A stretch of DNA of 64,000 nt from Polynucleobacter ibericus (GTDB lineage Bacteria; Pseudomonadota; Gammaproteobacteria; Burkholderiales; Burkholderiaceae): assembly GCF_018687955.1 (NCBI RefSeq), contig NZ_CP061309.1:1297564-1361563 (forward strand), written 5' to 3'. Positions within the stretch are counted from its first letter, which is position 1; every line of letters starts with the position of its first letter. Shown one piece after another: positions 1 through 64,000 of the stretch. Both the position numbers and the translations under genes were made by a program. The notes below the pieces were generated by a model. That model searched no databases, was not told where the DNA came from, and saw only the letters and a program-made list of their open reading frames with translations.

Positions 1-504
1 GGTGCCACATACCTCATCACTCTCAAAGAAGAGTACTTGCGCGCAACCCTCACCCGCATAAATCTTGGCAGGCAATGGGGTGGTGTTTGAAAACTCTAAT
101 GTGACATAACCTTCCCACTCGGGCTCAAATGGCGTCACGTTCACAATAATTCCGCAACGCGCATACGTACTTTTACCAACGCAAACAGTTAAAACGCTGC
201 GTGGAATCTTGAAGTACTCAACCGTTCTTGCCAATGCAAATGAATTGGGTGGAATGATACAAACATCACCTTTGAAATCAACGAAAGATTGCTCATCGAA
301 ATTCTTCGGATCAACTATGGTGCTGTTGATATTAGTGAAGATCTTAAATTCGTCTGCGCAACGTATGTCATAGCCATAGCTTGAAGTGCCATAACTTACG
401 ATTTTGTTACCGGCGGCGTCTTGGCGAATCTGCCCAGGTTCAAATGGGCTGATCATGCCTTGTTCGCCCATGCGGCGGATCCAGTGGTCAGATTTAATAG
501 TCAT
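1..504 (-). CDS. dcd: dCTP deaminase, C-terminus cut by window edge
   Basis: Deaminates dCTP to dUTP for thymidylate synthesis. The reverse strand reads from an ATG at 502-504 through 168 codons to the window edge without a stop. It opens [15 protein letters not shown] and contains a [16 protein letters not shown] stretch, PPNSFALA, and [11 protein letters not shown], which are the nucleotide-binding and trimer-interface motifs of the Dcd family. Family members have about 188 residues, so roughly 20 are missing to the left. fdhD lies just upstream on the same strand. The family call is secure. Confidence 0.93.
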
Positions 505-543
505 GGACGAATTGTAAAACCTTCGTCCAAGCTACCCACGAAT

Positions 544-1386
544 TTATTGGGGTTTTTGGGTAAAAACGACCCTCTCAGGGGCGTTATAGATCTCGAAGTG
601 TTTACCGGAACAACGGGAGAGGATGGTGAGATTCGTCTTGCGCGCCAACTCCAGACCCATCAAGGTCACCCCTGAACGGGTTAGCAGGAAGGGTATGCCC
701 ATTTGAGCCCCCTTAATGACCATCTCCGAGGTTAAGCGTCCAGTGGTAAAGAAAATCAATTCCTTACCCTGTTTATTGGCTAACCACATGAGCCCAGAAA
801 TTGAGTCGACCGCATTATGACGGCCAACATCCTCAATAAAATGCAAGAGGCGCACCCCATCCTTGCCATCTCGCTCAAAAACAGCGCAGGCATGAACTGA
901 GCCAGACTTCTTATAAATCGAATCATGGGTCCGTATAGAGTCGATCAATGTAACTATTGCCTCCTGGGATAGTGCCGGACCTTCGGGAAGCTGAATCGAA
1001 TCCATCTCTTCGATCAAGCCACCAAACATGGTCCCTTGGCCGCAGCCTGTCGTTACGACCCGCTTACTCGTCAGGGCATCAATATCAACCGTACTTCGAC
1101 GAGTTTTGACAGCAGCAGAATCCGTCTCCCAATCTACTTGAATGCTCTCAATATCATCCGGGGACTCTACGAGACGCTGATTACGTAAATAACCCAGGAC
1201 CAAGGCTTCTGGAGCGCTTCCTAGGGTCATCAGTGTCACGACTTCACGTTTATCCAGATAAATGGTTAGAGGGCGCTCACCAGGAATATGGGTCCTTTTA
1301 AGGCGGCCCATTTCATCCATGACCTCGACCTCATGCACCACAGGCACTGAAGCGTTAGACATCTGAATGTTTGGTTTTGCTGCCAT
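544..1386 (-). CDS. fdhD: Formate dehydrogenase accessory sulfurtransferase FdhD
   Basis: FdhD passes sulfur from a cysteine desulfurase to the bis-MGD molybdenum cofactor before it is inserted into formate dehydrogenase; it acts in the cytoplasm. The 280-residue protein has the FdhD core, including TTGCGQGT around C115, HACAVF, an EDVGRHNAVD motif and the TSEMVIKGAQMG region. Only the first cysteine of the E. coli CxxC pair is present (C115-G-Q-G118). No formate dehydrogenase subunit is in the window, so its client is elsewhere. The oxalate genes 4 kb away would produce formate, which gives it a plausible setting. It is divergent from metG. Confidence 0.93.
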   Translation of the reverse strand: MAAKPNIQMSNASVPVVHEVEVMDEMGRLKRTHIPGERPLTIYLDKREVVTLMTLGSAPEALVLGYLRNQRLVESPDDIESIQVDWETDSAAVKTRRSTVDIDALTSKRVVTTGCGQGTMFGGLIEEMDSIQLPEGPALSQEAIVTLIDSIRTHDSIYKKSGSVHACAVFERDGKDGVRLLHFIEDVGRHNAVDSISGLMWLANKQGKELIFFTTGRLTSEMVIKGAQMGIPFLLTRSGVTLMGLELARKTNLTILSRCSGKHFEIYNAPERVVFTQKPQ

Positions 1387-1539
1387 AAAAACTCTCTAAG
1401 GGTCGGGCTAAATTGAAGTTTATCGGGATTTATCAATACTCCACGGTGCTTTACTTTAACCGCAGACTAAAATCAGTGCATAAGCCAGCATAATTGAGTG
1501 CTAAACCCTGATTAACCTTCTTATTTAAGTCCGCATTAC

Positions 1540-3210
1540 ATGAGCAGTTCCCAACGTCGCCTTCTTGTTACTTCCGCCCTACCGTACGCCAATGGTCAGA
1601 TCCATATTGGCCATTTGGTGGAGTATGTCCAGACCGATATTTGGGTGCGCTATCAAAGGATGCGTGGTCACGAAGTTCACTATGTTGGCGCAGATGACAC
1701 ACACGGCACCCCCATCATGTTGCGTGCTGAAAAAGAAGGTATCACCCCAAAAGAATTAATCGCCAATGTTTGGAAAGAACATAAGCGTGACTTCGATAAC
1801 TTCCTCATTTCGTTTGATAACTACTACACGACGGATAGCCCTGAGAATGAAAAGTTATCGCAAGACATTTATCTCAAGTTACGTGATGCGGGATTAATTG
1901 AAAAGCGCGCGATTGAGCAAGCCTACGATCCCGTAAAGGAAATGTTCTTACCGGATCGCTTTATTAAAGGAGAGTGCCCTAAGTGTGGCGCCAAAGATCA
2001 ATATGGCGACAACTGCGAAAAATGTGGCGCAACTTATTCGCCTACGGATTTAAAGAATCCTTTTTCAGTAGTTAGCGGTGCAACCCCAATCAAAAAGATT
2101 TCTGATCACTACTTCTTTAGGTTATCTGACCCACGTTGCGAAGAGTTCTTGCGCGAGTGGACCCAAGTCAAAACACCTTTGCAGCCTGAAGCTCGCAATA
2201 AGATGAAAGAATGGGTCGGTCAGCCAGGTGAGAGCAAGCTAGGCGACTGGGATATCTCCCGCGATGCCCCGTATTTCGGGTTCGAGATCCCTGATGCACC
2301 TGGTAAATACTTCTACGTATGGCTCGATGCGCCGATTGGTTATTACGCTAGCTTTCTCAATTATTGCCAAGCCAAAGGCCTTAATTTTGATGAGTGGGTA
2401 AAGCCTGATACCACTACTGAGCAATACCATTTCATTGGTAAAGATATTCTGTATTTCCACACTTTATTCTGGCCGGCAACATTGCAGTTCTCTGGTTATC
2501 GTACGCCGACCAATGTGTTTGCCCATGGTTTCTTAACCGTTGATGGCGAGAAGATGAGTAAGTCTCGTGGCACTTTGATTTCTGCAAATAGCGTAATTGA
2601 GTGTGGCTTTAATCCAGAGTGGTTCCGTTACTACTTCGCAACCAAACTCAATGACAGCATGGAAGATTTGGACTTAAATCTTCAAGACTTTGTTGCGCGA
2701 GTAAATAGTGACTTGTTGGGTAAGTACATCAATATCGCAAGTCGAAGCGCCGGCTTCTTGGTAAAACGTTTTGGTGGCGTTGTTTCTGATGAAGCCATGA
2801 ACAATCCGCTCCTGAAAGAAATTGCTGGTGCTAGTGAAAAAATTGCAGAGCTCTATGAGGGACGCGAATTCGCAAAAGCATTGCGCACAGTAATGGAGCT
2901 CGCCGACAAAGTGAATGGTTTTGTAGATGAGAACAAGCCATGGGAAATCGCGAAAGACCCAGAACGTGAAGCGGATTTGCAGCGTGTTTGCAGCATCACC
3001 TTAGAAGCATTCCGCATGCTCAGCCTGTATCTAAAGCCGGTAATCCCTCAGGTAGCTGCTGGAGTGGAGGAGTTCCTTTCCTTGTCACCCCTTTCCTGGG
3101 CCGACATTAATACCCCCCTTTCCAGTAAGAACCCGGTCAAGCCGTATAAGCACCTCATGACCCGTGTGGAAGCCCCACAAATTGAGGCTTTGCTGGCGGC
3201 AAACTTATAA
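1540..3210 (+). CDS. metG: Methionyl-tRNA synthetase (short form)
   Basis: Charges tRNA-Met with methionine. The class I signature HIGH is at residues 22-25 and KMSKS at 338-342. Two zinc-knuckle CxxC pairs lie at C146/C149 and C159/C162, as in the E. coli-type enzyme. At 556 residues it stops just after the anticodon-binding helical domain and lacks the C-terminal EMAP-like tRNA-binding dimerisation domain of the roughly 680-residue E. coli enzyme. The ATG at 1540 gives the normal N-terminus, with the catalytic fold starting at once. It is divergent from fdhD with a 153-base gap. Confidence 0.97.
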
Positions 3211-3313
3211 AAAGCCCCCTAAAAAGCACCTATAATGTCGGTTGTAGTCCCTAGGTAGCTTTTTGCATTAATTGCTTAAGTTATTGAATTTATTGAGTAT
3301 TTTAGGAAATGCC

Positions 3314-3494
3314 ATGGCAAGATATCAATCTGAATTCACCCAGTTCTTAAATGAACTCAAGACCGATCATCCAAACCTCGAGGCTGAACAGCAAGCAGGT
3401 CGCGCCCTCCTTTGGGATAAAGAGCCTTTGAGCGTTGAAGATCAGCGCCGTGCCAAAGCAGCAAAACTCAAGCAACGCGCTTACGTTTATTCGA

Positions 3495-3502
<8 letters not shown>
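3314..3502 (+). CDS. DUF3460 family small protein
   Basis: A 62-residue protein beginning MARYQSEFTQFLNELK and ending AYVYSND; this pattern matches the DUF3460 family of betaproteobacteria. The function is unknown. It is charged and probably helical, with no signal peptide or membrane segment. An in-frame ATG upstream at 3272 exists, but the ATG at 3314 gives the usual family start. Its end overlaps the start of scpA by 8 bases, so the two are probably translationally coupled and share a transcript with panC. Confidence 0.85.
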
Positions 3503-5230
<1,728 letters not shown>

Positions 5231-5250
5231 TCTTTAGATTTCCTTGCGAC

Positions 5251-5436
5251 TTACTCGTCCCAAGGGAATCTCTCGCGCGATAGCTGCTCCATGATTTCGC
5301 GCTTACTAAGTCCAGCTCTCCGTGAATGACGATTTTCAGGCTCAGTCGAGCCATCACTTTCGGTAAGAGTTTTAGGCTGATCTTTTTTAATCTCCTCCAT
5401 ATTGGGAGATATTGTTTGAGCGCTTTCTTCAGTCAT
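5251..5436 (-). CDS. Hypothetical small hydrophilic protein
   Basis: A 61-residue reading frame starting MTEESAQT and ending RERFPWDE. It is rich in Glu, Lys, Arg and Ser, with a central NRHSRRAGLSKREIMEQL segment that could form a basic amphipathic helix. No family is recognised. It lies 31 bases downstream of the formyl-hydrolase-like gene on the same strand and converges on panC with a 20-base gap, so it could be the last gene of that transcript. The compositional bias and good fit between neighbours support it, but it may be non-coding. Confidence 0.5.
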   Translation of the reverse strand: MTEESAQTISPNMEEIKKDQPKTLTESDGSTEPENRHSRRAGLSKREIMEQLSRERFPWDE

Positions 5437-5467
5437 CGCTAGATTCAGTGATCGCTTTTGAAAAGCT

Positions 5468-6400
5468 CTACAGCGTAAAGAACTGCCCTACTTCGAGATT
5501 TAACTCTTTAGCTAATTCAGCGCCAGTAACCTTACCCGCAGACCCTTTAGCCTTAAGGACTTCAATCTGCCCACCATGACAGGCGATAAAAAAAGAATCT
5601 AAAGTAATCTGAGTCACTTCACCAGGCTTACCTTTGACATCACCAAATGTCGCGGCTACATGCTTGTGGCAGTCGTATATCTGGACTTTTTGCTCACCAA
5701 ACTTTGTCCATGCACCGGGTGCAGGATTGCAAGCACGAATGAGGTTATAGATTTGACTGATGTGGCTTGCCCAATGAATCTGAGCAGCATTCGCATCAAA
5801 CCAACCTTCGTAGTTGGCTTGGGATTCATCTTGTACTATTTCTTGGTGCTTGCCTGCGACTACTAAGTCAGCAGCCTCAAGCAATGCCTTAACGCCTATC
5901 GGGAATAGATGATCAAAGTAGATTTTTCCTAGTGTGTCATTAGGTCTAATGGTTACTTCTTTTTGCAAGATTACTGCGCCCTCATCCAAGCCATCGGATG
6001 GGCGGAAGATCGTTAAACCAGTCTTCCCCTCACCCAAGGCAATAGCCCAATTAATGGCACTCGGGCCACGGTATTTAGGCAGCAAAGAGGGATGGTATTG
6101 AATGGTTCCATGTTTTGGAATCTTGCAGAGCTCTTGCGGCACAAACTGAATGACATAAGCCATCACACAGATATCCGCATTGCTATCAATCAAGGCCTGA
6201 GCGGCTTCAGGACTCTTGAGGGAGGCAAACTGCAAGGGATTTAAACCCCTTGCTAGGGCAACTTCTTTTAAGACTTCTGGTTTGCTTGATTTGGGATTAT
6301 CGGGAGGACAGAAGACGGCGACTACTTCATCGCCGCGATCTAAAAAAGCCTCTAAAGCAGCTTTACCAAAATCCGCACTCCCAATCAAAGCAACCCGCAT
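5468..6400 (-). CDS. Stand-alone formyltransferase-fold protein, 10-formyl-THF hydrolase-like
   Basis: A 310-residue protein with a Rossmann formyl-transferase N domain and a C-terminal OB-like domain. The active-site segment YHPSLLPKYRGPSAINW contains H103, and D139 lies in SDGLDEGAVI. The residue two before the histidine is Q101, where methionyl-tRNA formyltransferase has the catalytic Asn of its NxH motif. YHPSLLP, a GLDEG segment and the PGAW motif resemble the N-terminal hydrolase half of 10-formyl-THF dehydrogenase (ALDH1L) more than Fmt. A likely reaction is release of formate from, or formyl exchange with, 10-formyl-THF. The start is one base from the stop of the CoA-transferase gene, so they are co-translated. 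The substrate is inferred. Confidence 0.75.
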   Translation of the reverse strand: MRVALIGSADFGKAALEAFLDRGDEVVAVFCPPDNPKSSKPEVLKEVALARGLNPLQFASLKSPEAAQALIDSNADICVMAYVIQFVPQELCKIPKHGTIQYHPSLLPKYRGPSAINWAIALGEGKTGLTIFRPSDGLDEGAVILQKEVTIRPNDTLGKIYFDHLFPIGVKALLEAADLVVAGKHQEIVQDESQANYEGWFDANAAQIHWASHISQIYNLIRACNPAPGAWTKFGEQKVQIYDCHKHVAATFGDVKGKPGEVTQITLDSFFIACHGGQIEVLKAKGSAGKVTGAELAKELNLEVGQFFTL

Positions 6401-6401
6401 C

Positions 6402-7649
6402 TTAGATCACCTTATCGTGACGTAATGCAATCAATTCATCAGTTGAGTAACCTAACTCACTAAGAATTTCATCAGTATGCTCACCGAGCAATGGCGAACG
6501 AGTCACATCAGTTGGGCTATCAGACATCTTGATTGGATTACCAACGGTAAGATACTTGCCGCGTATGGGGTGATCCACTTCAACCACAGTTCCAGTTGCA
6601 CGTAATGCAGGCTCTTCAGCAATCTCTTTCATGGACAGAATTGGGCCACATGGAATATCGTATTTATTCAATACGTCCATCACCTCAAACTTCGTCATCG
6701 TCATGGTCCACTTTTCGATCTCGCCGAAAATTTCCATGAGGTGTGGCAAGCGTGCCATTGGTGATGCAAAACGCACATCAGTAATCCAATCTTCACGACC
6801 GATTACTTTGCAAATTGCTTCCCAAACTGGAGCCTGAACGATCACATACATATAGGCATTTGGATCCTTTTCCCAGCCTTTGCATTTCACAATCCAGCCT
6901 GGCTGACCACCGCCAGAAGCATTGCCTGCTCGGGGTACAGAGTCGCCGAACTCACCGTTCGGGAACTGTGGATACTCTTGCATGAGGCCAACACGCTCTA
7001 AACGCTGTTGATCACGCAACTTCACACGGCACAAGTTCAATACTGCATCTTGCATCGCTGCCAATACTTTCTGGCCACGACCAGAGTGAGTACGTTGATA
7101 CAGAGCAGTCACAATACCAAGCGCTAAATGCAAACCAGTTCCGCTGTCGCCGATTTGCGCACCAGTCACCATTGGAGGGCCATCATCAAAACCAGTGGTT
7201 GATGCAGAACCGCCTGCGCATTGCGCAACGTTCTCATACACTTTGCAATCTTCGTATGGACCAGGGCCAAAGCCTTTTACAGAAGCCATGATCATCATGG
7301 GATTGAGCTCTTGAATACGCTCCCAAGAAAATCCCATACGATCCAGGGCGCCTGGCGCAAAGTTTTCAACTAAAACGTCGCACTCTTTAATCAAGCGCTC
7401 CAGAATCTCTTTACCTTTTTGGGTTTTGGTATTTACGGTGATAGAACGCTTGTTATGGTTCAACATCGTGAAATACAAACTGTCGGCATCAGGAATGTCG
7501 CGCAATTGACCACGTGTTGCATCCCCTTCGCCTGATTTCTCTACTTTGATAACGTCCGCACCAAACCAAGCCAGTAACTGAGTACAGGTTGGGCCTGATT
7601 GAACGTGCGTAAAGTCGAGGATTTTGACCCCTTCTAGTGCTTTTGCCAT
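6402..7649 (-). CDS. Formyl-CoA transferase paralog (class III CoA-transferase), diverged copy
   Basis: A class III CoA-transferase of 415 residues, strongly similar over its whole length to the canonical copy at 8324-9574. The catalytic aspartate is kept (D168 in IGDSGTG), as are the N-terminal DFTHVQSGP and the [13 protein letters not shown] segment. The glycine loop that closes over the active site reads NASGGGQ (S245) instead of NAGGGGQ, and flanking positions such as FDDGPPM also differ. It may use another acyl donor or acceptor than formyl-CoA/oxalate. It is followed after one base by the formyl-hydrolase-like gene, and a separate transcript from the oxc-frc pair is likely. Confidence 0.85.
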
Positions 7650-7724
7650 GGTTTAAGTCCTAATAAGAATGAAAATTTTGAATTGAGGCAATTTTACCAG
7701 TGGGAAATAGGTAAAAATGGAGCA

Positions 7725-7741
7725 TGCCCAATTTTTGGGCA
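7725..7741. promoter_or_regulatory. Inverted repeat upstream of the second CoA-transferase gene
   Basis: A perfect inverted repeat, TGCCCA, five bases, TGGGCA, about 76 bases before the start of the CoA-transferase paralog and 49 bases after the PAS gene. Neither strand has a T-run directly after it, so an operator is at least as likely as a terminator. No known consensus is recognised. Confidence 0.35.
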
Positions 7742-7789
7742 CAATTACCGTCTAAGCCTGTATTGGCGTCAATATAGAACTATATGCGG

Positions 7790-8218
7790 CTATGTCTGAG
7801 GATTTTCAAGATCAGAGAGTCGCTTTTTGAGGGCTCTTTCTTGGGCAAAGCGCTCGGTGTCATCCCGAATGATCGCCACCACCCCATTAGCCTTGCCAGA
7901 GGCATCAAATAGCATCCCAACGGTAAAAGCAATCGAAAGTGTTCCGCCATTTTTATGCTTTGCTGGCACCTTCAGTAAAGATGTGCCGTAACGAGTTGTG
8001 CCAGTCGCCATGGAATGGCTGTAGCCCTCATTGTGCTTTTGAAGTTGACGCTCAGGAACAATGAGATCTAGTTTCTGACCAAGCGCCTCTTCTTCTGAAT
8101 AGCCAAAGATTCGAGTGGCAGCTGGATTCCATAGAATGATTTTTTCATGGGCATCAGCAACTACAACGGCATCTCCAACACACTCTATCAGCTGCTGTAA
8201 ATCAACGCTTGTTTTCAT
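7790..8218 (-). CDS. Single PAS-domain sensor protein
   Basis: A 142-residue protein that is almost only one PAS domain: GDAVVVADAHEKIILWNPAA at the start, IFGYSEEEALG, then the IIRDDTERF end followed by a short coiled-coil tail. No output domain (kinase, GGDEF or HTH) is present. The stretch around H62 (KHNEGY) can be aligned with the region holding the haem-ligand histidine of FixL-type PAS domains, but the other FixL pocket residues are not clearly kept. It sits between two formyl-CoA transferase genes, suggesting a sensory role for the oxalate locus. The ligand is unknown. Confidence 0.85.
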   Translation of the reverse strand: MKTSVDLQQLIECVGDAVVVADAHEKIILWNPAATRIFGYSEEEALGQKLDLIVPERQLQKHNEGYSHSMATGTTRYGTSLLKVPAKHKNGGTLSIAFTVGMLFDASGKANGVVAIIRDDTERFAQERALKKRLSDLENPQT

Positions 8219-8270
8219 ATGAATAGTCTACAGAGTTTTTCAGCTGCTGATTGATAAATCTGCAGGAAAT

Positions 8271-8297
8271 AAAAAAGGCGCTCACGAGGAGCGCCTT
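8271..8297 (-). terminator. Rho-independent terminator after frc
   Basis: Perfect 9-base stem (AAGGCGCTC with GAGCGCCTT) and a 5-base loop. On the minus strand the stem is followed at once by a T-rich tract. It lies 27 bases after the frc stop and ends the oxc-frc transcript, separating it from the PAS gene. Confidence 0.85.
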
Positions 8298-8323
8298 CAA
8301 ATTAAAAGCGAATGTTATCGTTA

Positions 8324-9574
8324 TTAAACTGCTTTAGCTGTATGCAACTTAGCGATGTCATCGGCACTATAGCCAAGGTCAGCCAATACTTCGTCAGTGT
8401 GCTCACCTAACACTGGTGATGGACCAACTTCGATTTCCAAATCAGAGAACTTGATTGGGCTACCGATAGTTAAGTACTTACCACGTACCTTGTGATCAAC
8501 TTCAACAATAGAACCGCTCTTACGCAAGTCTGGTGAAGCAGCTAATTCTTTCATTGAGAGGACTGGAGCACATGGAATATCGAACTTGCGGAGAATGTCC
8601 ACAGCCTCGTACTTGGTCTTGTCTTTGAGCCAATCTTCAATGGTTGCGAAGATATCAAAAATCTTGTCTTGACGAGCTTCAGCAGTCATATATGCTGGAT
8701 CAGTTGCCCACTCTGGTTTGCCCAAAGCTTTAGTAATTGGCTCCCAAGCATGACCTTGAATGGTGAAGTAGATGTATGCGTTTGGATCTGTTTCCCAACC
8801 CTTACACTTCAATACCCAACCTGGCTGACCGCCACCACCAGCGTTACCGCCACGTGGAACTACATCAGTGAATGAACCGTGTGGGTACTGTGGATACTCT
8901 TCCAAGTAACCAACTTTGTCCAAACGTTGTTGATCGCGCAACTTCACGCGGCACAAGTTCAATACAGCGTCTTGCATTGAGCAAGATACTTTTTGACCCT
9001 TACCAGTCTTAGCGCGCTGCATCAAAGCAGTCAAGATACCGATTGCCAAGTGCATACCAGTATTGGAGTCACCCAAAGCAGCAGCAGAAACAGTAGGAGG
9101 ACCATCCCAGAAGCCAGTTGTTGAAGCAGCTCCACCGGCACACTGAGCAACGTTCTCATACACTTTTAAGTCTTCATATGAGTGGCCATCGCTAAAACCT
9201 TTAACTGAAGCCATGATCATCTTTGGGTTCAATTCTTGGATACGCTTCCAAGAGAAGCCCATACGATCCAAAGCGCCTGGACCAAAGTTCTCAACCATTA
9301 CGTCAGAAGTTTTGATCATCTTCTCTAAAACTTCTTTACCTTCTTGAGTCTTGGTATCCAAAGTCAAAGAACGCTTATTGCCGTTCAGCATAGTGAAGTA
9401 CAAAGCATCTGCGCCAGGAATATCGCGCAATTGGCTACGAGTTACGTCGCCAGAGCCAGGACGCTCAACTTTAATTACGTCAGCGCCATACCAAGCCAAT
9501 AACTGAGTACAAGCAGGTCCTGCCTGAACGTGTGTGAAGTCAATAATACGGATACCGTCTAATGGTTTAGTCAT
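8324..9574 (-). CDS. frc: Formyl-CoA:oxalate CoA-transferase
   Basis: Transfers CoA from formyl-CoA to oxalate, giving oxalyl-CoA and formate. The 416-residue sequence closely follows known Frc/YfdW proteins: DFTHVQAGP at the N-terminus, catalytic D169 in ALGDSNTG, and the intact glycine loop GGGGQ at 246-250. A strong ribosome site (AAGGAG) precedes the ATG. It lies 82 bases downstream of oxc on the same strand and ends at a clear terminator, so oxc-frc is an operon. Together they run the oxalate decarboxylation cycle. This copy looks canonical, unlike the paralog at 6402-7649. Confidence 0.96.
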
Positions 9575-9656
9575 GTTTGTTTCTCCTTAAATGTTTCTTA
9601 TTGGTTATTTAATTTAGTCAAAAAATATTAACTTTTTATTACCGTTTTTAAATATC

Positions 9657-11366
9657 TTATTTCTTAGCAGCTGCAGTAGATGGGTTCAAATTCGTTAAGC
9701 GTCCACTCTCAGTGCCTGCAGTTTCATCAATAACAGCATTGATGAGAGCTGGTTTACCGGCAGCAATTGCTTCTGTTAATGCCGCCTCTAATTCTGCTGG
9801 GGTAGTTACGTAGTAACCAACACCACCAAATGCTTCAATCATCTTGTCGTAACGCGCATCTTTAACGAACACAGTAGGAGCAACATCAGCACCGCCAGTT
9901 GGGTTTACGTCAGTACCGCGGTAAACGCCATTGTTATTGAAAATAACTGTTGTGATTGGCAAGTTGTAACGGCAAACTGTTTCAAGTTCCATGCCGCTAA
10001 AACCAAAAGCGCTATCGCCCTCTATAGCTACTGTGGGTAAGCCACTGGTTACTGCAGCACCAATCGCATAACCCATACCGATACCCATAATGCCCCAAGT
10101 ACCGGAGTCAAAACGCTTACGTGGTTTGTACATATCCACGATTGCACGGCAATAGTCGAGTGTATTTGCACCTTCATTTACCAAGTTCACATCTGGGTTC
10201 TTCTTGATCACATCACGAATGACACGCAACGCGCCATGGAAGTTCATTGGGTTTGCTTCTTTGGCCAATGTTTCTGCCATCTTCGCAGTGTTCTTGTCTT
10301 TCTTCTCAGTGATCGCAGCGATCCACTCAGCGCTTGGCTTAGGAACAGCAGAAATCCCTTTTAACAATTCACTAACACATGAACCAATATCACCAATCAA
10401 TGGTGCTGCAATTTGTACGTTGCTATCCACTTCGTTTGCTTGAATATCGATTTGGATAAATTTCTTAGGCTCTTTGCCCCAAGTCTTACCCTTACCGTGC
10501 GCGAGCAACCAGTTCAAACGTGCGCCGACCAATAAAACTGCATCAGCTTCAGCCAATACAAATGAACGCGCTGCAGAAGCAGATTGCGGATGGTTATCTG
10601 GCAACAAACCTTTAGCCATCGACATAGGCAAGTAAGGGATACCTGATTTTTCAACCAAGTCACGAATCTCTTTATCAGCTTGAGCATAAGCAGCGCCCTT
10701 ACCAAGGAGAATCAATGGACGCTTAGCGCCCTTCAATACATCTAATGCGCGAGCAACTGCATCAGCTGCTGGGATTTGACGTGGAACTGGATCAATTACC
10801 TTAAAGATAGATTTCTTGGCTTCTTCAACAGGCATTGTTTGAGCAAGTAATTGAGCTGGTAAGTCTAAATACACGCCACCTGGACGACCAGAAACTGCAG
10901 CACGGATTGCACGTGCGAAACCAATACCGATATCTTCAATGTGATTAATACGATAAGCTGCTTTGCAATATGGCTTAGCTGCATTGAGCTGATCCATCTC
11001 TTCGTAGTCACCCTGTTGCAAGTCAACGATTTCACGCTCACTAGAACCAGAGATCAAAATCATTGGGAAGCAGTTCACAGTTGCATTTGCAAGTGCTGTC
11101 AAACCATTCAAGAATCCTGGTGCAGAAACTGTCATACAGATACCAGGCTTTTGTGTCATATAACCAGCAATCGCTGCAGCATTACCTGCATGCTGCTCAT
11201 GACGGAAACCGATGAAGCGCAAGCCCTCGGCCTGAGCCAAACGACATAAGTCAGTAATTGGAATACCAACCAGGCCGAAAATTGTATTAAGGTCATTTGC
11301 CTTCAAGGCGTCAATGACGAGATGGAAGCCATCCGTTAGTTGTGTGTTTTGGTTATCTGTTGTCAT
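9657..11366 (-). CDS. oxc: Oxalyl-CoA decarboxylase
   Basis: Thiamine-diphosphate enzyme that splits oxalyl-CoA into formyl-CoA and CO2. The sequence matches the Oxalobacter enzyme closely along its length: [52 protein letters not shown], and the ThDP/Mg motif [14 protein letters not shown] ending in NNNGVYRG. I chose the ATG at 11366 (569 residues, [15 protein letters not shown]) because it matches known N-termini; a GTG at 11396 would add ten residues. It is the first gene of an oxc-frc operon. The next gene upstream is a Crp/Fnr-type regulator, and two palindromes lie in between. Confidence 0.97.
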
Positions 11367-11518
11367 AGAAATTTTGATAAAAATTGCGGGTTCCACTCTT
11401 TAAGAGTTGATGCAATCTAGCTTTCGCTAACGTCTCCAATGTAGTTATTAATCGCACTACGGGTTTTATATCCCGCTTAGGCTGAACTGAATATTAGGCT
11501 TGGGCAGGGGGTTCATCA

Positions 11519-11532
11519 TTGACTTCGGTCAA
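11519..11532. promoter_or_regulatory. FNR-like palindrome upstream of oxc
   Basis: The sequence TTGAC TTCG GTCAA is a perfect 5+4+5 palindrome, differing from the FNR consensus TTGAT N4 ATCAA only at the inner base of each half. It lies about 150 bases before the oxc ATG and 40 bases after the stop of a Crp/Fnr gene whose recognition helix carries the FNR-type E..SR residues. It is the best candidate operator for that regulator. Confidence 0.6.
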
Positions 11533-11545
11533 TTTCCCTCTAAAT

Positions 11546-11559
11546 CCTGTAATTACAGG
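11546..11559. promoter_or_regulatory. 14-base perfect palindrome beside the FNR-like site
   Basis: CCTGTAATTACAGG reads the same on both strands, with no spacer. Its centre is 27 bases from the centre of the FNR-like palindrome. It lies 12 bases after the regulator gene stop and has no following T-run, so a second operator is possible. It may equally be a weak hairpin or chance. Confidence 0.35.
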
Positions 11560-11571
11560 CATTTTTCCGAC

Positions 11572-12189
11572 CTAGACAAAGAGCTCTTTATGCTTTGTTT
11601 TGAGCCGACTCAAAGTCTCAGGGGAGAGGTTGAGGTAAGCAGCTAGTTCCTTTTTAGGGAGAAGCTCAAATAAGTCCTCGTATTTACGTAAAAAACGCTC
11701 TACTCGGCCTGGAGCATCAAGCATATGCAAGGTAATGGTATGAGCCATGATTTCACTCATGAGGCGCATGACCTCAAACTCAAAGCTCTCCTTGAGGGGC
11801 TTGTGCTGCTCAAGGAATTCCGCCCACTTCTTCATTGGCATCCGAGCCACGCGAGCCTTAGTCACACAGGCAATACTGTAAGGGGCGGCAGTTTTTAAAC
11901 GCCAAGCGGCATAACTAGTTTCAATATCTTTTTCGATGGCAAAACGCAAAATCATCTCTTTTGCATCCGCACTGGAAACAATGCGCTTGAGGATTCCATC
12001 CAGAACGAAATATTGCTCCATCTGGTGATCACCCTGGTGCAACAGGATTTCGGATTTTTTCAGGTCAGCAATCTCTAAATGGCGCTCTAAATCTGCCATT
12101 GCTGCAGGATCTAAGCTTTTTAAGACCGAGTTTTGACTTAACTGCAAACGAATCAGGTTTTTTTCGGGGTGCTTATCTAATGCCGTCAT
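11572..12189 (-). CDS. Crp/Fnr-family transcriptional regulator
   Basis: A 205-residue regulator with an N-terminal cyclic-nucleotide-binding-like fold (ILLHQGDHQMEQYFVLDG at 48-65), a long dimerisation helix and a C-terminal winged HTH (LPKKELAAYLNLSPETLSRL). The recognition helix has E191, S194 and R195, the triad by which FNR reads TTGA half-sites. The cysteine cluster that binds Fe-S in FNR is absent; only C108 is present. The frame is open to a TTG at 12204, but the ATG at 12189 has a GGAG ribosome site. It sits directly upstream of oxc on the same strand and probably controls it; the effector is unknown. Confidence 0.9.
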   Translation of the reverse strand: MTALDKHPEKNLIRLQLSQNSVLKSLDPAAMADLERHLEIADLKKSEILLHQGDHQMEQYFVLDGILKRIVSSADAKEMILRFAIEKDIETSYAAWRLKTAAPYSIACVTKARVARMPMKKWAEFLEQHKPLKESFEFEVMRLMSEIMAHTITLHMLDAPGRVERFLRKYEDLFELLPKKELAAYLNLSPETLSRLKTKHKELFV

Positions 12190-12280
12190 AAATCTTTGCT
12201 CCAAGACTGTCTATTGTAGGCTTTTTTACCCCTTGGAGCCTTGGATTCCTACTTCAAGCAGTCTAGATCCGCTAGAATAA

Positions 12281-12476
12281 CGGGGTCGTGGTGCTTTATT
12301 GCAGTGCAATAAAGTTAAACGGGAAACACAAAACGTGTGCTGCCCCCGCAACGGTAGGTAAATGCGTCTTTATTTGCTTTCAAAGACGTCAGGAATCTGA
12401 CAAAGCCACTGTGCGCGTCAATCGCATGGGAAGGCCAGATTCTGATATTTACTAGCCCGGATACCGGCCAAGACAG
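12281..12476 (+). promoter_or_regulatory. Cobalamin riboswitch
   Basis: The leader contains the B12-box hallmark GCTGCCCCCGCAACGGTA at 12340-12357. It also has AAACGGGAA before it, an AAAGCCACTG segment, ATGGGAAGGC, and the closing AGCCCGGATACCGGCC element. These are the ordered conserved blocks of AdoCbl riboswitches. It precedes a TonB-dependent receptor by about 150 bases, the usual arrangement for vitamin B12 uptake. A TAGAAT at 12273 may be the -10 box. Edges are approximate. Confidence 0.94.
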
Positions 12477-12583
12477 GTGGAATTTTGCGGACGGGGACCT
12501 TCGCGCGCCGATGAATGTGTTTGCCCTATGGTCTGACGCCACATTGACGCCTAAGCTCCTGCACGTGAAATTCTGTTCGACCC

Positions 12584-12603
12584 AGCTAACGGGGAAGTTA
12601 GCT
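12584..12603 (+). promoter_or_regulatory. Leader hairpin between riboswitch and receptor start
   Basis: A perfect 7-base inverted repeat (AGCTAAC, six-base loop, GTTAGCT) ends 26 bases before the ATG. The loop is GGGGAA. With no T-run after it, translational control near the ribosome site is more likely than termination. It could be the expression platform of the riboswitch. Confidence 0.4.
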
Positions 12604-12629
12604 AGGCAATCGATAACAGAAAGTTTTTC

Positions 12630-14762
12630 ATGAAACAGCAGTTGAAGCAGAAAAAAATAGTACTCGCATGCAGCGCACTCATCACACTTAACCTGACCAC
12701 TGCAGTATTTGCACAAACCAACCAATCGACCGTGATTGTGACTGGATCACGCTTTGAGGAAAACCTCAACGAGGTACCAGCAAACATCAAGATCATTACG
12801 CGGGATGAAATTGATAACTCTAGTTCAAATACGATTCCACAAGTGCTTTCTCAAATTGGCGGCCTGCTAATAAGAGGCCTGAATTCGAGCTCTTTAAACT
12901 TAGATGCCTCAGTAGATATGGGAGGCTACGGACCAACCGGCAGTAGTACAACCGTAATTTTGGTTGATGGTATTCGAGTTAACCCCATTGATTCTGGAGG
13001 CGTTGATTGGGCATCTATTCCAATCGATTCGATTGAGCGTATTGAGATCCTCCAAGGTGGGGCGAGCGTTCAGTATGGTAACGGCGCAGTTGGAGGTGTC
13101 ATTAACATCATCACCAATGGCGGTAAAAAAAGTATTAACCAGGCCTCTGCTACCTATGGCACTTGGGGCACCTCAATCAACAATGCCATCTTTAGAAATA
13201 CAGTTGAAAAAACAACTTATCAAGTCAGTGCTAACACGTCGAATACTAATGGCTGGCGACCCAATACAGCAGCGAACGCCTATTCTGTCGACGCAAAGAT
13301 TTCGCAAGATCTTGGTGGAGGCGATCGCGTCTTTATTGATGGGTACTATGGCTACACCAATTCGCAACTAGCTAGTCCTGTGGTGGGATTAGTTGGCTCT
13401 GGCAATCCGCTTTCAGTGCGACCACAAAATGCTGGCAACAATATAACAACCAATAATTCTGGCTTTCGTCAGGGTCTGACTAAGACATTAAGTGAAAGTT
13501 ATGTTGTAGAGGTTGATACCTCATACAACAACAAATCTTCTTTCTTTTACGTACCCCAAGCAGATTATTTTGCCAGCCCTGCCTTTGGCTCCGCTGGAAG
13601 CCCAATGAATAATAATTTACAAGGATGGCAACTCGCCCTATCGCCGCGCCTTAAGGCAAATTTTGGCGTTATCGGTACTTCGATTTTTGGATATGACTTC
13701 TCTAAAGCCAATCAAGCAGGCAGTAACAGCTATACACCTCAATCTCAAGGCATCATTCTCGCGAATCAATACGATGCTGCAAATAACCCCTTTGGAACCT
13801 ATTACAACAATCTGACAAGCGACTCTCAGAGTGCAACTCAAATTAATAATTCGCTCTACATCATTCAAAAAATTCCGCTAACACGCATACTTGAAGCCAG
13901 CGGAGGATTTCGTCGGCAAGTACAACAAGCTTCTACCACTAGCTCTGCAATCACCGCAGCTAATGGAGCGGTTTCCAGCAATCAGCAATATGCTGCTAAT
14001 GCTGGAGATGTGGCTCTGAATGCCAACTACCTTCCCGGACAGCGCATTTATGTGAAGTGGAATCAGTCATTCAGATTCCCCAATATCGATGAATATTGGG
14101 GCCTGCTTTACAACCCGACAACCCAAACGACATCAACTGTATTTAGCGGAATTTTGCAACCTCAAACCACTCAGACTTATGAAGTTGGGGGCAACTGGGA
14201 AGTCCTGAACTCAAAGATTACTTCATCCATTTTTAAATCGATGACGCAAAATGAGATTAGCTACAACCCTTCTACAGGCTATAACTACAACTCTATTTAT
14301 CAAATTAATCGGGGCGGTATATTGTTGGACATTAATTCCAATATTTCTTCCTCATTAAACATTGGCGCTGGAGGAAAGTATCAGAAGTCTTACTACGCCA
14401 ATGGGCCATTTTCCGGAAATGCTATTCCAGTTGTTCCTGACACTCTCCTCAATGCCAGAGCGAATTACTTAATCACCTCCAACTGGACCTTAGGTGGAGT
14501 AGTCAATTACGTAAGTGGCCAACATTACGATACGGGGCCAAGTTACTATAGCGCCACCCCTGTAATGCCTTCTTACGTAATCGGAGATATTTTTACTTCA
14601 TACAAATACCAGGGAGTTGAGGCACGCCTTACAGTCAAAAACGTTGGCAACGCCCAATATGCTACTTATGGCACTGCGCCAAGCAATGTCTCCAGCAGAT
14701 ACTCTTACTACCCCAGTGAGCCGAGGTCGGTTTTTGTAACGTTGAAATACAACTTTAATTAA
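12630..14762 (+). CDS. btuB: TonB-dependent outer-membrane receptor, probable cobalamin receptor
   Basis: A 710-residue outer-membrane receptor. Residues 1-28 form a signal peptide ending AVFA. A TonB-box-like TVIVTGSR follows, then a plug domain with EVPANIKIITRDEI, DGIRVNPID, IERIEILQGGASVQYGNGAVGGVINIIT, and a long beta-barrel ending in a strand with an aromatic near the C-terminus (KYNFN). The cobalamin riboswitch in its leader argues that the ligand is vitamin B12 or another corrinoid; the barrel is poorly conserved, so this rests on context. Energy would come from TonB-ExbBD, not in this window. Confidence 0.9.
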   Translation: MKQQLKQKKIVLACSALITLNLTTAVFAQTNQSTVIVTGSRFEENLNEVPANIKIITRDEIDNSSSNTIPQVLSQIGGLLIRGLNSSSLNLDASVDMGGYGPTGSSTTVILVDGIRVNPIDSGGVDWASIPIDSIERIEILQGGASVQYGNGAVGGVINIITNGGKKSINQASATYGTWGTSINNAIFRNTVEKTTYQVSANTSNTNGWRPNTAANAYSVDAKISQDLGGGDRVFIDGYYGYTNSQLASPVVGLVGSGNPLSVRPQNAGNNITTNNSGFRQGLTKTLSESYVVEVDTSYNNKSSFFYVPQADYFASPAFGSAGSPMNNNLQGWQLALSPRLKANFGVIGTSIFGYDFSKANQAGSNSYTPQSQGIILANQYDAANNPFGTYYNNLTSDSQSATQINNSLYIIQKIPLTRILEASGGFRRQVQQASTTSSAITAANGAVSSNQQYAANAGDVALNANYLPGQRIYVKWNQSFRFPNIDEYWGLLYNPTTQTTSTVFSGILQPQTTQTYEVGGNWEVLNSKITSSIFKSMTQNEISYNPSTGYNYNSIYQINRGGILLDINSNISSSLNIGAGGKYQKSYYANGPFSGNAIPVVPDTLLNARANYLITSNWTLGGVVNYVSGQHYDTGPSYYSATPVMPSYVIGDIFTSYKYQGVEARLTVKNVGNAQYATYGTAPSNVSSRYSYYPSEPRSVFVTLKYNFN

Positions 14763-14786
14763 ACACTCCAAGAGTGGTTTACCTGC

Positions 14787-14821
14787 TTTAGATCCTCAAC
14801 CTCCTCATTGGAGGATCTAAA
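14787..14821 (+). terminator. Hairpin after the receptor gene
   Basis: A perfect 11-base stem (TTTAGATCCTC with GAGGATCTAAA) and 13-base loop, 24 bases after the stop. A smaller imperfect hairpin lies at 14761-14780. Neither has a strong T-run, so termination may need Rho, or the stem may protect the mRNA end. Confidence 0.5.
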
Positions 14822-14866
14822 GTAGCGCCCTCACCCGGAGCCGGGAGCTAAGGCTACAATGACGAT

Positions 14867-15154
14867 ATGAGCGAGCAAAACTCCCCTCCCCAGAGCGTCT
14901 CACCTTCAGACTTAGATGTCTTGTCTGCAGCCATTGAGCGCCTAGCCACAAAAGTTTCCTTAATTCAAGATTCAGTAAAAAATCTTGCGCAAGATCGTGC
15001 GCTACAAGAAACCAAGATTGAAGATGCCCAAAAGCGTATTCAACATATCCTGAGCCGTTTACCAGAGCAAAGCGATGGTCGCCAACTAAACTTACTTGGC
15101 GAAGCTGTTCCACCAAATAATCCAGAGGATGACAATGAGCCAACAACGCATTGA
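14867..15154 (+). CDS. Small coiled-coil protein upstream of zapA (ZapB/TIGR02449-like)
   Basis: A 95-residue protein, MSEQNSPPQSVSPSDLDV, with a predicted coiled coil from about residue 18 to 65 (heptads in LSAAIERLATKVSLIQDSVKNL) and a Pro/Asn/Glu-rich tail. A short coiled-coil gene directly before zapA is common in proteobacteria and is often annotated as ZapB-like or TIGR02449. It overlaps zapA by 20 bases, which suggests coupling and a role in divisome assembly. The exact family is uncertain. Confidence 0.75.
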   Translation: MSEQNSPPQSVSPSDLDVLSAAIERLATKVSLIQDSVKNLAQDRALQETKIEDAQKRIQHILSRLPEQSDGRQLNLLGEAVPPNNPEDDNEPTTH

Positions 15155-15488
15155 AGTAAGTATTGCCGGCCAAAAAATCACCTTAGCAACCAGTGCTGAG
15201 CACGAAGCCTTATTACGGTCAGCATGCGTTTTGGTGGATGAGCAAATCCAACTCGCGATCAACGGCGGTAACCGCAGCATTGAACGTGCCAGCATGATGG
15301 CGGCACTGAAAATTGCTGGCGATTTAATTACCTTACAAAAAAATCAAACGCAACAAAGCACCTCCACCAATGTGAGCCCCGATGAAGTGACTCGTCTTCA
15401 GGGTCAAATTCGAGAGCTTGAAGATCAAGTGGATGCTTTGATGCAAACCCTTTCCCTGCCTGGTTCGCCAAGGCCAATAGTTCCTTGA
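15135..15488 (+). CDS. zapA: Cell division protein ZapA
   Basis: ZapA binds and bundles FtsZ filaments at midcell. The 117-residue protein begins MSQQRIEVSIAGQKITL, the family's N-terminal strand pair that precedes the FtsZ-binding head, and ends in a coiled-coil dimerisation region (VTRLQGQIRELEDQVDAL). The frame is open from 15096, but the ATG at 15135 matches the family start. It overlaps the preceding small coiled-coil gene. The 6S RNA gene follows directly, the arrangement also found in E. coli. Confidence 0.93.
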   Translation: MSQQRIEVSIAGQKITLATSAEHEALLRSACVLVDEQIQLAINGGNRSIERASMMAALKIAGDLITLQKNQTQQSTSTNVSPDEVTRLQGQIRELEDQVDALMQTLSLPGSPRPIVP

Positions 15489-15668
15489 ACCGATGCGCAA
15501 GCATCCGGAACGATCTTTACCTTGTGGGCGTGAGCGTTTCGAAAGTTCACAGTGCCAACTTAGACTTGGTTACTCCCTGAACCTCTTAATGCACCCGAAG
15601 CAGAGTAGCCGTTCCACCTTGAACCTTAGGGTTCAGGATGACGGCCTAGCGGCTAAGGCGGGGAATTC
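15489..15668 (+). ncRNA. ssrS: 6S RNA
   Basis: The non-coding gap after zapA carries the closing-region block ACCTTGAACCTTAGGGTTCA followed by GGATGACGGCCT. It parallels the E. coli 6S RNA segment before its 3' stem, and the position directly after zapA is the conserved one. 6S RNA mimics an open promoter and sequesters sigma-70 RNA polymerase in stationary phase. The ends are approximate; the 5' end may lie a few bases inside zapA. Confidence 0.88.
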
Positions 15669-16487
15669 ATGTTACTGAGTGATATCGCGATGTTGATGCT
15701 GTGCGGCAGCATCTCTGGCTTTTTAGCTGGCCTTCTTGGCATTGGTGGCGGCATGATTCTCGTACCATTCATGATCCTGGTTTTTAATCACCAAGGATTC
15801 AGTCAAGAAGTGATTGTTCACATGGCAATTGCTACCGGCATGGCTACTATTTTATTTACAACTACCTCGGCAATTTGGGCACACCACAAGCATGGTTCGA
15901 TTGATTGGAAGCTGGTTGCCTCTTTAAGTCCCGGCCTAATCATTGGGAGCTTAATCGGTGGCAGCGAAATCTTTGAGGCCTTAAATACCTCCTGGCTCTC
16001 ACTGTTCTTTGCCATCTTTATTGTTTACACATCCATACAGATGCTACTCAATAAAAAGCCAAAACCTGGCAGAGACCTACCCGGGACGGCCGGCCTATTT
16101 TCTTTTGGGGCATTTGCCGGAGCGCTTGCTAGCCTAGTTGGGGCTGGGGGCGCATTTATTACCGTGCCTTTTATGCTTTGGTGCAATGTAAAACCTCACG
16201 TTGCTATGGCTAGCTCGTCTGGCTTGGGCTTTCCGATTGCGGCGGCAGCAACTGTGGGCTATATGTATGGCAGTTGGGGGCACCCCAACCTACCATCGGG
16301 GTCATTAGGCTTTGTTTACTTACCCGCCGTGGTTTGTATCGCAGTAGTTAGTATATTTACAGCACCACTAGGCGCAAAAATGGCACGCAAATTAGACGTT
16401 GCGCAACTGAAGCGTATTTTCGGGGTGATGCTGTTAATGCTTGCAGCCTTCATGTTTAATGAAAGCCGCAAAGCGTTTGGATACTAA
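15669..16487 (+). CDS. TauE/SafE-family membrane permease
   Basis: A 272-residue polytopic inner-membrane protein with about eight hydrophobic segments. The glycine-rich N-terminal motif GFLAGLLGIGGGMILVPF is repeated in the second half as GALASLVGAGGAFITVPF, the internal duplication typical of TauE/SafE (sulfite exporter) proteins. The family moves small organic or sulfur anions such as sulfite, sulfoacetate or taurine breakdown products. It follows 6S RNA and converges on the malonate genes with no gap, so its substrate could be linked to either side or neither. Confidence 0.9.
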   Translation: MLLSDIAMLMLCGSISGFLAGLLGIGGGMILVPFMILVFNHQGFSQEVIVHMAIATGMATILFTTTSAIWAHHKHGSIDWKLVASLSPGLIIGSLIGGSEIFEALNTSWLSLFFAIFIVYTSIQMLLNKKPKPGRDLPGTAGLFSFGAFAGALASLVGAGGAFITVPFMLWCNVKPHVAMASSSGLGFPIAAAATVGYMYGSWGHPNLPSGSLGFVYLPAVVCIAVVSIFTAPLGAKMARKLDVAQLKRIFGVMLLMLAAFMFNESRKAFGY

Positions 16488-18011
16488 CTAGGCAGTGTAC
16501 TGTTGGCGCAAAATATTCTTTTGCACCTTACCCATAGCATTGCGCGGTAAATCAGCAACAATCTCAACACGTTTTGGAATCTTAAAGTTCGCAATTTGCG
16601 TTTTCAATGTAGCAATCATTGCTTCAGCATTTAACTTTGCCCCAGCTTTAGGCACCACTACCGCCATCACTGCCTCACCAAAATCCGGGTGCGGAATACC
16701 AATGACAGCACTCTCATCTACACCAGGCATATCATCGATAAAGCTTTCGATTTCTTTTGGATAGACGTTGTAGCCACCAGAAATAATCAAGTCTTTGCTA
16801 CGACCCACGATGCATAAATATTCTTTCGGAGCTTTGCCACCATTGGCATCACCACCCCAACGACCTACGTCACCCGTCTTAAACCAGCCGTCTTTCGTAA
16901 ACTCTTCAGCCGTCTTCTCAGGCATGCGCCAGTAGCCCTTAAATATATTGGGGCCCTTCACCTGAATGCCGCCGATTTCATCTACTTTGCAAGGCTTATT
17001 GTCTTCGTTCACAACACGCACCTGTACACCCGGCAAAGGCAAGCCAACAGAGCCACCTACCCGCTTACCTTTATATGGGTTTGAGACCAACATTACCGTC
17101 TCGCTCATGCCGTAACGTTCAAGAATCGGTTGACCGATAACTTCCTTGAAACTGTTAAATGTTTCTGTCAGCAGAGGCGCTGATCCAGAAATAAACAAAC
17201 GCATATTACGCGCTACGTTTTTATTAAAGCCCTTGTCAGCCAACAAGCGTACATAGAATGTTGGAACACCCATCATCACAGTTGACTTAGGCATATGCTT
17301 GAGCAACTGCGCCGTATCTAAGCGTGGCAACCAAATCATTTTGCTACCATTGATCAAGGCGCCATGCGCAGCTACAAATAAACCATGCACATGGAAAATC
17401 GGTAAGGCATGCAATAAGACATCGCCCTTCTTCCAACCCCAAAACTTTTGCAATACCTGTGCATTGCTACCCAAGTTTTTATGGGTCAACATGGCACCTT
17501 TACTGCGTCCAGTAGTACCTGATGTATACAGAATGGCTGCCAGGTCATCATCTTTAGCGGGTACAGTCTTGAACTGATCGCTTAAGCCACCTGCACGCTC
17601 TAATAAAGTACCCGTACGGTTCTCGTCTAAGGTAAAGACATGTTTAGTGCCCGCCTTCGCTGCCACCTTAGAAACCCAAGAGAGATTCTTGCTACTGCAA
17701 ACCACGACTGCTGGCTCTGCGTTCTCCAAGAAGTACTGGATCTCTGCAGATTGGTAAGCAGTATTGAGGGGTAAATACACATAGCCCGCGCGAATAGTAG
17801 CCAAATACAGGAAAAGGGCCTCAGGTGATTTCTCAACCTGAACAGCAACCCTCGCCCCCTTTGGTAACTTCAAACTGGCAAGCAAATTTGCCAGCTTGGC
17901 AGTTGCTGCCTCTAGGTCACCCCATGAGTAATAGAGACCATCATGCGTCTCGAGAGCGCATGCTTTTTTATCTTTTGGAAAACCTTTTTCCAATAGTGAA
18001 TATAAATTCAT
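16488..18011 (-). CDS. matB: Malonyl-CoA synthetase
   Basis: Acyl-adenylating ligase that makes malonyl-CoA from malonate, ATP and CoA. The AMP-binding P-loop YTSGTTGRSKG is at residues 162-172. The core LPIFHVHGL, ERYGMSET, WFKTGDVG and the C-terminal GRSKDLIISGGYNVYPKEIE and NAMGK catalytic-lysine motifs follow. Length (507) and the LPIFHVHGLFVA block suit MatB, and a malonyl-CoA decarboxylase gene two genes upstream supports the substrate. It is the last gene of a minus-strand cassette and its stop abuts the convergent permease gene. Confidence 0.9.
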   Translation of the reverse strand: MNLYSLLEKGFPKDKKACALETHDGLYYSWGDLEAATAKLANLLASLKLPKGARVAVQVEKSPEALFLYLATIRAGYVYLPLNTAYQSAEIQYFLENAEPAVVVCSSKNLSWVSKVAAKAGTKHVFTLDENRTGTLLERAGGLSDQFKTVPAKDDDLAAILYTSGTTGRSKGAMLTHKNLGSNAQVLQKFWGWKKGDVLLHALPIFHVHGLFVAAHGALINGSKMIWLPRLDTAQLLKHMPKSTVMMGVPTFYVRLLADKGFNKNVARNMRLFISGSAPLLTETFNSFKEVIGQPILERYGMSETVMLVSNPYKGKRVGGSVGLPLPGVQVRVVNEDNKPCKVDEIGGIQVKGPNIFKGYWRMPEKTAEEFTKDGWFKTGDVGRWGGDANGGKAPKEYLCIVGRSKDLIISGGYNVYPKEIESFIDDMPGVDESAVIGIPHPDFGEAVMAVVVPKAGAKLNAEAMIATLKTQIANFKIPKRVEIVADLPRNAMGKVQKNILRQQYTA

Positions 18012-18050
18012 TCGAACCTCAAACCCCAGGGGTGATATTAATAAAAATTC

Positions 18051-19034
18051 TTAATCCAACTTAGCGCCAGAGGCCTTGGCAACAGCAGCCCAACGCTTAA
18101 TATCGGCACTTACAAACCTGCCAAATGCATCCCCTGTGAGAGTTGGAGTTTCAGAACCGTTGTTTGCCCAAGTGGCCTTGATCTCTGGAGTGGAAAGCGC
18201 CTTTTGAACTTCAGAAATCATCTTATCGACGATAGGCTGTGGAGTGCCCTTAGGGGCAAATAAACCATACCAAGTGGAAACTTCATAACCCACTAAACCT
18301 GCTTCAGCAGCTGTAGGTACATTCGGAAATCCAGGGGCACGCTTCTGTGAAGCAACTGCTAAGGCTACGATAGAGCCATTTTTGATTTGAGGAGCCGAAG
18401 ATCCAAGGCCATCAAATTCAACATCTACTTGACCTGCTATAAGATCTTGCATTGCTGGCCCAGCGCCGCGATAAGGAATGTGAGTAATGAAAGTCTTTGT
18501 CAACATCTTGAAATCTTCAGCAGCTAAATGGTGAGTAGTGCCATTACCAGCGCTAGCGTAATTAAACTTACCTGGGTTTTTCTTCAAGAGTGCAATAAAT
18601 TCCTTCAAGTCTTTTACTTGAACGTTCTTTGGATTTACTACGATCACCTGAGGTGGGCTTGCAATCATCGCAACAGGGACAAAGCTTTTCTCAATGTCGT
18701 AATCTAAATTGGGGTACATGGATGGCGCAATTGCATGATGCGCAGCACCTACAAAAAAGGTGTAGCCATCGGGTGCAGCCTTAGAGGCAATAGAGGCGCC
18801 CAAAGTGCCACCAGCACCACCGCGGTTATCAATAATAAATTGCTTGCCTAATTGCTTAGTTAATTGCGCTGCTAAAGGTCTAGCAAATGCATCCGTTCCT
18901 CCACCGGCTGGAAACGGAACTACGAACGTAACTGGCTTATTTGGCCATTCCTGCGCCATTACTACTAAGGGTGCTGCACAAACTAAAAAAGCGACTCTCT
19001 TGATGATGGCCGCAAGGCTTGCTTGATTAAACAT
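18051..19034 (-). CDS. Bug/TctC-type periplasmic binding protein
   Basis: A solute-binding protein of the Bug family, abundant in Burkholderiales, which captures carboxylates in the periplasm. It has a signal peptide (KRVAFLVCAAPLVVMA), the family start WPNKPVTFVVPFPAGGGTDAFAR, and the central NYASAGNGTTHHLAAE motif. I chose the ATG at 19034 because a strong GGAGGAG ribosome site precedes it. No TctAB membrane subunits are in the window, so it is an orphan receptor that must share a permease encoded elsewhere. The gene lies between matB and the malonyl-CoA decarboxylase gene, so malonate is the probable ligand. Confidence 0.92.
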   Translation of the reverse strand: MFNQASLAAIIKRVAFLVCAAPLVVMAQEWPNKPVTFVVPFPAGGGTDAFARPLAAQLTKQLGKQFIIDNRGGAGGTLGASIASKAAPDGYTFFVGAAHHAIAPSMYPNLDYDIEKSFVPVAMIASPPQVIVVNPKNVQVKDLKEFIALLKKNPGKFNYASAGNGTTHHLAAEDFKMLTKTFITHIPYRGAGPAMQDLIAGQVDVEFDGLGSSAPQIKNGSIVALAVASQKRAPGFPNVPTAAEAGLVGYEVSTWYGLFAPKGTPQPIVDKMISEVQKALSTPEIKATWANNGSETPTLTGDAFGRFVSADIKRWAAVAKASGAKLD

Positions 19035-19196
19035 TGTTATCTCCTCCACCTGCCACTATTTGTGGCTATGTACATTATTAAAACTACCAAATCCGATACC
19101 ATACTACTTTCTGAGTCTTAATGCCCAGTTCGCTCTTTTACTCTAAGGTGAACCTCTTTGGATTCTGCCCCAGAATGCCTCCTCCTGAATTCTTGA

Positions 19197-20501
19197 CTAG
19201 GGTGCCATCAACTTCCCTACCGACCTGGAATAGACAATCTCTCCATTGGCAAATTTCTCATGATTCTCTTCCACGCTACCTAAGTCGTAGAGATAATTCA
19301 CCATTAAACCGGCAGACTGACGCAAACCTTTGCGCGATAAATCTCCAGCCCAGTTCACTAAATGAAGTTTTGCGCCATTGCCCAAATGGAATTTAGCTAC
19401 CGGATTACCATTGCGTCCAGTTGAACCCAATCCAAGGTAAATAGATGCCAAACAAAGTAGTGCATCTTGTTCTTTTGGTGATGCTAAATCAGGATGCCAT
19501 CCAGCACTTAATTTTTCCGTCCAAGATTGCGCATCTAATTTCAAGGTGGCCAAAGCCTGATCACGAGCTGCTCTTAAATTAGGCTTTAATCTTTCTACTG
19601 GAACGTCCTCACCCAAATTAGCGCCTGCAGATACCCAATCCATAAATCCAGGGATCGGTGACAAGGTAACAAAAGTTTTCAGTCCCGGAAACTCTGCATG
19701 CAATTGCTCAGCAACGCGCTTAATCAAAAAGTTGCCCATCGAGACACCGCGAAGACCTGGCTCACAGTTACTAATGGAATAGAAAACAGCAACTTTGTAC
19801 TGAGATGGCTGATCTACAGTCTCCGCCTTCTTATCCACCAAGGGAGTAATCACCGTAGGGATCTCAGGCAATAGCGCTACCTCAACGAAGATTAAAGGCT
19901 CACTGGGAAGTTGTGGATGAAAAAACGCAAAGCAACGACGATCAGGCTGCAGGCGGCGACGCAAATCGTCCCAGCCATCAATGGCATGCACCGCCTCATG
20001 TTGAATAAGCTTTTCCAAAACTTCAGCAGGAGATTTCCAATCAACGCGATGCATCTTCAAAAATCCTGGATTAAACCAAGATGAAAGTAGATGACGCATA
20101 TCAAAGTCCACTGCAGCAAGCTCTGGCTTCTTGTCCAGAAGTTGCAAAAGGTCGCGGCGCATTTGCACTACCGCAGCAGTACCATGACCGGCACGATTGA
20201 GGCGGCGAAATAGTTCCTGCCGAGGGGACTCAGAAACTTTTTGCAGATAAATATAATTTCGCGCCGAAGCTTCGGCTGAAAAATTTTGTGCCGCTTTAAG
20301 AACGGCATCTACTTGAGGGTTTAACTTCTCGAATAGGTAAGTAAAAAATGGAATGTGCTGATCTTTAGTCAACTTGCGATAGTTGTTCACTACATCATCC
20401 GCCATGCTGACGGCATTGGATTCGCCTCGCTCAGAAATCAAGCGCTTAATGGCGTTATTTGCCTTCGATAGGTTGCGAGCTTTTGCTAACTTTTCTAGCA
20501 T
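19197..20501 (-). CDS. matA: Malonyl-CoA decarboxylase
   Basis: Converts malonyl-CoA to acetyl-CoA and CO2. The 434-residue protein has the N-terminal helical bundle and a C-terminal GNAT-like catalytic domain with FFHPQLPSEPLIFVEVAL, SISNCEPGLRGVSMGNFLIKR (split in two parts here: SISNCEPGL and RGVSMGNFL), and TLSPIPGF motifs of the MCD family. It is the first gene of the metabolic part of the malonate cassette. A LysR gene lies upstream on the same strand, with a 132-base gap that contains a strong inverted repeat. The family call is clear. Confidence 0.94.
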   Translation of the reverse strand: MLEKLAKARNLSKANNAIKRLISERGESNAVSMADDVVNNYRKLTKDQHIPFFTYLFEKLNPQVDAVLKAAQNFSAEASARNYIYLQKVSESPRQELFRRLNRAGHGTAAVVQMRRDLLQLLDKKPELAAVDFDMRHLLSSWFNPGFLKMHRVDWKSPAEVLEKLIQHEAVHAIDGWDDLRRRLQPDRRCFAFFHPQLPSEPLIFVEVALLPEIPTVITPLVDKKAETVDQPSQYKVAVFYSISNCEPGLRGVSMGNFLIKRVAEQLHAEFPGLKTFVTLSPIPGFMDWVSAGANLGEDVPVERLKPNLRAARDQALATLKLDAQSWTEKLSAGWHPDLASPKEQDALLCLASIYLGLGSTGRNGNPVAKFHLGNGAKLHLVNWAGDLSRKGLRQSAGLMVNYLYDLGSVEENHEKFANGEIVYSRSVGKLMAP

Positions 20502-20572
20502 GTAATCTTTTCAAAAAGAAATCGACAAAATTAGATTCAATTCAATTTATTACTCAAGACATGCAAAATCAA

Positions 20573-20601
20573 TTAAGTTGAATGAGTATTCATTAACTTA
20601 A
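20573..20601. promoter_or_regulatory. Long inverted repeat upstream of malonyl-CoA decarboxylase
   Basis: Arms TTAAGTTGAATGA and TCATTAACTTAA pair over 12 bases with a single bulged G, around a GTAT centre. The inner ATGA-N4-TCAT fits the dyad T-N11-A pattern of LysR-type operators. It is 72 bases before the decarboxylase start and 32 after the LysR stop, with no T-run. It is the likely operator of the malonate regulator. Confidence 0.5.
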
Positions 20602-20633
20602 GGTTAACTAAAGAAGCAAAGGGTTAGGGTAAA

Positions 20634-21542
20634 TCAGGAGTTTTTGCGATGCAGCATGCGGGCTTCAGCTGCAAGTGCCAATATATTGGGATTAGATTCA
20701 TTAGCTTGAAGGTACATTAAGCCGATTCTTTGGATAACCTGGTACTTTGGTAGCAAAGGGGTAAATTCAATCGCATTACCCATTAAAGCTTTTACCCTAC
20801 CGGGCAATAAAGATCTTCCTAAATCGCCCGAAACCATGTTCATGAGGGAGAAAATATCTCCAACCTTCATGACCACATTAGGCTTAAAGCCAGCCAGCTG
20901 AAAAGCCTCATAAAACCCTGAGGTGGTAGCAAAGCCATCTTGCAGGGTCAGAAATTTTTCATGTCGATATTCAGATAGGTCGACCTCAGCTTGAGTGGGC
21001 TTAGCGCCTTTCGATGAAGCTAAAAACAATTGGTCCTCAAAAAGGGACACTACCTGTAAGCCTTCAGGGAGATCTTTTGCTGGGACTGCGATTACCACCG
21101 CATCCACACTACCCTCAGTCAATCTCTTCATAAGATCTTCATTCGAACCTAGATATAAATCAATATCTAGGTCTGGCCTACGAATTTTGGTGCCCATGAT
21201 GATTCGTGGAATGATATTGGCAGTCAATGAGTACATCGATCCTAGACGAATCTGTCCACTCTCGACACCTGATTTAGCCCTGGTCTTTTTGAGAATGCGA
21301 TCTACATCCCCCAATAAATCAGCGCTTTCTTCGGCTAAATAAAGGGCAGCAGGTAGGGCCTTTAATTGGCGCCCTTCTTTCACAAAAAGCGGACACCCAA
21401 TTCCTGACTCAAGTGAGTGGAGGGCCTTATGAATGCTGACTGAACTGAGATGCAACTCTTCGGCTGTTTTAGAAAGACTTCCAGTCCGAACGAATGAGCA
21501 GAGTATTTCTAGCTTGCGTAGCGTAAGCTCTTCATTCAACAT
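20634..21542 (-). CDS. LysR-type regulator of the malonate genes
   Basis: A 302-residue LysR-type regulator. The winged HTH occupies residues 7-66 (LEILCSFVRTGSLSKTAEELHLS), followed by a linker helix and a periplasmic-binding-like effector domain (IRLGSMYSLTANIIPRI). It resembles regulators of malonate catabolism (MdcR type) and is the gene directly upstream of the decarboxylase, so malonate or malonyl-CoA is a probable inducer; this is inferred. The gene begins three bases after the lgt stop, which suggests it can be read through from lgt. Confidence 0.88.
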   Translation of the reverse strand: MLNEELTLRKLEILCSFVRTGSLSKTAEELHLSSVSIHKALHSLESGIGCPLFVKEGRQLKALPAALYLAEESADLLGDVDRILKKTRAKSGVESGQIRLGSMYSLTANIIPRIIMGTKIRRPDLDIDLYLGSNEDLMKRLTEGSVDAVVIAVPAKDLPEGLQVVSLFEDQLFLASSKGAKPTQAEVDLSEYRHEKFLTLQDGFATTSGFYEAFQLAGFKPNVVMKVGDIFSLMNMVSGDLGRSLLPGRVKALMGNAIEFTPLLPKYQVIQRIGLMYLQANESNPNILALAAEARMLHRKNS

Positions 21543-21545
21543 AAG

Positions 21546-22334
21546 TTACTGACTCTTGGCTTTAAATGTGGTCATGAGATAGGCACCAAACACCATCATG
21601 GGCACGCATAACCACTGGCCCATAGATAAACCCAAGCCCAGAAGACCTAAAAAGGAATCTGGTTCGCGTGCATACTCTGACAAGAATCGGCAAATGCCGT
21701 AACCCAATAGGAAGAGCCCAGAAACCTGACCAATTCTTCTAGGTTTGCCAGCATAGATCCACAGAATAATTCCTAGCAAAACACCTTCACCTAGCATTTG
21801 ATAAATCTGCGATGGATGACGCGGCACTGAATCCACGAATGGGAAAATCATGGCCCAAGGTAAATCAGTAGGCCTACCCCAGAGCTCACCATTGATAAAG
21901 TTTCCTAAGCGACCAAAAGCCAATCCAAATGGAACTAAAGGCGCTACCAAATCACTCACCACAAAAAAAGTGGTTTTGCGTTTTTTAGCAAACCAATACA
22001 GTGCAAGCAGCACTCCGAGCAAACCCCCATGAAAAGACATGCCGCCTTCCCAGATTTTGAGAATGCTTAAAGGGTGAGACAAGTAAAAGCCAGGCATATA
22101 AAACAGGATGTAACCCAGGCGACCACCCAACACTACCCCAAGGACGCCCGCAAAGAGCAAGTCTTCCAGATCTTTATAAGTCCAACCGAGCGCTTGATAG
22201 CGTGGTGAGCGAATCCGTAAGCGACCTAAGAGCAAGAATTGAGCAAAGGCCATGAGATACATCAAGCCATACCAATGAATTGCAAAAGAACCAATACGAA
22301 TTGCTGCAGGGTCAAACTCAGGATGAATCAACAT
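21546..22334 (-). CDS. lgt: Prolipoprotein diacylglyceryl transferase
   Basis: Inner-membrane enzyme that attaches diacylglycerol to the lipobox cysteine of prolipoproteins. The signature [14 protein letters not shown] is at residues 141-154, and GGMSFHGG with the conserved histidine H102 at 97-104. Seven hydrophobic segments and 262 residues are typical. It would process lipoproteins such as the NodT protein at 58.7-60.1 kb. It lies five bases downstream of holC. Confidence 0.96.
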
Positions 22335-22339
22335 GGATA

Positions 22340-22804
22340 TTAACTTTTGGATTGGTCAAAGTTACGCAGCTCATGACCAAGATCCCGATAGGCCTTGTAG
22401 CGCTCGCGCCCTGCCAAGCGCTCTGCCTCATTGACGGTAACTACCTCAACGATTCTGGGGAAGCGCGCTACCAGGGCCGGTACGTCTGCTGGCATACGTA
22501 TTCCCAAATGAATCATGACGTCCGCATGGGGAATACTATTTAGAGCCGAAGAAGCAAAATCATCTGTGAGGACTATGGGCGTTTCGGCAGCAGCTTCATC
22601 ATCTATAAAGCAGTGGGGTAAAAAATCAACGCCACTAAAGGACCAAAGTAGCTCATTTAACTTTTGTAGATCCGCTTTCTCGCCTACCATCACAATATTG
22701 CGCACCGGCTCACCCTCGGATGTAGTACTCCATATCTTGCGGGTTAAACGACAAGCGTATTCCAGCTTATCGGAAACATTGCTATGAAAATCAATTCGCG
22801 CCAT
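22340..22804 (-). CDS. holC: DNA polymerase III chi subunit
   Basis: The chi subunit links the clamp loader to single-strand-binding protein at the replication fork. The 154-residue protein begins [24 protein letters not shown], with the helix and Rossmann-like order of HolC, and ends with an RNFDQSK tail. Its position next to pepA is a conserved proteobacterial arrangement and strengthens the call, since HolC sequences are weakly conserved. It lies between pepA and lgt on the same strand. Confidence 0.88.
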
Positions 22805-22834
22805 TCAATCGGTATCCAGTGATCTGCCGTCTTA

Positions 22835-24445
22835 TTACTTACGCTCAAGCAAGAAATTCACTAAGAGCGGCACTGGTCGGCCAGTAGAGCCTTTGGCAGC
22901 GCCACTTTTCCATGCAGTTCCAGCAATATCTAAGTGAGCCCATTTGTACTTCTCAGTAAAGCGAGAGAGGAAACAAGCTGCGGTCACACTACCAGCGGGA
23001 CGTCCACCAATATTGGCAACATCTGCAAAGTTCGATTTGAGTTGCTCATGATATGCGGCATCTAAAGGCAGACGCCACACTGTATCCAATGAAACGTGGC
23101 CCGCTTTAGTGAGTTCGTTCACTAAATTCTCATCCTCAGAGAATAAACCGCTATGCACATGACCCAAGGCAATCACACAAGCGCCAGTTAAGGTAGCAAC
23201 GTCGATGACTGCTGCAGGCTTGAATCGCTCTACATAAGTAAGCGCATCACATAGAATGAGGCGTCCCTCTGCATCGGTGTTGAGAACTTCAATGGTTTGC
23301 CCAGACATACTCTTGACGATATCGCCAGGACGAGTGGCTCTACCTGACGGCATATTTTCACAAGTAGGCACTACACCAATCACATTCTTTTTTAAATTCA
23401 TCAAAGCAACGGAGTACATCGTACCGATTACTGAAGCCGCACCACACATGTCGTACTTCATTTCATCCATGGCTTCGCCTGGCTTTAATGAAATACCACC
23501 CGTGTCAAAAGTAATACCTTTACCAACCAGAACAATCGGTGCCTCTCCAGCCTTACCGCCTTGATGGCGCATTACAATAAATTGCGGTGGCGTATCGGAT
23601 CCTTTGGCCACAGACAAGAATGAACCCATACCTAGAGCCTCAATCTGCTTAAGCCCCAGTACCTCAACTTTGAGATTGGTCTTCTTGCTTAAGCCCTGTG
23701 CAGCCTTACCTAAATAAGTTGGCGTACAGATATTTGGCGGAAGATTGCCTAGATCCTTTGCCAAGTTCATACCCTCTACCATAGATATACCTTGCTCTAC
23801 AGCAGCCTTTAATTCCTTGGCGCAAGCATCATTACCAGCAAATATCAAATGCTTAAATGCATCTGCACTATCTTTTGCTTTGAATTTCATGGCAGGCTGA
23901 CGTACGCCAAAACGATAAGCTTGATCGCCGGCATATTGAACTGTTAAGCGTACCTCTTCTGCAATGAAGTCAGCTTGATGTGCAAGCGCAAAGCTGGGAG
24001 TAAACCAAAGAGCATTCCCAATCGATCCACCACTCAACACCTTCAATGCTGCACGAGCTACCTTGGAATAGGTCGTTAAACTACGCTCGCTAGCAAGATG
24101 AACATCACCCAAACTCACAAGCAACACCCTTTTCGCTTTAACGCCATTACTAGACCAAGATCTTTCTGCGCGCAACATGCAGACGTTTGCCTGCTTGGAA
24201 TCTAGATCTCCAACGATATTGGCATGATTAACCGAGCCTCCCAGCAGTAGGTCTAATTCCGATAAAAAGCCCGTTTTTGCCTTAATACTCTTAACCCCTG
24301 AAAAGCTATCCAAATCCGCTTTCGAGTAAGCCAACACTACGCAGTCGGTGCTTTGGCTCAGCAAGGTCTTGAGGCTAGATTTCTGGAGTTTTAGGCTCTG
24401 CAGATCAGCTTGAGGGAAAATCTTGGTACTAAATTGGATTGTCAT
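22835..24445 (-). CDS. pepA: Leucyl aminopeptidase (M17)
   Basis: Dinuclear-metal aminopeptidase that removes N-terminal residues from peptides; in E. coli it also acts as a DNA-binding architectural protein. The metal and active-site block VGKGITFDTGGISLKPG holds K309, and the family signature NTDAEGRL is at residues 389-396. At 536 residues it is slightly longer than E. coli PepA (503), due to its N-terminal domain. It is divergent from lptF, with holC downstream, the usual order. Confidence 0.96.
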   Translation of the reverse strand: MTIQFSTKIFPQADLQSLKLQKSSLKTLLSQSTDCVVLAYSKADLDSFSGVKSIKAKTGFLSELDLLLGGSVNHANIVGDLDSKQANVCMLRAERSWSSNGVKAKRVLLVSLGDVHLASERSLTTYSKVARAALKVLSGGSIGNALWFTPSFALAHQADFIAEEVRLTVQYAGDQAYRFGVRQPAMKFKAKDSADAFKHLIFAGNDACAKELKAAVEQGISMVEGMNLAKDLGNLPPNICTPTYLGKAAQGLSKKTNLKVEVLGLKQIEALGMGSFLSVAKGSDTPPQFIVMRHQGGKAGEAPIVLVGKGITFDTGGISLKPGEAMDEMKYDMCGAASVIGTMYSVALMNLKKNVIGVVPTCENMPSGRATRPGDIVKSMSGQTIEVLNTDAEGRLILCDALTYVERFKPAAVIDVATLTGACVIALGHVHSGLFSEDENLVNELTKAGHVSLDTVWRLPLDAAYHEQLKSNFADVANIGGRPAGSVTAACFLSRFTEKYKWAHLDIAGTAWKSGAAKGSTGRPVPLLVNFLLERK

Positions 24446-24603
24446 AATCTATTGCGGTATTTTGGTCGATTCAAAAGGGAGGTAAATGCTAATTTGGGAC
24501 GTTTATCCATTATCCTCCGACATGAGATGAACTTCCCTTACTAGTATCAATATAAGCCATTTGTAGCCACCAATAACCACACAAATCCAGACTCTTATTT
24601 CAC

Positions 24604-25719
24604 ATGATTTTTAACCAGGCCCTTCGCCGCGAACTCAGTTTTACGACTGGCGGGGTCTTTTTGGTTTTAGTCACCATTATGGTGACTACTTTGGTCATCC
24701 GAATCTTGGGTTATGCCGCCAACGGGGCTGTGAATCCAGAGGATGCCCTTGTTTTAATTGCCTTGGCTACCTTGGGATATCTTGCGGTTCTTTTGACAGT
24801 ATCCCTATTTGTTGCAACCCTGATTGTTTTAGTTCGTTGGTATAAAGACTCTGAAATGATCGTTTGGTTTGCAAGCGGCTTAAGTATTACCAATCTCATT
24901 CGCCCCATTCTGCAATTTGCTACCCCCCTGATTATTGTCATCGCCCTGTTAGCGCTTTTCGTATGGCCATGGGCAAATCGTGAGTCAACATTAATTAGTC
25001 AACGCTTTCAGCAACGCGATGATGTATCCATGGTGAGCGCCGGACAATTTAAAGAATCTGCAAAAGCAGAACGTGTATTTTTTATTGAAGAGCTTGACGT
25101 TGATAAGAGTGAAGTGAAGAACATCTTTGTAGCTGATTCTAAGAATGGTCGACTAAGTATTGCCGTATCTTCTACTGGCTATATCCAAAACTCTGATGGT
25201 GGCGAGAAATCCATCGTACTCAATAACGGTAGGCGCTATGAGGGACAACCCACTCAGCCTGATTTTAGGATTCTAGAGTTTGATGAATACAGCACTAAGA
25301 TCCGCAGTAAAGATGCTTTGGCACCAGCACCGCGTGATCGCGAAAAGACCGTCCATGAGCTTTTGAATGACCCCAACCCTGCATCAATTAATGCTAATCG
25401 TGCTGAGTTACTCTGGCGTGTTGGTCTACCATTAATGGCCTTAGGCCTAGTGCTAATTGCCATACCTCTTGCCTATGTGAACCCTCGTCTAGGCAATTAC
25501 ACTGCCATGTTCTACGCAGTCTTAATTTATCTGATTTACAGTAACTTACTTAACCTTACTCAGAATTTTGTTTCGCAAGGTAAGGTAAGTGTGTTTACTG
25601 CAATCTGGCCAATTCATCTACTTGCGCTCTTGATGGCAGCAGTCCTGATTCGCAATCGTATTAATCCTTCTCTGAAATGGTGGCGGCGTCAACTGCCTGC
25701 CGCAGTGACTCGCAAATGA
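24604..25719 (+). CDS. lptF: LPS export permease LptF
   Basis: One of the two membrane subunits of the LptB2FG ABC transporter, which extracts lipopolysaccharide from the inner membrane. The 371-residue protein has the YjgP/YjgQ layout: transmembrane segments near residues 15-35, 50-75 and 95-120, a periplasmic beta-jellyroll, and three helices at the C-terminus. It begins MIFNQALRRELSFTTGGVFLVL. Its stop overlaps the lptG start (ATGA), so the subunits are translated together. lptB, lptA and lptC are not here. Confidence 0.95.
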   Translation: MIFNQALRRELSFTTGGVFLVLVTIMVTTLVIRILGYAANGAVNPEDALVLIALATLGYLAVLLTVSLFVATLIVLVRWYKDSEMIVWFASGLSITNLIRPILQFATPLIIVIALLALFVWPWANRESTLISQRFQQRDDVSMVSAGQFKESAKAERVFFIEELDVDKSEVKNIFVADSKNGRLSIAVSSTGYIQNSDGGEKSIVLNNGRRYEGQPTQPDFRILEFDEYSTKIRSKDALAPAPRDREKTVHELLNDPNPASINANRAELLWRVGLPLMALGLVLIAIPLAYVNPRLGNYTAMFYAVLIYLIYSNLLNLTQNFVSQGKVSVFTAIWPIHLLALLMAAVLIRNRINPSLKWWRRQLPAAVTRK

Positions 25720-26870
25720 AATTACTTTTCCCCTTCATTTATGAGCGCTATTTAGCTAAGCAAATTTATGCTGCTTTTGGCTTCATCTTATTTGCTTTGG
25801 TTGCTTTGTTTTTGTTCTTTGATATCTTGAGTGAGCTCGGCTCCGTTCAAGGCGCCTACACACTGCCTCTGGCATTACTTCACGTTCTCTTAAAGGCCCC
25901 AAGCCGCATCTCTGAAATCATCCCCATTGCGGGCCTCATTGGCAGTATTTATGTGTTTGCCATGCTAGCAAGCCAGTCTGAGTTCACCATCTTACGTATC
26001 GCCGGGCTGGACGTTAAGCGGGGTTTAATCACCCTTACTAAGATTTCCATCCCCCTGATTGTGCTCACCCTCATCATGAGTGAATGGATTGGCCCGTATA
26101 CCGAAGCTAAGTCTGATCAAATTCGCATGAGGGCAATGGGCTCTGCCTACTCATCCCAATTTAGAACTGGCGTCTGGGTCAAAGATCGCTTGCGTGATGA
26201 AGATGGTAGTGGTCCAGTTCGTCCTGGAGTGCGCTATGTCAACGTAGGAAAAGTCGATAAAGATAATGAGATTCACAATATCCGTATGTACGAGTTTAAT
26301 GACTCCTACCACCTCCTCTCCATACGCAGCGCGGTCTCTGGACAGTTTGATGAAAGTGGTGTCTGGGTCTTAAATGATGTGACCGAAACTCGCTTCAAAG
26401 AAACCAAACAATCTGACCCACTCAATCCTGTTTTTTCTGCAAAAACTTTTACCCACCCAATTCTTACTTTAGAGTCTGAAGTCACGCCGCAAATTTTGAG
26501 CGTACTTTTAATCAGCCCAGAAAAAATGTCGATCATGAGCTTGGGTCGTTTCATTTCTCATCTACGTGATAACAAGCAAGATGCACATCGACATTCGATC
26601 GCCTTTTGGAAAAAAATCATTTACCCCTTCACTATTTTTGTGATGTTGACACTTGCCCTCCCCTTTGCCTATTTAAAAGTGCGGGCGGGTAGCGTTGGCA
26701 TCAAGGTATTTGGGGGGATCATGCTCGGTATGAGTTTTCAGCTCTTTAATTCCCTATTCTCTAACGTGGGTCTGCTGGGATCGTGGCCCGCACTGATAAC
26801 AGCCCTCACCCCGCCTTTGCTGTACTTCCTATTGGCGCTCGTGGGATTACGCTGGGTCTCCAAGGCTTAA
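25716..26870 (+). CDS. lptG: LPS export permease LptG
   Basis: Partner of LptF in LPS extraction. I chose the ATG at 25716, which overlaps the lptF stop and gives the typical start MKLLFPFIYERYLAKQI and 384 residues; the longer frame from 25677 lies inside lptF. Three N-terminal membrane segments, a periplasmic domain, and a C-terminal group beginning IYPFTIFVMLTLALPFAYL show the family fold. Gene order pepA/lptFG is conserved in proteobacteria. Confidence 0.95.
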   Translation: MKLLFPFIYERYLAKQIYAAFGFILFALVALFLFFDILSELGSVQGAYTLPLALLHVLLKAPSRISEIIPIAGLIGSIYVFAMLASQSEFTILRIAGLDVKRGLITLTKISIPLIVLTLIMSEWIGPYTEAKSDQIRMRAMGSAYSSQFRTGVWVKDRLRDEDGSGPVRPGVRYVNVGKVDKDNEIHNIRMYEFNDSYHLLSIRSAVSGQFDESGVWVLNDVTETRFKETKQSDPLNPVFSAKTFTHPILTLESEVTPQILSVLLISPEKMSIMSLGRFISHLRDNKQDAHRHSIAFWKKIIYPFTIFVMLTLALPFAYLKVRAGSVGIKVFGGIMLGMSFQLFNSLFSNVGLLGSWPALITALTPPLLYFLLALVGLRWVSKA

Positions 26871-26932
26871 GACCAAAAAATCATTTAGAATTTGATTCCT
26901 ATATCTTTGTTGATATATAGATAGGAGTCCGC

Positions 26933-27874
26933 ATGAATCTTCACCAGTTCCGCTTTGTCCGCGAAGCCGTTAGGCAAAACTTTAACCTCACAACCGCTGC
27001 AAAAGCGCTGTTTACATCTCAACCAGGCGTTTCTAAAGCCATCATTGAGTTAGAAGATGAATTAGGGGTGGAGATTTTTCGTCGCCACGGTAAACGTATT
27101 CGCTCCCTCACCGAACCAGGCAAACGAATCTTGACCTCAATTGAGCGCATCCTCGATGAAGTCGAAACATTAAAAAGAGTGGGCAAGGATTTTGCCAGTC
27201 AAGATCAAGGCAGCTTTGTCATTGCAACTACTCACACTCAAGCACGTTATGCACTCCCCAAAGTGCTTACGGAATTTACTAAGCGCTTCCCTAAGGTAAA
27301 GGTGAGTATTCAGCAAGGTAGCCCAGGTCAAATTGCTGAACTACTGACACACGATCGCGCTGATATTGCGATCGCAACCGAAGGCATTGCCAATACCCCT
27401 GGTGTGTTAGCCCTACCAGGCTACCAATGGCAACACGTACTCATGGTGCCTTTGAGTCACCCCCTTTTAAACCAAGCCACATTGACGCTTGAGGAGATTG
27501 CTAAGTACCCCATCATTACGTATGACAAAGCATTTGCTGGTCGCAGTAAGATTGATGCCGCTTTTGCCCAAAGAAACATTACACCCGATATTATTTTGGA
27601 AGCAATTGATGCAGACGTGATTAAGACCTATGTAGAAACGGGCATGGGTATCGGCATTGTTGCGGGTCATGCTTATGATCCGGACAGAGATCGCAATCTC
27701 AAAGTGATTCCCGCCGGACATTTATTCGGAAATAACGTTACCCATCTTGGAGTGAAGCAAGGTGCATACTTGCGCTCATTTGTTTACACCTTCATCGAAC
27801 TCTTTTCGCCAACACTCACCAAGAAAATAGTTGAGCAAGCGATGTCGAACGAATCGGATTCTTACGAAATTTAG
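26933..27874 (+). CDS. cysB: CysB-type LysR regulator
   Basis: LysR-type regulator of sulfur assimilation. It starts MNLHQFRFVREAVRQNFNLTTAAKALF, the distinctive CysB/Cbl N-terminus, and keeps the FRRHGKRIRSLTEPG segment of the HTH end. The effector domain includes the ATTHTQARYALP motif that binds sulfate/acetylserine-type ligands. A TAGGAG ribosome site supports the ATG at 26933. Length is 313 residues against 324 in E. coli CysB. Cbl, the sulfonate regulator, is a near relative and cannot be ruled out. No cys genes are adjacent. Confidence 0.85.
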   Translation: MNLHQFRFVREAVRQNFNLTTAAKALFTSQPGVSKAIIELEDELGVEIFRRHGKRIRSLTEPGKRILTSIERILDEVETLKRVGKDFASQDQGSFVIATTHTQARYALPKVLTEFTKRFPKVKVSIQQGSPGQIAELLTHDRADIAIATEGIANTPGVLALPGYQWQHVLMVPLSHPLLNQATLTLEEIAKYPIITYDKAFAGRSKIDAAFAQRNITPDIILEAIDADVIKTYVETGMGIGIVAGHAYDPDRDRNLKVIPAGHLFGNNVTHLGVKQGAYLRSFVYTFIELFSPTLTKKIVEQAMSNESDSYEI

Positions 27875-27888
27875 AGTGTCTAGGAATG

Positions 27889-27912
27889 CTCAAGGACAAA
27901 TTAGTCTTTGAG
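27889..27912 (-). terminator. Hairpin directly after tRNA-Leu
   Basis: Nine-base stem with one G-T pair (CTCAAGGAC and GTCTTTGAG) and a 6-base loop. It touches the encoded CCA end of the tRNA-Leu gene and also follows the cysB stop by 14 bases. No T-run is present, so it may serve tRNA 3' processing or act in both directions. Confidence 0.5.
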
Positions 27913-27997
27913 TGGTGCCTCGGGGCGGACTCGAACCGCCACGCCTTGCGGCACCGGATTTTGAGTCCGGCACGTCTACCAATTCCATCACCGAGGC
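27913..27997 (-). tRNA. tRNA-Leu(CAA)
   Basis: The reverse strand folds as a class II tRNA. Acceptor arms are GCCTCGG and CCGAGGC, with discriminator A and an encoded CCA. The anticodon stem CCGGA/TCCGG closes the loop CTCAAAA, whose anticodon is CAA. A long variable arm (TGCCGCAAGGCGT) and the T-loop GGTTCGAGTCC follow. It reads UUG codons. It lies between the CysB-type gene and yebC, opposite to both. Confidence 0.97.
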
Positions 27998-28149
27998 AGG
28001 TGTTTGCAGTGGAAATTCTGCTTACTTTGCTACTTTGTTACTGCTAAGACATGAGAGTGTAACAAAAAATGCTTAGATACCCCCTACCTTGGGTCTAGAA
28101 CCCCTTAAAATGAGGTCTTCTAGCCAAATTATTAAAAGGACTTACCCGT

Positions 28150-28869
28150 ATGGCCGGCCATTCGAAATGGGCCAATATTCAGCACCGCAAAGGTCGTCAG
28201 GACGAAAAACGCGGCAAGATTTGGACCAAACTCATTAAAGAAATTACTGTTGCTGCCAAATTAGGTGGCGGTGACGTTGCTACCAATCCCCGTTTACGTC
28301 TGGCAATTGATAAAGCTAAAGACTCCAATATGCCAAACGACAACGTGCAAAGAGCGATTCAACGCGGCACTGGATCACTTGAGGGCGTGAACTACGAAGA
28401 GATTCGTTACGAGGGTTACGGCATGAATGGTGCAGCCATCATCGTAGATTGTTTAACTGACAACCGTACTCGCACTGTTGCAGAGGTTCGTCATGCTTTC
28501 AATAAAAATGGCGGCAATATGGGTGCCGAAGGTTCAGTTGCCTTCTTATTTAAGCATTGTGGCCAGATGCTGTTCGCACCAGGCACGAGCGAAGATCAAC
28601 TCATGGAAGTAGCTCTGGATGCTGGGGCAGAAGATGTCATTACTCATGAGGACGGTTCTTTTGAGGTGCTCTCCCCTGTTCCTGATTTTTCTAATGTGCA
28701 AGATGCCATTAGCAAAGCAGGTTTAAAGCCTGAGCTTGCAACCGTTGCTATGCGACCTGAGACTGAGATTGCTTTAGAGGGCGATCAAGCTGAAAGCATG
28801 CAAAAGTTGTTGGATGCACTCGAGAGCTTGGATGACGTTCAAGAAGTATTTACGAACGCTGCGCTTTAA
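28150..28869 (+). CDS. yebC: YebC/TACO1-family translation or transcription factor
   Basis: A 239-residue protein with the family start [18 protein letters not shown] and the three-domain YebC layout, including [20 protein letters not shown] (two motifs: GYGMNGAAI and TDNRTRT) and GAEDV. YebC proteins were described as transcription regulators (PmpR), and more recently as factors that relieve ribosome stalling, probably at proline stretches. It is cytoplasmic. purD follows 31 bases later on the same strand. Confidence 0.96.
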
Positions 28870-28900
28870 TTTTTTAGTTAATTACTACAGATAGCTTGTT

Positions 28901-30178
28901 ATGAAAATTCTACTCATCGGATCTGGCGGACGTGAACATGCGCTTGCCTGGAAGTTGGCCCAATCTCCACAAGTGCAAACGGTTTATGTTGCCCCCGGTA
29001 ATGGTGGTACAGCTACTGCCAAGCAAACTGCTGCGGGCATTGAGAACCTGCCAATTACTGGTTTGCAGGAGTTAGCTGATTTTGCTAAGCGTGAGAAGAT
29101 TCATCTGACTGTTGTGGGCCCCGAGGCTCCACTCGCTGCTGGCATCGTGGATGTATTTCGCAATAATGGTCTCCGTATTTTTGGACCAACTCAACTGGCC
29201 GCTCAATTAGAGTCCTCTAAAGACTTCTCTAAAGCCTTTATGAAGCGTCATGGCATTCCAACAGCCGACTATCAAACCTTCTCTAATGCACTTGAGGCCC
29301 ATGCATACATTAATGCCAAGGGTGCGCCAATCGTGATTAAGGCAGATGGCCTGGCTGCCGGCAAAGGCGTAGTTGTCGCGATGAATCTCGAAGAGGCCCA
29401 TGCTGCGGTTGACATGATGTTGGCTGATAACAAACTCGGCAATGCAGGTGCCCGTGTAGTAATCGAAGAGTTCCTGACCGGTGAAGAGGCTAGCTTTATT
29501 GTTTTAGTGGATGGCAAAAATGTTCTTGCTTTAGCAACTAGCCAAGATCACAAGCGTTTACTAGATGCTGACCAAGGACCAAATACTGGCGGTATGGGCG
29601 CTTACTCCCCTGCCCCAGTGGTTACCCCAGAAATTCATGCACGTGCATTACGTGAAGTCATCATGCCGACAGTTCAAGGTATGAAGGCAGACGGCATTCC
29701 TTACACAGGCTTCCTATATGCGGGCCTGATGATCGCCCCTGATGGCAAGATCAAAACTTTGGAATTTAACTGCCGTATGGGCGACCCAGAAACGCAACCT
29801 ATCATGGCGCGCCTCCGTAGCGATCTCGTCAATGCATTGGATCATGCGGTAGATGGCACGCTGAATGAAGTGGCACTGGAATGGGATCGCCGTACCGCCC
29901 TAGGCGTTGTGCTTGCTGCCCATAACTACCCAGACACTCCTCGCGCTGGTGATGTCATCACAGGCATTCCAGCCGATACCGAAGATCAAATTACTTTCCA
30001 TGCAGGCACTAAGTTGCAAGATGGCAAATTGGTGACATCGGGTGGGCGCGTAATGTGTGTTGTTGGTCTTGCTGATACTGTTCGCGGCGCCCAACAAAAG
30101 GCATATGAAGCAATCAATCACATTAAGTTTGATGGCATGCAATATCGTCAAGATATTGGCTATCGCGCTATTAAGTAA
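28901..30178 (+). CDS. purD: Phosphoribosylamine-glycine ligase
   Basis: Second step of purine synthesis: joins phosphoribosylamine and glycine with ATP. The start MKILLIGSGGREHALAWKL, the ATP-grasp segments VIKADGLAAGKGVVVA and EEFLTGEEASFI, and FNCRMGDPETQ are diagnostic of PurD. The length of 425 residues is normal. It sits in a co-directional run yebC-purD-hemF-nadD-rsfS-rlmH-maf-rng with short gaps. Confidence 0.98.
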   Translation: MKILLIGSGGREHALAWKLAQSPQVQTVYVAPGNGGTATAKQTAAGIENLPITGLQELADFAKREKIHLTVVGPEAPLAAGIVDVFRNNGLRIFGPTQLAAQLESSKDFSKAFMKRHGIPTADYQTFSNALEAHAYINAKGAPIVIKADGLAAGKGVVVAMNLEEAHAAVDMMLADNKLGNAGARVVIEEFLTGEEASFIVLVDGKNVLALATSQDHKRLLDADQGPNTGGMGAYSPAPVVTPEIHARALREVIMPTVQGMKADGIPYTGFLYAGLMIAPDGKIKTLEFNCRMGDPETQPIMARLRSDLVNALDHAVDGTLNEVALEWDRRTALGVVLAAHNYPDTPRAGDVITGIPADTEDQITFHAGTKLQDGKLVTSGGRVMCVVGLADTVRGAQQKAYEAINHIKFDGMQYRQDIGYRAIK

Positions 30179-30198
30179 ACCCTCTAAGTTAGAACGCC

Positions 30199-31131
30199 TT
30201 GTCAGATCAACATACCCAAATTGATATCGCTGCCTTAAAGGATTATTTTTTAGGCTTACAGGAACGCATCACCAGCGCGATGAGCGCTTTGGATGGCAAA
30301 CTTTTTGTTGCTGACGAATGGCACAAGCCAGAAGACAGCAAACTCAAAGGTTATGGTCGCACCTGTATTTTGGATGGCGGCAATATTCTGGAAAAAGGTG
30401 GGGTTGGTTTCTCACATGTGCGCGGCGATCAAATGCCCCCTTCTGCATCGCATCATCGCCCAGAAGTAGCGGGACGCAGTTTTGAAGCCATGGGTGTTTC
30501 CTTGGTCTTTCATCCCAATAATCCCAAAGTACCCACTACCCATATGAATGTACGCTGCTTTATTGCACAAGCACCCGGCAAAGAGCCAGTGTGGTGGTTT
30601 GGTGGTGGCTTTGACCTCACTCCTTATTACGGTGCGGATGAAGACTGCAAACACTTTCATCAAACCGCTAAAGATGCATTGGATCCATTTAGCGAAGAAC
30701 TCTACCCTCGCTTTAAAAAATGGTGTGATGAATACTTTTACTTAAAACATCGTGAAGAGCCACGAGGTATTGGTGGTGTTTTCTTTGACGACTTTAATGA
30801 ACTTGGCTTTGAGAAGAGCTTTGCCATGACTCGTGCAGTGGGTGATGCATTTATCAACGCTTATCTACCGATCGTACAACGTCGTTATCAAGATAGCTTC
30901 ACACCAGAAGAAAAATCTTTCCAAGAATATCGTCGTGGTCGCTATGTTGAGTACAACTTGATTTTTGACCGAGGCACTATTTTTGGTTTGCACTCAGGTG
31001 GACGGACTGAATCCATTCTGATGTCGATGCCACCAGTAGTCCAGTGGTGGTACAACTGGCAACCTAAGCCAGACACACCTGAAGCCAAGTTGTATGACTA
31101 CTACCTCAAGCCACGCGATTGGCTAGCCTGA
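30199..31131 (+). CDS. hemF: Oxygen-dependent coproporphyrinogen III oxidase
   Basis: Haem pathway enzyme that converts coproporphyrinogen III to protoporphyrinogen IX using O2. The 310-residue protein has the family motifs [30 protein letters not shown] [23 protein letters not shown], and [16 protein letters not shown]. The start is a TTG at 30199; no ATG lies at the right place, and this start aligns with known N-termini. It needs oxygen, so the organism respires aerobically at least part of the time. Confidence 0.96.
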
Positions 31132-31141
31132 GCATCCATCA

Positions 31142-31843
31142 TTGAGTACCGTTAAAAAAATAGGCATTCTGGGTGGCACCTTTGACCCTCCTCATGCGGG
31201 TCATCTTCGATTAGCCTCACACTTTGCCAAACTGCTGCATTTAGATGCACTACTACTCATTCCGAGCGGTGAACCTTGGCAAAAAGGGACTGGTATCACC
31301 CCAGCCGAGACTCGTTTGCAATTAACTGAGGCTGCAGGCATTGATTTAGCACGGGCATTCTTGTACCTCAAGATATCTACCCAGGTTGGCATTGACCGCA
31401 TAGAAATTGATCGGGCCGGCCCAAGCTATGCCATTGATACCGTGAAAACGCTGAGAGAACGATTTGGAGCCGATGCCAGTTTGACTTGGCTTATGGGGGC
31501 AGATTCCCTTATTGCTCTACCAAGTTGGAATTCTTGGGAAAAACTCAGTCAGTATGTCAATTTTGCTGTTGCCACTAGACCGCATCATGATTTAAACGAG
31601 CAGACGGACCCTGAACTCAGTCCCGATGTGAGTAAGTTTTTAAAGGAACATCGGGCAATGGATAGCACCGCTCTTGAAAATAGCGCTTATGGCCTCATAT
31701 ACCTTGATGAAAGCCTCAATGTTGATCTCTCCTCTACTGAGTTAAGGGATCGCCTGAAATCATCATCTCGGAGCGCCATTGCCTCCGAGGAAATTCCAAC
31801 CCACACCCTTGAAATCATTACAAAACTGGGCTTGTATCAGTAA
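31142..31843 (+). CDS. nadD: Nicotinate-nucleotide adenylyltransferase
   Basis: Adenylates nicotinate mononucleotide in NAD synthesis. The nucleotidyltransferase motif GGTFDPPHAGHLRLA lies at the N-terminus and the C-terminal ISSTxIR-like motif reads LSSTELRDRL. The start codon is TTG at 31142, ten bases after the hemF stop. Its 233 residues include an insertion relative to the 213-residue E. coli enzyme. It precedes rsfS and rlmH, the usual order in proteobacteria. Confidence 0.95.
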   Translation: MSTVKKIGILGGTFDPPHAGHLRLASHFAKLLHLDALLLIPSGEPWQKGTGITPAETRLQLTEAAGIDLARAFLYLKISTQVGIDRIEIDRAGPSYAIDTVKTLRERFGADASLTWLMGADSLIALPSWNSWEKLSQYVNFAVATRPHHDLNEQTDPELSPDVSKFLKEHRAMDSTALENSAYGLIYLDESLNVDLSSTELRDRLKSSSRSAIASEEIPTHTLEIITKLGLYQ

Positions 31844-31888
31844 TCAAGCTAAGATCACCCTAAATAGAAAAATTATTGTCGAGAAAAT

Positions 31889-32281
31889 ATGGACTTACGT
31901 AAATTACAACGCGTCGTAATTGATGCCCTTGAAGACGTCAAAGCGCAAGATATACGCGTGTATGACACCACTAAATTAAGTGAATTATTTGATCGCGTCA
32001 TCATCGCCACTGGTTCCAGCAATCGCCAAACGCGTTCTTTGGCAATGTCAGTCAAAGAAGAGGTGAATGCCAAAGGTGGTGAAGTCATTTCCATCGAAGG
32101 TTTAGAAACCGGGGAATGGGTATTAGTAGATTGTGGCGATATCGTGGTTCACATTTTGCAACCGATGTTGCGCTCCTACTATCAACTTGAAGGTATGTGG
32201 GGTGCCAAACCAGTTCGCGTCAAATTAGCTGGTAGCAAAGGTCTTGCCAAAGCCAGCGATTCTGAAGACGACGACGAGTAA
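31889..32281 (+). CDS. rsfS: Ribosome silencing factor RsfS
   Basis: Binds ribosomal protein L14 and blocks joining of subunits when nutrients are scarce. The 130-residue protein has the core IRVYDTTKLSELFDRVIIATG and SIEGLETGEWVLVDCGDIVVH (as GEWVLVDCGDIVVHIL), the family signature. An acidic tail ends it. It lies in the nadD-rsfS-rlmH run. Confidence 0.96.
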   Translation: MDLRKLQRVVIDALEDVKAQDIRVYDTTKLSELFDRVIIATGSSNRQTRSLAMSVKEEVNAKGGEVISIEGLETGEWVLVDCGDIVVHILQPMLRSYYQLEGMWGAKPVRVKLAGSKGLAKASDSEDDDE

Positions 32282-32301
32282 ACTCGTCCAGACTTGCAGC
32301 A

Positions 32302-32745
32302 ATGCGTCTCACTATAGTTTCAGTTGGTCATAAAATGCCTGAATGGGTTGCGACAGCAACCCATGACTACATCAAAAGAATGCCCGCAGATTGCAGTATT
32401 GAAATTAAAGAGATCAAACCTGATCTCACACCAGCAAAAGAGGCGGTAAAAATTGCAGCAGCCATACCCAAAGGATCCAGAGTCATTGCTTTGGATGAGC
32501 GCGGCAAAGATCAAACTACGCAAAATATGGCAACACAGTTGGCTAGCTGGCGCCAAGAAGGTTTTGACATCACCTTTTTAATCGGTGGCGCCGATGGCCT
32601 CGATCCCAGCTTGAAAACCACAGCCCAAGCCATGTGGCGCCTTTCTAGTCTTACCCTTCCTCATGCGATGGCCAGAGTCTTATTGGTAGAGCAACTCTAC
32701 CGAGCTTGGACTATTCTGCAAGGACACCCCTACCATCGTGAGTAG
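32302..32745 (+). CDS. rlmH: 23S rRNA pseudouridine-1915 methyltransferase RlmH
   Basis: SPOUT-class methyltransferase acting on pseudouridine 1915 of 23S rRNA in the assembled 70S ribosome. The knot motifs ALDERGKDQTT, FLIGGADGLDP and the C-terminal LLVEQLYRAWTILQGHPYH match the family. Length 147 residues. The maf gene starts inside its last codons. Confidence 0.97.
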   Translation: MRLTIVSVGHKMPEWVATATHDYIKRMPADCSIEIKEIKPDLTPAKEAVKIAAAIPKGSRVIALDERGKDQTTQNMATQLASWRQEGFDITFLIGGADGLDPSLKTTAQAMWRLSSLTLPHAMARVLLVEQLYRAWTILQGHPYHRE

Positions 32746-33373
32746 AAATTTGTATTCTTTTATTTATCTCGCTTCACAAAGTCCCCGTCGCCAAGAGCTT
32801 TTAAAGCAAATGGGCATTCACTTTGAAATGCTGTTGCCTTTACCGAGTGAAGATAGTGAAAGCATTGAAGCGCTGCTCATAGGAGAAAAAGCGCGTATCT
32901 ATGTAGAGCGCGTTACCTTGGCAAAAAGTGACGCAGCAATTTTGAGATGGCAAAAAAGTGGCTTACCCTGGGCGCCAATTCTCTGTGCTGACACTACCGT
33001 CAGCTTACCCAATAGTCCCGAAGGTGAAATTTTAGGAAAGCCGGCTGATGCAGCAGATGCTGCACGAATTTTGACCATGCTCAGCGGTAAAGTTCATGAA
33101 GTACTGAGCTGCGTTGCAGTGACTGCAAATCCCGATGAAAAACCTATGCAGCTAGTGCAGGTGTCTGAGGTTCAATTTGCCACCCTCTCTCCAGAGCAAA
33201 TAAACTCGTACATCGCCAGCGGCGAACCCTTTGGCAAGGCTGGGGCATACGGTATCCAAGGCTTAGCTGGGGCCTTTATTCCCTCAATTCAGGGGAGTTA
33301 TAGCGGTATCATGGGTCTACCCATATATGAAACCCAGCTTTTATTAGACCGCGCGCAAGTCGGCAGCATATGA
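32738..33373 (+). CDS. maf: Maf-family nucleotide pyrophosphatase
   Basis: House-cleaning pyrophosphatase that removes non-canonical or modified nucleoside triphosphates such as dTTP/UTP analogues. YLASQSPRRQELLKQMG near the N-terminus, ADTTVSL, and GKAGAYGIQGLAGAFI are the family motifs. The start is a GTG at 32738 overlapping the rlmH stop by eight bases. The 3' end overlaps rng. Which Maf subgroup (YhdE or YceF) it belongs to is not resolved. Confidence 0.93.
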   Translation: MSRNLYSFIYLASQSPRRQELLKQMGIHFEMLLPLPSEDSESIEALLIGEKARIYVERVTLAKSDAAILRWQKSGLPWAPILCADTTVSLPNSPEGEILGKPADAADAARILTMLSGKVHEVLSCVAVTANPDEKPMQLVQVSEVQFATLSPEQINSYIASGEPFGKAGAYGIQGLAGAFIPSIQGSYSGIMGLPIYETQLLLDRAQVGSI

Positions 33374-34833
33374 ACGAAGAAATACTGATCAACATCACTC
33401 CACAAGAAACGCGTGTTGCTTTAATTCAGCAAGGGGCGGTTCAGGAGTTGCAGATTGAGCGCACACGTCAACGCGGCATTGTTGGCAATATCTATCTAGC
33501 CAAAGTTGTACGCGTGCTTCCAGGCATGCAATCCGCATTTATCGAAATTGGTCTTGAGCGCACAGCCTTTATGCATGTTGCTGATATCACCCAAAATAAC
33601 CCTCAAGCACAAATTGAAAAATTATTGTTTGAAGGTCAGACGATCCTAGTTCAAGTATTAAAAGACCCTTTGGGAACTAAAGGTGCGCGCTTAACAACGC
33701 AACTGAGTATTGCGGGACGTAATTTGGTTTACCTTCCTCCTGCTGGCAGCAATACTGCGACTGAAAAATATATTGGCGTCTCACAGCGTATCGATCAACC
33801 CGAAGAGCGGGAGGCAATTAAAGCCCGTCTTGCCAGCCTCATGGCTGATGATGAAAAGGGCGGCATTATTGTCCGCACCAGCGCTCAAGACGCCTCCGAT
33901 ACTGAACTTCAGCATGACATGCTCTACCTTCGCACCACCTGGGAAAACATTCATGCGGCCATGAAACATAATCCCGCCCCTACCCTGCTCTATCAAGACC
34001 TCAGTCTGGCTGAAAGGGTATTGCGTGATGTTGCTGGCGAAGAAACTACCCAAATCCGCGTGGACTCTGCTGAGAATTTTGAGAAACTCAAAGCATTCAC
34101 CAACGCTTATATGCCCAACCTACTAGGTAAGCTAACTTTGCACCGAGGCGAACGAGCGCTCTTTGATTTATTTGATGTCGATGCTGAGATTAATAAGGCA
34201 CTGGGTCGTCGAGTAGATCTTAAATCTGGTGGCTATCTAATGATCGACCAAACAGAGTCTATGACAACAATTGACGTCAACACTGGAAGCTATGTCGGCG
34301 CACGAAATCTCGATGACACTGTTTTTAAAACGAATCTAGAAGCAGCTCAGGCAATTGCTCGACAACTCCGCTTACGCAATCTTGGTGGCATCATCATTAT
34401 CGACTTCATCGATATGGTCGGAAAAGATCATCAAGAATCTGTATTACATGAGCTAAATCGCAACCTAGATCGTGATCATGCTCGTACCTCAGTCAGCGAC
34501 TTCTCTGCCTTAGGTTTAGTGGAAATGACTCGAAAACGCACCCGTGAATCCTTAGCCCATATCACCTGCGAGCCATGTGCCACCTGCCTTGGCAAGGGTG
34601 AGATTAAAACTGCTCAAACAATTTGTTACGAGATTTTGAGAGAGATTGTGCGAGAACATCGCCAATTTAATCCAAGAGAATTTCGAATTGTGGCTGCGCC
34701 TGATGTGATCGACCTCTTCTTGGAAGAAGAAAATCAATTCTTAGCGCAGCTGGGTGACTTTATTGGGAAGCCGATCACCCTTCAAGCAGAAGGCAGCTTC
34801 CGTCAAGAACAGTACGATATTGTTCTGAGTTAA
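33370..34833 (+). CDS. rng: Ribonuclease G
   Basis: Endoribonuclease of the RNase E/G family that matures 16S rRNA and cuts mRNAs. The 487-residue protein has an S1-like RNA-binding domain from about residue 38 (GNIYLAKVVRVLPGMQSAFIEIG), the catalytic aspartates in TTIDVNTGSYVG and IIIIDFIDM, and the zinc-link cysteines in CEPCATCLGKGE. It has no long C-terminal scaffold, so it is RNase G, not RNase E. The start overlaps the maf stop (ATGA). Confidence 0.96.
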   Translation: MNEEILINITPQETRVALIQQGAVQELQIERTRQRGIVGNIYLAKVVRVLPGMQSAFIEIGLERTAFMHVADITQNNPQAQIEKLLFEGQTILVQVLKDPLGTKGARLTTQLSIAGRNLVYLPPAGSNTATEKYIGVSQRIDQPEEREAIKARLASLMADDEKGGIIVRTSAQDASDTELQHDMLYLRTTWENIHAAMKHNPAPTLLYQDLSLAERVLRDVAGEETTQIRVDSAENFEKLKAFTNAYMPNLLGKLTLHRGERALFDLFDVDAEINKALGRRVDLKSGGYLMIDQTESMTTIDVNTGSYVGARNLDDTVFKTNLEAAQAIARQLRLRNLGGIIIIDFIDMVGKDHQESVLHELNRNLDRDHARTSVSDFSALGLVEMTRKRTRESLAHITCEPCATCLGKGEIKTAQTICYEILREIVREHRQFNPREFRIVAAPDVIDLFLEEENQFLAQLGDFIGKPITLQAEGSFRQEQYDIVLS

Positions 34834-34849
34834 GTTTTCTTAATTTGAG

Positions 34850-36613
34850 TTAAGCGTTAGAAAATTGAATGCGGTGTAAGCTTGCATAGAGACCATCCTG
34901 CTTGATGAGATCTTCATGAGAGCCATTTTCAATAATTTGGCCGTGCTCTAGCACCACAATACGATCAGCATGCTCAATTGTTGACAGGCGATGAGCAATC
35001 ACTAAAGTAGTTCTGCCCGCCATCAGATGATCGAGAGCATCCTGTACCTGACGCTCAGACTCTGAATCCAACGCTGAAGTGGCTTCATCCAAAATCAAAA
35101 TTGGTGCATCTTTATATATCGCACGCGCAATCGCCATACGTTGGCGTTGCCCACCAGATAAGCGATTACCGTTGTCACCCACTATTGAATCAATACCTTC
35201 AGGCAATTCTTTTATGAGGGCGGTTAAATTTGCAGCTTCTATAGCCTCCATTACTCGGCCACGATCGATACCCTCTTCACCGCCAGCTCCATAAGCCACG
35301 TTAGCAGCAATCGTATCGTTAAAGAGAACAACGTCCTGACTCACAAACGCAATCTGCTTACGGACATCAGCTAAGACAATCTCTTCCAAAGGAATATCAT
35401 CCAAGAAAATATGCCCACTGGTTGGCTTAAAAAATCTTGGCAATAAATTTACCAAGGTGGACTTACCGCCACCAGAAGGCCCAACGAAGGCGACAACTTC
35501 ACCAGGTTTAATATCTAGACTGATATTGCGTAAAGCATCTTTTCGTCCGGCCTCTTGTTGATATGAAAAACCAACATCATCAAAACGAATAGCGCCTTTT
35601 GCTTTGTCTAAAGATTGCATATTAATCTTCCGATCCTCGCCCTCCTCAAAAGGCTGATCCATCATGTCAAAGACCATTTCAGCAGCAGTTAATCCACGCT
35701 GTAACGGCTGATTGATATCTGCTAAGTGTTTTAGTGGTGAAATCACCAACATCATTGCAGTAATAAATGCTGCGAAGCCGCCAACAGTCGTACCTTCTGT
35801 GGCAGACTGCATCAAAGCAATCACTAGCACTACTGATAAAGCCATAGAGGCAATCAACTGAGTAATGGGCTGGTTCAAGCCTCCAGCAACAGCAGATTTC
35901 AAGGCAAACTGACGTGCGCGTTCAGCCTTTTGCCTAAAGCGATGCATTTCGTACTCTTCAGCTCCATGTACTTTGATGATCTTATAACCAGCAGCAGCTT
36001 CTTCAACGATATAAGCTAATTCACTGGTAAGTGTTTGCTGCTCTCTATTAAGTGATCTCAAGCGACGATTCACCTTACTCAGGACAAATGCAATAACAGG
36101 AAAAATAATGAGGACTACTAATGTCAATTGCCAGTTTAGGTAAATTAAATAACCTATTAATCCGATAACTGTTAATGAATCACGCACCAAGCTAATCAGC
36201 ATGGTGCCCATTACAGAAAGCACATTATTGACTTCAAATACAACAGCATTAATCAGATTAGATGCGGAGTTCTTTTGAAAGAAAGTGGTGCTTGCGTGCA
36301 AAAGCGTCCGAAACATTTGCTCTCGTAATTTGAGCAACACCAAATTAATGACTCGGGTGAGCAAATAATTTGATAGAAATTGAGCCAAACTGCGGACTAA
36401 TGCAAGGCCTACTAAGAAAACCGGTACCTGCCAAAGCTTGCTATTTAGCTGTCCAGTAAAACCGCGGTCCAATAAAGGCTTCATTAGGGCAGGAATAGAG
36501 GTTTCAGCGGCAGCCACTACGGCCATAGCCAAAAGTGACCCAATAATCAAGCCAGTATGGGGCTTTAGGTAGGTAATTAGGCGATTTAAGGCGGTACGGT
36601 CTTGAGCATTCAT
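34850..36613 (-). CDS. msbA: Lipid A export ABC transporter MsbA
   Basis: Flips lipid A-core across the inner membrane. The 587-residue half-transporter has six membrane helices, then an ATPase domain with Walker A GPSGGGKSTL, signature LSGGQRQRMAIARA, and Walker B ILILDEATSALD. I chose the ATG at 36613 (MNAQDRTALNRLITYLKP). The frame stays open to 36898, but that stretch lies wholly on the opposite strand of a glycosyltransferase gene and has no transporter features. The two divergent genes start only ten bases apart, so their promoters must overlap coding sequence. Confidence 0.95.
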   Translation of the reverse strand: MNAQDRTALNRLITYLKPHTGLIIGSLLAMAVVAAAETSIPALMKPLLDRGFTGQLNSKLWQVPVFLVGLALVRSLAQFLSNYLLTRVINLVLLKLREQMFRTLLHASTTFFQKNSASNLINAVVFEVNNVLSVMGTMLISLVRDSLTVIGLIGYLIYLNWQLTLVVLIIFPVIAFVLSKVNRRLRSLNREQQTLTSELAYIVEEAAAGYKIIKVHGAEEYEMHRFRQKAERARQFALKSAVAGGLNQPITQLIASMALSVVLVIALMQSATEGTTVGGFAAFITAMMLVISPLKHLADINQPLQRGLTAAEMVFDMMDQPFEEGEDRKINMQSLDKAKGAIRFDDVGFSYQQEAGRKDALRNISLDIKPGEVVAFVGPSGGGKSTLVNLLPRFFKPTSGHIFLDDIPLEEIVLADVRKQIAFVSQDVVLFNDTIAANVAYGAGGEEGIDRGRVMEAIEAANLTALIKELPEGIDSIVGDNGNRLSGGQRQRMAIARAIYKDAPILILDEATSALDSESERQVQDALDHLMAGRTTLVIAHRLSTIEHADRIVVLEHGQIIENGSHEDLIKQDGLYASLHRIQFSNA

Positions 36614-36623
36614 ATAATGAATT

Positions 36624-37385
36624 ATGCCCACCTTATCAGTCATACTCATCACCCGCAATGAAGAGGCCAATTTGGACGATTGTCTGGCCTCCCTGGAGGG
36701 TATTGCCCAACAGATCGTGGTTGTCGATACCAAAAGCTCGGATCGCACCCTGGAAATAGCCAAAAACCATGGGGCGACGATATCCCAGCCATCAGACTGG
36801 CCTGGTTTTGGGCCACAAAAGAACAGGGCATTGGATTTAGCTACAGGTGAATGGGTTCTCTCCCTGGATGCCGATGAAAGATTGACGCCGGCCCTCAAAT
36901 CCGAAATTTTGACGGCGATTCACCATAGTGCCCACGTAGATTGCTTTGCTATCCCAAGATTGTCTTGGTATTGCGGACGCTTTATCCGCCACTCCGGCTG
37001 GAGCCCTGATTATGTCGATCGTTTATTTAAACGAGGAACTGCTCGCTTTTCGGATGATCTCGTTCATGAACGCCTTGTCCCGAACGGTCAAGTTGCTAGA
37101 CTGGAAAACCCCATGTTGCATTACAGCTTTATGAACTACTCCCAAGTTCTACAAAAGCTAGATCGATATTCCACAGCATCGGCCGAGCAAGCCTTTGCTA
37201 AAGGTAAAACAAGTAGTCCACTCAAAGCAGTCCTTCATGGAGCTTGGGCATTTTTTCGAACATATATTCTGCGCGCAGGATTCTTGGATGGTCCTCAAGG
37301 ATTTGCATTAGCAGTATCCAATGGTCAAGGCACTTACTACCGATATATTAAGTTGTGGCATCTAAATCAGGAAGCTAGTAAATGA
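36624..37385 (+). CDS. LPS core family 2 glycosyltransferase (WaaE/KdtX-like)
   Basis: A 253-residue GT2 glycosyltransferase. It begins MPTLSVILITRNEEANLDDCL, has VVVDTKSSDRT for nucleotide-sugar binding, and the catalytic DxD at D82-D84 (SLDADERL). The overall layout, including SDWPGFGPQKNRAL, matches WaaE/KdtX-like enzymes that add glucose to the inner core heptose. It is the first of three co-directional LPS-type transferase genes and overlaps the next one by four bases. It diverges from msbA, consistent with a shared role in LPS assembly. Confidence 0.88.
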   Translation: MPTLSVILITRNEEANLDDCLASLEGIAQQIVVVDTKSSDRTLEIAKNHGATISQPSDWPGFGPQKNRALDLATGEWVLSLDADERLTPALKSEILTAIHHSAHVDCFAIPRLSWYCGRFIRHSGWSPDYVDRLFKRGTARFSDDLVHERLVPNGQVARLENPMLHYSFMNYSQVLQKLDRYSTASAEQAFAKGKTSSPLKAVLHGAWAFFRTYILRAGFLDGPQGFALAVSNGQGTYYRYIKLWHLNQEASK

Positions 37386-38161
37386 TTTCGATTTTGCTGG
37401 CCACCTATAACTGGCCGCAAGCGCTCAAGCTCTGCCTGGAATCGCTAGCCACTCAAACCGATCGAAACTTTGAAATCATCATTGCAGACGATGGCTCGAC
37501 TGAAAGCACAAAACAGCTTATCGATTCTCTTCAAGGTTCACATCCTGCCACCATCAAGCATCTATGGCAGGAAGATCAAGGTTTTAGGAAGACCAAAATT
37601 CTAAATCAAGCCATTAATGCAGCGCATGGTGACTACCTAGTATTTTTAGATGGTGATTGCATCGTCCAACCAGACTTTGTGGCACAACATCGCAAGCTCG
37701 CACAAACAGGCTACCTAGTCACTGGTAGCCGAATTTTGCTTAATGAAAGCCTTACAGCAGAGTTACTTACTTGGCCCAACTGGAGTTTTCAGAAATTCTG
37801 CTCAAGCCTTTTAAGCAGACGCCTCAATGGCAGTATTAATAAATACTGGCCACTCAAAATAAAACTGGGTAATGGCTCTTGGCGCGATTACAAAAAGTTT
37901 GTTTGGCGTCGCATTAAAGGCTGCAATATGGCGTGCTGGAAAGCGGATGCTGAAGCCATTAATGGCTTTGATGAAACCATGACCGGCTGGGGTCATGAAG
38001 ATGCGGACTTTATCTTTCGTTTGCAACACCATGGCATTCGACGTAAATCAGGATCATGGTCTACCGAGGTACTGCATCTCTTTCACAAAATTAACGACCA
38101 AAGTAATGCTGCTGAGAATGCACGTCGCGTACGTGAAAAGATTATGGCGAAGGCTCTTTAA
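37382..38161 (+). CDS. Family 2 glycosyltransferase with galactosyltransferase-like C-terminus
   Basis: A 259-residue GT-A enzyme. It begins MISILLATYNWPQALKLCLESL, with the nucleotide-binding IIADDGSTEST and the metal site FLDGDC. The C-terminal MTGWGHEDADFIFRL segment matches the Glyco_transf_7C region that binds the acceptor. The start overlaps the preceding transferase stop (ATGA), so it is in the same operon. It probably extends the LPS outer core or an O-antigen-like chain; the sugar is unknown. Confidence 0.85.
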   Translation: MISILLATYNWPQALKLCLESLATQTDRNFEIIIADDGSTESTKQLIDSLQGSHPATIKHLWQEDQGFRKTKILNQAINAAHGDYLVFLDGDCIVQPDFVAQHRKLAQTGYLVTGSRILLNESLTAELLTWPNWSFQKFCSSLLSRRLNGSINKYWPLKIKLGNGSWRDYKKFVWRRIKGCNMACWKADAEAINGFDETMTGWGHEDADFIFRLQHHGIRRKSGSWSTEVLHLFHKINDQSNAAENARRVREKIMAKAL

Positions 38162-38175
38162 GCATTCAGGCTGTT

Positions 38176-39333
38176 ATGACTACTTATTCCACCCTCAAAC
38201 CTAAAAAGGTCTTATTTATTGCCACTCGGCAAATAGGCGACGTTTTAGTAACAACGCCTCTGATTAGCAAGGCTAGAGAGCTTTGGCCTGATGCGGAGTT
38301 TCATTTCTTGGGATATCGCGGCAAGCTAGAGATGCTGCATGGCAATCCCGACATCGCCGAAGTCATTGAAACCTCAGATCGTCCTGGATTTTCTGAGTAC
38401 CTCTCCTTATTTAATCGCCTTTTTCAGCGCTATGACTTGGCTATAGTGACGCAACCAAGCGATCGCGCCTATCTGTATGGGCTGGTAGCTGCCTTTAGAA
38501 GGGTTGGCGTACTCGGTGGCCATCCCCAAGGCAAGGATGCTCAAGATCAGAACAAGCGCAGTAAGAGTGAGAAGCAAAATGCTTGGAAGAAATTCATCTG
38601 TCTGCATACCGTAGATGTGGATTACTTTAAACAGCATGTGATTACTGAAAAACTATGTCTACTAGAGCCCTTCTTTAGAAATCCTGCAGAGTTATTTTCT
38701 AAGCCTATTGTGGTTACTCCACCCGCCGGAGAACCATTAACGCCTATTATTGCGAGTGAACTAAAGCAACCCTATGTCGTTGTACATCCAGGCCCTCTGA
38801 CTGCCTACAAACGCTGGCCGCTAGCTTATTGGCAAGAACTCATTACTTGGCTAGTAAAGCAAAATTTTCAGGTGGTATTGAGTGCATCTCCAGCTAAGCA
38901 AGATGTGCAACTGAATCACGACATCATGTCTTTAATCGATGATGAAAGCAAAAAACAAGTCATCAATGCTGCCGGTCAATTATCCATTCCACAGGCAGGC
39001 GCTCTCATTCGTAACGCTGCCTTATATATTGGAGTTGATACCTCCATTACCCATTTGGCGGCAGCATGCAATACCCCAACCATTACGCTCTTTGGTGCCA
39101 CCCCGCCAACAAACTTTGGCCCTTGGCCCAATGGCTTTGTTGGTGAGCAGCCCTATCAGTTACGCGCCCGCATACAAACGGTTGGTAATGTCACCATCCT
39201 GCAGGGGCCTGGCGAATGCGTACCCTGTCGCAAAGCAGGATGTCTAGACAAAGCGGATAGTTATAGCGAGTGTTTGGATTTACTTGAACCTAAGCAAGTG
39301 ATTGAGGCAATCCTGAAAGTTTTGCCAAACTAA
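38176..39333 (+). CDS. Family 9 glycosyltransferase (ADP-heptose:LPS heptosyltransferase-like)
   Basis: A 385-residue GT-B enzyme. The N-terminal VLFIATRQIGDVLVTTPLI and the C-terminal YIGVDTSITHLAAACNTPTITLFGAT motifs are those of WaaC/WaaF/WaaQ heptosyltransferases. A Cys-rich end (CVPCRKAGC) is often seen in the WaaQ-like branch. It is the last of three LPS transferase genes and converges on dnaE. The acceptor position (heptose I, II or III) cannot be told from sequence alone. Confidence 0.88.
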   Translation: MTTYSTLKPKKVLFIATRQIGDVLVTTPLISKARELWPDAEFHFLGYRGKLEMLHGNPDIAEVIETSDRPGFSEYLSLFNRLFQRYDLAIVTQPSDRAYLYGLVAAFRRVGVLGGHPQGKDAQDQNKRSKSEKQNAWKKFICLHTVDVDYFKQHVITEKLCLLEPFFRNPAELFSKPIVVTPPAGEPLTPIIASELKQPYVVVHPGPLTAYKRWPLAYWQELITWLVKQNFQVVLSASPAKQDVQLNHDIMSLIDDESKKQVINAAGQLSIPQAGALIRNAALYIGVDTSITHLAAACNTPTITLFGATPPTNFGPWPNGFVGEQPYQLRARIQTVGNVTILQGPGECVPCRKAGCLDKADSYSECLDLLEPKQVIEAILKVLPN

Positions 39334-39334
39334 A

Positions 39335-39365
39335 CCACTTCAGTACTAAAAGCAGTGCTTAGTGG
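39335..39365. terminator. Hairpin between convergent genes
   Basis: Two-part stem: CCACT with AGTGG outside and AGTACT with AGTGCT (one G-T pair) inside, loop AAAAGC. It covers the last codon of dnaE and the 25-base gap to the heptosyltransferase-like gene. It could stop transcripts from both sides, but T-runs are weak. Confidence 0.4.
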
Positions 39366-42300
39366 TATTGAATCTGGACAGGATCTTTTTGCTTAGAAGC
39401 CAAAATTTGATTTAAGCCATGCAAACAAGCATCATCCGGATAAATTCTGAGCTCTTCAGGAAATTGCATCAGACAAGCGCCACCACTAGTTGTTACGGCA
39501 GCAGTCAACATTAAGCCCTTCATGCCCTCATTTGATCCTGGTGCAGCTGGAGCATGAGCTCCCTGTTTGGGATCACGTACTCGATTAGCCATCAGGTAAG
39601 GGTTGATTTGGCTACGAAGCATCTTGATATCAATCGCGTTATCAATGCATACATGAACATTACGAGCAAAACGCATACGTGCGCCAGTAATATCCATTAC
39701 CGCCTCAGACACAATACGCACGCCGCCTGAGAATTTATCTGGCGTCACATTCACCTTAGCTACCAAAAGCTCGTCTTCTTTAAGCCATGAACGGTTTGGC
39801 TCATATACCTCGCTATACAAGGTAACCTCTAGAGCAGCAGTGCCATCATCGATCGTCGCAATCATCATGCGGCCACGTTGACCAGTCAACATCCGCGCAG
39901 AAGTAATAATGCCGGCAATCAACTGATCCTTGCCTTCAGTAACTTTTGATAAAGGCTGACGAATAAAGTGAGAAGTCTCATCACGATAGGCATCAAACAT
40001 ATGGCCTGTTAAACAAAGGCCCAATGCATTCTTCTCTTCTTGCAGGCGCTTCTTCTCAGACCAGACAGGCTCGCGCACCAACTCTGGAAGATGGCGATTT
40101 TCTTCTCCAGCCACTTCAAACAAACTCACTTGGTGAATCGATGCTTCAGCTTGCTCAGCTGCTTCGATTGCTCTCGCTAATGATGCTAGCAAGGTAGAAC
40201 GAATGTCATATAAGTTGCCACCCGCAGGAACAGAGTCGCGATACAAGCTATCAAAAGCGCCAGCACGCATCAGCGCTTCAATAGCGCGGCGATTCACTTG
40301 GCGGCGATCAACACGCGCACAGAAATCAAATAAATCTTTAAATGGTCCACCAGTTTCACGCGCTTTAACAATTGATTCAATTGCAGCCTCACCGGTGCCA
40401 CGCACCGCACCTAAACCGTAGCGGACATGACTAATTGGAGAATCTGGAGCAGCATCCGGTGCGCGTAATGGGGTGAACTCATAGACGCCTGTATTAATGT
40501 CTGGTGAGAACACCCGAATATTATTCGCCAAGCAATCGTCATACAGAATCTTCACCTTATCGGTGTCATCCATGGCGAGTGATAAGTTGGCTGCCATAAA
40601 TTCAGCTGGGTAATACGCTTTAAGCCAAGCTGTTTGATAGGCCAATAGAGCATAAGCGGCAGCGTGGGATTTATTAAATCCATAGCCAGCAAATCGCTCC
40701 ATCAAGTCATAGATTTCGTTAGCCTTACCTTCAGAGATACCGCCCGCTTTTGCGCCATCACTAAAGATCTTGCGATGCTGAGCCATCTCTTCTGGCTTTT
40801 TCTTACCCATTGCACGACGCAACATATCGGCGCCACCTAATGAGTAGCCACCAATCATCTGCGCCATTTGCATCACCTGCTCTTGATAGACCATGATGCC
40901 GTAGGTCTCACGTAGAACGGGCTCAATACGAGGGTCTGGATACTCTACTTTTTGACGACCATGCTTACGTTCAATAAAGTCAGGAATCAAATCCATTGGA
41001 CCTGGGCGATACAAGGCTACCAAGGCAATAATGTCCTCAAAGCGGTCAGGCTTAGCTTCACGAAGCATGCCTTGCATGCCGCGGCTCTCTAGCTGGAACA
41101 CAGCAACGGTATTAGCACGCTTGAGTACGTCAAATGCTTTTTCATCATCGAGTGCAATCTCGCCGATATTCCAATCTTTACGATCGGCATGCAAAGATTT
41201 AATCCAGCGCTCTGCTGCTGCCAAGATGGTGAGGGTAGTCAAGCCCAGGAAGTCGAACTTCACCAAGCCAATTGCTTCTACGTCATCCTTGTCGAATTGA
41301 CTAATAACCGAACTACTGTCCTGATCTTTGCTCTCTTGTGTGTAAAGAGGACAAAAATCAGTGAGACGTCCTGGAGCAATCAATACACCACCCGCATGCA
41401 TGCCGACGTTACGTGTCATACCTTCTAGTTGCTGAGCCAAAGAGAGCAACTGACGCACTTCATCTTCATTCTTTTCGCGCTCAGCTAACTGCTTCTCTTC
41501 CTTCTTCGCCATCTCAATAGTCATGTACTGACCTGGCTTATTTGGCACCAGCTTAGCAATGCCATCAACGAAGTTGTAACCTTGCTCGAGGACACGGCCT
41601 ACGTCACGAATCGCCGCTCTCGCAGCCATGGTTCCAAAAGTAGCAATCTGGCTCACCGCATCCTTGCCGTACTTATCCTTTACGTACTGAATGACACGGT
41701 CACGGCCGTGTTGGCAGAAGTCGATATCAAAGTCGGGCATCGATACCCGCTCTGGATTTAAGAAGCGCTCAAAGAGCAAGTTGTAACGCAATGGATCTAG
41801 ATCGGTAATACCAAGTGAATATGCCACTAAAGAGCCTGCGCCCGATCCACGACCTGGTCCTACTGGAACACCATTGTTCTTTGCCCAGTTAATGAAGTCT
41901 GCAACGATTAAGAAGTAGCCCGGAAAACCCATTTGAGCAATTGTCTTGACTTCAAAGACCAACCGCTCGTTATAACGAGCCATTTCTTTTTCGCGCTCTT
42001 CCGCATCCGGGAAGTTGCGTTCCATGTGACGCTTCAAACCGACCTCGGATTGCTGCAGTAAATAGTCTTCCAAAGTAATACCAGGTGGTATTGGAAAGTC
42101 TGGCAAGCGGGGTTGACCCAACACTAAAGAAAGATTGCAACGCTTGGCGATTTCCACTGAGTTAGCCAATGCCGCTGGCAAATCTGCAAAACGTTTTTCC
42201 ATCTCTTCCTGAGTTAGGAAGTACTGTTCATCATTAAACTTTTTGGCACGACGCGGGTTACCCAGCAATTCGCCTTCGGCAATACAGACACGGGCTTCAT

Positions 42301-42976
42301 GGGCCGTAAAGTCGCTCTTTTGCATAAACTGCACTGGGTGCGTTGCCACCACCGGTAAATCCAGCTCGCTAGCTAGATGACAGGCAAGTTGCAATTGCTT
42401 TTCATCTTGAGGATTGCCGCTACGTTGTACCTCAATGTAAAAAGACTGAGGGAAAAGCTTTTCGTAACGTCTCGCAATAATCTTGGCTTGATCTTCTTGC
42501 CCGGCCAATAAAGCAGCTCCAATCTCGCCCATGCGCGCACCAGAGAGCGCAATCAAGCCATAAGAGAGTGTTCGTTTGGCTGCTTTATCTTCCGCTTTGG
42601 CAGCAGGCTCACTGAACCAAGCTGAATCCACTTCAGCACGGCCACGCGATTGATTATCTAAAGAAGCCCTACTGAGTAATTCGCATAAATTGAGATAGCC
42701 AGAATGGTTTTGTACGAGCAGCAATAAACGATGGGGTTGGTCGGGATCTTGAGGATTGCTGATCCAAACATCAGCTCCAGCAATAGGCTTAATGCCACCA
42801 GAGCGGGCGGCGGTATAGAAACGCACTAAACCAAATAAATTACTTAAATCAGTAATAGCCAAGGCGCCCATCTCATCCTTAACGGCAGCAGCGACTGCAT
42901 CGTCAATGCGCACGACTCCATCCGTAATCGAAAACTCGGAATGGACGCGAAGATGTACAAAACGGGGTGAAGCCAT
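39359..42976 (-). CDS. dnaE: DNA polymerase III alpha subunit
   Basis: Replicative polymerase subunit. The 1205-residue protein starts MASPRFVHLRVHSEFSITDG, the PHP domain. The polymerase active site PDFDIDFCQHGRD, PVGPGRGSGAGSLVAY, and YGIMVYQEQVMQ of the C-family palm and fingers follow. Late in the protein come a helix-hairpin-helix region, an OB-fold (ITSARMLTGQRGRMMIATI) and a C-terminal tau-binding region. No intein or frameshift is visible. Its start lies three bases from that of the divergent gluQ gene. Confidence 0.98.
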   Translation of the reverse strand: MASPRFVHLRVHSEFSITDGVVRIDDAVAAAVKDEMGALAITDLSNLFGLVRFYTAARSGGIKPIAGADVWISNPQDPDQPHRLLLLVQNHSGYLNLCELLSRASLDNQSRGRAEVDSAWFSEPAAKAEDKAAKRTLSYGLIALSGARMGEIGAALLAGQEDQAKIIARRYEKLFPQSFYIEVQRSGNPQDEKQLQLACHLASELDLPVVATHPVQFMQKSDFTAHEARVCIAEGELLGNPRRAKKFNDEQYFLTQEEMEKRFADLPAALANSVEIAKRCNLSLVLGQPRLPDFPIPPGITLEDYLLQQSEVGLKRHMERNFPDAEEREKEMARYNERLVFEVKTIAQMGFPGYFLIVADFINWAKNNGVPVGPGRGSGAGSLVAYSLGITDLDPLRYNLLFERFLNPERVSMPDFDIDFCQHGRDRVIQYVKDKYGKDAVSQIATFGTMAARAAIRDVGRVLEQGYNFVDGIAKLVPNKPGQYMTIEMAKKEEKQLAEREKNEDEVRQLLSLAQQLEGMTRNVGMHAGGVLIAPGRLTDFCPLYTQESKDQDSSSVISQFDKDDVEAIGLVKFDFLGLTTLTILAAAERWIKSLHADRKDWNIGEIALDDEKAFDVLKRANTVAVFQLESRGMQGMLREAKPDRFEDIIALVALYRPGPMDLIPDFIERKHGRQKVEYPDPRIEPVLRETYGIMVYQEQVMQMAQMIGGYSLGGADMLRRAMGKKKPEEMAQHRKIFSDGAKAGGISEGKANEIYDLMERFAGYGFNKSHAAAYALLAYQTAWLKAYYPAEFMAANLSLAMDDTDKVKILYDDCLANNIRVFSPDINTGVYEFTPLRAPDAAPDSPISHVRYGLGAVRGTGEAAIESIVKARETGGPFKDLFDFCARVDRRQVNRRAIEALMRAGAFDSLYRDSVPAGGNLYDIRSTLLASLARAIEAAEQAEASIHQVSLFEVAGEENRHLPELVREPVWSEKKRLQEEKNALGLCLTGHMFDAYRDETSHFIRQPLSKVTEGKDQLIAGIITSARMLTGQRGRMMIATIDDGTAALEVTLYSEVYEPNRSWLKEDELLVAKVNVTPDKFSGGVRIVSEAVMDITGARMRFARNVHVCIDNAIDIKMLRSQINPYLMANRVRDPKQGAHAPAAPGSNEGMKGLMLTAAVTTSGGACLMQFPEELRIYPDDACLHGLNQILASKQKDPVQIQYH

Positions 42977-42979
42977 GAG

Positions 42980-43930
42980 ATGATTTTAGCTGTGTCCAAG
43001 CTCAAAAACCCTTCATCCCCAGCTGACGGCTATCGCGGGCGATTTGCCCCCTCGCCCACTGGCCCCCTTCATGCGGGATCGCTAGTTGCCGCCCTCGGAA
43101 GCTGGCTAGATGCCCGTAAAAATGGGGGTAAATGGCTGCTCAGAATTGAAGATTTAGATACTCCACGCTGCGTACCCGGGGCAGCCCAGCAAATACAAGC
43201 CCAATTGCTCGCCTGCGGCCTGTCTTGGGACGAGGAGGTTGTTTATCAATCTCTGCGCCAAGATGCTTATCAGAGGGCTTTACAGCGTTTAAATGAGCTC
43301 AAATGCCTATACCCATGCACCTGCTCCAGACAAACCATTGCTAACGCCCTAGCAAGCGCAGGAATACAGACCCCTCGCAACCAAGAAATGATCTATCCCG
43401 GTACCTGTCGCCCTATCAATTTAGTCAGCAACCCCATAGAAACTTTAGGGGATTTGAAAAAAGCTTGGCGTATTGCCCTGCCCCAGAATTGCCATGTTGA
43501 ATTTCAGGATTTAGCGCTCGGTCCGCAAAGTCAAAATCTCAATACTGAAGTGGGTGATTTTGTCTTACGCAGGAGCGATGGCTTATTCACCTATCAGCTA
43601 GCCGTCGTTGTTGATGATGCCGAGCAAGGCATTACGCACATTGTTCGCGGCCAAGATTTGTTGAGCAACACCGCAAGGCAAATTTATCTTCAAGAAGTTC
43701 TTGGATACAAGCGACCAGAATATCTGCACCTGCCACTAGTGCTCGATGAGCATGGCGAAAAACTCAGCAAGCAAACCCTAGCAACACAGATTAATACCCA
43801 AGATGAAAAACATGCGTTAATTGAGTTACGCAAAGCAGCAAATCATTTGGGAATGAAAAACTTGCCGGATGGTGAGAATGTCACCATTACAGAGTGGCTA
43901 TTGGCAGCCACTCATGCATGGCAAAGTTAA
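42980..43930 (+). CDS. gluQ: Glutamyl-Q tRNA(Asp) synthetase
   Basis: Attaches glutamate to the queuosine base of tRNA-Asp. It is a truncated GluRS-like enzyme (316 residues) with RFAPSPTGPLHAGSL replacing the HIGH box, the zinc-type cysteines in YPCTCSR and GTCR, and a degenerate KMSKS site KLSKQ. No anticodon-binding domain is present. The ATG at 42980 is used; a GTG at 42992 is possible. queG, which makes the queuosine this enzyme modifies, is about 9 kb away in the window. Confidence 0.94.
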   Translation: MILAVSKLKNPSSPADGYRGRFAPSPTGPLHAGSLVAALGSWLDARKNGGKWLLRIEDLDTPRCVPGAAQQIQAQLLACGLSWDEEVVYQSLRQDAYQRALQRLNELKCLYPCTCSRQTIANALASAGIQTPRNQEMIYPGTCRPINLVSNPIETLGDLKKAWRIALPQNCHVEFQDLALGPQSQNLNTEVGDFVLRRSDGLFTYQLAVVVDDAEQGITHIVRGQDLLSNTARQIYLQEVLGYKRPEYLHLPLVLDEHGEKLSKQTLATQINTQDEKHALIELRKAANHLGMKNLPDGENVTITEWLLAATHAWQS

Positions 43931-43944
43931 TTATTTGAAGTGAA

Positions 43945-45429
43945 TTATTTTTTCTTAAAGCCGCCAAGCAAAGCACCAACAGCTGGCTTGGCTGGAGTAA
44001 TACCAACTTTTTTCTCTTCTGGCTTTGCAGCATCTGTTGCAGATGCTGGTGCAGTAGATGGCTCATAAGGCTTATAGAAGAAAGGATCTGACATTTTGGC
44101 TGGAGCGCTGTAAGAGCTCCTGGATCCACTTGAGCTGCCATAACTACTAGACGATGGACGACTTTGTGAAGGTTCACCTTCAGGTAAAGGCTTCACATCC
44201 AACTTACGCTTCATGAGCTTTTCGATATCGTCGAGCAAGCGCTTCTCACTAGCATCTACCAAGGCAATCGCATCACCTTTGCTACCGGCACGGCCAGTAC
44301 GACCAATGCGGTGAATAAAGTCTTCTGCGTTGTAAGGAAGTTCGTGATTTATCACGCACGGCATATCCGGAATATCTAAACCGCGTGCAGCAACATCGGT
44401 TGCTACCAAGGCTTCAATTGCGCCAGACTTAAAAGCATCTAAAGTTAAAGTACGCTCGCCCTGACTCTTATCACCATGAATCGCGCCCGCTTTAATGCCA
44501 TCGCGTTCTAAGGCACGCGAGAGTTTCGCACAACCTAAACGGCTATTGGTAAAGATGATGCATTGACGTGATAAACCGGCACGGGTACGCGCTTCTAAGA
44601 CTTTAACAATGGCGCGTTGCTTATCCGCAGAGGACACCATATGCACGACTTGTTTAACAGTATCAGCAGCAGCGTTCTGACGAGCTACCTCAACCGTTAC
44701 TGGAGTACGCAAGTAGCTTTGTGCCAGCTTTTTAATTTCTGGCGAAAAGGTTGCGGAGAACAATAGGGTTTGTCTTTGCGCAGGGATCAAATCAATAATG
44801 CGTTGCAGATCAGGCAAGAAACCCATATCGAGCATGCGATCGGCTTCATCCAAAACCAAGATCTCTACCTGGGAGAGGTTGGCAACCTTAGAGCTAATGT
44901 GATCCAGCAAACGTCCTGGGGTAGCAATCAAAATTTCTACGCCATTGCGCAAAATCGCTACCTGCTCCTTCATATCCACGCCACCATATACAACAGCAGC
45001 GCGTAAATCCGTATGTTTAGAGTAACTTGCAGCGTTTTCAGAAACCTGTACGGCCAACTCGCGTGTTGGTGTCAACACTAACGCCCGAATCGGATGACGT
45101 GCTGGTGAGGCACTACTGCTAGCATGACGCAAAATCTTTTGAATGATCGGCAATACAAAGGCGGCAGTCTTGCCGGTACCGGTTTGGGCTGCGCCCATCA
45201 AGTCGCTACCTGCCAATACATGCGGTATCGATTGCGCTTGAATCGGAGTCGGAATGGTGTAACCCTGCTCGAGAACCGCTTTTTGAATTTTCGGATCTAA
45301 ACCAAAGTCAGCAAAAGTGATTGTTGCTGAGGGTGCAGCAGAAGCTGCAGCAGTCGTGTCGGTAACACTAGGGGCAGCGCTTTCGCTAACCCCTGATGAA
45401 GAATTTAAGTCAGTAGCAGTATTTGTCAA
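43945..45429 (-). CDS. rhlE: DEAD-box RNA helicase (RhlE-like)
   Basis: ATP-dependent RNA helicase of 494 residues. All core motifs are visible: Q motif with GYTIPTPIQAQSIP, Walker A AQTGTGKTAAFVLP, PTRELAVQ, DEADRMLDMGF, SATF, and HRIGRTGRAG. An Ala/Ser/Thr-rich segment precedes the core and a Ser-rich low-complexity tail (SSSSYGSSSGSRSS) follows it, as in RhlE. These enzymes act in ribosome assembly and RNA turnover, often at low temperature. It converges on gluQ. Confidence 0.92.
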   Translation of the reverse strand: MTNTATDLNSSSGVSESAAPSVTDTTAAASAAPSATITFADFGLDPKIQKAVLEQGYTIPTPIQAQSIPHVLAGSDLMGAAQTGTGKTAAFVLPIIQKILRHASSSASPARHPIRALVLTPTRELAVQVSENAASYSKHTDLRAAVVYGGVDMKEQVAILRNGVEILIATPGRLLDHISSKVANLSQVEILVLDEADRMLDMGFLPDLQRIIDLIPAQRQTLLFSATFSPEIKKLAQSYLRTPVTVEVARQNAAADTVKQVVHMVSSADKQRAIVKVLEARTRAGLSRQCIIFTNSRLGCAKLSRALERDGIKAGAIHGDKSQGERTLTLDAFKSGAIEALVATDVAARGLDIPDMPCVINHELPYNAEDFIHRIGRTGRAGSKGDAIALVDASEKRLLDDIEKLMKRKLDVKPLPEGEPSQSRPSSSSYGSSSGSRSSYSAPAKMSDPFFYKPYEPSTAPASATDAAKPEEKKVGITPAKPAVGALLGGFKKK

Positions 45430-45435
45430 GGTAAC

Positions 45436-45843
45436 TTACAGAATGGCAGCAATGCCGGCCTTCGCGGTTTCGGCATCCTCTGCTGATTTAACGCCGGAAA
45501 CGCCGACTGCGCCGATGGTAAACCCGTTTACCTCGATATTGACGCCACCCTCCAACATGCCTGATACGTGCGGGGCAGATAAAAAAGCATGGCGACCGTT
45601 ATTAATAATTTCTTCGTAAACACGAGTCTCGCGCTTACCCATTGCTGCAGTTCGCGCCTTCTCTTGTGCAATGTATGAAGACAAAGGAGCGCAACCATCG
45701 CGACGGATTAAACCCAACATATGACCACCATCATCACAAACAGCAATCGTTACTGCAAAATTATTTTTAGCAGCATGTTGATCAGCTGCATTCAAAATCT
45801 TTTGAACATCAGCTTGAGTTAAGTAAGGTTTAGTAGCAGTCAT
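45436..45843 (-). CDS. glcG: HbpS/GlcG-family haem-binding-like protein
   Basis: A 135-residue single-domain protein of the GlcG/HbpS family: VTIAVCDDGGHMLGLIRRDG, a KARTAA segment, and the glycine-rich GAVGVSGVKSAEDAE end. In E. coli GlcG is encoded with glycolate oxidase and its role is unknown; in Streptomyces HbpS binds haem and senses redox stress. Its proximity to the aminotransferase and the fused glycolate-type oxidase fits a glyoxylate-linked function, which is inferred. A TATAAT at 45907-45912 (minus strand) may be its -10 box. Confidence 0.88.
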   Translation of the reverse strand: MTATKPYLTQADVQKILNAADQHAAKNNFAVTIAVCDDGGHMLGLIRRDGCAPLSSYIAQEKARTAAMGKRETRVYEEIINNGRHAFLSAPHVSGMLEGGVNIEVNGFTIGAVGVSGVKSAEDAETAKAGIAAIL

Positions 45844-45914
45844 GTTTAATCTTTCTGTCTCGAATTTGTTTTATCTGATGAAAGTACCATCAATATAAGT
45901 ACTTGAATTATAAG

Positions 45915-45954
45915 GGGTGTAGCCCGACTTCAGTCTAGAAGCCTTGCTACACCC
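45915..45954 (-). terminator. Long hairpin between aminotransferase and HbpS-like genes
   Basis: Outer arms GGGTGTAGC and GCTACACCC (9 bases) enclose inner arms CTTC and GAAG around a 6-base loop, with a symmetric internal loop. It starts 32 bases after the aminotransferase stop. It is stable but lacks a T-run, and it ends just before a possible -10 box of the next gene, so a regulatory role is equally possible. Confidence 0.5.
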
Positions 45955-45985
45955 TGTCTCCACCCAACTAATTGAATATTTGAGG

Positions 45986-47170
45986 CTATTTGAGAAATTC
46001 TTGGGCAGCAACGACTCCACTAGCCTTGGGCTTATAGCCCATAGAGCCCAGACTCATCTCCACTCCACTCAAGGCAGCCATCAAGCTCAATTCATTGCAA
46101 TCGCCTAAATGGCCAATGCGGAATGCCTTGCCTTTAATCTTGCCCAAACCTGTTCCCAAGGAGAGATTAAATTTCTCCAAAGCATGTTTACGTAAAACAT
46201 CCGCATCCATGCCTTCAGGTGTAGCAATACAAGTCAGTACTGGTGAATAGCAATCTTGATCCTGACACTGAATCTCCAGACCCCATGCTTTGACTGCTTC
46301 ACGACAAGCTGCAGCTAAACGCTGGTGACGTGCAAAGATCGTATCCAATCCTTCGGCCATCATCATGTCCATCGCTTCATGCAAGCCGTACATCAAATTA
46401 GTACTTGGAGTCGTTGGCCAATAGCCTGTTTTATTGGATTCGAGAATTTCATCCCACGCCCAATAAGCTTTATACATTTTGTTATTTTTGCTTACTTCAA
46501 TTGCTCGCGGTGATAAAGCATTAAAGCCAATACCGGGAGGCAACATCAAACCTTTTTGTGAGCCAGAGATCGTAACGTCAGCGCCCCACTTGTCATGCTC
46601 ATAATCCGCTGAACCTAAGCCAGATACGCTATCTACGAGCAATAAGGCTGGGTGCTTCAAGGAGTCAATCGCCTTACGAACAGCAGCAATATTCGATGTA
46701 ACGCCGGTAGAAGTTTCGTTATGCACTACGCACACTGCTTTGATTTCATGCTGTGTATCTTTGCGCAAACGCTCTTCAATCACAGAAGCATCTACACCCC
46801 AGCGCCAAGTATCTTGCCCCGCTTTGCCAACTACTTCCACATCCAAACCAAGACACTTGCCAAGGGCACGCCACAAGTTTGCGAACTGACCAGTTTCATA
46901 GAACAACACTTTGTCGCCGGGATTGAGGACATTTACCATTGCGCCTTCCCAAGATCCTGTTCCAGATGCGGAATAAATGATGACGGGTTGCTCAGTCTTA
47001 AAAATCTTTTTGATGTTTTCCAACACCTTGAGACCAAAGGCACCAAACTCAGGACCACGATGGTCAATCGTTTGATAGCTGATGGCGCGCAATACGCGTG
47101 GAGGCACAGGGCTTGGGCCAGGAATATGTAAAAAATGGCGTCCTGATGCGTGGTTATCAAGTTTCAACAT
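45986..47170 (-). CDS. Serine/alanine-glyoxylate aminotransferase-like (class V)
   Basis: PLP enzyme that transaminates glyoxylate to glycine using serine or alanine. The fold-type I class V signature is seen: HIPGPSPVPPRVL at the start, SASGTGSWEGAMVNVLNPGD, LLVDSVSGLG, and the PLP lysine in SGSQKGLMLPPG. I chose the ATG at 47170 (394 residues); a GTG at 47182 adds four. It is divergent from a GntR gene, with two matching operator cores in between. With the oxidase across the gap it would turn glycolate to glyoxylate to glycine. Confidence 0.88.
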   Translation of the reverse strand: MLKLDNHASGRHFLHIPGPSPVPPRVLRAISYQTIDHRGPEFGAFGLKVLENIKKIFKTEQPVIIYSASGTGSWEGAMVNVLNPGDKVLFYETGQFANLWRALGKCLGLDVEVVGKAGQDTWRWGVDASVIEERLRKDTQHEIKAVCVVHNETSTGVTSNIAAVRKAIDSLKHPALLLVDSVSGLGSADYEHDKWGADVTISGSQKGLMLPPGIGFNALSPRAIEVSKNNKMYKAYWAWDEILESNKTGYWPTTPSTNLMYGLHEAMDMMMAEGLDTIFARHQRLAAACREAVKAWGLEIQCQDQDCYSPVLTCIATPEGMDADVLRKHALEKFNLSLGTGLGKIKGKAFRIGHLGDCNELSLMAALSGVEMSLGSMGYKPKASGVVAAQEFLK

Positions 47171-47258
47171 GCTTTGTCTCACTTATGGTGGTTTTATAGA
47201 TTGTTAGTGGGCGTTTATTTCTGACGCTAGTGTATGACAATTATGCAGAAATTTCCAT

Positions 47259-47270
47259 TTTGTATACAAA
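47259..47270. promoter_or_regulatory. GntR operator, site 1
   Basis: Perfect palindrome TTTGTATACAAA. The core T.GT..AC.A fits the FadR/FCD-type GntR consensus. It lies 89 bases before the aminotransferase start. A second copy is at 47352-47365, centres 94 bases apart. Confidence 0.75.
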
Positions 47271-47351
47271 TTATTTAAAATAATCCTCAAAATAAAGCCT
47301 TAATAAGGCATTTAAAGCCTGTATTTATACCTAAAGATGGTTTATTCTTAT

Positions 47352-47365
47352 TTTTGTATACAAAA
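47352..47365. promoter_or_regulatory. GntR operator, site 2
   Basis: Perfect palindrome TTTTGTATACAAAA, 33 bases before the GntR start. It shares its 12-base core with site 1. Its position near the start suggests repression of the gntR-oxidase operon by its own product. Confidence 0.75.
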
Positions 47366-47398
47366 TAATCAGAGAACCGCTTAAACAGAGATTAACCC

Positions 47399-48073
47399 AT
47401 GACAGTGATAGAACAGCCTAATTCACAAAATTTGCATGAAGCAACTTACGAGACGCTGCGCTCCCTTTTGGTCGAAGGCAAGATCGCTCCTGGCAGCAAA
47501 CTCAATGAACGTGAATTAGCTGAGAGTCTGAATGTGTCACGCACCCCAATTCGGGAGGCAATTCGTCGCTTGGCCGCTGAAGGTTTAGTTGAGCTCATTG
47601 CTAATCGCGGTGCGATCGCTGTGCAACTTAGTCTTGAGGATGTTTTGCATACCTTTGATGTGATTGCAGATTTAGAGGGATTCTCTGGAGAGTTAGCTGC
47701 CAACAATATTAGTGATGCCACCCTCTCCGAGTTAGAGGCCCTTCAATATGAAATGATGGCTTCTTATGCACGTCGTGATTTATCGACTTACTACAAACTG
47801 AATTTACGTATTCATCATCTGATTAATCAGGCTGCCAATAACCCCGTCCTATCAAAGCTCTTTACTCAAGTGAATGCTCGCATTGAAGCACTACGCTTTC
47901 GCTCCAACCAAGACGGCGTGAAGTGGGAGAAGGCCGTAGAAGAACATCAAGAAATGCTCGACGCTCTTAAGGCGCGTGATAGCGCCCGTATGCGCAAGAT
48001 CATGATTCAGCATGTCAAAAATAAACGCGATGTCGTTGCGCAATTACTTCAATCCGAGGCTGCAAAAGTATGA
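47399..48073 (+). CDS. GntR-family (FadR/FCD subfamily) regulator
   Basis: A 224-residue regulator with an N-terminal winged HTH (YETLRSLLVEGKIAPGSKLNERELAESLNVSRTPIREAI split as EGKIAPGSKLNERELAE and VSRTPIREAIRRL) and a C-terminal all-helical FCD domain whose His and Asp residues bind metal and ligand. Members often respond to glycolate (GlcC), lactate or other organic acids. It is encoded four bases overlapping the fused oxidase gene and divergent from the aminotransferase, so it most likely controls both. Confidence 0.92.
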   Translation: MTVIEQPNSQNLHEATYETLRSLLVEGKIAPGSKLNERELAESLNVSRTPIREAIRRLAAEGLVELIANRGAIAVQLSLEDVLHTFDVIADLEGFSGELAANNISDATLSELEALQYEMMASYARRDLSTYYKLNLRIHHLINQAANNPVLSKLFTQVNARIEALRFRSNQDGVKWEKAVEEHQEMLDALKARDSARMRKIMIQHVKNKRDVVAQLLQSEAAKV

Positions 48074-51000
48074 ACAAACCCCTAGACCTTAAAGAACTCA
48101 TGGTTGATCAAGTCGCTTTAGCTAAGCGCCTACGCCAAGAGACCTCTGGTGAAGTGATGACGGATAGCGCGAGCCGTGGACGCTATGCAACGGATGCTTC
48201 TATTTATCAAGCAATGCCAGTCGCTGTCTTTGTGCCTAAAACTGCACAAGATATTGCGAGCGCTATTCAGATTGCAGCTGAGCTCGGAGTACCCGTATTA
48301 CCACGTGGTGGTGGCACCAGTCAGTGCGGCCAAACTACGGGCGCTGCACTCGTAATTGATAACACCAAATACTTCAGAAATGTTTTAGATCTCAATCTAG
48401 ACAAAGGCTATGTTGAAGTTGAACCGGGCATCGTTCTTGATCACCTCAATGGCTCACTCAAGCAGCATGGTCTTTGGTATCCAGTCGATGTTTCTACTGC
48501 GGGACAAGCAACCATTGGAGGCATGGCAGGCAATAACTCTTGCGGTAGTCGCTCAATTGCTTACGGCAATATGGTGCACAACGTTTTAGGGATTGACGCT
48601 TGGCTAGCAGACGGAAGAATTGCCAACTTTAGTGATTACGCCAGCAGTACTGGCGCTGCCAAACAGTTGGGTGACTTTGTAAAAAATCTAGCCGCCACCC
48701 TCCAACCAGAAATCGAAGCGCGCTTTCCGAAGGTATTGAGAAGAGTTGCTGGCTATAACCTGGATATCTTTCATCCACAGAGTGAGTTGCCCTATACCCA
48801 GGATGGTAGCGTCAATCTTGCACACTTATTAGTTGGCAGTGAAGGCACCTTGGGCTATTTCAAGTCACTCAAACTCAAGCTAGCACCGTTGCCACAGCAC
48901 AAGGTACTGGGCATTGTGAACTTTGCTAGCTTTTATAAGGCAATGGATAGCGCCCAACATATTGTTAAGCTTGGTCCTACTGCAGTTGAGTTAGTGGATC
49001 GCACCATGATTGATTTAGCACGCAGCAATCCTAGCTTTAAGAAAACCATCGAAACCGCCTTAATCGATCACACTGCGCAAACTCCTGAAGCAATCTTATT
49101 GGTAGAGTTTTCGGGTGAAGCACATGCCCCGCTCTTAGAAAGGCTCAAGGCCCTCCAAGAGCTCATGAGCGATTTGGGATTACCGGGCTCTGTTGTGCCA
49201 ATGCCGGATGCACCTCTGCAAAAGAACTTATGGGAAGTCCGTAAAGCGGGCTTAAACATCATGATGAGCTTAAAGGGTGATGGCAAGCCGGTGAGCTTTA
49301 TTGAAGACTGCGCTGTTCCGCTGGAGAGTTTGGCTGATTACACCCAGGCATTGACGGATGTATTTTCTAAATATGGCTCACGTGGTACTTGGTATGCCCA
49401 TGCTTCTGTAGGCACCCTACATGTACGCCCTATTTTGGATATGCGCAGAGATGGCGCCCAGAAGATGCGTGCAGTTGCCGAAGAAGCGTCCGCCTTGGTA
49501 CGTAAGTACAAAGGTGCCTATAGCGGCGAACATGGTGATGGCTTATGCCGTGGTGAATGGATCTCCTGGCAATTTGGCCCAAAGATTACCGAAGCACTCG
49601 CAGAAATTAAGTACGCTTTTGATCCCAAAGGATTATTTAACCCGGGCAAGATCATCGATCCACCAAAGATGGATGACTCTACTCACTTTAGATTTCCGCC
49701 AAGTTACAAAGTCATTCCACTGCAGCCAGCATTAGACTGGTCCGCCTGGAACGTGCAAAACGATCCAGTCACTGAAGCTATAACTGCACCTGGTACTGGT
49801 GGCGATCCAGCGATGGGTTTGGCTAAAGCAGTGGAGATGTGCAATAACAATGGTCACTGCCGTAAATTTGACGCGGAAGTGATGTGTCCCAGTTATCGCG
49901 TCACACGCGATGAGAAGCACCTCACCCGCGGTAGAGCCAACACCTTACGTCTTGCCCTTTCAAATCAACTCGATATCAAAGATGAAAGTTCTCCACTAGG
50001 CAGCGATGCCATCAAAGAAGTGATGGAGCTCTGTGTGAGCTGTAAAGCGTGTCGCCGCGAGTGCCCTACAGGCGTAGACATGGCCAAGATGAAGATTGAG
50101 TTCTTATCCGCTTATAAGAAGCGCGTGGGTCACTCACTCAGGGATCTGGCTGTTGCTTATCTTCCTAAATACGCGGGCACTATCAGCAATATTCCGCTGT
50201 TGCCAGCAATCCTAAACTTGCGCAACCACATTGCACCAATTGCCAAGCTTCAAGAGTGGATCATGGGCATTTCAGCGCAAAGAAGTTTGCCAATTTGGAA
50301 GGGTAAGAACTTCTGGAATAAGAAGGACAAGAATTCTTATCAATACACTCCAGAACAATTAGCAAGCAATGAAAACGGTAAAGGTGTCGTGCTGTTAGCC
50401 GATACATTTAATGCTTACTTTGAAGATGAAAATCTCATCGCAGCATTAAAGGTGCTAAAGGCTGCAGGCTATCGTGTGCATATTCCCAATAAAAGTCAAA
50501 GCAAGAGTCAAAGCAATGCGGCTAAACCAGCGAATAAAGCAGAAAGCGGCTGCTCTAAAGAGTTTTGCTGTGGCAGAACTTATCTTGCAGCCGGCATGGT
50601 CGACAAAGCTAAAGCTACTCTGGGTGAGTTAGTTGATCATCTCGCGCCTTATGCAGATCAGAACATTCCGATTATTGGCTTGGAGCCTTCTTGTCTCTTT
50701 ACCTTAAAGGATGAAGCTTTAGTGATGGGCTTTGGCGAGCGTGCTGTGAGTGTTTCTAAGCAAGCACAACTCTTAGAAGAGTTCTTGGCTAGTGAAGTCA
50801 GAGCCGGCAAGCTCAAGCTCAATCTAAAAGCAGCAGATAAATCTGTACTCTTTCATGGTCACTGCCATCAGAAGTCATTTGCAGCCGTTACCCCTGCAAT
50901 GGAATTACTCAAACTCATTCCGAATGCTGAGCCAAAGTTAATTGAATCTTCTTGCTGCGGTATGGCTGGTAGTTTTGGTTATGAGGCGGAGCATATTGAA

Positions 51001-51159
51001 GTCTCTAAGCAAATGGCCGAAGCCAGTTTATTGCCAAGTATTCGCAAATCACCAGATACTTGGGTGGTGGCTGATGGTACGAGCTGTCGTCATCAAATTG
51101 CTGATGGTACGCAAAGAGAAGCGGTGCATATCGCCAGAATCTTGGCAGCACACCTGTAA
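48070..51159 (+). CDS. Fused FAD-linked 2-hydroxyacid dehydrogenase (GlcD-GlcF type)
   Basis: A 1029-residue flavo-iron-sulfur protein. Residues 50-270 hold the PCMH-type FAD domain (LPRGGGTSQCGQTTGAALV, GGMAGNNSCGSRS). The FAD-oxidase C domain follows to about 550 (GEHGDGLCRGEW, FNPGKIIDPP). Then come two Fe-S regions (C591, C597 and C606; C655, C658, C661 and C665) and a CCG-domain half with FHGHCHQKS and SSCCGMAGSFG. It combines GlcD and GlcF in one chain. It would oxidise glycolate, D-lactate or D-2-hydroxyglutarate and pass electrons to the quinone pool. The partner aminotransferase favours glycolate. Confidence 0.9.
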   Translation: MNKPLDLKELMVDQVALAKRLRQETSGEVMTDSASRGRYATDASIYQAMPVAVFVPKTAQDIASAIQIAAELGVPVLPRGGGTSQCGQTTGAALVIDNTKYFRNVLDLNLDKGYVEVEPGIVLDHLNGSLKQHGLWYPVDVSTAGQATIGGMAGNNSCGSRSIAYGNMVHNVLGIDAWLADGRIANFSDYASSTGAAKQLGDFVKNLAATLQPEIEARFPKVLRRVAGYNLDIFHPQSELPYTQDGSVNLAHLLVGSEGTLGYFKSLKLKLAPLPQHKVLGIVNFASFYKAMDSAQHIVKLGPTAVELVDRTMIDLARSNPSFKKTIETALIDHTAQTPEAILLVEFSGEAHAPLLERLKALQELMSDLGLPGSVVPMPDAPLQKNLWEVRKAGLNIMMSLKGDGKPVSFIEDCAVPLESLADYTQALTDVFSKYGSRGTWYAHASVGTLHVRPILDMRRDGAQKMRAVAEEASALVRKYKGAYSGEHGDGLCRGEWISWQFGPKITEALAEIKYAFDPKGLFNPGKIIDPPKMDDSTHFRFPPSYKVIPLQPALDWSAWNVQNDPVTEAITAPGTGGDPAMGLAKAVEMCNNNGHCRKFDAEVMCPSYRVTRDEKHLTRGRANTLRLALSNQLDIKDESSPLGSDAIKEVMELCVSCKACRRECPTGVDMAKMKIEFLSAYKKRVGHSLRDLAVAYLPKYAGTISNIPLLPAILNLRNHIAPIAKLQEWIMGISAQRSLPIWKGKNFWNKKDKNSYQYTPEQLASNENGKGVVLLADTFNAYFEDENLIAALKVLKAAGYRVHIPNKSQSKSQSNAAKPANKAESGCSKEFCCGRTYLAAGMVDKAKATLGELVDHLAPYADQNIPIIGLEPSCLFTLKDEALVMGFGERAVSVSKQAQLLEEFLASEVRAGKLKLNLKAADKSVLFHGHCHQKSFAAVTPAMELLKLIPNAEPKLIESSCCGMAGSFGYEAEHIEVSKQMAEASLLPSIRKSPDTWVVADGTSCRHQIADGTQREAVHIARILAAHL

Positions 51160-51196
51160 TACTACTAAGAAGAAAAGTAGATCAGCTATGGCGTGA

Positions 51197-51568
51197 TTAA
51201 CGAATCACTCCATAGCCCACCATCAGCAAAGTTCCCGTCAGTAAGGCCGGAACCAATCGCTTGGTGGGTTTAGAAATCATTACGCCAATCGCTAGAGCGC
51301 AGATCAGAATGCGGATCCACAAAGGCACAGTTGCCATCAAGCCGAGTGGCATCACAATCAAGCGCACAGTTAAAGCAGCAACCATTGCATAAGTTACTGC
51401 AGCTAACCAGCGGAAGATCTCGCTATCTTGATTAATACTCTGCGACAAAAACACGCCAATGGCACGGCAGAAGTAAGTGCCTAGACAAGCGCCTACCAAA
51501 GCGATCCATAAGCCCCACCCAGTAAGAGCATCACTCATATGGTTGAGAGTATCCATCGCCCCGCTCAT
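51197..51568 (-). CDS. azlD: AzlD-family branched-chain amino acid exporter subunit
   Basis: A 123-residue membrane protein with about four hydrophobic segments, the small partner of AzlC in branched-chain amino acid export. The LWIALVGACLGTYFCRAIGVFL start and the C-terminal KRLVPALLTGTLLMVGYG suit AzlD. Its start overlaps the azlC stop by four bases. Confidence 0.88.
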   Translation of the reverse strand: MSGAMDTLNHMSDALTGWGLWIALVGACLGTYFCRAIGVFLSQSINQDSEIFRWLAAVTYAMVAALTVRLIVMPLGLMATVPLWIRILICALAIGVMISKPTKRLVPALLTGTLLMVGYGVIR

Positions 51569-52350
51569 CCCAGCACTCCAGCTTTTTTGCGCAAGAACTT
51601 GCGATCAATAAAGTAAGCCAAGGTGCCCGCAACTACACCAGCTGTTAACAAGCTGGTGTCACGATCAATAATAAAAAAGATAGGGCCAAAGATGCATCCC
51701 AATAAAAGTGCGATGCGATTAATCCAAGGCTTCACCTCAGTAAAGGTCAGCAGGAAGAACAGTGGGTTAATAAACACCAAGCCTAAGGTAACTGCCTTAG
51801 GCACCATGCCAGCCAGGTAATAACCTAAGACTGTTCCAGGTACAGAGATCAACCAACACAAGAGTCCTAGCCCAACAAAGTAACTCAGGCGATGTTTAAT
51901 CTCAATCGCATGAAACTCCCTCATTGAGATCGCCCATGCTGTCATAGCTAACAAATGTACTGAAGCATAGAGACTGCGATTGCGATCTTTTTGATGAAAC
52001 TGCGGAAAGAGTGTCACCGTCATCGTAATAAAGCGTGTTGAGGTGAGTGTGACAGCTAGAGCAATGGCAACAACGGATGAGCCAGTAATTGCCATCTCTA
52101 GCAATACGACCTGCCCTGGTAAGGCGAACATGAAAAATGAGGTAAAGGTCGTAAACCAAACATCAAAGCCATTGGTTTTACCCATTGCCCCAAATCCCAC
52201 CATGCCAGCAAAGAGGACCATCGCAGGAGCGCCTGCTGCATCCCGAATGCCAGACCAAAATGCATGACTTGGATTTTTAAAACGTTGAACCGCGTTCTCT
52301 TCTAGCGCGATTTCACTAGGATCAATAGAGGGCTGGTTAGAGGAACACAT
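51565..52350 (-). CDS. azlC: AzlC-family branched-chain amino acid permease
   Basis: Large subunit of the AzlCD exporter. The family start AFWSGIRDAAGAPAMVLFAGMVGFGAMGK is seen in pieces (GIRDAAGAPAMVL and GMVGFGAM), followed by FFMFALPGQVVLLEMA and VTLTSTRFITMTVTLFP, with about seven hydrophobic segments. The frame is open to 52413, but the extra part encodes a short tandem repeat and overlaps queG, so I chose the ATG at 52350 (261 residues). Neither start has a clear ribosome site. Confidence 0.85.
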   Translation of the reverse strand: MCSSNQPSIDPSEIALEENAVQRFKNPSHAFWSGIRDAAGAPAMVLFAGMVGFGAMGKTNGFDVWFTTFTSFFMFALPGQVVLLEMAITGSSVVAIALAVTLTSTRFITMTVTLFPQFHQKDRNRSLYASVHLLAMTAWAISMREFHAIEIKHRLSYFVGLGLLCWLISVPGTVLGYYLAGMVPKAVTLGLVFINPLFFLLTFTEVKPWINRIALLLGCIFGPIFFIIDRDTSLLTAGVVAGTLAYFIDRKFLRKKAGVLG

Positions 52351-52357
52351 GGATGAA

Positions 52358-52384
52358 TTGTAAGCCTTGTAAGCCTTGTAAGTC
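52358..52384. repeat. Short tandem repeat between azlC and queG
   Basis: Three direct copies of a 9-base unit, TTGTAAGCC, the third with one change (TTGTAAGTC). In the extended azlC frame it would encode repeated Tyr-Lys-Ala-type residues. It sits just before the chosen azlC start and could vary in copy number. Confidence 0.7.
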
Positions 52385-52394
52385 TTCCAAGGCT

Positions 52395-53489
52395 CTAAGG
52401 CCCCAAGGCCCATTTGATATGTTCAGCCACTAATGTGTCTGCATCGGCAAGAGCATCGCTTAATGCTAAGCGTATTGCACCCTTATCAACATCGGCTACT
52501 TGATCACTCGCAAGCGCATTGCCCATGGCTACTGCTAAATTACGGCGCCAGCGGCTATAGCCAATTCTCCGAATAGCACTTCCTTCATGGCGTTGCTCAA
52601 ACTCTACTTCAGTCCATGACCATAGGTGTAATAGTGATGCCTGCCCTAAGCCATGGCGCTGTGCAAAGTCTGGTAACTCAGTGCGCTTGGCAAATTTATT
52701 CCAAGGACAAATCAATTGGCAATCATCGCAACCATATACACGATTACCCATGGCAGATCTGAATTCCACCGGAATGGCCTCTGGATTTTCAATCGTGAGA
52801 TAAGAGATGCAACGCCGCGCATCCAATAGATATGGCGCAGTAATGGCTTGTGTAGGACAAACATCAATGCAAGAGGTGCAAGTGCCACAATGCTCTTCAA
52901 TCTCTTGATCTAGCGGTAATGGCACATCTACCAAGATCTCACCCAAGAAAAACGTGGAACCAGATTCTCGATTGAGCAAGAGCGTGTGTTTGCCACGCCA
53001 TCCTAATCCAGCCTTACGCGCTAACTCTACCTCCATTAATGGCGCAGAGTCTGTAAATACGCGATACCCAAACGCACCAATTTTTTCTTTGATCAGCTTG
53101 GCAAATTCTTGTAAACGGTTACGCAGCACCTTGTGATAATCGCGCCCACGGGCATACATCGACACCACTGCTTGCTTAGGATCTTCAAGCCGTTGCCATT
53201 CGCCATCAAAATTAGTATCAGGCGGCAAATAGTTCATCGACACGCAAATCACGCGCACTGTACCGGGCACTAAGAGTTCTGGGTTGGCGCGTAAATCTGC
53301 GTGACGCTGCATGTACTCCATATGACCATGGCGCCCTTCTGCTAGCCAATCATTGAGGCGCTCACTGGCGGGTCCAAGGTGGGTATCCGTAATGCGCAAG
53401 CCATCAAAGCCCAAGGCCGTAGCTTGAGCGCCAAGCCAACCACGTAGGCTGGACTCATCTAAAGACTGAGGGTTGGCAGATAAAGACAT
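52395..53489 (-). CDS. queG: Epoxyqueuosine reductase
   Basis: Last step of queuosine synthesis in tRNA: reduces epoxyqueuosine using cobalamin and two 4Fe-4S clusters. The ferredoxin-like cysteines are in CGTCTSCIDVCPTQAI and CDDCQLICPWN. The N-terminal domain with DSAPLMEVELARKAGLGW WRGK-type motif (ARKAGLGWRGKHTLL) binds cobalamin. Length 364. The need for cobalamin fits the riboswitch-controlled receptor at 12.6 kb, and gluQ further modifies its product. Confidence 0.96.
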   Translation of the reverse strand: MSLSANPQSLDESSLRGWLGAQATALGFDGLRITDTHLGPASERLNDWLAEGRHGHMEYMQRHADLRANPELLVPGTVRVICVSMNYLPPDTNFDGEWQRLEDPKQAVVSMYARGRDYHKVLRNRLQEFAKLIKEKIGAFGYRVFTDSAPLMEVELARKAGLGWRGKHTLLLNRESGSTFFLGEILVDVPLPLDQEIEEHCGTCTSCIDVCPTQAITAPYLLDARRCISYLTIENPEAIPVEFRSAMGNRVYGCDDCQLICPWNKFAKRTELPDFAQRHGLGQASLLHLWSWTEVEFEQRHEGSAIRRIGYSRWRRNLAVAMGNALASDQVADVDKGAIRLALSDALADADTLVAEHIKWALGP

Positions 53490-53532
53490 ATGGAATACAG
53501 AATGTAGCGCAATAATTGAATAAACTAGAGAA

Positions 53533-54069
53533 ATGGCGCAAACACAGGCAATCCCTTCCCCAAATACTGCAATAGATCTCTATTGTAGGCAGGAAGCCGA
53601 TACCGCCAAAATTGCCGAGCAGCTAGCTGCCAGTTGTGAGCAGTTTTTGACTAAGCAGCTTGGATCGCATCTCAATATCTCCCTGGAGGGGGATTTAGGC
53701 GCCGGCAAAACCACCTTTGCGAGATACCTCATTCAGGCACTCGGCCATGAAGGCAAAGTAAAGAGTCCAACCTATACCTTATGTGAACCCTATCCACTGC
53801 AATTACAAGAACAAATGGTCACTGTTCATCATTTTGATTTGTATCGCATGCGCGATCCATTGGAATGGCAAGAGGCTGGATTTGCAGAACACTTTGATGT
53901 TCCAGGTATTTGCCTAATCGAGTGGCCAGAAAAAGCAGAAGGTACTTTGCCAGGTTTTGATATTCAGATTCAATTAAGTGCAGGTACAGATGAAAATGAG
54001 CGCACGATGAAGATTAATGCAATCACTGCATCCGGAAAAATAGCATTACAAGAGTTTCAACTGAAGTAA
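53533..54069 (+). CDS. tsaE: tRNA threonylcarbamoyladenosine ATPase TsaE
   Basis: ATPase of the TsaBDE complex that makes the t6A37 modification. P-loop GDLGAGKTTFAR is at 53-64, with VKSPTYTLCEPY and HFDLYRMRDPLEW motifs of the family. At 178 residues it is longer at the N-terminus than E. coli TsaE (153). It is divergent from queG and is followed 14 bases later by amiC, a conserved neighbour. Confidence 0.94.
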   Translation: MAQTQAIPSPNTAIDLYCRQEADTAKIAEQLAASCEQFLTKQLGSHLNISLEGDLGAGKTTFARYLIQALGHEGKVKSPTYTLCEPYPLQLQEQMVTVHHFDLYRMRDPLEWQEAGFAEHFDVPGICLIEWPEKAEGTLPGFDIQIQLSAGTDENERTMKINAITASGKIALQEFQLK

Positions 54070-54083
54070 TACATTAGTAATTA

Positions 54084-55430
54084 ATGAGTACAAAAAAGAC
54101 CAATCTCTCTCGAAGGCAGCATCTCAAGACTTCAGCAAAGTTCTTGAGCTTTGCGCTCTTGCTGACTGAGGTCGATATTGCTTGGGGAGCTAAAATCTTG
54201 GGCGTGCGTGTCTGGCCTTCCGAGGACTACACCCGCGTTACTTTAGAGTCCGATACACCGCTACCGATTACCCAGCAGATTTTGACGAACCCAGATCGTT
54301 TAGTGGTGGATGTACAGGGACTAGAACTTAATCCTACGCTGAAAGATTTGGTAGCCAAAGTAAAACCCAATGACCCGTATATCTCACAGGTTCGCGTTGG
54401 GCAATTTCAGCCAGGCACAGTACGTTTGGTATTTGATCTTAAAGAGCCGATCAAACCACAACTCTTTACTTTAGACCCCATTGGTGAATACAACTACCGT
54501 ATGGTATTTGATCTTTATCCGACTACACCATTAGATCCATTGATGGCTTTAGTGAAAAGTAGCGCCAAAAAAGAAAGCGCGCTAGAGAAATCCAATGAAG
54601 AAGTAGATTTGATTGCTCAGTTCGCCACCAAGAAAGAAAAGGAGCTTGCTAAGACTCCAGCGGCACCTGTAGCACAAGCTATTCCAGAAACTAAAGAGCT
54701 GCCTGCACCCGCTAAATACAAGCGCTTGATCACAATCGCGATTGACCCCGGGCATGGCGGCGAAGATCCAGGCGCTATTGGAGCAGCAGGGTCTCGAGAA
54801 AAGAACGTAGTTCTATCTATTGCGAAGCGTCTCAGAGATAAGATTGAAGGCGAAGCGTACATGCGCCCTTTCTTAACCAGAGATGGTGATTACTTTGTGC
54901 CACTACATGCCAGGGTGCAAAAAGCACGACGGGTTGAAGCTGACCTATTTGTATCCATTCATGCAGATGCGTTTATTGAGCCAAGAGCCAGGGGAGCATC
55001 AGTATTTGCACTCTCGCAAATGGGTGCCAGTAGCACGACGGCACGCTGGATGGCCAATAAAGAAAATGCCTCTGACCTGATTGGCGGCATCAATATCAAG
55101 ACACAAGATAGGCAGGTTGCGAACCTACTCCTCGATATGTCCACTACTGCGCAGATCAAAGACTCTTTGCAAGTAGGCAATTCGATTCTGAAGCAAATCG
55201 GTGGCTTTGCAGCACTACATAAACCTAAGGTTGAACAGGCCAGCTTTGCTGTTTTGAAGGCTCCAGACATCCCCTCTATCCTGGTTGAGACTGCTTTTAT
55301 TAGTAATCCCCAGGAAGAGGCAAGATTGAATGATGAGGGCTATCAAGACCGCATTGCGGAGGCTATTTTGAGAGGAATTAAGGATTATTTTTCCAAAAAT
55401 CCACCAGTCGCCAGACGGGTCAACTCCTAG
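54084..55430 (+). CDS. amiC: N-acetylmuramoyl-L-alanine amidase (AmiC-type)
   Basis: Periplasmic zinc amidase that cleaves the peptide from peptidoglycan glycan strands at division. Residues 7-35 look like a Tat signal (SRRQHLK followed by a hydrophobic stretch), as in E. coli AmiC. An AMIN domain (VRVWPSEDYTRVTLESD) follows at 40-150, then a low-complexity linker and the Amidase_3 domain: IAIDPGHGGEDPGAIG, REKNVVLSIA, LFVSIHADA, ILVETAFISNP with the catalytic Glu. It follows tsaE, a common order. Confidence 0.95.
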   Translation: MSTKKTNLSRRQHLKTSAKFLSFALLLTEVDIAWGAKILGVRVWPSEDYTRVTLESDTPLPITQQILTNPDRLVVDVQGLELNPTLKDLVAKVKPNDPYISQVRVGQFQPGTVRLVFDLKEPIKPQLFTLDPIGEYNYRMVFDLYPTTPLDPLMALVKSSAKKESALEKSNEEVDLIAQFATKKEKELAKTPAAPVAQAIPETKELPAPAKYKRLITIAIDPGHGGEDPGAIGAAGSREKNVVLSIAKRLRDKIEGEAYMRPFLTRDGDYFVPLHARVQKARRVEADLFVSIHADAFIEPRARGASVFALSQMGASSTTARWMANKENASDLIGGINIKTQDRQVANLLLDMSTTAQIKDSLQVGNSILKQIGGFAALHKPKVEQASFAVLKAPDIPSILVETAFISNPQEEARLNDEGYQDRIAEAILRGIKDYFSKNPPVARRVNS

Positions 55431-55516
55431 GAACTTGTAAGTACAAGGGCTGAGGGGCAGGCCCCGCAGACCTAAGGAAGACCAACAAACTTCTTGCTAT
55501 AATTTATGGCTTAACT

Positions 55517-55592
55517 GGGTCGGTAGCTCAGTCGGTAGAGCAGCGGACTTTTAATCCGTTGGTCGCGAGTTCGAATCTCGCCCGACCCACCA
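55517..55592 (+). tRNA. tRNA-Lys(UUU)
   Basis: A 76-base cloverleaf: acceptor arms GGGTCGG and CCGACCC, discriminator A and encoded CCA. D-arm TAGCTCAGTCGGTAGAG, anticodon stem GCGGA/TCCGT around the loop CTTTTAA (anticodon TTT), and T-loop GAGTTCGAATCTC follow. A strong terminator comes eight bases later. Confidence 0.98.
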
Positions 55593-55599
55593 GTTATAC

Positions 55600-55634
55600 A
55601 AAGGGATCACAGAAATGTGGTCCCTTTTCTTTTG
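55600..55634 (+). terminator. Rho-independent terminator of tRNA-Lys
   Basis: Eleven-base stem with one T-G pair (AAAGGGATCAC / GTGGTCCCTTT), 6-base loop, then a T-rich tract (TTCTTTT). Confidence 0.9.
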
Positions 55635-55816
55635 GTTGAATGAAATGCGGCGGTCACTGCGAGGACTCAATAGAAGATCTGTTGGACCGTGATGAGTGGG
55701 GATGGTGGGCGCTGAAAGAGACTGAGCGTCTCGATACACGACGGTTGTCGGGTTAACCGACATTTCATATATGGATAGCTAAAGGCAACTAACGACTCGT
55801 AGAAGACACCCAAAGA
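55635..55816. other. Non-coding gap behind tRNA-Lys
   Basis: No convincing gene is seen in these 182 bases. They hold two small inverted repeats: GAGAC..GTCTC near 55715-55735 and TGTCGG N5 CCGACA at 55746-55762. A reading frame on the minus strand here is the familiar artefact translated from the tRNA. No integrase fragment or copy of the tRNA 3' end was noticed. Confidence 0.5.
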
Positions 55817-55838
55817 AAAACCACCCGAAGGTGGTTTT
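55817..55838 (-). terminator. Terminator of the exported Ntn hydrolase gene
   Basis: Perfect stem AAAACCACC / GGTGGTTTT with a CGAA tetraloop. On the minus strand the stem runs into TTTTTCTTTG, 11 bases after the gene stop. Confidence 0.9.
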
Positions 55839-55848
55839 ATGGGGTAGC

Positions 55849-56976
55849 TTATTTTAAGAACTCTGTCGTCACATCATTTTGTGGGTATGGTAATTTATCG
55901 ACCTGCCAAGTCTTTGATTTGCCGGACTTAAATACTTCATTCAAATTAATCTCAATAAAGTTCGTACGATTTGCATAGTTTGCAATTTTCATGCGATTAT
56001 TTTTTAAGTCCTTGATATTGACCCACTGTGTGTAATCAGAAGTAATCTGCTTACCATCCATTGACCGAGCAACTCCAACAGGAATATCAACGTTATTCAA
56101 TATATGATCAGCAGCCTGCATAGCATCAATACTATTGCTTGGCTGATAGGTAAAATGCTTCAGATAAGTTGCTCTGACAAAACGTGATGGAGGAGTGTAA
56201 TCTGCTGGTAAACCCATTAAACCACCACCCTGACCCAATTCAGTCACATTCGTATTGCCTACAGTTACAGATGACGTTGCTGTGGATGTAAGTGATAGAT
56301 AGTTGCGCACATTATTAAGATGCCAGTCATAGGTCGGGGCGTTAGTTAACACCCCCGCAACGTTGTTGTGGATCATCATTTGACCCTTCACAAACTCAAC
56401 AACAATACTGTCGCCCCCACGATCCGTTAACACCAGATGCAGCCAAGGCGGAGTTGGCAAACCTTTAACTTCGTTTGGGTCAAACCACACCTTATATTTA
56501 GGAAGCTCGCTTCGTAACTCCTTAACCGAGCCAAACATGCCTAAAATAAAGCCTCCTAAGTTCAAGATAGAAACGTAGTTCTTATCTTGTGGAGTAACGG
56601 TTTGATATTCAGTAAAGCCAGGTAAAAAATTTCCGCTAATGGCAAGGCCAGCCTCATTTTGACCCTCTAAATATGCAGGGGGCCCTGCTAATACTCCGGG
56701 CGCAATTGCGACAAAAGCATACTTACTCGATAGGCTTGTTGCAGGCAGCTTTAGTGATGCTGGTGCGCTAAGGGAAATAGGCGTGCCTTTGGGGTTTGCC
56801 GTGAGCTGCCACTTCATATCAAAAGCCCATTCCATGGTTCTTCCCGCAACTACCGATCCATCTTTTGCAACTATATTGACGGCGGTACAGGCATCACTTA
56901 TTAATGGGGAAAATACTAGGGCAGCTGAAACTGAAGCGGCTACTACTTTATTAATCATAGTTTGTTTCATAGTCAT
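55849..56976 (-). CDS. Exported choloylglycine hydrolase/penicillin acylase-family Ntn amidase
   Basis: A 375-residue N-terminal-nucleophile hydrolase of the penicillin V acylase/bile salt hydrolase family. A signal peptide (VVAASVSAALVFSPLISDA) ends just before C30, which would become the catalytic N-terminal cysteine after export. The family pocket residue R46 is kept (GRTMEW), but the aspartate three residues on is Glu (E49). VLTNAP carries the conserved Asn and SRFVRATY the Arg. Such enzymes cleave amide bonds of penicillin V, bile salts or N-acyl-homoserine lactones. The substrate here is unknown. It is the last gene of the minus-strand accessory cluster. Confidence 0.9.
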   Translation of the reverse strand: MTMKQTMINKVVAASVSAALVFSPLISDACTAVNIVAKDGSVVAGRTMEWAFDMKWQLTANPKGTPISLSAPASLKLPATSLSSKYAFVAIAPGVLAGPPAYLEGQNEAGLAISGNFLPGFTEYQTVTPQDKNYVSILNLGGFILGMFGSVKELRSELPKYKVWFDPNEVKGLPTPPWLHLVLTDRGGDSIVVEFVKGQMMIHNNVAGVLTNAPTYDWHLNNVRNYLSLTSTATSSVTVGNTNVTELGQGGGLMGLPADYTPPSRFVRATYLKHFTYQPSNSIDAMQAADHILNNVDIPVGVARSMDGKQITSDYTQWVNIKDLKNNRMKIANYANRTNFIEINLNEVFKSGKSKTWQVDKLPYPQNDVTTEFLK

Positions 56977-57009
56977 CTTTCTGGGTGGCTTAAGTTGATC
57001 AACAAAATA

Positions 57010-57039
57010 CTAATATTCATATGTAAATATAAATATTAG
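57010..57039. promoter_or_regulatory. Inverted repeat upstream of the exported amidase
   Basis: Perfect 8-base arms CTAATATT and AATATTAG with a 14-base A/T-rich spacer, 34 bases before the amidase start. The position suits an operator or promoter element, but the composition is A/T-rich and the repeat may be chance. Confidence 0.35.
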
Positions 57040-57206
57040 CGGCAGGTAAACGCAATACAACATTTAAAGTATCTGTATTTGTAGTGAGCTTTATCTTATT
57101 TTTTGGCATTGTGATTAGTCAGTTATGAATGGGCGCTAATACGCATTATTTAAATTCGATAAATCATTAAGGAGTAAGGAGATGTCATATCCAATAAAGT
57201 ACTCCC

Positions 57207-58025
57207 CTATTTTGGAAGAAGCACAGTCAAACCTAGGTATCCACCAAACCCCTTAGCACTTGTAGGTGTAGTTGTAACCATATAGGTTGGACCAGCTTGC
57301 ACTTGAGTATGGTAACCAAAGAGATTGACAGTTTTTCCGCCACTCAAAGTGAGCTGATTCGTGGCTGCCTTGGCATCATAGTTATAAGTCATCTGACTAC
57401 TTAAGTTATAGGTCCAGGCAGCATCTGTTGTATAGGAAATACTAGGCTGAATATTGAAGACATTGGCAGATCCCCCGGCCATATTGCTACCAACACCCCA
57501 TGAGTTATAAGCGACAGCCCCGATGACCCAATGGTCTGGGGTAAAGTAGGCGCCAGCTGAAATTCCCAGTCCTGTTTGCTTGGAGCCATTATTTGTATTG
57601 GTTGCGGGAAGTTGAAAATAAGGTCCAATACCAGCATAAAAATACTTTGCGTATGCGGGCCCAAAATATGTAGCTAACTGTAATGGTTGAGCTTGATTAG
57701 TAACTTGCTGATCATTGGTATTGTGATTTAGAGTTAGCATGGGATTTACGATCAACTGCAAATCACTTCCAAGCGCTACTGGGATGATCGGGTTAAAGCC
57801 ATATTGATTTTGTTGGGATAAATTATTTGCACCCAACTTTTGGTTATAGTTGTATGTAACCGGTAACTGAATCTGTGGATACAACACATTTTGCATCTTT
57901 TGAGCTGACTTAGCCTCATCGCTCATTGTGCTCTGAGATGTTTGCGCAATTGCAGCGCTATTGAAGATACCAATCACCAAGAAAATAGCCCTCTGAAACG
58001 GGTATAGGGTAGTTTTTTTCAACAT
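57207..58025 (-). CDS. Outer-membrane beta-barrel protein, function unknown
   Basis: A 272-residue protein with a signal peptide (FQRAIFLVIGIFNSAAIA, cleavage near residue 27). The mature part alternates polar and hydrophobic residues in short Gly/Asn/Tyr-rich strands (YAKYFYAGIGPYFQLP, GLGISAGAYFT), ending in LGLTVLLPK. This resembles small barrels annotated as transporters or MetA-type phenol-pathway proteins. It lies between the channel-like gene and the exported amidase. A role in passage of a substrate to the periplasmic amidase is inference. No specific family is certain. Confidence 0.8.
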   Translation of the reverse strand: MLKKTTLYPFQRAIFLVIGIFNSAAIAQTSQSTMSDEAKSAQKMQNVLYPQIQLPVTYNYNQKLGANNLSQQNQYGFNPIIPVALGSDLQLIVNPMLTLNHNTNDQQVTNQAQPLQLATYFGPAYAKYFYAGIGPYFQLPATNTNNGSKQTGLGISAGAYFTPDHWVIGAVAYNSWGVGSNMAGGSANVFNIQPSISYTTDAAWTYNLSSQMTYNYDAKAATNQLTLSGGKTVNLFGYHTQVQAGPTYMVTTTPTSAKGFGGYLGLTVLLPK

Positions 58026-58130
58026 CTTATTTATTCCAGAATAATTAATAACTTAGGCGACATCTTCATTAATTGGTTTGTAATTTAAGACACCAAAATA
58101 TGATTTGCTAATACTTTCTTGGCTTCATGT

Positions 58131-58682
58131 TCATTTTTGATAGGAATTAGCTTTAGACCTCACGCTTCCTAAATCTTGGAGCATTGTAAAAAGACCGGCG
58201 CCCGAGATTGAGGCTGAGAAGAGTCCAGTAAAGCCAATAATAAAAGGTAGGCCGCGCCATTCGGGAGCAAGTTGATAGCTTCCATATCCTAGGGTGGTGT
58301 ACATTTCACCGGCAAAATAAAAAGAAGTTAAATGATCAGAAAAGACATTCATACCATCTAGCATGTAAGCCAAATAAAGCAAATCTATTAGATGAGTAGA
58401 CATTATTACAAGCATTGTCAACGTATACGGAATAAAGCTAACCCTTGACCTTAAGCCGATTGAATTGTTATGTAAAAAATGCTCATACTTTTCCGTAATA
58501 AGAAGAATAGTAAATCCATGAAGTGCAAATATGGCGATTGACGTTAATACAAAAACAACCACATTAAATTGGAAAATATTTTCAAAGTAGAAAGCAATAA
58601 GAGTTAATGGGTTTTGGAAATTTGTCATAAATGTAAATTCACTAAGACCTAAATTATTGTGAAAGTGGCTTTGAATCGCCAT
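58131..58682 (-). CDS. Two-pore-domain-type ion channel-like membrane protein
   Basis: A 183-residue protein with hydrophobic segments near residues 40-63, 86-112 and 147-168. Between the last two lies YTTLGYGS, which resembles the K+ channel selectivity filter (T.GYG followed by D). A pore-helix-like stretch precedes it, so it may be a single-pore ion channel subunit. The Asp after GYG is Ser. The ATG at 58682 overlaps the NodT gene by 29 bases; an ATG at 58628 is an alternative, and neither has a clear ribosome site. Ion selectivity cannot be told. Confidence 0.75.
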   Translation of the reverse strand: MAIQSHFHNNLGLSEFTFMTNFQNPLTLIAFYFENIFQFNVVVFVLTSIAIFALHGFTILLITEKYEHFLHNNSIGLRSRVSFIPYTLTMLVIMSTHLIDLLYLAYMLDGMNVFSDHLTSFYFAGEMYTTLGYGSYQLAPEWRGLPFIIGFTGLFSASISGAGLFTMLQDLGSVRSKANSYQK

Positions 58683-60120
58683 CCAAGAGAAACTCTAATG
58701 AAGAAACGTCTATTGATGGATTTGAATCGTACCCACCTCCTAACGAACTTAACAAGGCAATCCGATTTAAACGCAGTAGTGCGTTATCCCTAATGAGCTC
58801 TGAATCAGTTGTAAGTTGGGCATTTTGAAGGTTCGCAACCCATAAAAGATCACGCTTACCAACCTTGTACTGAATGGTGGCAATATCGACGGCAGTAGCA
58901 CGATTTAAAGCAGCTTTACGCGTACTTGATACCCTTTTCATGAGGTATTGTTCGTTATAAAGTGCGCCCTCAACTTCGCTAAATGCTTTAAGAACAGCAC
59001 TTCCGTAGCGGGCTACTTCTGTTGATTGTTGGGCGGAGGCAATTTCGATTTGCGCTCTTAGTGCACCACCCTCATAAATTGGCAAGAAAGCACCTAATGC
59101 TCCTGTTGCCAACCAAGGATTTAATTTCAATAATGCGAGTGCTGGATCCGCTATATCGCCACCCAAAAAAGTTAAGCGGAATGAAGGTAAAAGCGCCAAC
59201 TTGGTAGCTTGAGACCGTCTAAATGAGGCTAGAACCCTTTTTTCTGCGGCAATGACGTCTGGGCGTCGATTCAATAGTTCCGCAGGAGCGCCAGTATTGG
59301 GTAGGGGCGTTAACTCAGGAAATTCCTTGGCAACTGCAATTTCAGCGGCAGGATACCTTCCAAGTAGCAACTCTAATGATCGACGAATTTGAGAGTAGGC
59401 ATCTTCTGCTGCATCTAAAGCAGCTTGTGCGGAGTCAACATTTGCCCTCATCACCATCAAATCTAATTCTGTATCTTTTCCAGCTTTAACCCGAACCTCT
59501 ACTAAGTTGAGTAAATCGCCGTAAATTTTGACCCTCTGCTGAGAAAGTAGCACGAGGCGATGTGCTTCAATTGCTGTGTACCACGCTCTAGCAACTGTCG
59601 CAGCCAAAGATTGGCGGGCATTTGCATACTCCATTGCAGTAGCTTCAAATGCTTCAGAAGCTGCCGCCCGCTCAGACCGAAACCTGCCCCAAACATCAAT
59701 TTCCCAGGCCGCACCAATATAGGCCATTTTTGAATTTGATAGGCCACTCACGCCCTCGCTTGTAATAGTTCTGCCTCCACCCACAGCACCAATACTTGGT
59801 AATAAGGCCGCACCCACTACAACTACACTTTGCTGGGCTACTCTGACTCGCTCTGCAGCAATAACTAAATCAGGGTTGTATTTAATTGCTTCGAGTACTA
59901 TGGCCTCTAACGTAGGGTCATTCAGAGACTTCAGCCAATCATTTGCCACAAATCCTTTAGGGAATTGTTGGCTTTCAGAAGACTTCCAAACGCTTGGAAT
60001 TTTTGTATCGGCAGGTAATGCATTTTTAATGATTTCATCTTGGGTTGGCTTTGGCGCAAGGGCACAACCATCAAGCACTAGGCAGGCAGCAATAGTGCCC
60101 ATGATCTTTAAACGCATCAC
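58654..60120 (-). CDS. NodT-family outer-membrane efflux lipoprotein
   Basis: A TolC-like outer-membrane channel. The lipobox LDGC places the lipid-bearing cysteine at C19. The mature protein has the two OEP repeats with helical hairpins (ALLPSIGAVGGG, DVWGRFRSERAAASEAFEATA, LNRRPDVIAAEKRVLASF, LPIYEGGALRAQIEIA). The start GTG at 60120 is directly followed by an ATG codon; either may be used. The HlyD stop overlaps it, so the two are co-translated. It would form the exit duct with HlyD, but no pump gene is adjacent. Confidence 0.92.
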   Translation of the reverse strand: MMRLKIMGTIAACLVLDGCALAPKPTQDEIIKNALPADTKIPSVWKSSESQQFPKGFVANDWLKSLNDPTLEAIVLEAIKYNPDLVIAAERVRVAQQSVVVVGAALLPSIGAVGGGRTITSEGVSGLSNSKMAYIGAAWEIDVWGRFRSERAAASEAFEATAMEYANARQSLAATVARAWYTAIEAHRLVLLSQQRVKIYGDLLNLVEVRVKAGKDTELDLMVMRANVDSAQAALDAAEDAYSQIRRSLELLLGRYPAAEIAVAKEFPELTPLPNTGAPAELLNRRPDVIAAEKRVLASFRRSQATKLALLPSFRLTFLGGDIADPALALLKLNPWLATGALGAFLPIYEGGALRAQIEIASAQQSTEVARYGSAVLKAFSEVEGALYNEQYLMKRVSSTRKAALNRATAVDIATIQYKVGKRDLLWVANLQNAQLTTDSELIRDNALLRLNRIALLSSLGGGYDSNPSIDVSSLEFLLDGDSKPLSQ

Positions 60121-61139
60121 TCAAACAAAGAGAATGGGTATAGGAAATTTGTCCAAGAGTATGACCGAATATCTACTTTTCGCATTGCAGAGAATAAGCT
60201 AGCAGGATGCGTGTAAATTGTTGCTCTAGCTTGTGCCCCAATCGGAAACTTGACCTGATCTGAGTCATTCATCTTAATAGCCACACCAAATTGATTTCTT
60301 GGACGATCGGGCGACTTATAGTTAAATGTTGGCAAATAGCCGCTGGGTAACAATTGGCCTTCTCTACTTCCCATCCATACTGATTCCACCTTCCCCTTGA
60401 AGATTTGACCGGGATATAAATTAAATGCCACCTCTACCTCTTGACCTGGTTTTACATACTTCAGATTCTCTTGAAAGAAATCAGCCAGCAAAAAACGGTC
60501 AGCATCACAAATAAATGAAGCAATTGCGCCAACACGATAATCTCCAGCAAGAGTACCTGGACGAACTTGAATATTGATTAAGTATCCATCCTCTGGCGCT
60601 GTAATAAGTGTGTTATCCAAATAAAATTGAGCCTGAGATTTCGCCACTTCTGCAAGTTTGATAGTTGCCTCTTCAGCCACCAGCTGAGATTCCCATTTCT
60701 GAACGTCTTCTTGTGGGCCGGCACCCTTTCTCACCAAGTCCTTAGATAACTTTAATTGGTACAAAGCGTAATTCATTAAGCCCATTGCTTTTGCATGTTG
60801 AGCTATAGCCTGATCAAGCTTGTCCTGATAAGGGCGTTTATCCATTTGGAATAGAGGCTGCCCTTTTTTTACATGGGTATTGGCCTGAACGAGCACATCA
60901 GTAACTAAAGTAGGCTCCGGTAATCGCGGAGTAATTTGAATGGTTTGTTGAATCATATTAGCCTCTGTTGAATAAGGCGTCATAAAACGTAGACCAATAA
61001 AAAAAATTAAATATAAATGTATATACGATATGACTAATAATACAGCCCATATCTTTGTGAATTTCAACCACTTTAAGCGTACAAATACCAACCAAGAAAC
61101 AAAAATATCAGCAGAGATAATGACGAAACCCAGCAACAT
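60117..61139 (-). CDS. HlyD-family membrane fusion protein (YiaV/YibH-like)
   Basis: A periplasmic adaptor of 340 residues with two N-terminal membrane segments (about residues 2-21 and 30-50), a lipoyl-type barrel-sandwich domain (VLVQANTHVKKGQPLFQMD), a helical hairpin, and a beta-barrel domain (LADFFQENLKYVKPGQEVEVAF). Two N-terminal helices and the DUF3302 gene upstream recall the E. coli yiaVW and yibHI pairs. Adjacent genes encode DUF3302 and NodT, but there is no RND, MFS or ABC permease. The cargo is unknown. Confidence 0.9.
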   Translation of the reverse strand: MLLGFVIISADIFVSWLVFVRLKWLKFTKIWAVLLVISYIHLYLIFFIGLRFMTPYSTEANMIQQTIQITPRLPEPTLVTDVLVQANTHVKKGQPLFQMDKRPYQDKLDQAIAQHAKAMGLMNYALYQLKLSKDLVRKGAGPQEDVQKWESQLVAEEATIKLAEVAKSQAQFYLDNTLITAPEDGYLINIQVRPGTLAGDYRVGAIASFICDADRFLLADFFQENLKYVKPGQEVEVAFNLYPGQIFKGKVESVWMGSREGQLLPSGYLPTFNYKSPDRPRNQFGVAIKMNDSDQVKFPIGAQARATIYTHPASLFSAMRKVDIRSYSWTNFLYPFSLFE

Positions 61140-61148
61140 ATTTCTATC

Positions 61149-61508
61149 TCAACTCTTATTTAATTCGCTGTGAGAAGAAGATGTTTTAGTAAAAATACCT
61201 CTCTCTTCATTTTTTAGCTCAGAATTTTCTGCCTTGATGGCAGCCTGCTCCTCCTTTGGAAAGCGTCGGATATCTACTATGCTACTGGGGTTAAATGCCC
61301 ACATAAATGCCTTTAACCAAGGAACAATTGCCACCAACCCCAGAAGACCCATGAGTTTTATGGCTTCTGCATCAGGGTGATTACGTGTACTTGCAATTCG
61401 CCCTGGAATACTTGCTATTAACAGTACGATCGTTAACAAAATAAAGCCAACTAACGCCAAAGTAATAAAGGTGACCAAATCCCAAAAGGTGATATCAAAA
61501 TCTTGCAT
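61149..61508 (-). CDS. DUF3302-family inner-membrane protein (YiaW/YibI-like)
   Basis: A 119-residue protein with two hydrophobic segments (about residues 8-30 and 48-68) separated by ASTRNHPDAEAIKLMG, which parallels RNHPHADAI in E. coli YiaW. A charged C-terminal tail (FPKEEQAAIKAENSELKNEE) follows. YiaW/YibI-type proteins are encoded with HlyD-like adaptors and have no known function. The gene touches the upstream 77-residue gene and is ten bases before hlyD, so all belong to one operon. Confidence 0.85.
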   Translation of the reverse strand: MQDFDITFWDLVTFITLALVGFILLTIVLLIASIPGRIASTRNHPDAEAIKLMGLLGLVAIVPWLKAFMWAFNPSSIVDIRRFPKEEQAAIKAENSELKNEERGIFTKTSSSHSELNKS

Positions 61509-61742
61509 CTAATCCAACTTTCTTTTGCGATGTTGCAGGTGGCTTTCGATTCTTTTCCCTAGATCGGTAAAAGCTAACACTCCGGCAACGAGAGTGGCGA
61601 CTAGGTAAAAGCAAAATGACAGACTCAGACTTTGATTGCTATCGAAAAGCCTATCAATCGACATTAATGTGACAATCAAGGGATATGGAAGCACTAATAA
61701 TGCAGTCCGTTGCATTTGGGTTTTAAACAATTCATTCTTCAT
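61509..61742 (-). CDS. Small two-helix membrane protein
   Basis: A 77-residue protein with two hydrophobic stretches (TALLVLPYPLIVTLMS and LSFCFYLVATLVAGVLAF) and a basic C-terminus (HLQHRKRKLD). No family is recognised. Its stop is immediately followed by the DUF3302 start with no spacing, so it is the first gene of the export operon. It may be a subunit or assembly factor of the HlyD/DUF3302 unit. Confidence 0.7.
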   Translation of the reverse strand: MKNELFKTQMQRTALLVLPYPLIVTLMSIDRLFDSNQSLSLSFCFYLVATLVAGVLAFTDLGKRIESHLQHRKRKLD

Positions 61743-61772
61743 GGCAGCAGTTTAGATAAATTTACAGCAATA

Positions 61773-61795
61773 GCCCCCACAAAAAATGTGGGGGC
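61773..61795. terminator. Hairpin between the cytoplasmic amidase and the export operon
   Basis: Perfect 8-base G+C-rich stem GCCCCCAC / GTGGGGGC with an A-rich 7-base loop. It follows the amidase stop by 68 bases. The T-run lies on the plus side (ACCTTTTTT), so it would stop plus-strand reading best. It still divides the cluster into two transcripts. Confidence 0.55.
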
Positions 61796-61862
61796 ATACC
61801 TTTTTTATCGATCTAAATTAATTGCATTCGTGGTTTATTAATTAATGTCTACAAGCTAATAA

Positions 61863-62864
61863 TTAAGCGGTTCCAAATACAAATGGCTCTGTAGGGACAA
61901 AAAAACTTGCCGCATTGCCTGCGTAATATTTACCGCCTGCAACAGCCAACTTCTTAACTGGCGCGCCTTTAGAAAGGTCCACATCCTTTAAATCAACCCA
62001 GAAAGTATTCGGTGTCGTAGCAGAGTCAAAGTAATAAATCATATTTTGGTGATCTGTAACTGTGCGCCAAATAGTAGATGAGACATTAGGCTTGCCAGGG
62101 GTGGTAATACCCAAGGGGGTACTTGCACTTCTCATGATTCCCATAACAGAAGCAACGGCTTGATATTGCATTTTTTGTTCTGGGACGGCAGAGATGTAGT
62201 TCTTATCTATAGACTTTGGAACGACTCCTACAAAATAAGAAGCTCTAGCAAAGCGATCTGCTGCGCTAATTGTTCCAGGCAAGAACTCATCGCCCATGGT
62301 CTTCCAATATGCATTGAGAGCAAGCTGCTGATCAAAGACGGGGGAGTTGGTCATCACTTGGTATTCTCTACCATGATGAATGGTCAATTTTCCCTCAATG
62401 TATTCTAAAATTGCAGAGTCGCCACTTGGATCAGACAGCGACAAGTGCAAGCTCGCTGCACGGCCATTAGGCAAGATTGGGGATATAACTCTAAATGGCT
62501 CTAGCTCTAGTCCGGCAACGGCCTCGGCAACAGTTGCATAGTTATCAAATGCATATTGAGCCCATAAGGTAATAGAGACGGGGGCCTTACCATTCAACGT
62601 CCCGTAATCAGATTCCGCCAGATAGAGTAAATTACCAACTAGGCCTTTTTCGTTAACCCCGTCCGCCGTTCCGATGTTGTAACCAGAAACAATCAGGCTG
62701 CCATATTTTGAAGTCCATTCCAGCGAACCTGCGCCACAAGCGCCATTGCGAGCCATACCTGCTGGGAATACCCATAGATCGCTCTGCATATCTTCACCCC
62801 AATCCATTGAGCGGCCAGTTACAACTAAATTATTGTCGCCAAGGTAAGTAACTCTTGTACACAT
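61863..62864 (-). CDS. Cytoplasmic penicillin V acylase-family Ntn amidase
   Basis: A 333-residue choloylglycine-hydrolase/PVA-family enzyme without a signal peptide: it opens MCTRVTYLGDNN, so removal of Met1 exposes the nucleophile C2. R18 and D21 (GRSMDW), N173 (VMTNSP) and DRFARASY keep the canonical pocket. It resembles Gram-negative PVAs, some of which cleave N-acyl-homoserine lactones and penicillin V. An AGGAG ribosome site precedes it. Unlike the exported paralog at 55849-56976, it has the standard Asp. It lies 61 bases downstream of the COG0523 gene. Confidence 0.93.
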   Translation of the reverse strand: MCTRVTYLGDNNLVVTGRSMDWGEDMQSDLWVFPAGMARNGACGAGSLEWTSKYGSLIVSGYNIGTADGVNEKGLVGNLLYLAESDYGTLNGKAPVSITLWAQYAFDNYATVAEAVAGLELEPFRVISPILPNGRAASLHLSLSDPSGDSAILEYIEGKLTIHHGREYQVMTNSPVFDQQLALNAYWKTMGDEFLPGTISAADRFARASYFVGVVPKSIDKNYISAVPEQKMQYQAVASVMGIMRSASTPLGITTPGKPNVSSTIWRTVTDHQNMIYYFDSATTPNTFWVDLKDVDLSKGAPVKKLAVAGGKYYAGNAASFFVPTEPFVFGTA

Positions 62865-62925
62865 GCGAATCTCCTATAAAGGTTTAGTCAAAATATTACG
62901 CATTTAATTGCTGTTTAAAATAAAG

Positions 62926-63894
62926 CTAATTATTAGCTTCAACTATCGTTGGGGCATTGCTATTCTGTAGGGCAATAAAAACAATCTTGCTATGTGGCAT
63001 TTGCATACCCCAGTTGCCAGCTGGCTCTACTTTTGCATTTTTACCTACTAGTTGAAAGACAAATTTTGAATCTGGATATTCTTTCAAATACAGAAAGCCT
63101 TTACCTCGAACGGTTTCAGATGGTAGCTCGTTTAATAGTTTTTGAAATTCTGCCTCCGTAGTAGGGGTCGCAGATTCAAAGATCCAACTACGAAAGAGCT
63201 CTTCCGCCTTAGGAACCTGCATTTGCAACCCATCTAAAATTAAACTACTACCTTGCTGACCAAGTGTCCTAGTGCTTGCTCCCAAAAGAAATTCAAGATT
63301 AATTTGGCCAGATAACTCATTGAATAGCAGCACTCTCGGATTAACGCTACTCACAAAACCCTCTGCTGCAACTCGTGCATCCCCAGGTAATGAGAGAGAC
63401 TTAGATAAAAAAACAATATTAGAATAAGTTAGTTGCAACTTAATTAGCTTTAATTCTTCTGGTGTGTAAGTGGGCAATCTTTCGCAATCTAGCAAAGTAA
63501 CAACTATTTCAAGAGCAGCATAGTCTTGCATTGCGCTGTCACTTAAGATTCTTAGAACTTCACCTGGATTGGATGCGCCAGAAGCTTCGATGATGATGGC
63601 ATCTGGACGTTGCTCACGTTTTAAAACTTTGAAGATTGCGCCTTGTAAACCTGAAGCAATCGAACAGCAAATGCAACCGTTTTGTAATGCAATTACTCCA
63701 TCAACAGCCCCATCGATTAAATTAGCATCGATATTTATAGCGCCAAAATCATTAACTAAAATAGCCAGCCTTTGGCCTTGGGCTTCGGAGAGTAGGCGAT
63801 TAAGAAATGTAGTTTTGCCAGATCCAAGATAGCCCGCAATCAGAATGATTGGGATTGCGTATACCACTGTAGTATTGCCTTTATTCTCAGTCAT
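62926..63894 (-). CDS. COG0523/CobW-like GTPase, probable metallochaperone
   Basis: A 322-residue G3E-family GTPase. Walker A GYLGSGKTTFLN is at 21-32, the metal-binding CxCC motif (C74-I-C76-C77) in NGCICCS, an EASGASNPGEV switch, and a C-terminal CobW_C domain (GKGFLYLKEYPDSKFVFQLV). COG0523 proteins deliver zinc, cobalt or other metals to specific enzymes. Here the neighbours are an amidohydrolase-like gene upstream and an Ntn amidase downstream; the amidohydrolase is the natural metal client. No cobalamin synthesis genes are near, so CobW itself is unlikely. Confidence 0.92.
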   Translation of the reverse strand: MTENKGNTTVVYAIPIILIAGYLGSGKTTFLNRLLSEAQGQRLAILVNDFGAINIDANLIDGAVDGVIALQNGCICCSIASGLQGAIFKVLKREQRPDAIIIEASGASNPGEVLRILSDSAMQDYAALEIVVTLLDCERLPTYTPEELKLIKLQLTYSNIVFLSKSLSLPGDARVAAEGFVSSVNPRVLLFNELSGQINLEFLLGASTRTLGQQGSSLILDGLQMQVPKAEELFRSWIFESATPTTEAEFQKLLNELPSETVRGKGFLYLKEYPDSKFVFQLVGKNAKVEPAGNWGMQMPHSKIVFIALQNSNAPTIVEANN

Positions 63895-63907
63895 TACCTA
63901 GAGCATA

Positions 63908-64000
63908 TTAGGCAGCAATTGGTCGTCGCACTGGACGACCTGGGCGCACCTTCACATCCAAATTTCCATTCTCAATAAGTAGAGTCCCGTTCACTATTAC
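63908..64000 (-). CDS. C-terminal end of an amidohydrolase-like protein (D-aminoacylase type)
   Basis: The minus strand at the right edge reads 30 codons (VIVNGTLLIENG... PGRPVRRPIAA) to a TAA at 63908-63910. The pattern V.VNG....NG followed by RPGR is the C-terminal end of metal-dependent amidohydrolases of the N-acyl-D-amino-acid deacylase group. Most of the gene lies beyond the window. It is 13 bases upstream of the COG0523 gene on the same strand, so they are co-transcribed. The exact subfamily is uncertain. Confidence 0.6.
   Translation of the reverse strand, partial: VIVNGTLLIENGNLDVKVRPGRPVRRPIAA

Follow-up and report, generated by a model that had tools for sequence, protein, structure and literature searches.

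Two formyltransferase-fold domains are described as passing a formyl group to a thiol. In the sections of PMC8748788 covered here, the hydrolase domain of ALDH1L (FDH-Nt) hands formyl to the thiol of 4'-phosphopantetheine, and in those of PMC12134894 and PMC6802093 the N-domain of HypX moves it from 10-formyl-THF to CoA, the only transfer between formyl-CoA and formyl-THF that we met in the partly covered open-access literature. For the FDH hydrolase, the covered part of PMC4388273 proposes a thiol as the first attacker of the formyl group, considers the isolated domain probably thiol-dependent and reports that changing Ile104 to Asn drops hydrolysis to <10%. On the oxalate side, the known system is the classic oxc-frc cycle, represented in E. 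coli by yfdXWUVE; the E. coli yfd region that we inspected carries no annotated gene of the type discussed below. Within the open-access literature, as far as its covered portions extend and with subscription papers mostly outside its scope, we found neither a formyl-CoA:THF formyltransferase nor an oxalate operon containing an fmt-like gene, and we found no open-access full text joining oxalyl-CoA decarboxylase with methionyl-tRNA formyltransferase.

The locus described here lies in a 64,000-nucleotide stretch of Polynucleobacter ibericus DNA (the window), where five genes on the minus strand are ordered oxc-frc1-PAS-frc2-FTF. We use FTF for a formyltransferase-fold protein of 310 aa (5468..6400) that carries PF00551 and PF02911 only and stands alone, with no fused domains. 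The evidence for its place in formyl-CoA metabolism and for a pocket of the folate type is good. The oxalyl-CoA decarboxylase OXC (9657..11396, minus strand, 579 aa), the presumptive source of formyl-CoA, scores 990.1 bits on TIGR03254 against a cut-off of 739.4, and the formyl-CoA transferases FRC1 (8324..9574, minus strand, 416 aa) and FRC2 (6402..7649, minus strand, 415 aa) score 724.9 and 731 bits on TIGR03253 against 504.2. Because all three are far over their curated cut-offs, we read the locus as a normal oxalate cluster with one extra gene, FTF. A single base (6401) separates the frc2 stop codon from the FTF start, both frames being open, just as the initial annotation had it. Between frc1 and frc2 lies a PAS-domain protein of 142 aa (7790..8218, minus strand, PF00989) that recurs in many Polynucleobacter loci; it has no match in L031, L034, L064 and L069-L071 and so seems dispensable. 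Upstream of oxc, a CRP-like gene whose product has a cyclic-nucleotide-binding domain (11572..12204, minus strand, PF00027) is a possible regulator of the cluster; it has relatives in 24/58 FTF loci, and in many non-Polynucleobacter loci these stand on the opposite strand to oxc. Elsewhere in the window, 544..1386 (minus strand) presumably encodes an FdhD-like formate dehydrogenase accessory protein, judging by the look of its sequence.

The same annotation took FRC2 for a diverged formyl-CoA transferase, which it is not. FRC2 is an ordinary Frc, and its score over the Frc cut-off, together with E. coli YfdW as its best PDB match, rules out a special CoA-transferase. It shares 66% identity with FRC1 and differs from it in the glycine loop, which reads SGGGQ in FRC2 and GGGGQ in FRC1 and E. 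coli Frc. The SGGGQ loop occurs in 63/64 Frc proteins adjoining FTF. It is also common without FTF (8/10 oxc loci of FTF-less genomes: L124, L126-L130, L132 and L133), which rules it out as a mark of FTF-linked Frc; it marks a second Frc type instead.

The association of FTF with frc extends well beyond this strain, contrary to the single-strain confinement that would have spoken against the first reading. A profile search of genome contigs with an alignment of eight proteins returned at least 553 FTF relatives, and we examined the neighbourhoods of the best 80 of these plus six further loci (86 in total), counting frc as directly upstream when it lay within 400 bp on the same strand and setting aside loci with <600 bp of upstream sequence. 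On this measure, frc is directly upstream of FTF in 28/28 evaluable Polynucleobacter-type loci (L044-L072, one of the 29 set aside) and in 40/56 evaluable other loci (one of 57 being too short; L074, also Polynucleobacter, is included here). The loci come from several phyla, their sources including Polynucleobacter, Betaproteobacteria, Hylemonella, Methylobacterium, Terriglobia/Acidobacteria and a Paracoccaceae plasmid. The remaining 16 of the 56 comprise one with frc 1,447 bp upstream, seven with frc elsewhere in the stretch and eight without it. In frc-less L083 and L086, FTF is followed by the transporter-type genes known from the flanks of the oxalate cluster in relatives, and in L085 the stretch ends just past FTF; neither frc nor oxc was found in the fetched stretches of L039, L042, L073, L106 and L116. 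As for what adjoins FTF in these, it stands beside accA in L039 (L039:8199-10307), whose genome holds oxc elsewhere, near modA in L073, and among unrelated genes on MAG contigs in L106 and L116. In six Methylobacterium loci, frc adjoins FTF, the stretch contains no oxc, and nearby lies a homologue of a gene that is over the oxalate/formate antiporter cut-off.

FTF also co-occurs with oxc at the level of genomes. Across 398 Pseudomonadota genomes (FTF at E<=1e-45, Oxc at E<=1e-150), FTF was present in 9 and Oxc in 29, with Oxc in 8/9 FTF genomes versus 21/389 FTF-less ones (Fisher p=2.5e-9). Within the genus, 43 of 61 genomes have both, 12 neither, 3 FTF only and 3 Oxc only (p=1e-7); relatedness among the genomes (this genus supplies 4 of the 9 with FTF) makes these p-values optimistic. 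The distribution is patchy: at E<=1e-40, FTF occurs in 18/200 genomes of the window's family, all of them in its own genus (18/22 there). Many oxc genomes have no FTF (21/29 in the Pseudomonadota set and 3/46 in the genus, namely G605, G608 and G589, at 79%, 93% and 99% completeness), which makes FTF an optional accessory. The genus genomes with FTF only are G607, which holds a partial gene, and the drafts G611 (78% complete) and G635 (90% complete). In oxc-less G607, only FTF residues 84-286 are left (G607:C1:942421-943029), as if the gene were decaying after the loss of oxc. In G555, FTF and oxc share a contig at a distance of about 164 kb.

The exceptions to this pattern are telling. In G475, the ninth FTF genome of the 398, no Oxc match reaches the cut-off. 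One contig carries FTF, which shares 99% identity with Nisaea proteins, next to fhs; a second contig has a ThDP enzyme immediately before an frc that is 73-74% identical to FRC2. Five Acidobacterial loci (L093, L095, L112, L114 and L118) have a ThDP enzyme before frc-FTF where oxc would be expected, with 90-97% identity to the L118 enzyme, and in L118 these genes are preceded by fhs. None of these ThDP enzymes (the Acidobacterial five and L140:6205-7923) is over a curated cut-off, their best models being acetolactate synthase PRK05858 (441-465 vs 587), 2-hydroxyacyl-CoA lyase (342 vs 600) and Oxc (199-221 vs 739). Judged by sequence, the ThDP enzyme could be a so far overlooked oxalyl-CoA decarboxylase or a lyase; 2-hydroxyacyl-CoA lyases are described as liberating formyl-CoA in the covered part of PMC7176365. 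Since the enzyme adjoins frc where oxc is missing, formyl-CoA is likely to be the common partner.

A plasmid locus adds metabolic context. The Paracoccaceae plasmid La6 has the gene order oxc-frc-FTF-fhs, and within about 46 kb its annotations include glyA, hprA, folD, ppc, formate dehydrogenase, pyruvate phosphate dikinase, dihydrofolate reductase, two succinyl-CoA-ligase-like pairs, Tct transporter parts and a ketopantoate reductase, the last of which matched no family. The neighbour of glyA is an aminotransferase that carries the annotation of a hydrogenase subunit; its nearest family is BhcA, whose cut-off it does not reach (592.9 vs 650). We take this gene set to resemble a serine-cycle route able to use both glyoxylate and methylene-THF, in which a conversion of formyl-CoA to 10-formyl-THF would be useful. 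The La6 ligase pair, like that of L089, passes the succinate-CoA ligase cut-off and fails the malate-CoA ligase one, so we call the locus serine-cycle-like on the basis of all its annotated genes together. In Betaproteobacteria, the ligase genes found near FTF gave the same result and were dropped as serine-cycle genes. In the window's genome we found no FTHFS match and no glyoxylate carboligase over the cut-off (best 348.8 vs 711.2 bits), alongside a FolD domain match and a formate dehydrogenase elsewhere in the genome (727.4 vs a cut-off of 666.25). With a FolD domain and no FTHFS, this genome could have in FTF its oxalate route into folate C1 metabolism.

In the explanation that we favour, Oxc would produce formyl-CoA, the bulk of which Frc would recycle (formyl-CoA + oxalate -> oxalyl-CoA + formate); FTF would divert a part, transferring its formyl group from the thioester to N10 of THF and releasing CoA and 10-formyl-THF. 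Catalysis would rely on His103 and Asp139 in a pocket resembling the one in the ALDH1L hydrolase domain, and a FolD-type enzyme could then yield methylene-THF for serine, thymidylate and purines, the C1 pool being filled from oxalate without the ATP spent by formate-THF ligase. Formyl transfer from CoA to THF should be energetically reasonable. That FTF transfers formyl between CoA and THF, in whichever direction, seems to us probable. Its assignment as a formyl-CoA:tetrahydrofolate 10-formyltransferase working from CoA to THF is the most economical reading but more tentative, with a shade under an even chance of being right, its substrates, direction, mechanism and flux split being what we infer. 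Competition between FTF and Frc for formyl-CoA counts against the proposal, because such a drain would call for some other activation of oxalate at high flux. So do the oxc genomes that have no FTF, the eight frc-less loci, the failure of the fold search to tell FDH-Nt from Fmt, the long-branch warnings and weak FTF clade of the tree, and the sub-cut-off acetolactate synthase model as best match of the ThDP enzyme.

The same enzyme could run in reverse, turning 10-formyl-THF and CoA into formyl-CoA and THF and thereby priming or refilling the CoA carrier, so that Frc could begin to activate oxalate where formyl-CoA is absent. Oxalate activation needs priming, which is the role proposed for E. 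coli YfdE in the covered part of PMC3720670; the direction is that of HypX, as described in the covered parts of PMC12134894 and PMC6802093; and the fhs gene beside FTF in some loci could provide the 10-formyl-THF. We nevertheless regard this direction as unlikely, given the missing FTHFS in the window's genome and a La6 gene set that appears assimilatory.

The active site bears on the proposed transfer from CoA to THF and on two hydrolytic alternatives. FTF carries the motif I100-Q101-Y102-H103-P-S-L-L-P and has D139 within DGLDEG, which confirms the YHPSLLP motif and the three residues H103, D139 and Q101 singled out in the first reading of this DNA. Across 88 distinct family members (the window's protein, 58 diverse loci and 29 Polynucleobacter-type loci), H103 and D139 are invariant, as are all the counterparts of FDH Phe89, His106, Ser108, Arg114, Asp142 and Tyr200 (FTF F86, H103, S105, R111, D139 and Y197; each 88/88). 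As the FDH residues include those that contact folate, folate binding is expected. K13, R22, K147 and K290 are conserved and specific to FTF, and may be contacts for CoA. Position 101, two before the His, is Gln in 85/88 and Cys in 3/88; in the comparison proteins it is Asn in all Fmt controls (6/6) and also in PurN, PurU, ArnA and the PRK06988-like protein; two ALDH1L hydrolase domains have Ile there, and one HypX has Val. Both relatives described as thiol-formylating in the covered literature, FDH-Nt and HypX, thus share with FTF the absence of Asn. We read this link between Asn loss and thiol chemistry from sequence as a correlation over few families, and PurU, a hydrolase, keeps the Asn.

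If water rather than THF accepted the formyl group, FTF would be a formyl-CoA hydrolase (EC 3.1.2.10), releasing formate for formate dehydrogenase. The activity has no known gene according to the covered part of PMC10192776, the genome does hold a formate dehydrogenase, and FTF shares a clade with a hydrolase and lacks the Asn found in Fmt, ArnA, PurN and PurU. An enzyme of this kind would hardly account for the folate-contacting counterparts kept in 88/88 members, would make formate that Frc yields already and would leave the linkage to fhs unexplained; we think it improbable.

Somewhat less plausible still is the reading of FTF as a 10-formyl-THF hydrolase giving formate and THF. This would set up a futile cycle with an adjoining fhs and would leave the tie to frc unexplained, and the genome has a PurU-like gene elsewhere, even though the nearest solved relatives are named hydrolase domains and, in the covered part of PMC4388273, Ile104 of FDH favours hydrolysis and Asn, which FTF also lacks, lowers it. 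Release of formate from formyl-folate, the second option raised in the initial annotation, is the less likely one on account of the separate PurU-like gene and of the relatives that place FTF beside fhs, whose product forms formyl-folate.

Sequence and predicted structure differ in how clearly they place FTF, the putative CoA-to-THF transferase, among its relatives. By sequence, its best PDB match is the ALDH1L hydrolase domain 2bw0 (E=1.6e-47; about 37% identity over 247 residues), followed by Fmt 5uai (3.7e-37), ArnA 5j63 (9.4e-32) and, more weakly, HypX 6j1h (1.3e-10), with whose N-domain it shares 22% identity over 192 residues. In a tree built from 32 proteins, FTF and FDH-Nt join in a clade at 100/100, apart from Fmt and ArnA, and FTF is only weakly set off from FDH-Nt as a clade of its own (88/67), in both cases with long-branch warnings. 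HypX was left out of this tree because of its very long branch (6.61); when included, it joins FTF and FDH-Nt at 83/54. The AlphaFold model of FTF is confident (pLDDT 94.0, pTM 0.88), and a fold search with it finds FDH-Nt, ArnA and Fmt about equal (TM up to 0.92 for Fmt vs 0.86 for FDH-Nt, and 0.69 for HypX) and does not separate FDH-Nt from Fmt. The earlier statement that FTF is closer to the hydrolase half of ALDH1L than to Fmt thus holds by sequence and not by predicted fold.

FTF scores 159.7 bits on the Fmt model TIGR00460, under its cut-off of 201.5, and 19.4 bits on the PurU model TIGR00655, under 285.95. The genome has five PF00551 genes, one of which is over the PurN cut-off and three others of which were assigned, by reading of the sequence rather than by an NCBIfam scan, as Fmt, PurU and ArnA/PRK06988-like. 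The Fmt loop motif [AS]GRG occurs in 0/88 FTF and 4/6 Fmt, a weak test since PurN matches it too. Databases naming FTF relatives mostly call them methionyl-tRNA formyltransferase. A search matched 172 plasmid records, and among the five examined FTF was present only in H1 (La6), the other matches (H2, H4, H17 and H20) being annotated or read as Fmt. On these scores FTF is not a standard Fmt, and the curated model argues against Fmt activity on Met-tRNA. It is very improbable that FTF is an Fmt, or a formyltransferase for a sugar nucleotide or other acceptor, merely travelling with frc, since the names of its close relatives and its equally Fmt-like fold are set against its sub-cut-off score, the other genomic copy that reads as Fmt, the missing loop motif and an frc adjacency that recurs across phyla.

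The link between formyl-CoA and the folate pool suggested in the initial annotation thus stands as the best-supported reading, through gene context in several phyla, co-occurrence with oxc, phylogeny and the thiol chemistry described for the nearest families, with its formate-release alternative less likely. More broadly, we tentatively propose, at slightly less than an even chance, that a widespread stand-alone family carrying the name Fmt is a dedicated formyl-CoA:THF formyltransferase and an ATP-free link of oxalate to the C1 pool, perhaps serving 2-hydroxyacyl-CoA breakdown in some Acidobacteria and Nisaea-type bacteria and delivering oxalate carbon as glyoxylate plus methylene-THF in La6-type systems. 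If this is true, formyl-CoA would have a second, energy-saving fate besides Frc, and oxalate users without formate-THF ligase could take C1 units from oxalate through an unrecognised shortcut into biosynthesis. A large family misnamed as tRNA formyltransferase would gain a testable function, and synthetic biology would have a way to connect formyl-CoA with folate C1 metabolism at no cost in ATP. FTF would also add a candidate to the enzymes that consume formyl-CoA, among which the hydrolase is so far without a known gene.

Set against the known systems, FTF shares some features with each and differs from each in others. Fmt resembles it in two-domain architecture and fold (TM 0.84-0.92), from which FTF differs by its score, its replaced Asn and the separate Fmt-like copy in the same genome. 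The ALDH1L1 hydrolase domain (PDB 2bw0, 1s3i and 4qpd) belongs to the same clade and has the same catalytic His, Asp and Ser and the same folate-pocket residues; ALDH1L1, however, is fused to carrier and aldehyde dehydrogenase domains that FTF lacks, has Ile104 where FTF has Gln or Cys, and does not share the linkage of FTF genes to frc and oxc. The HypX N-domain, which sets the precedent, in the parts of its literature cited above, for exchanging formyl between CoA and 10-formyl-THF, likewise keeps the His and Asp and has lost the Asn, but HypX has an enoyl-CoA-hydratase-like second half and keeps formyl-CoA bound, whereas FTF has no such half and sits with oxc and frc. Compared with the classic oxc-frc cycle, finally, the window's oxc and both frc genes are ordinary members, to which the locus adds FTF as a possible second exit for formyl-CoA.
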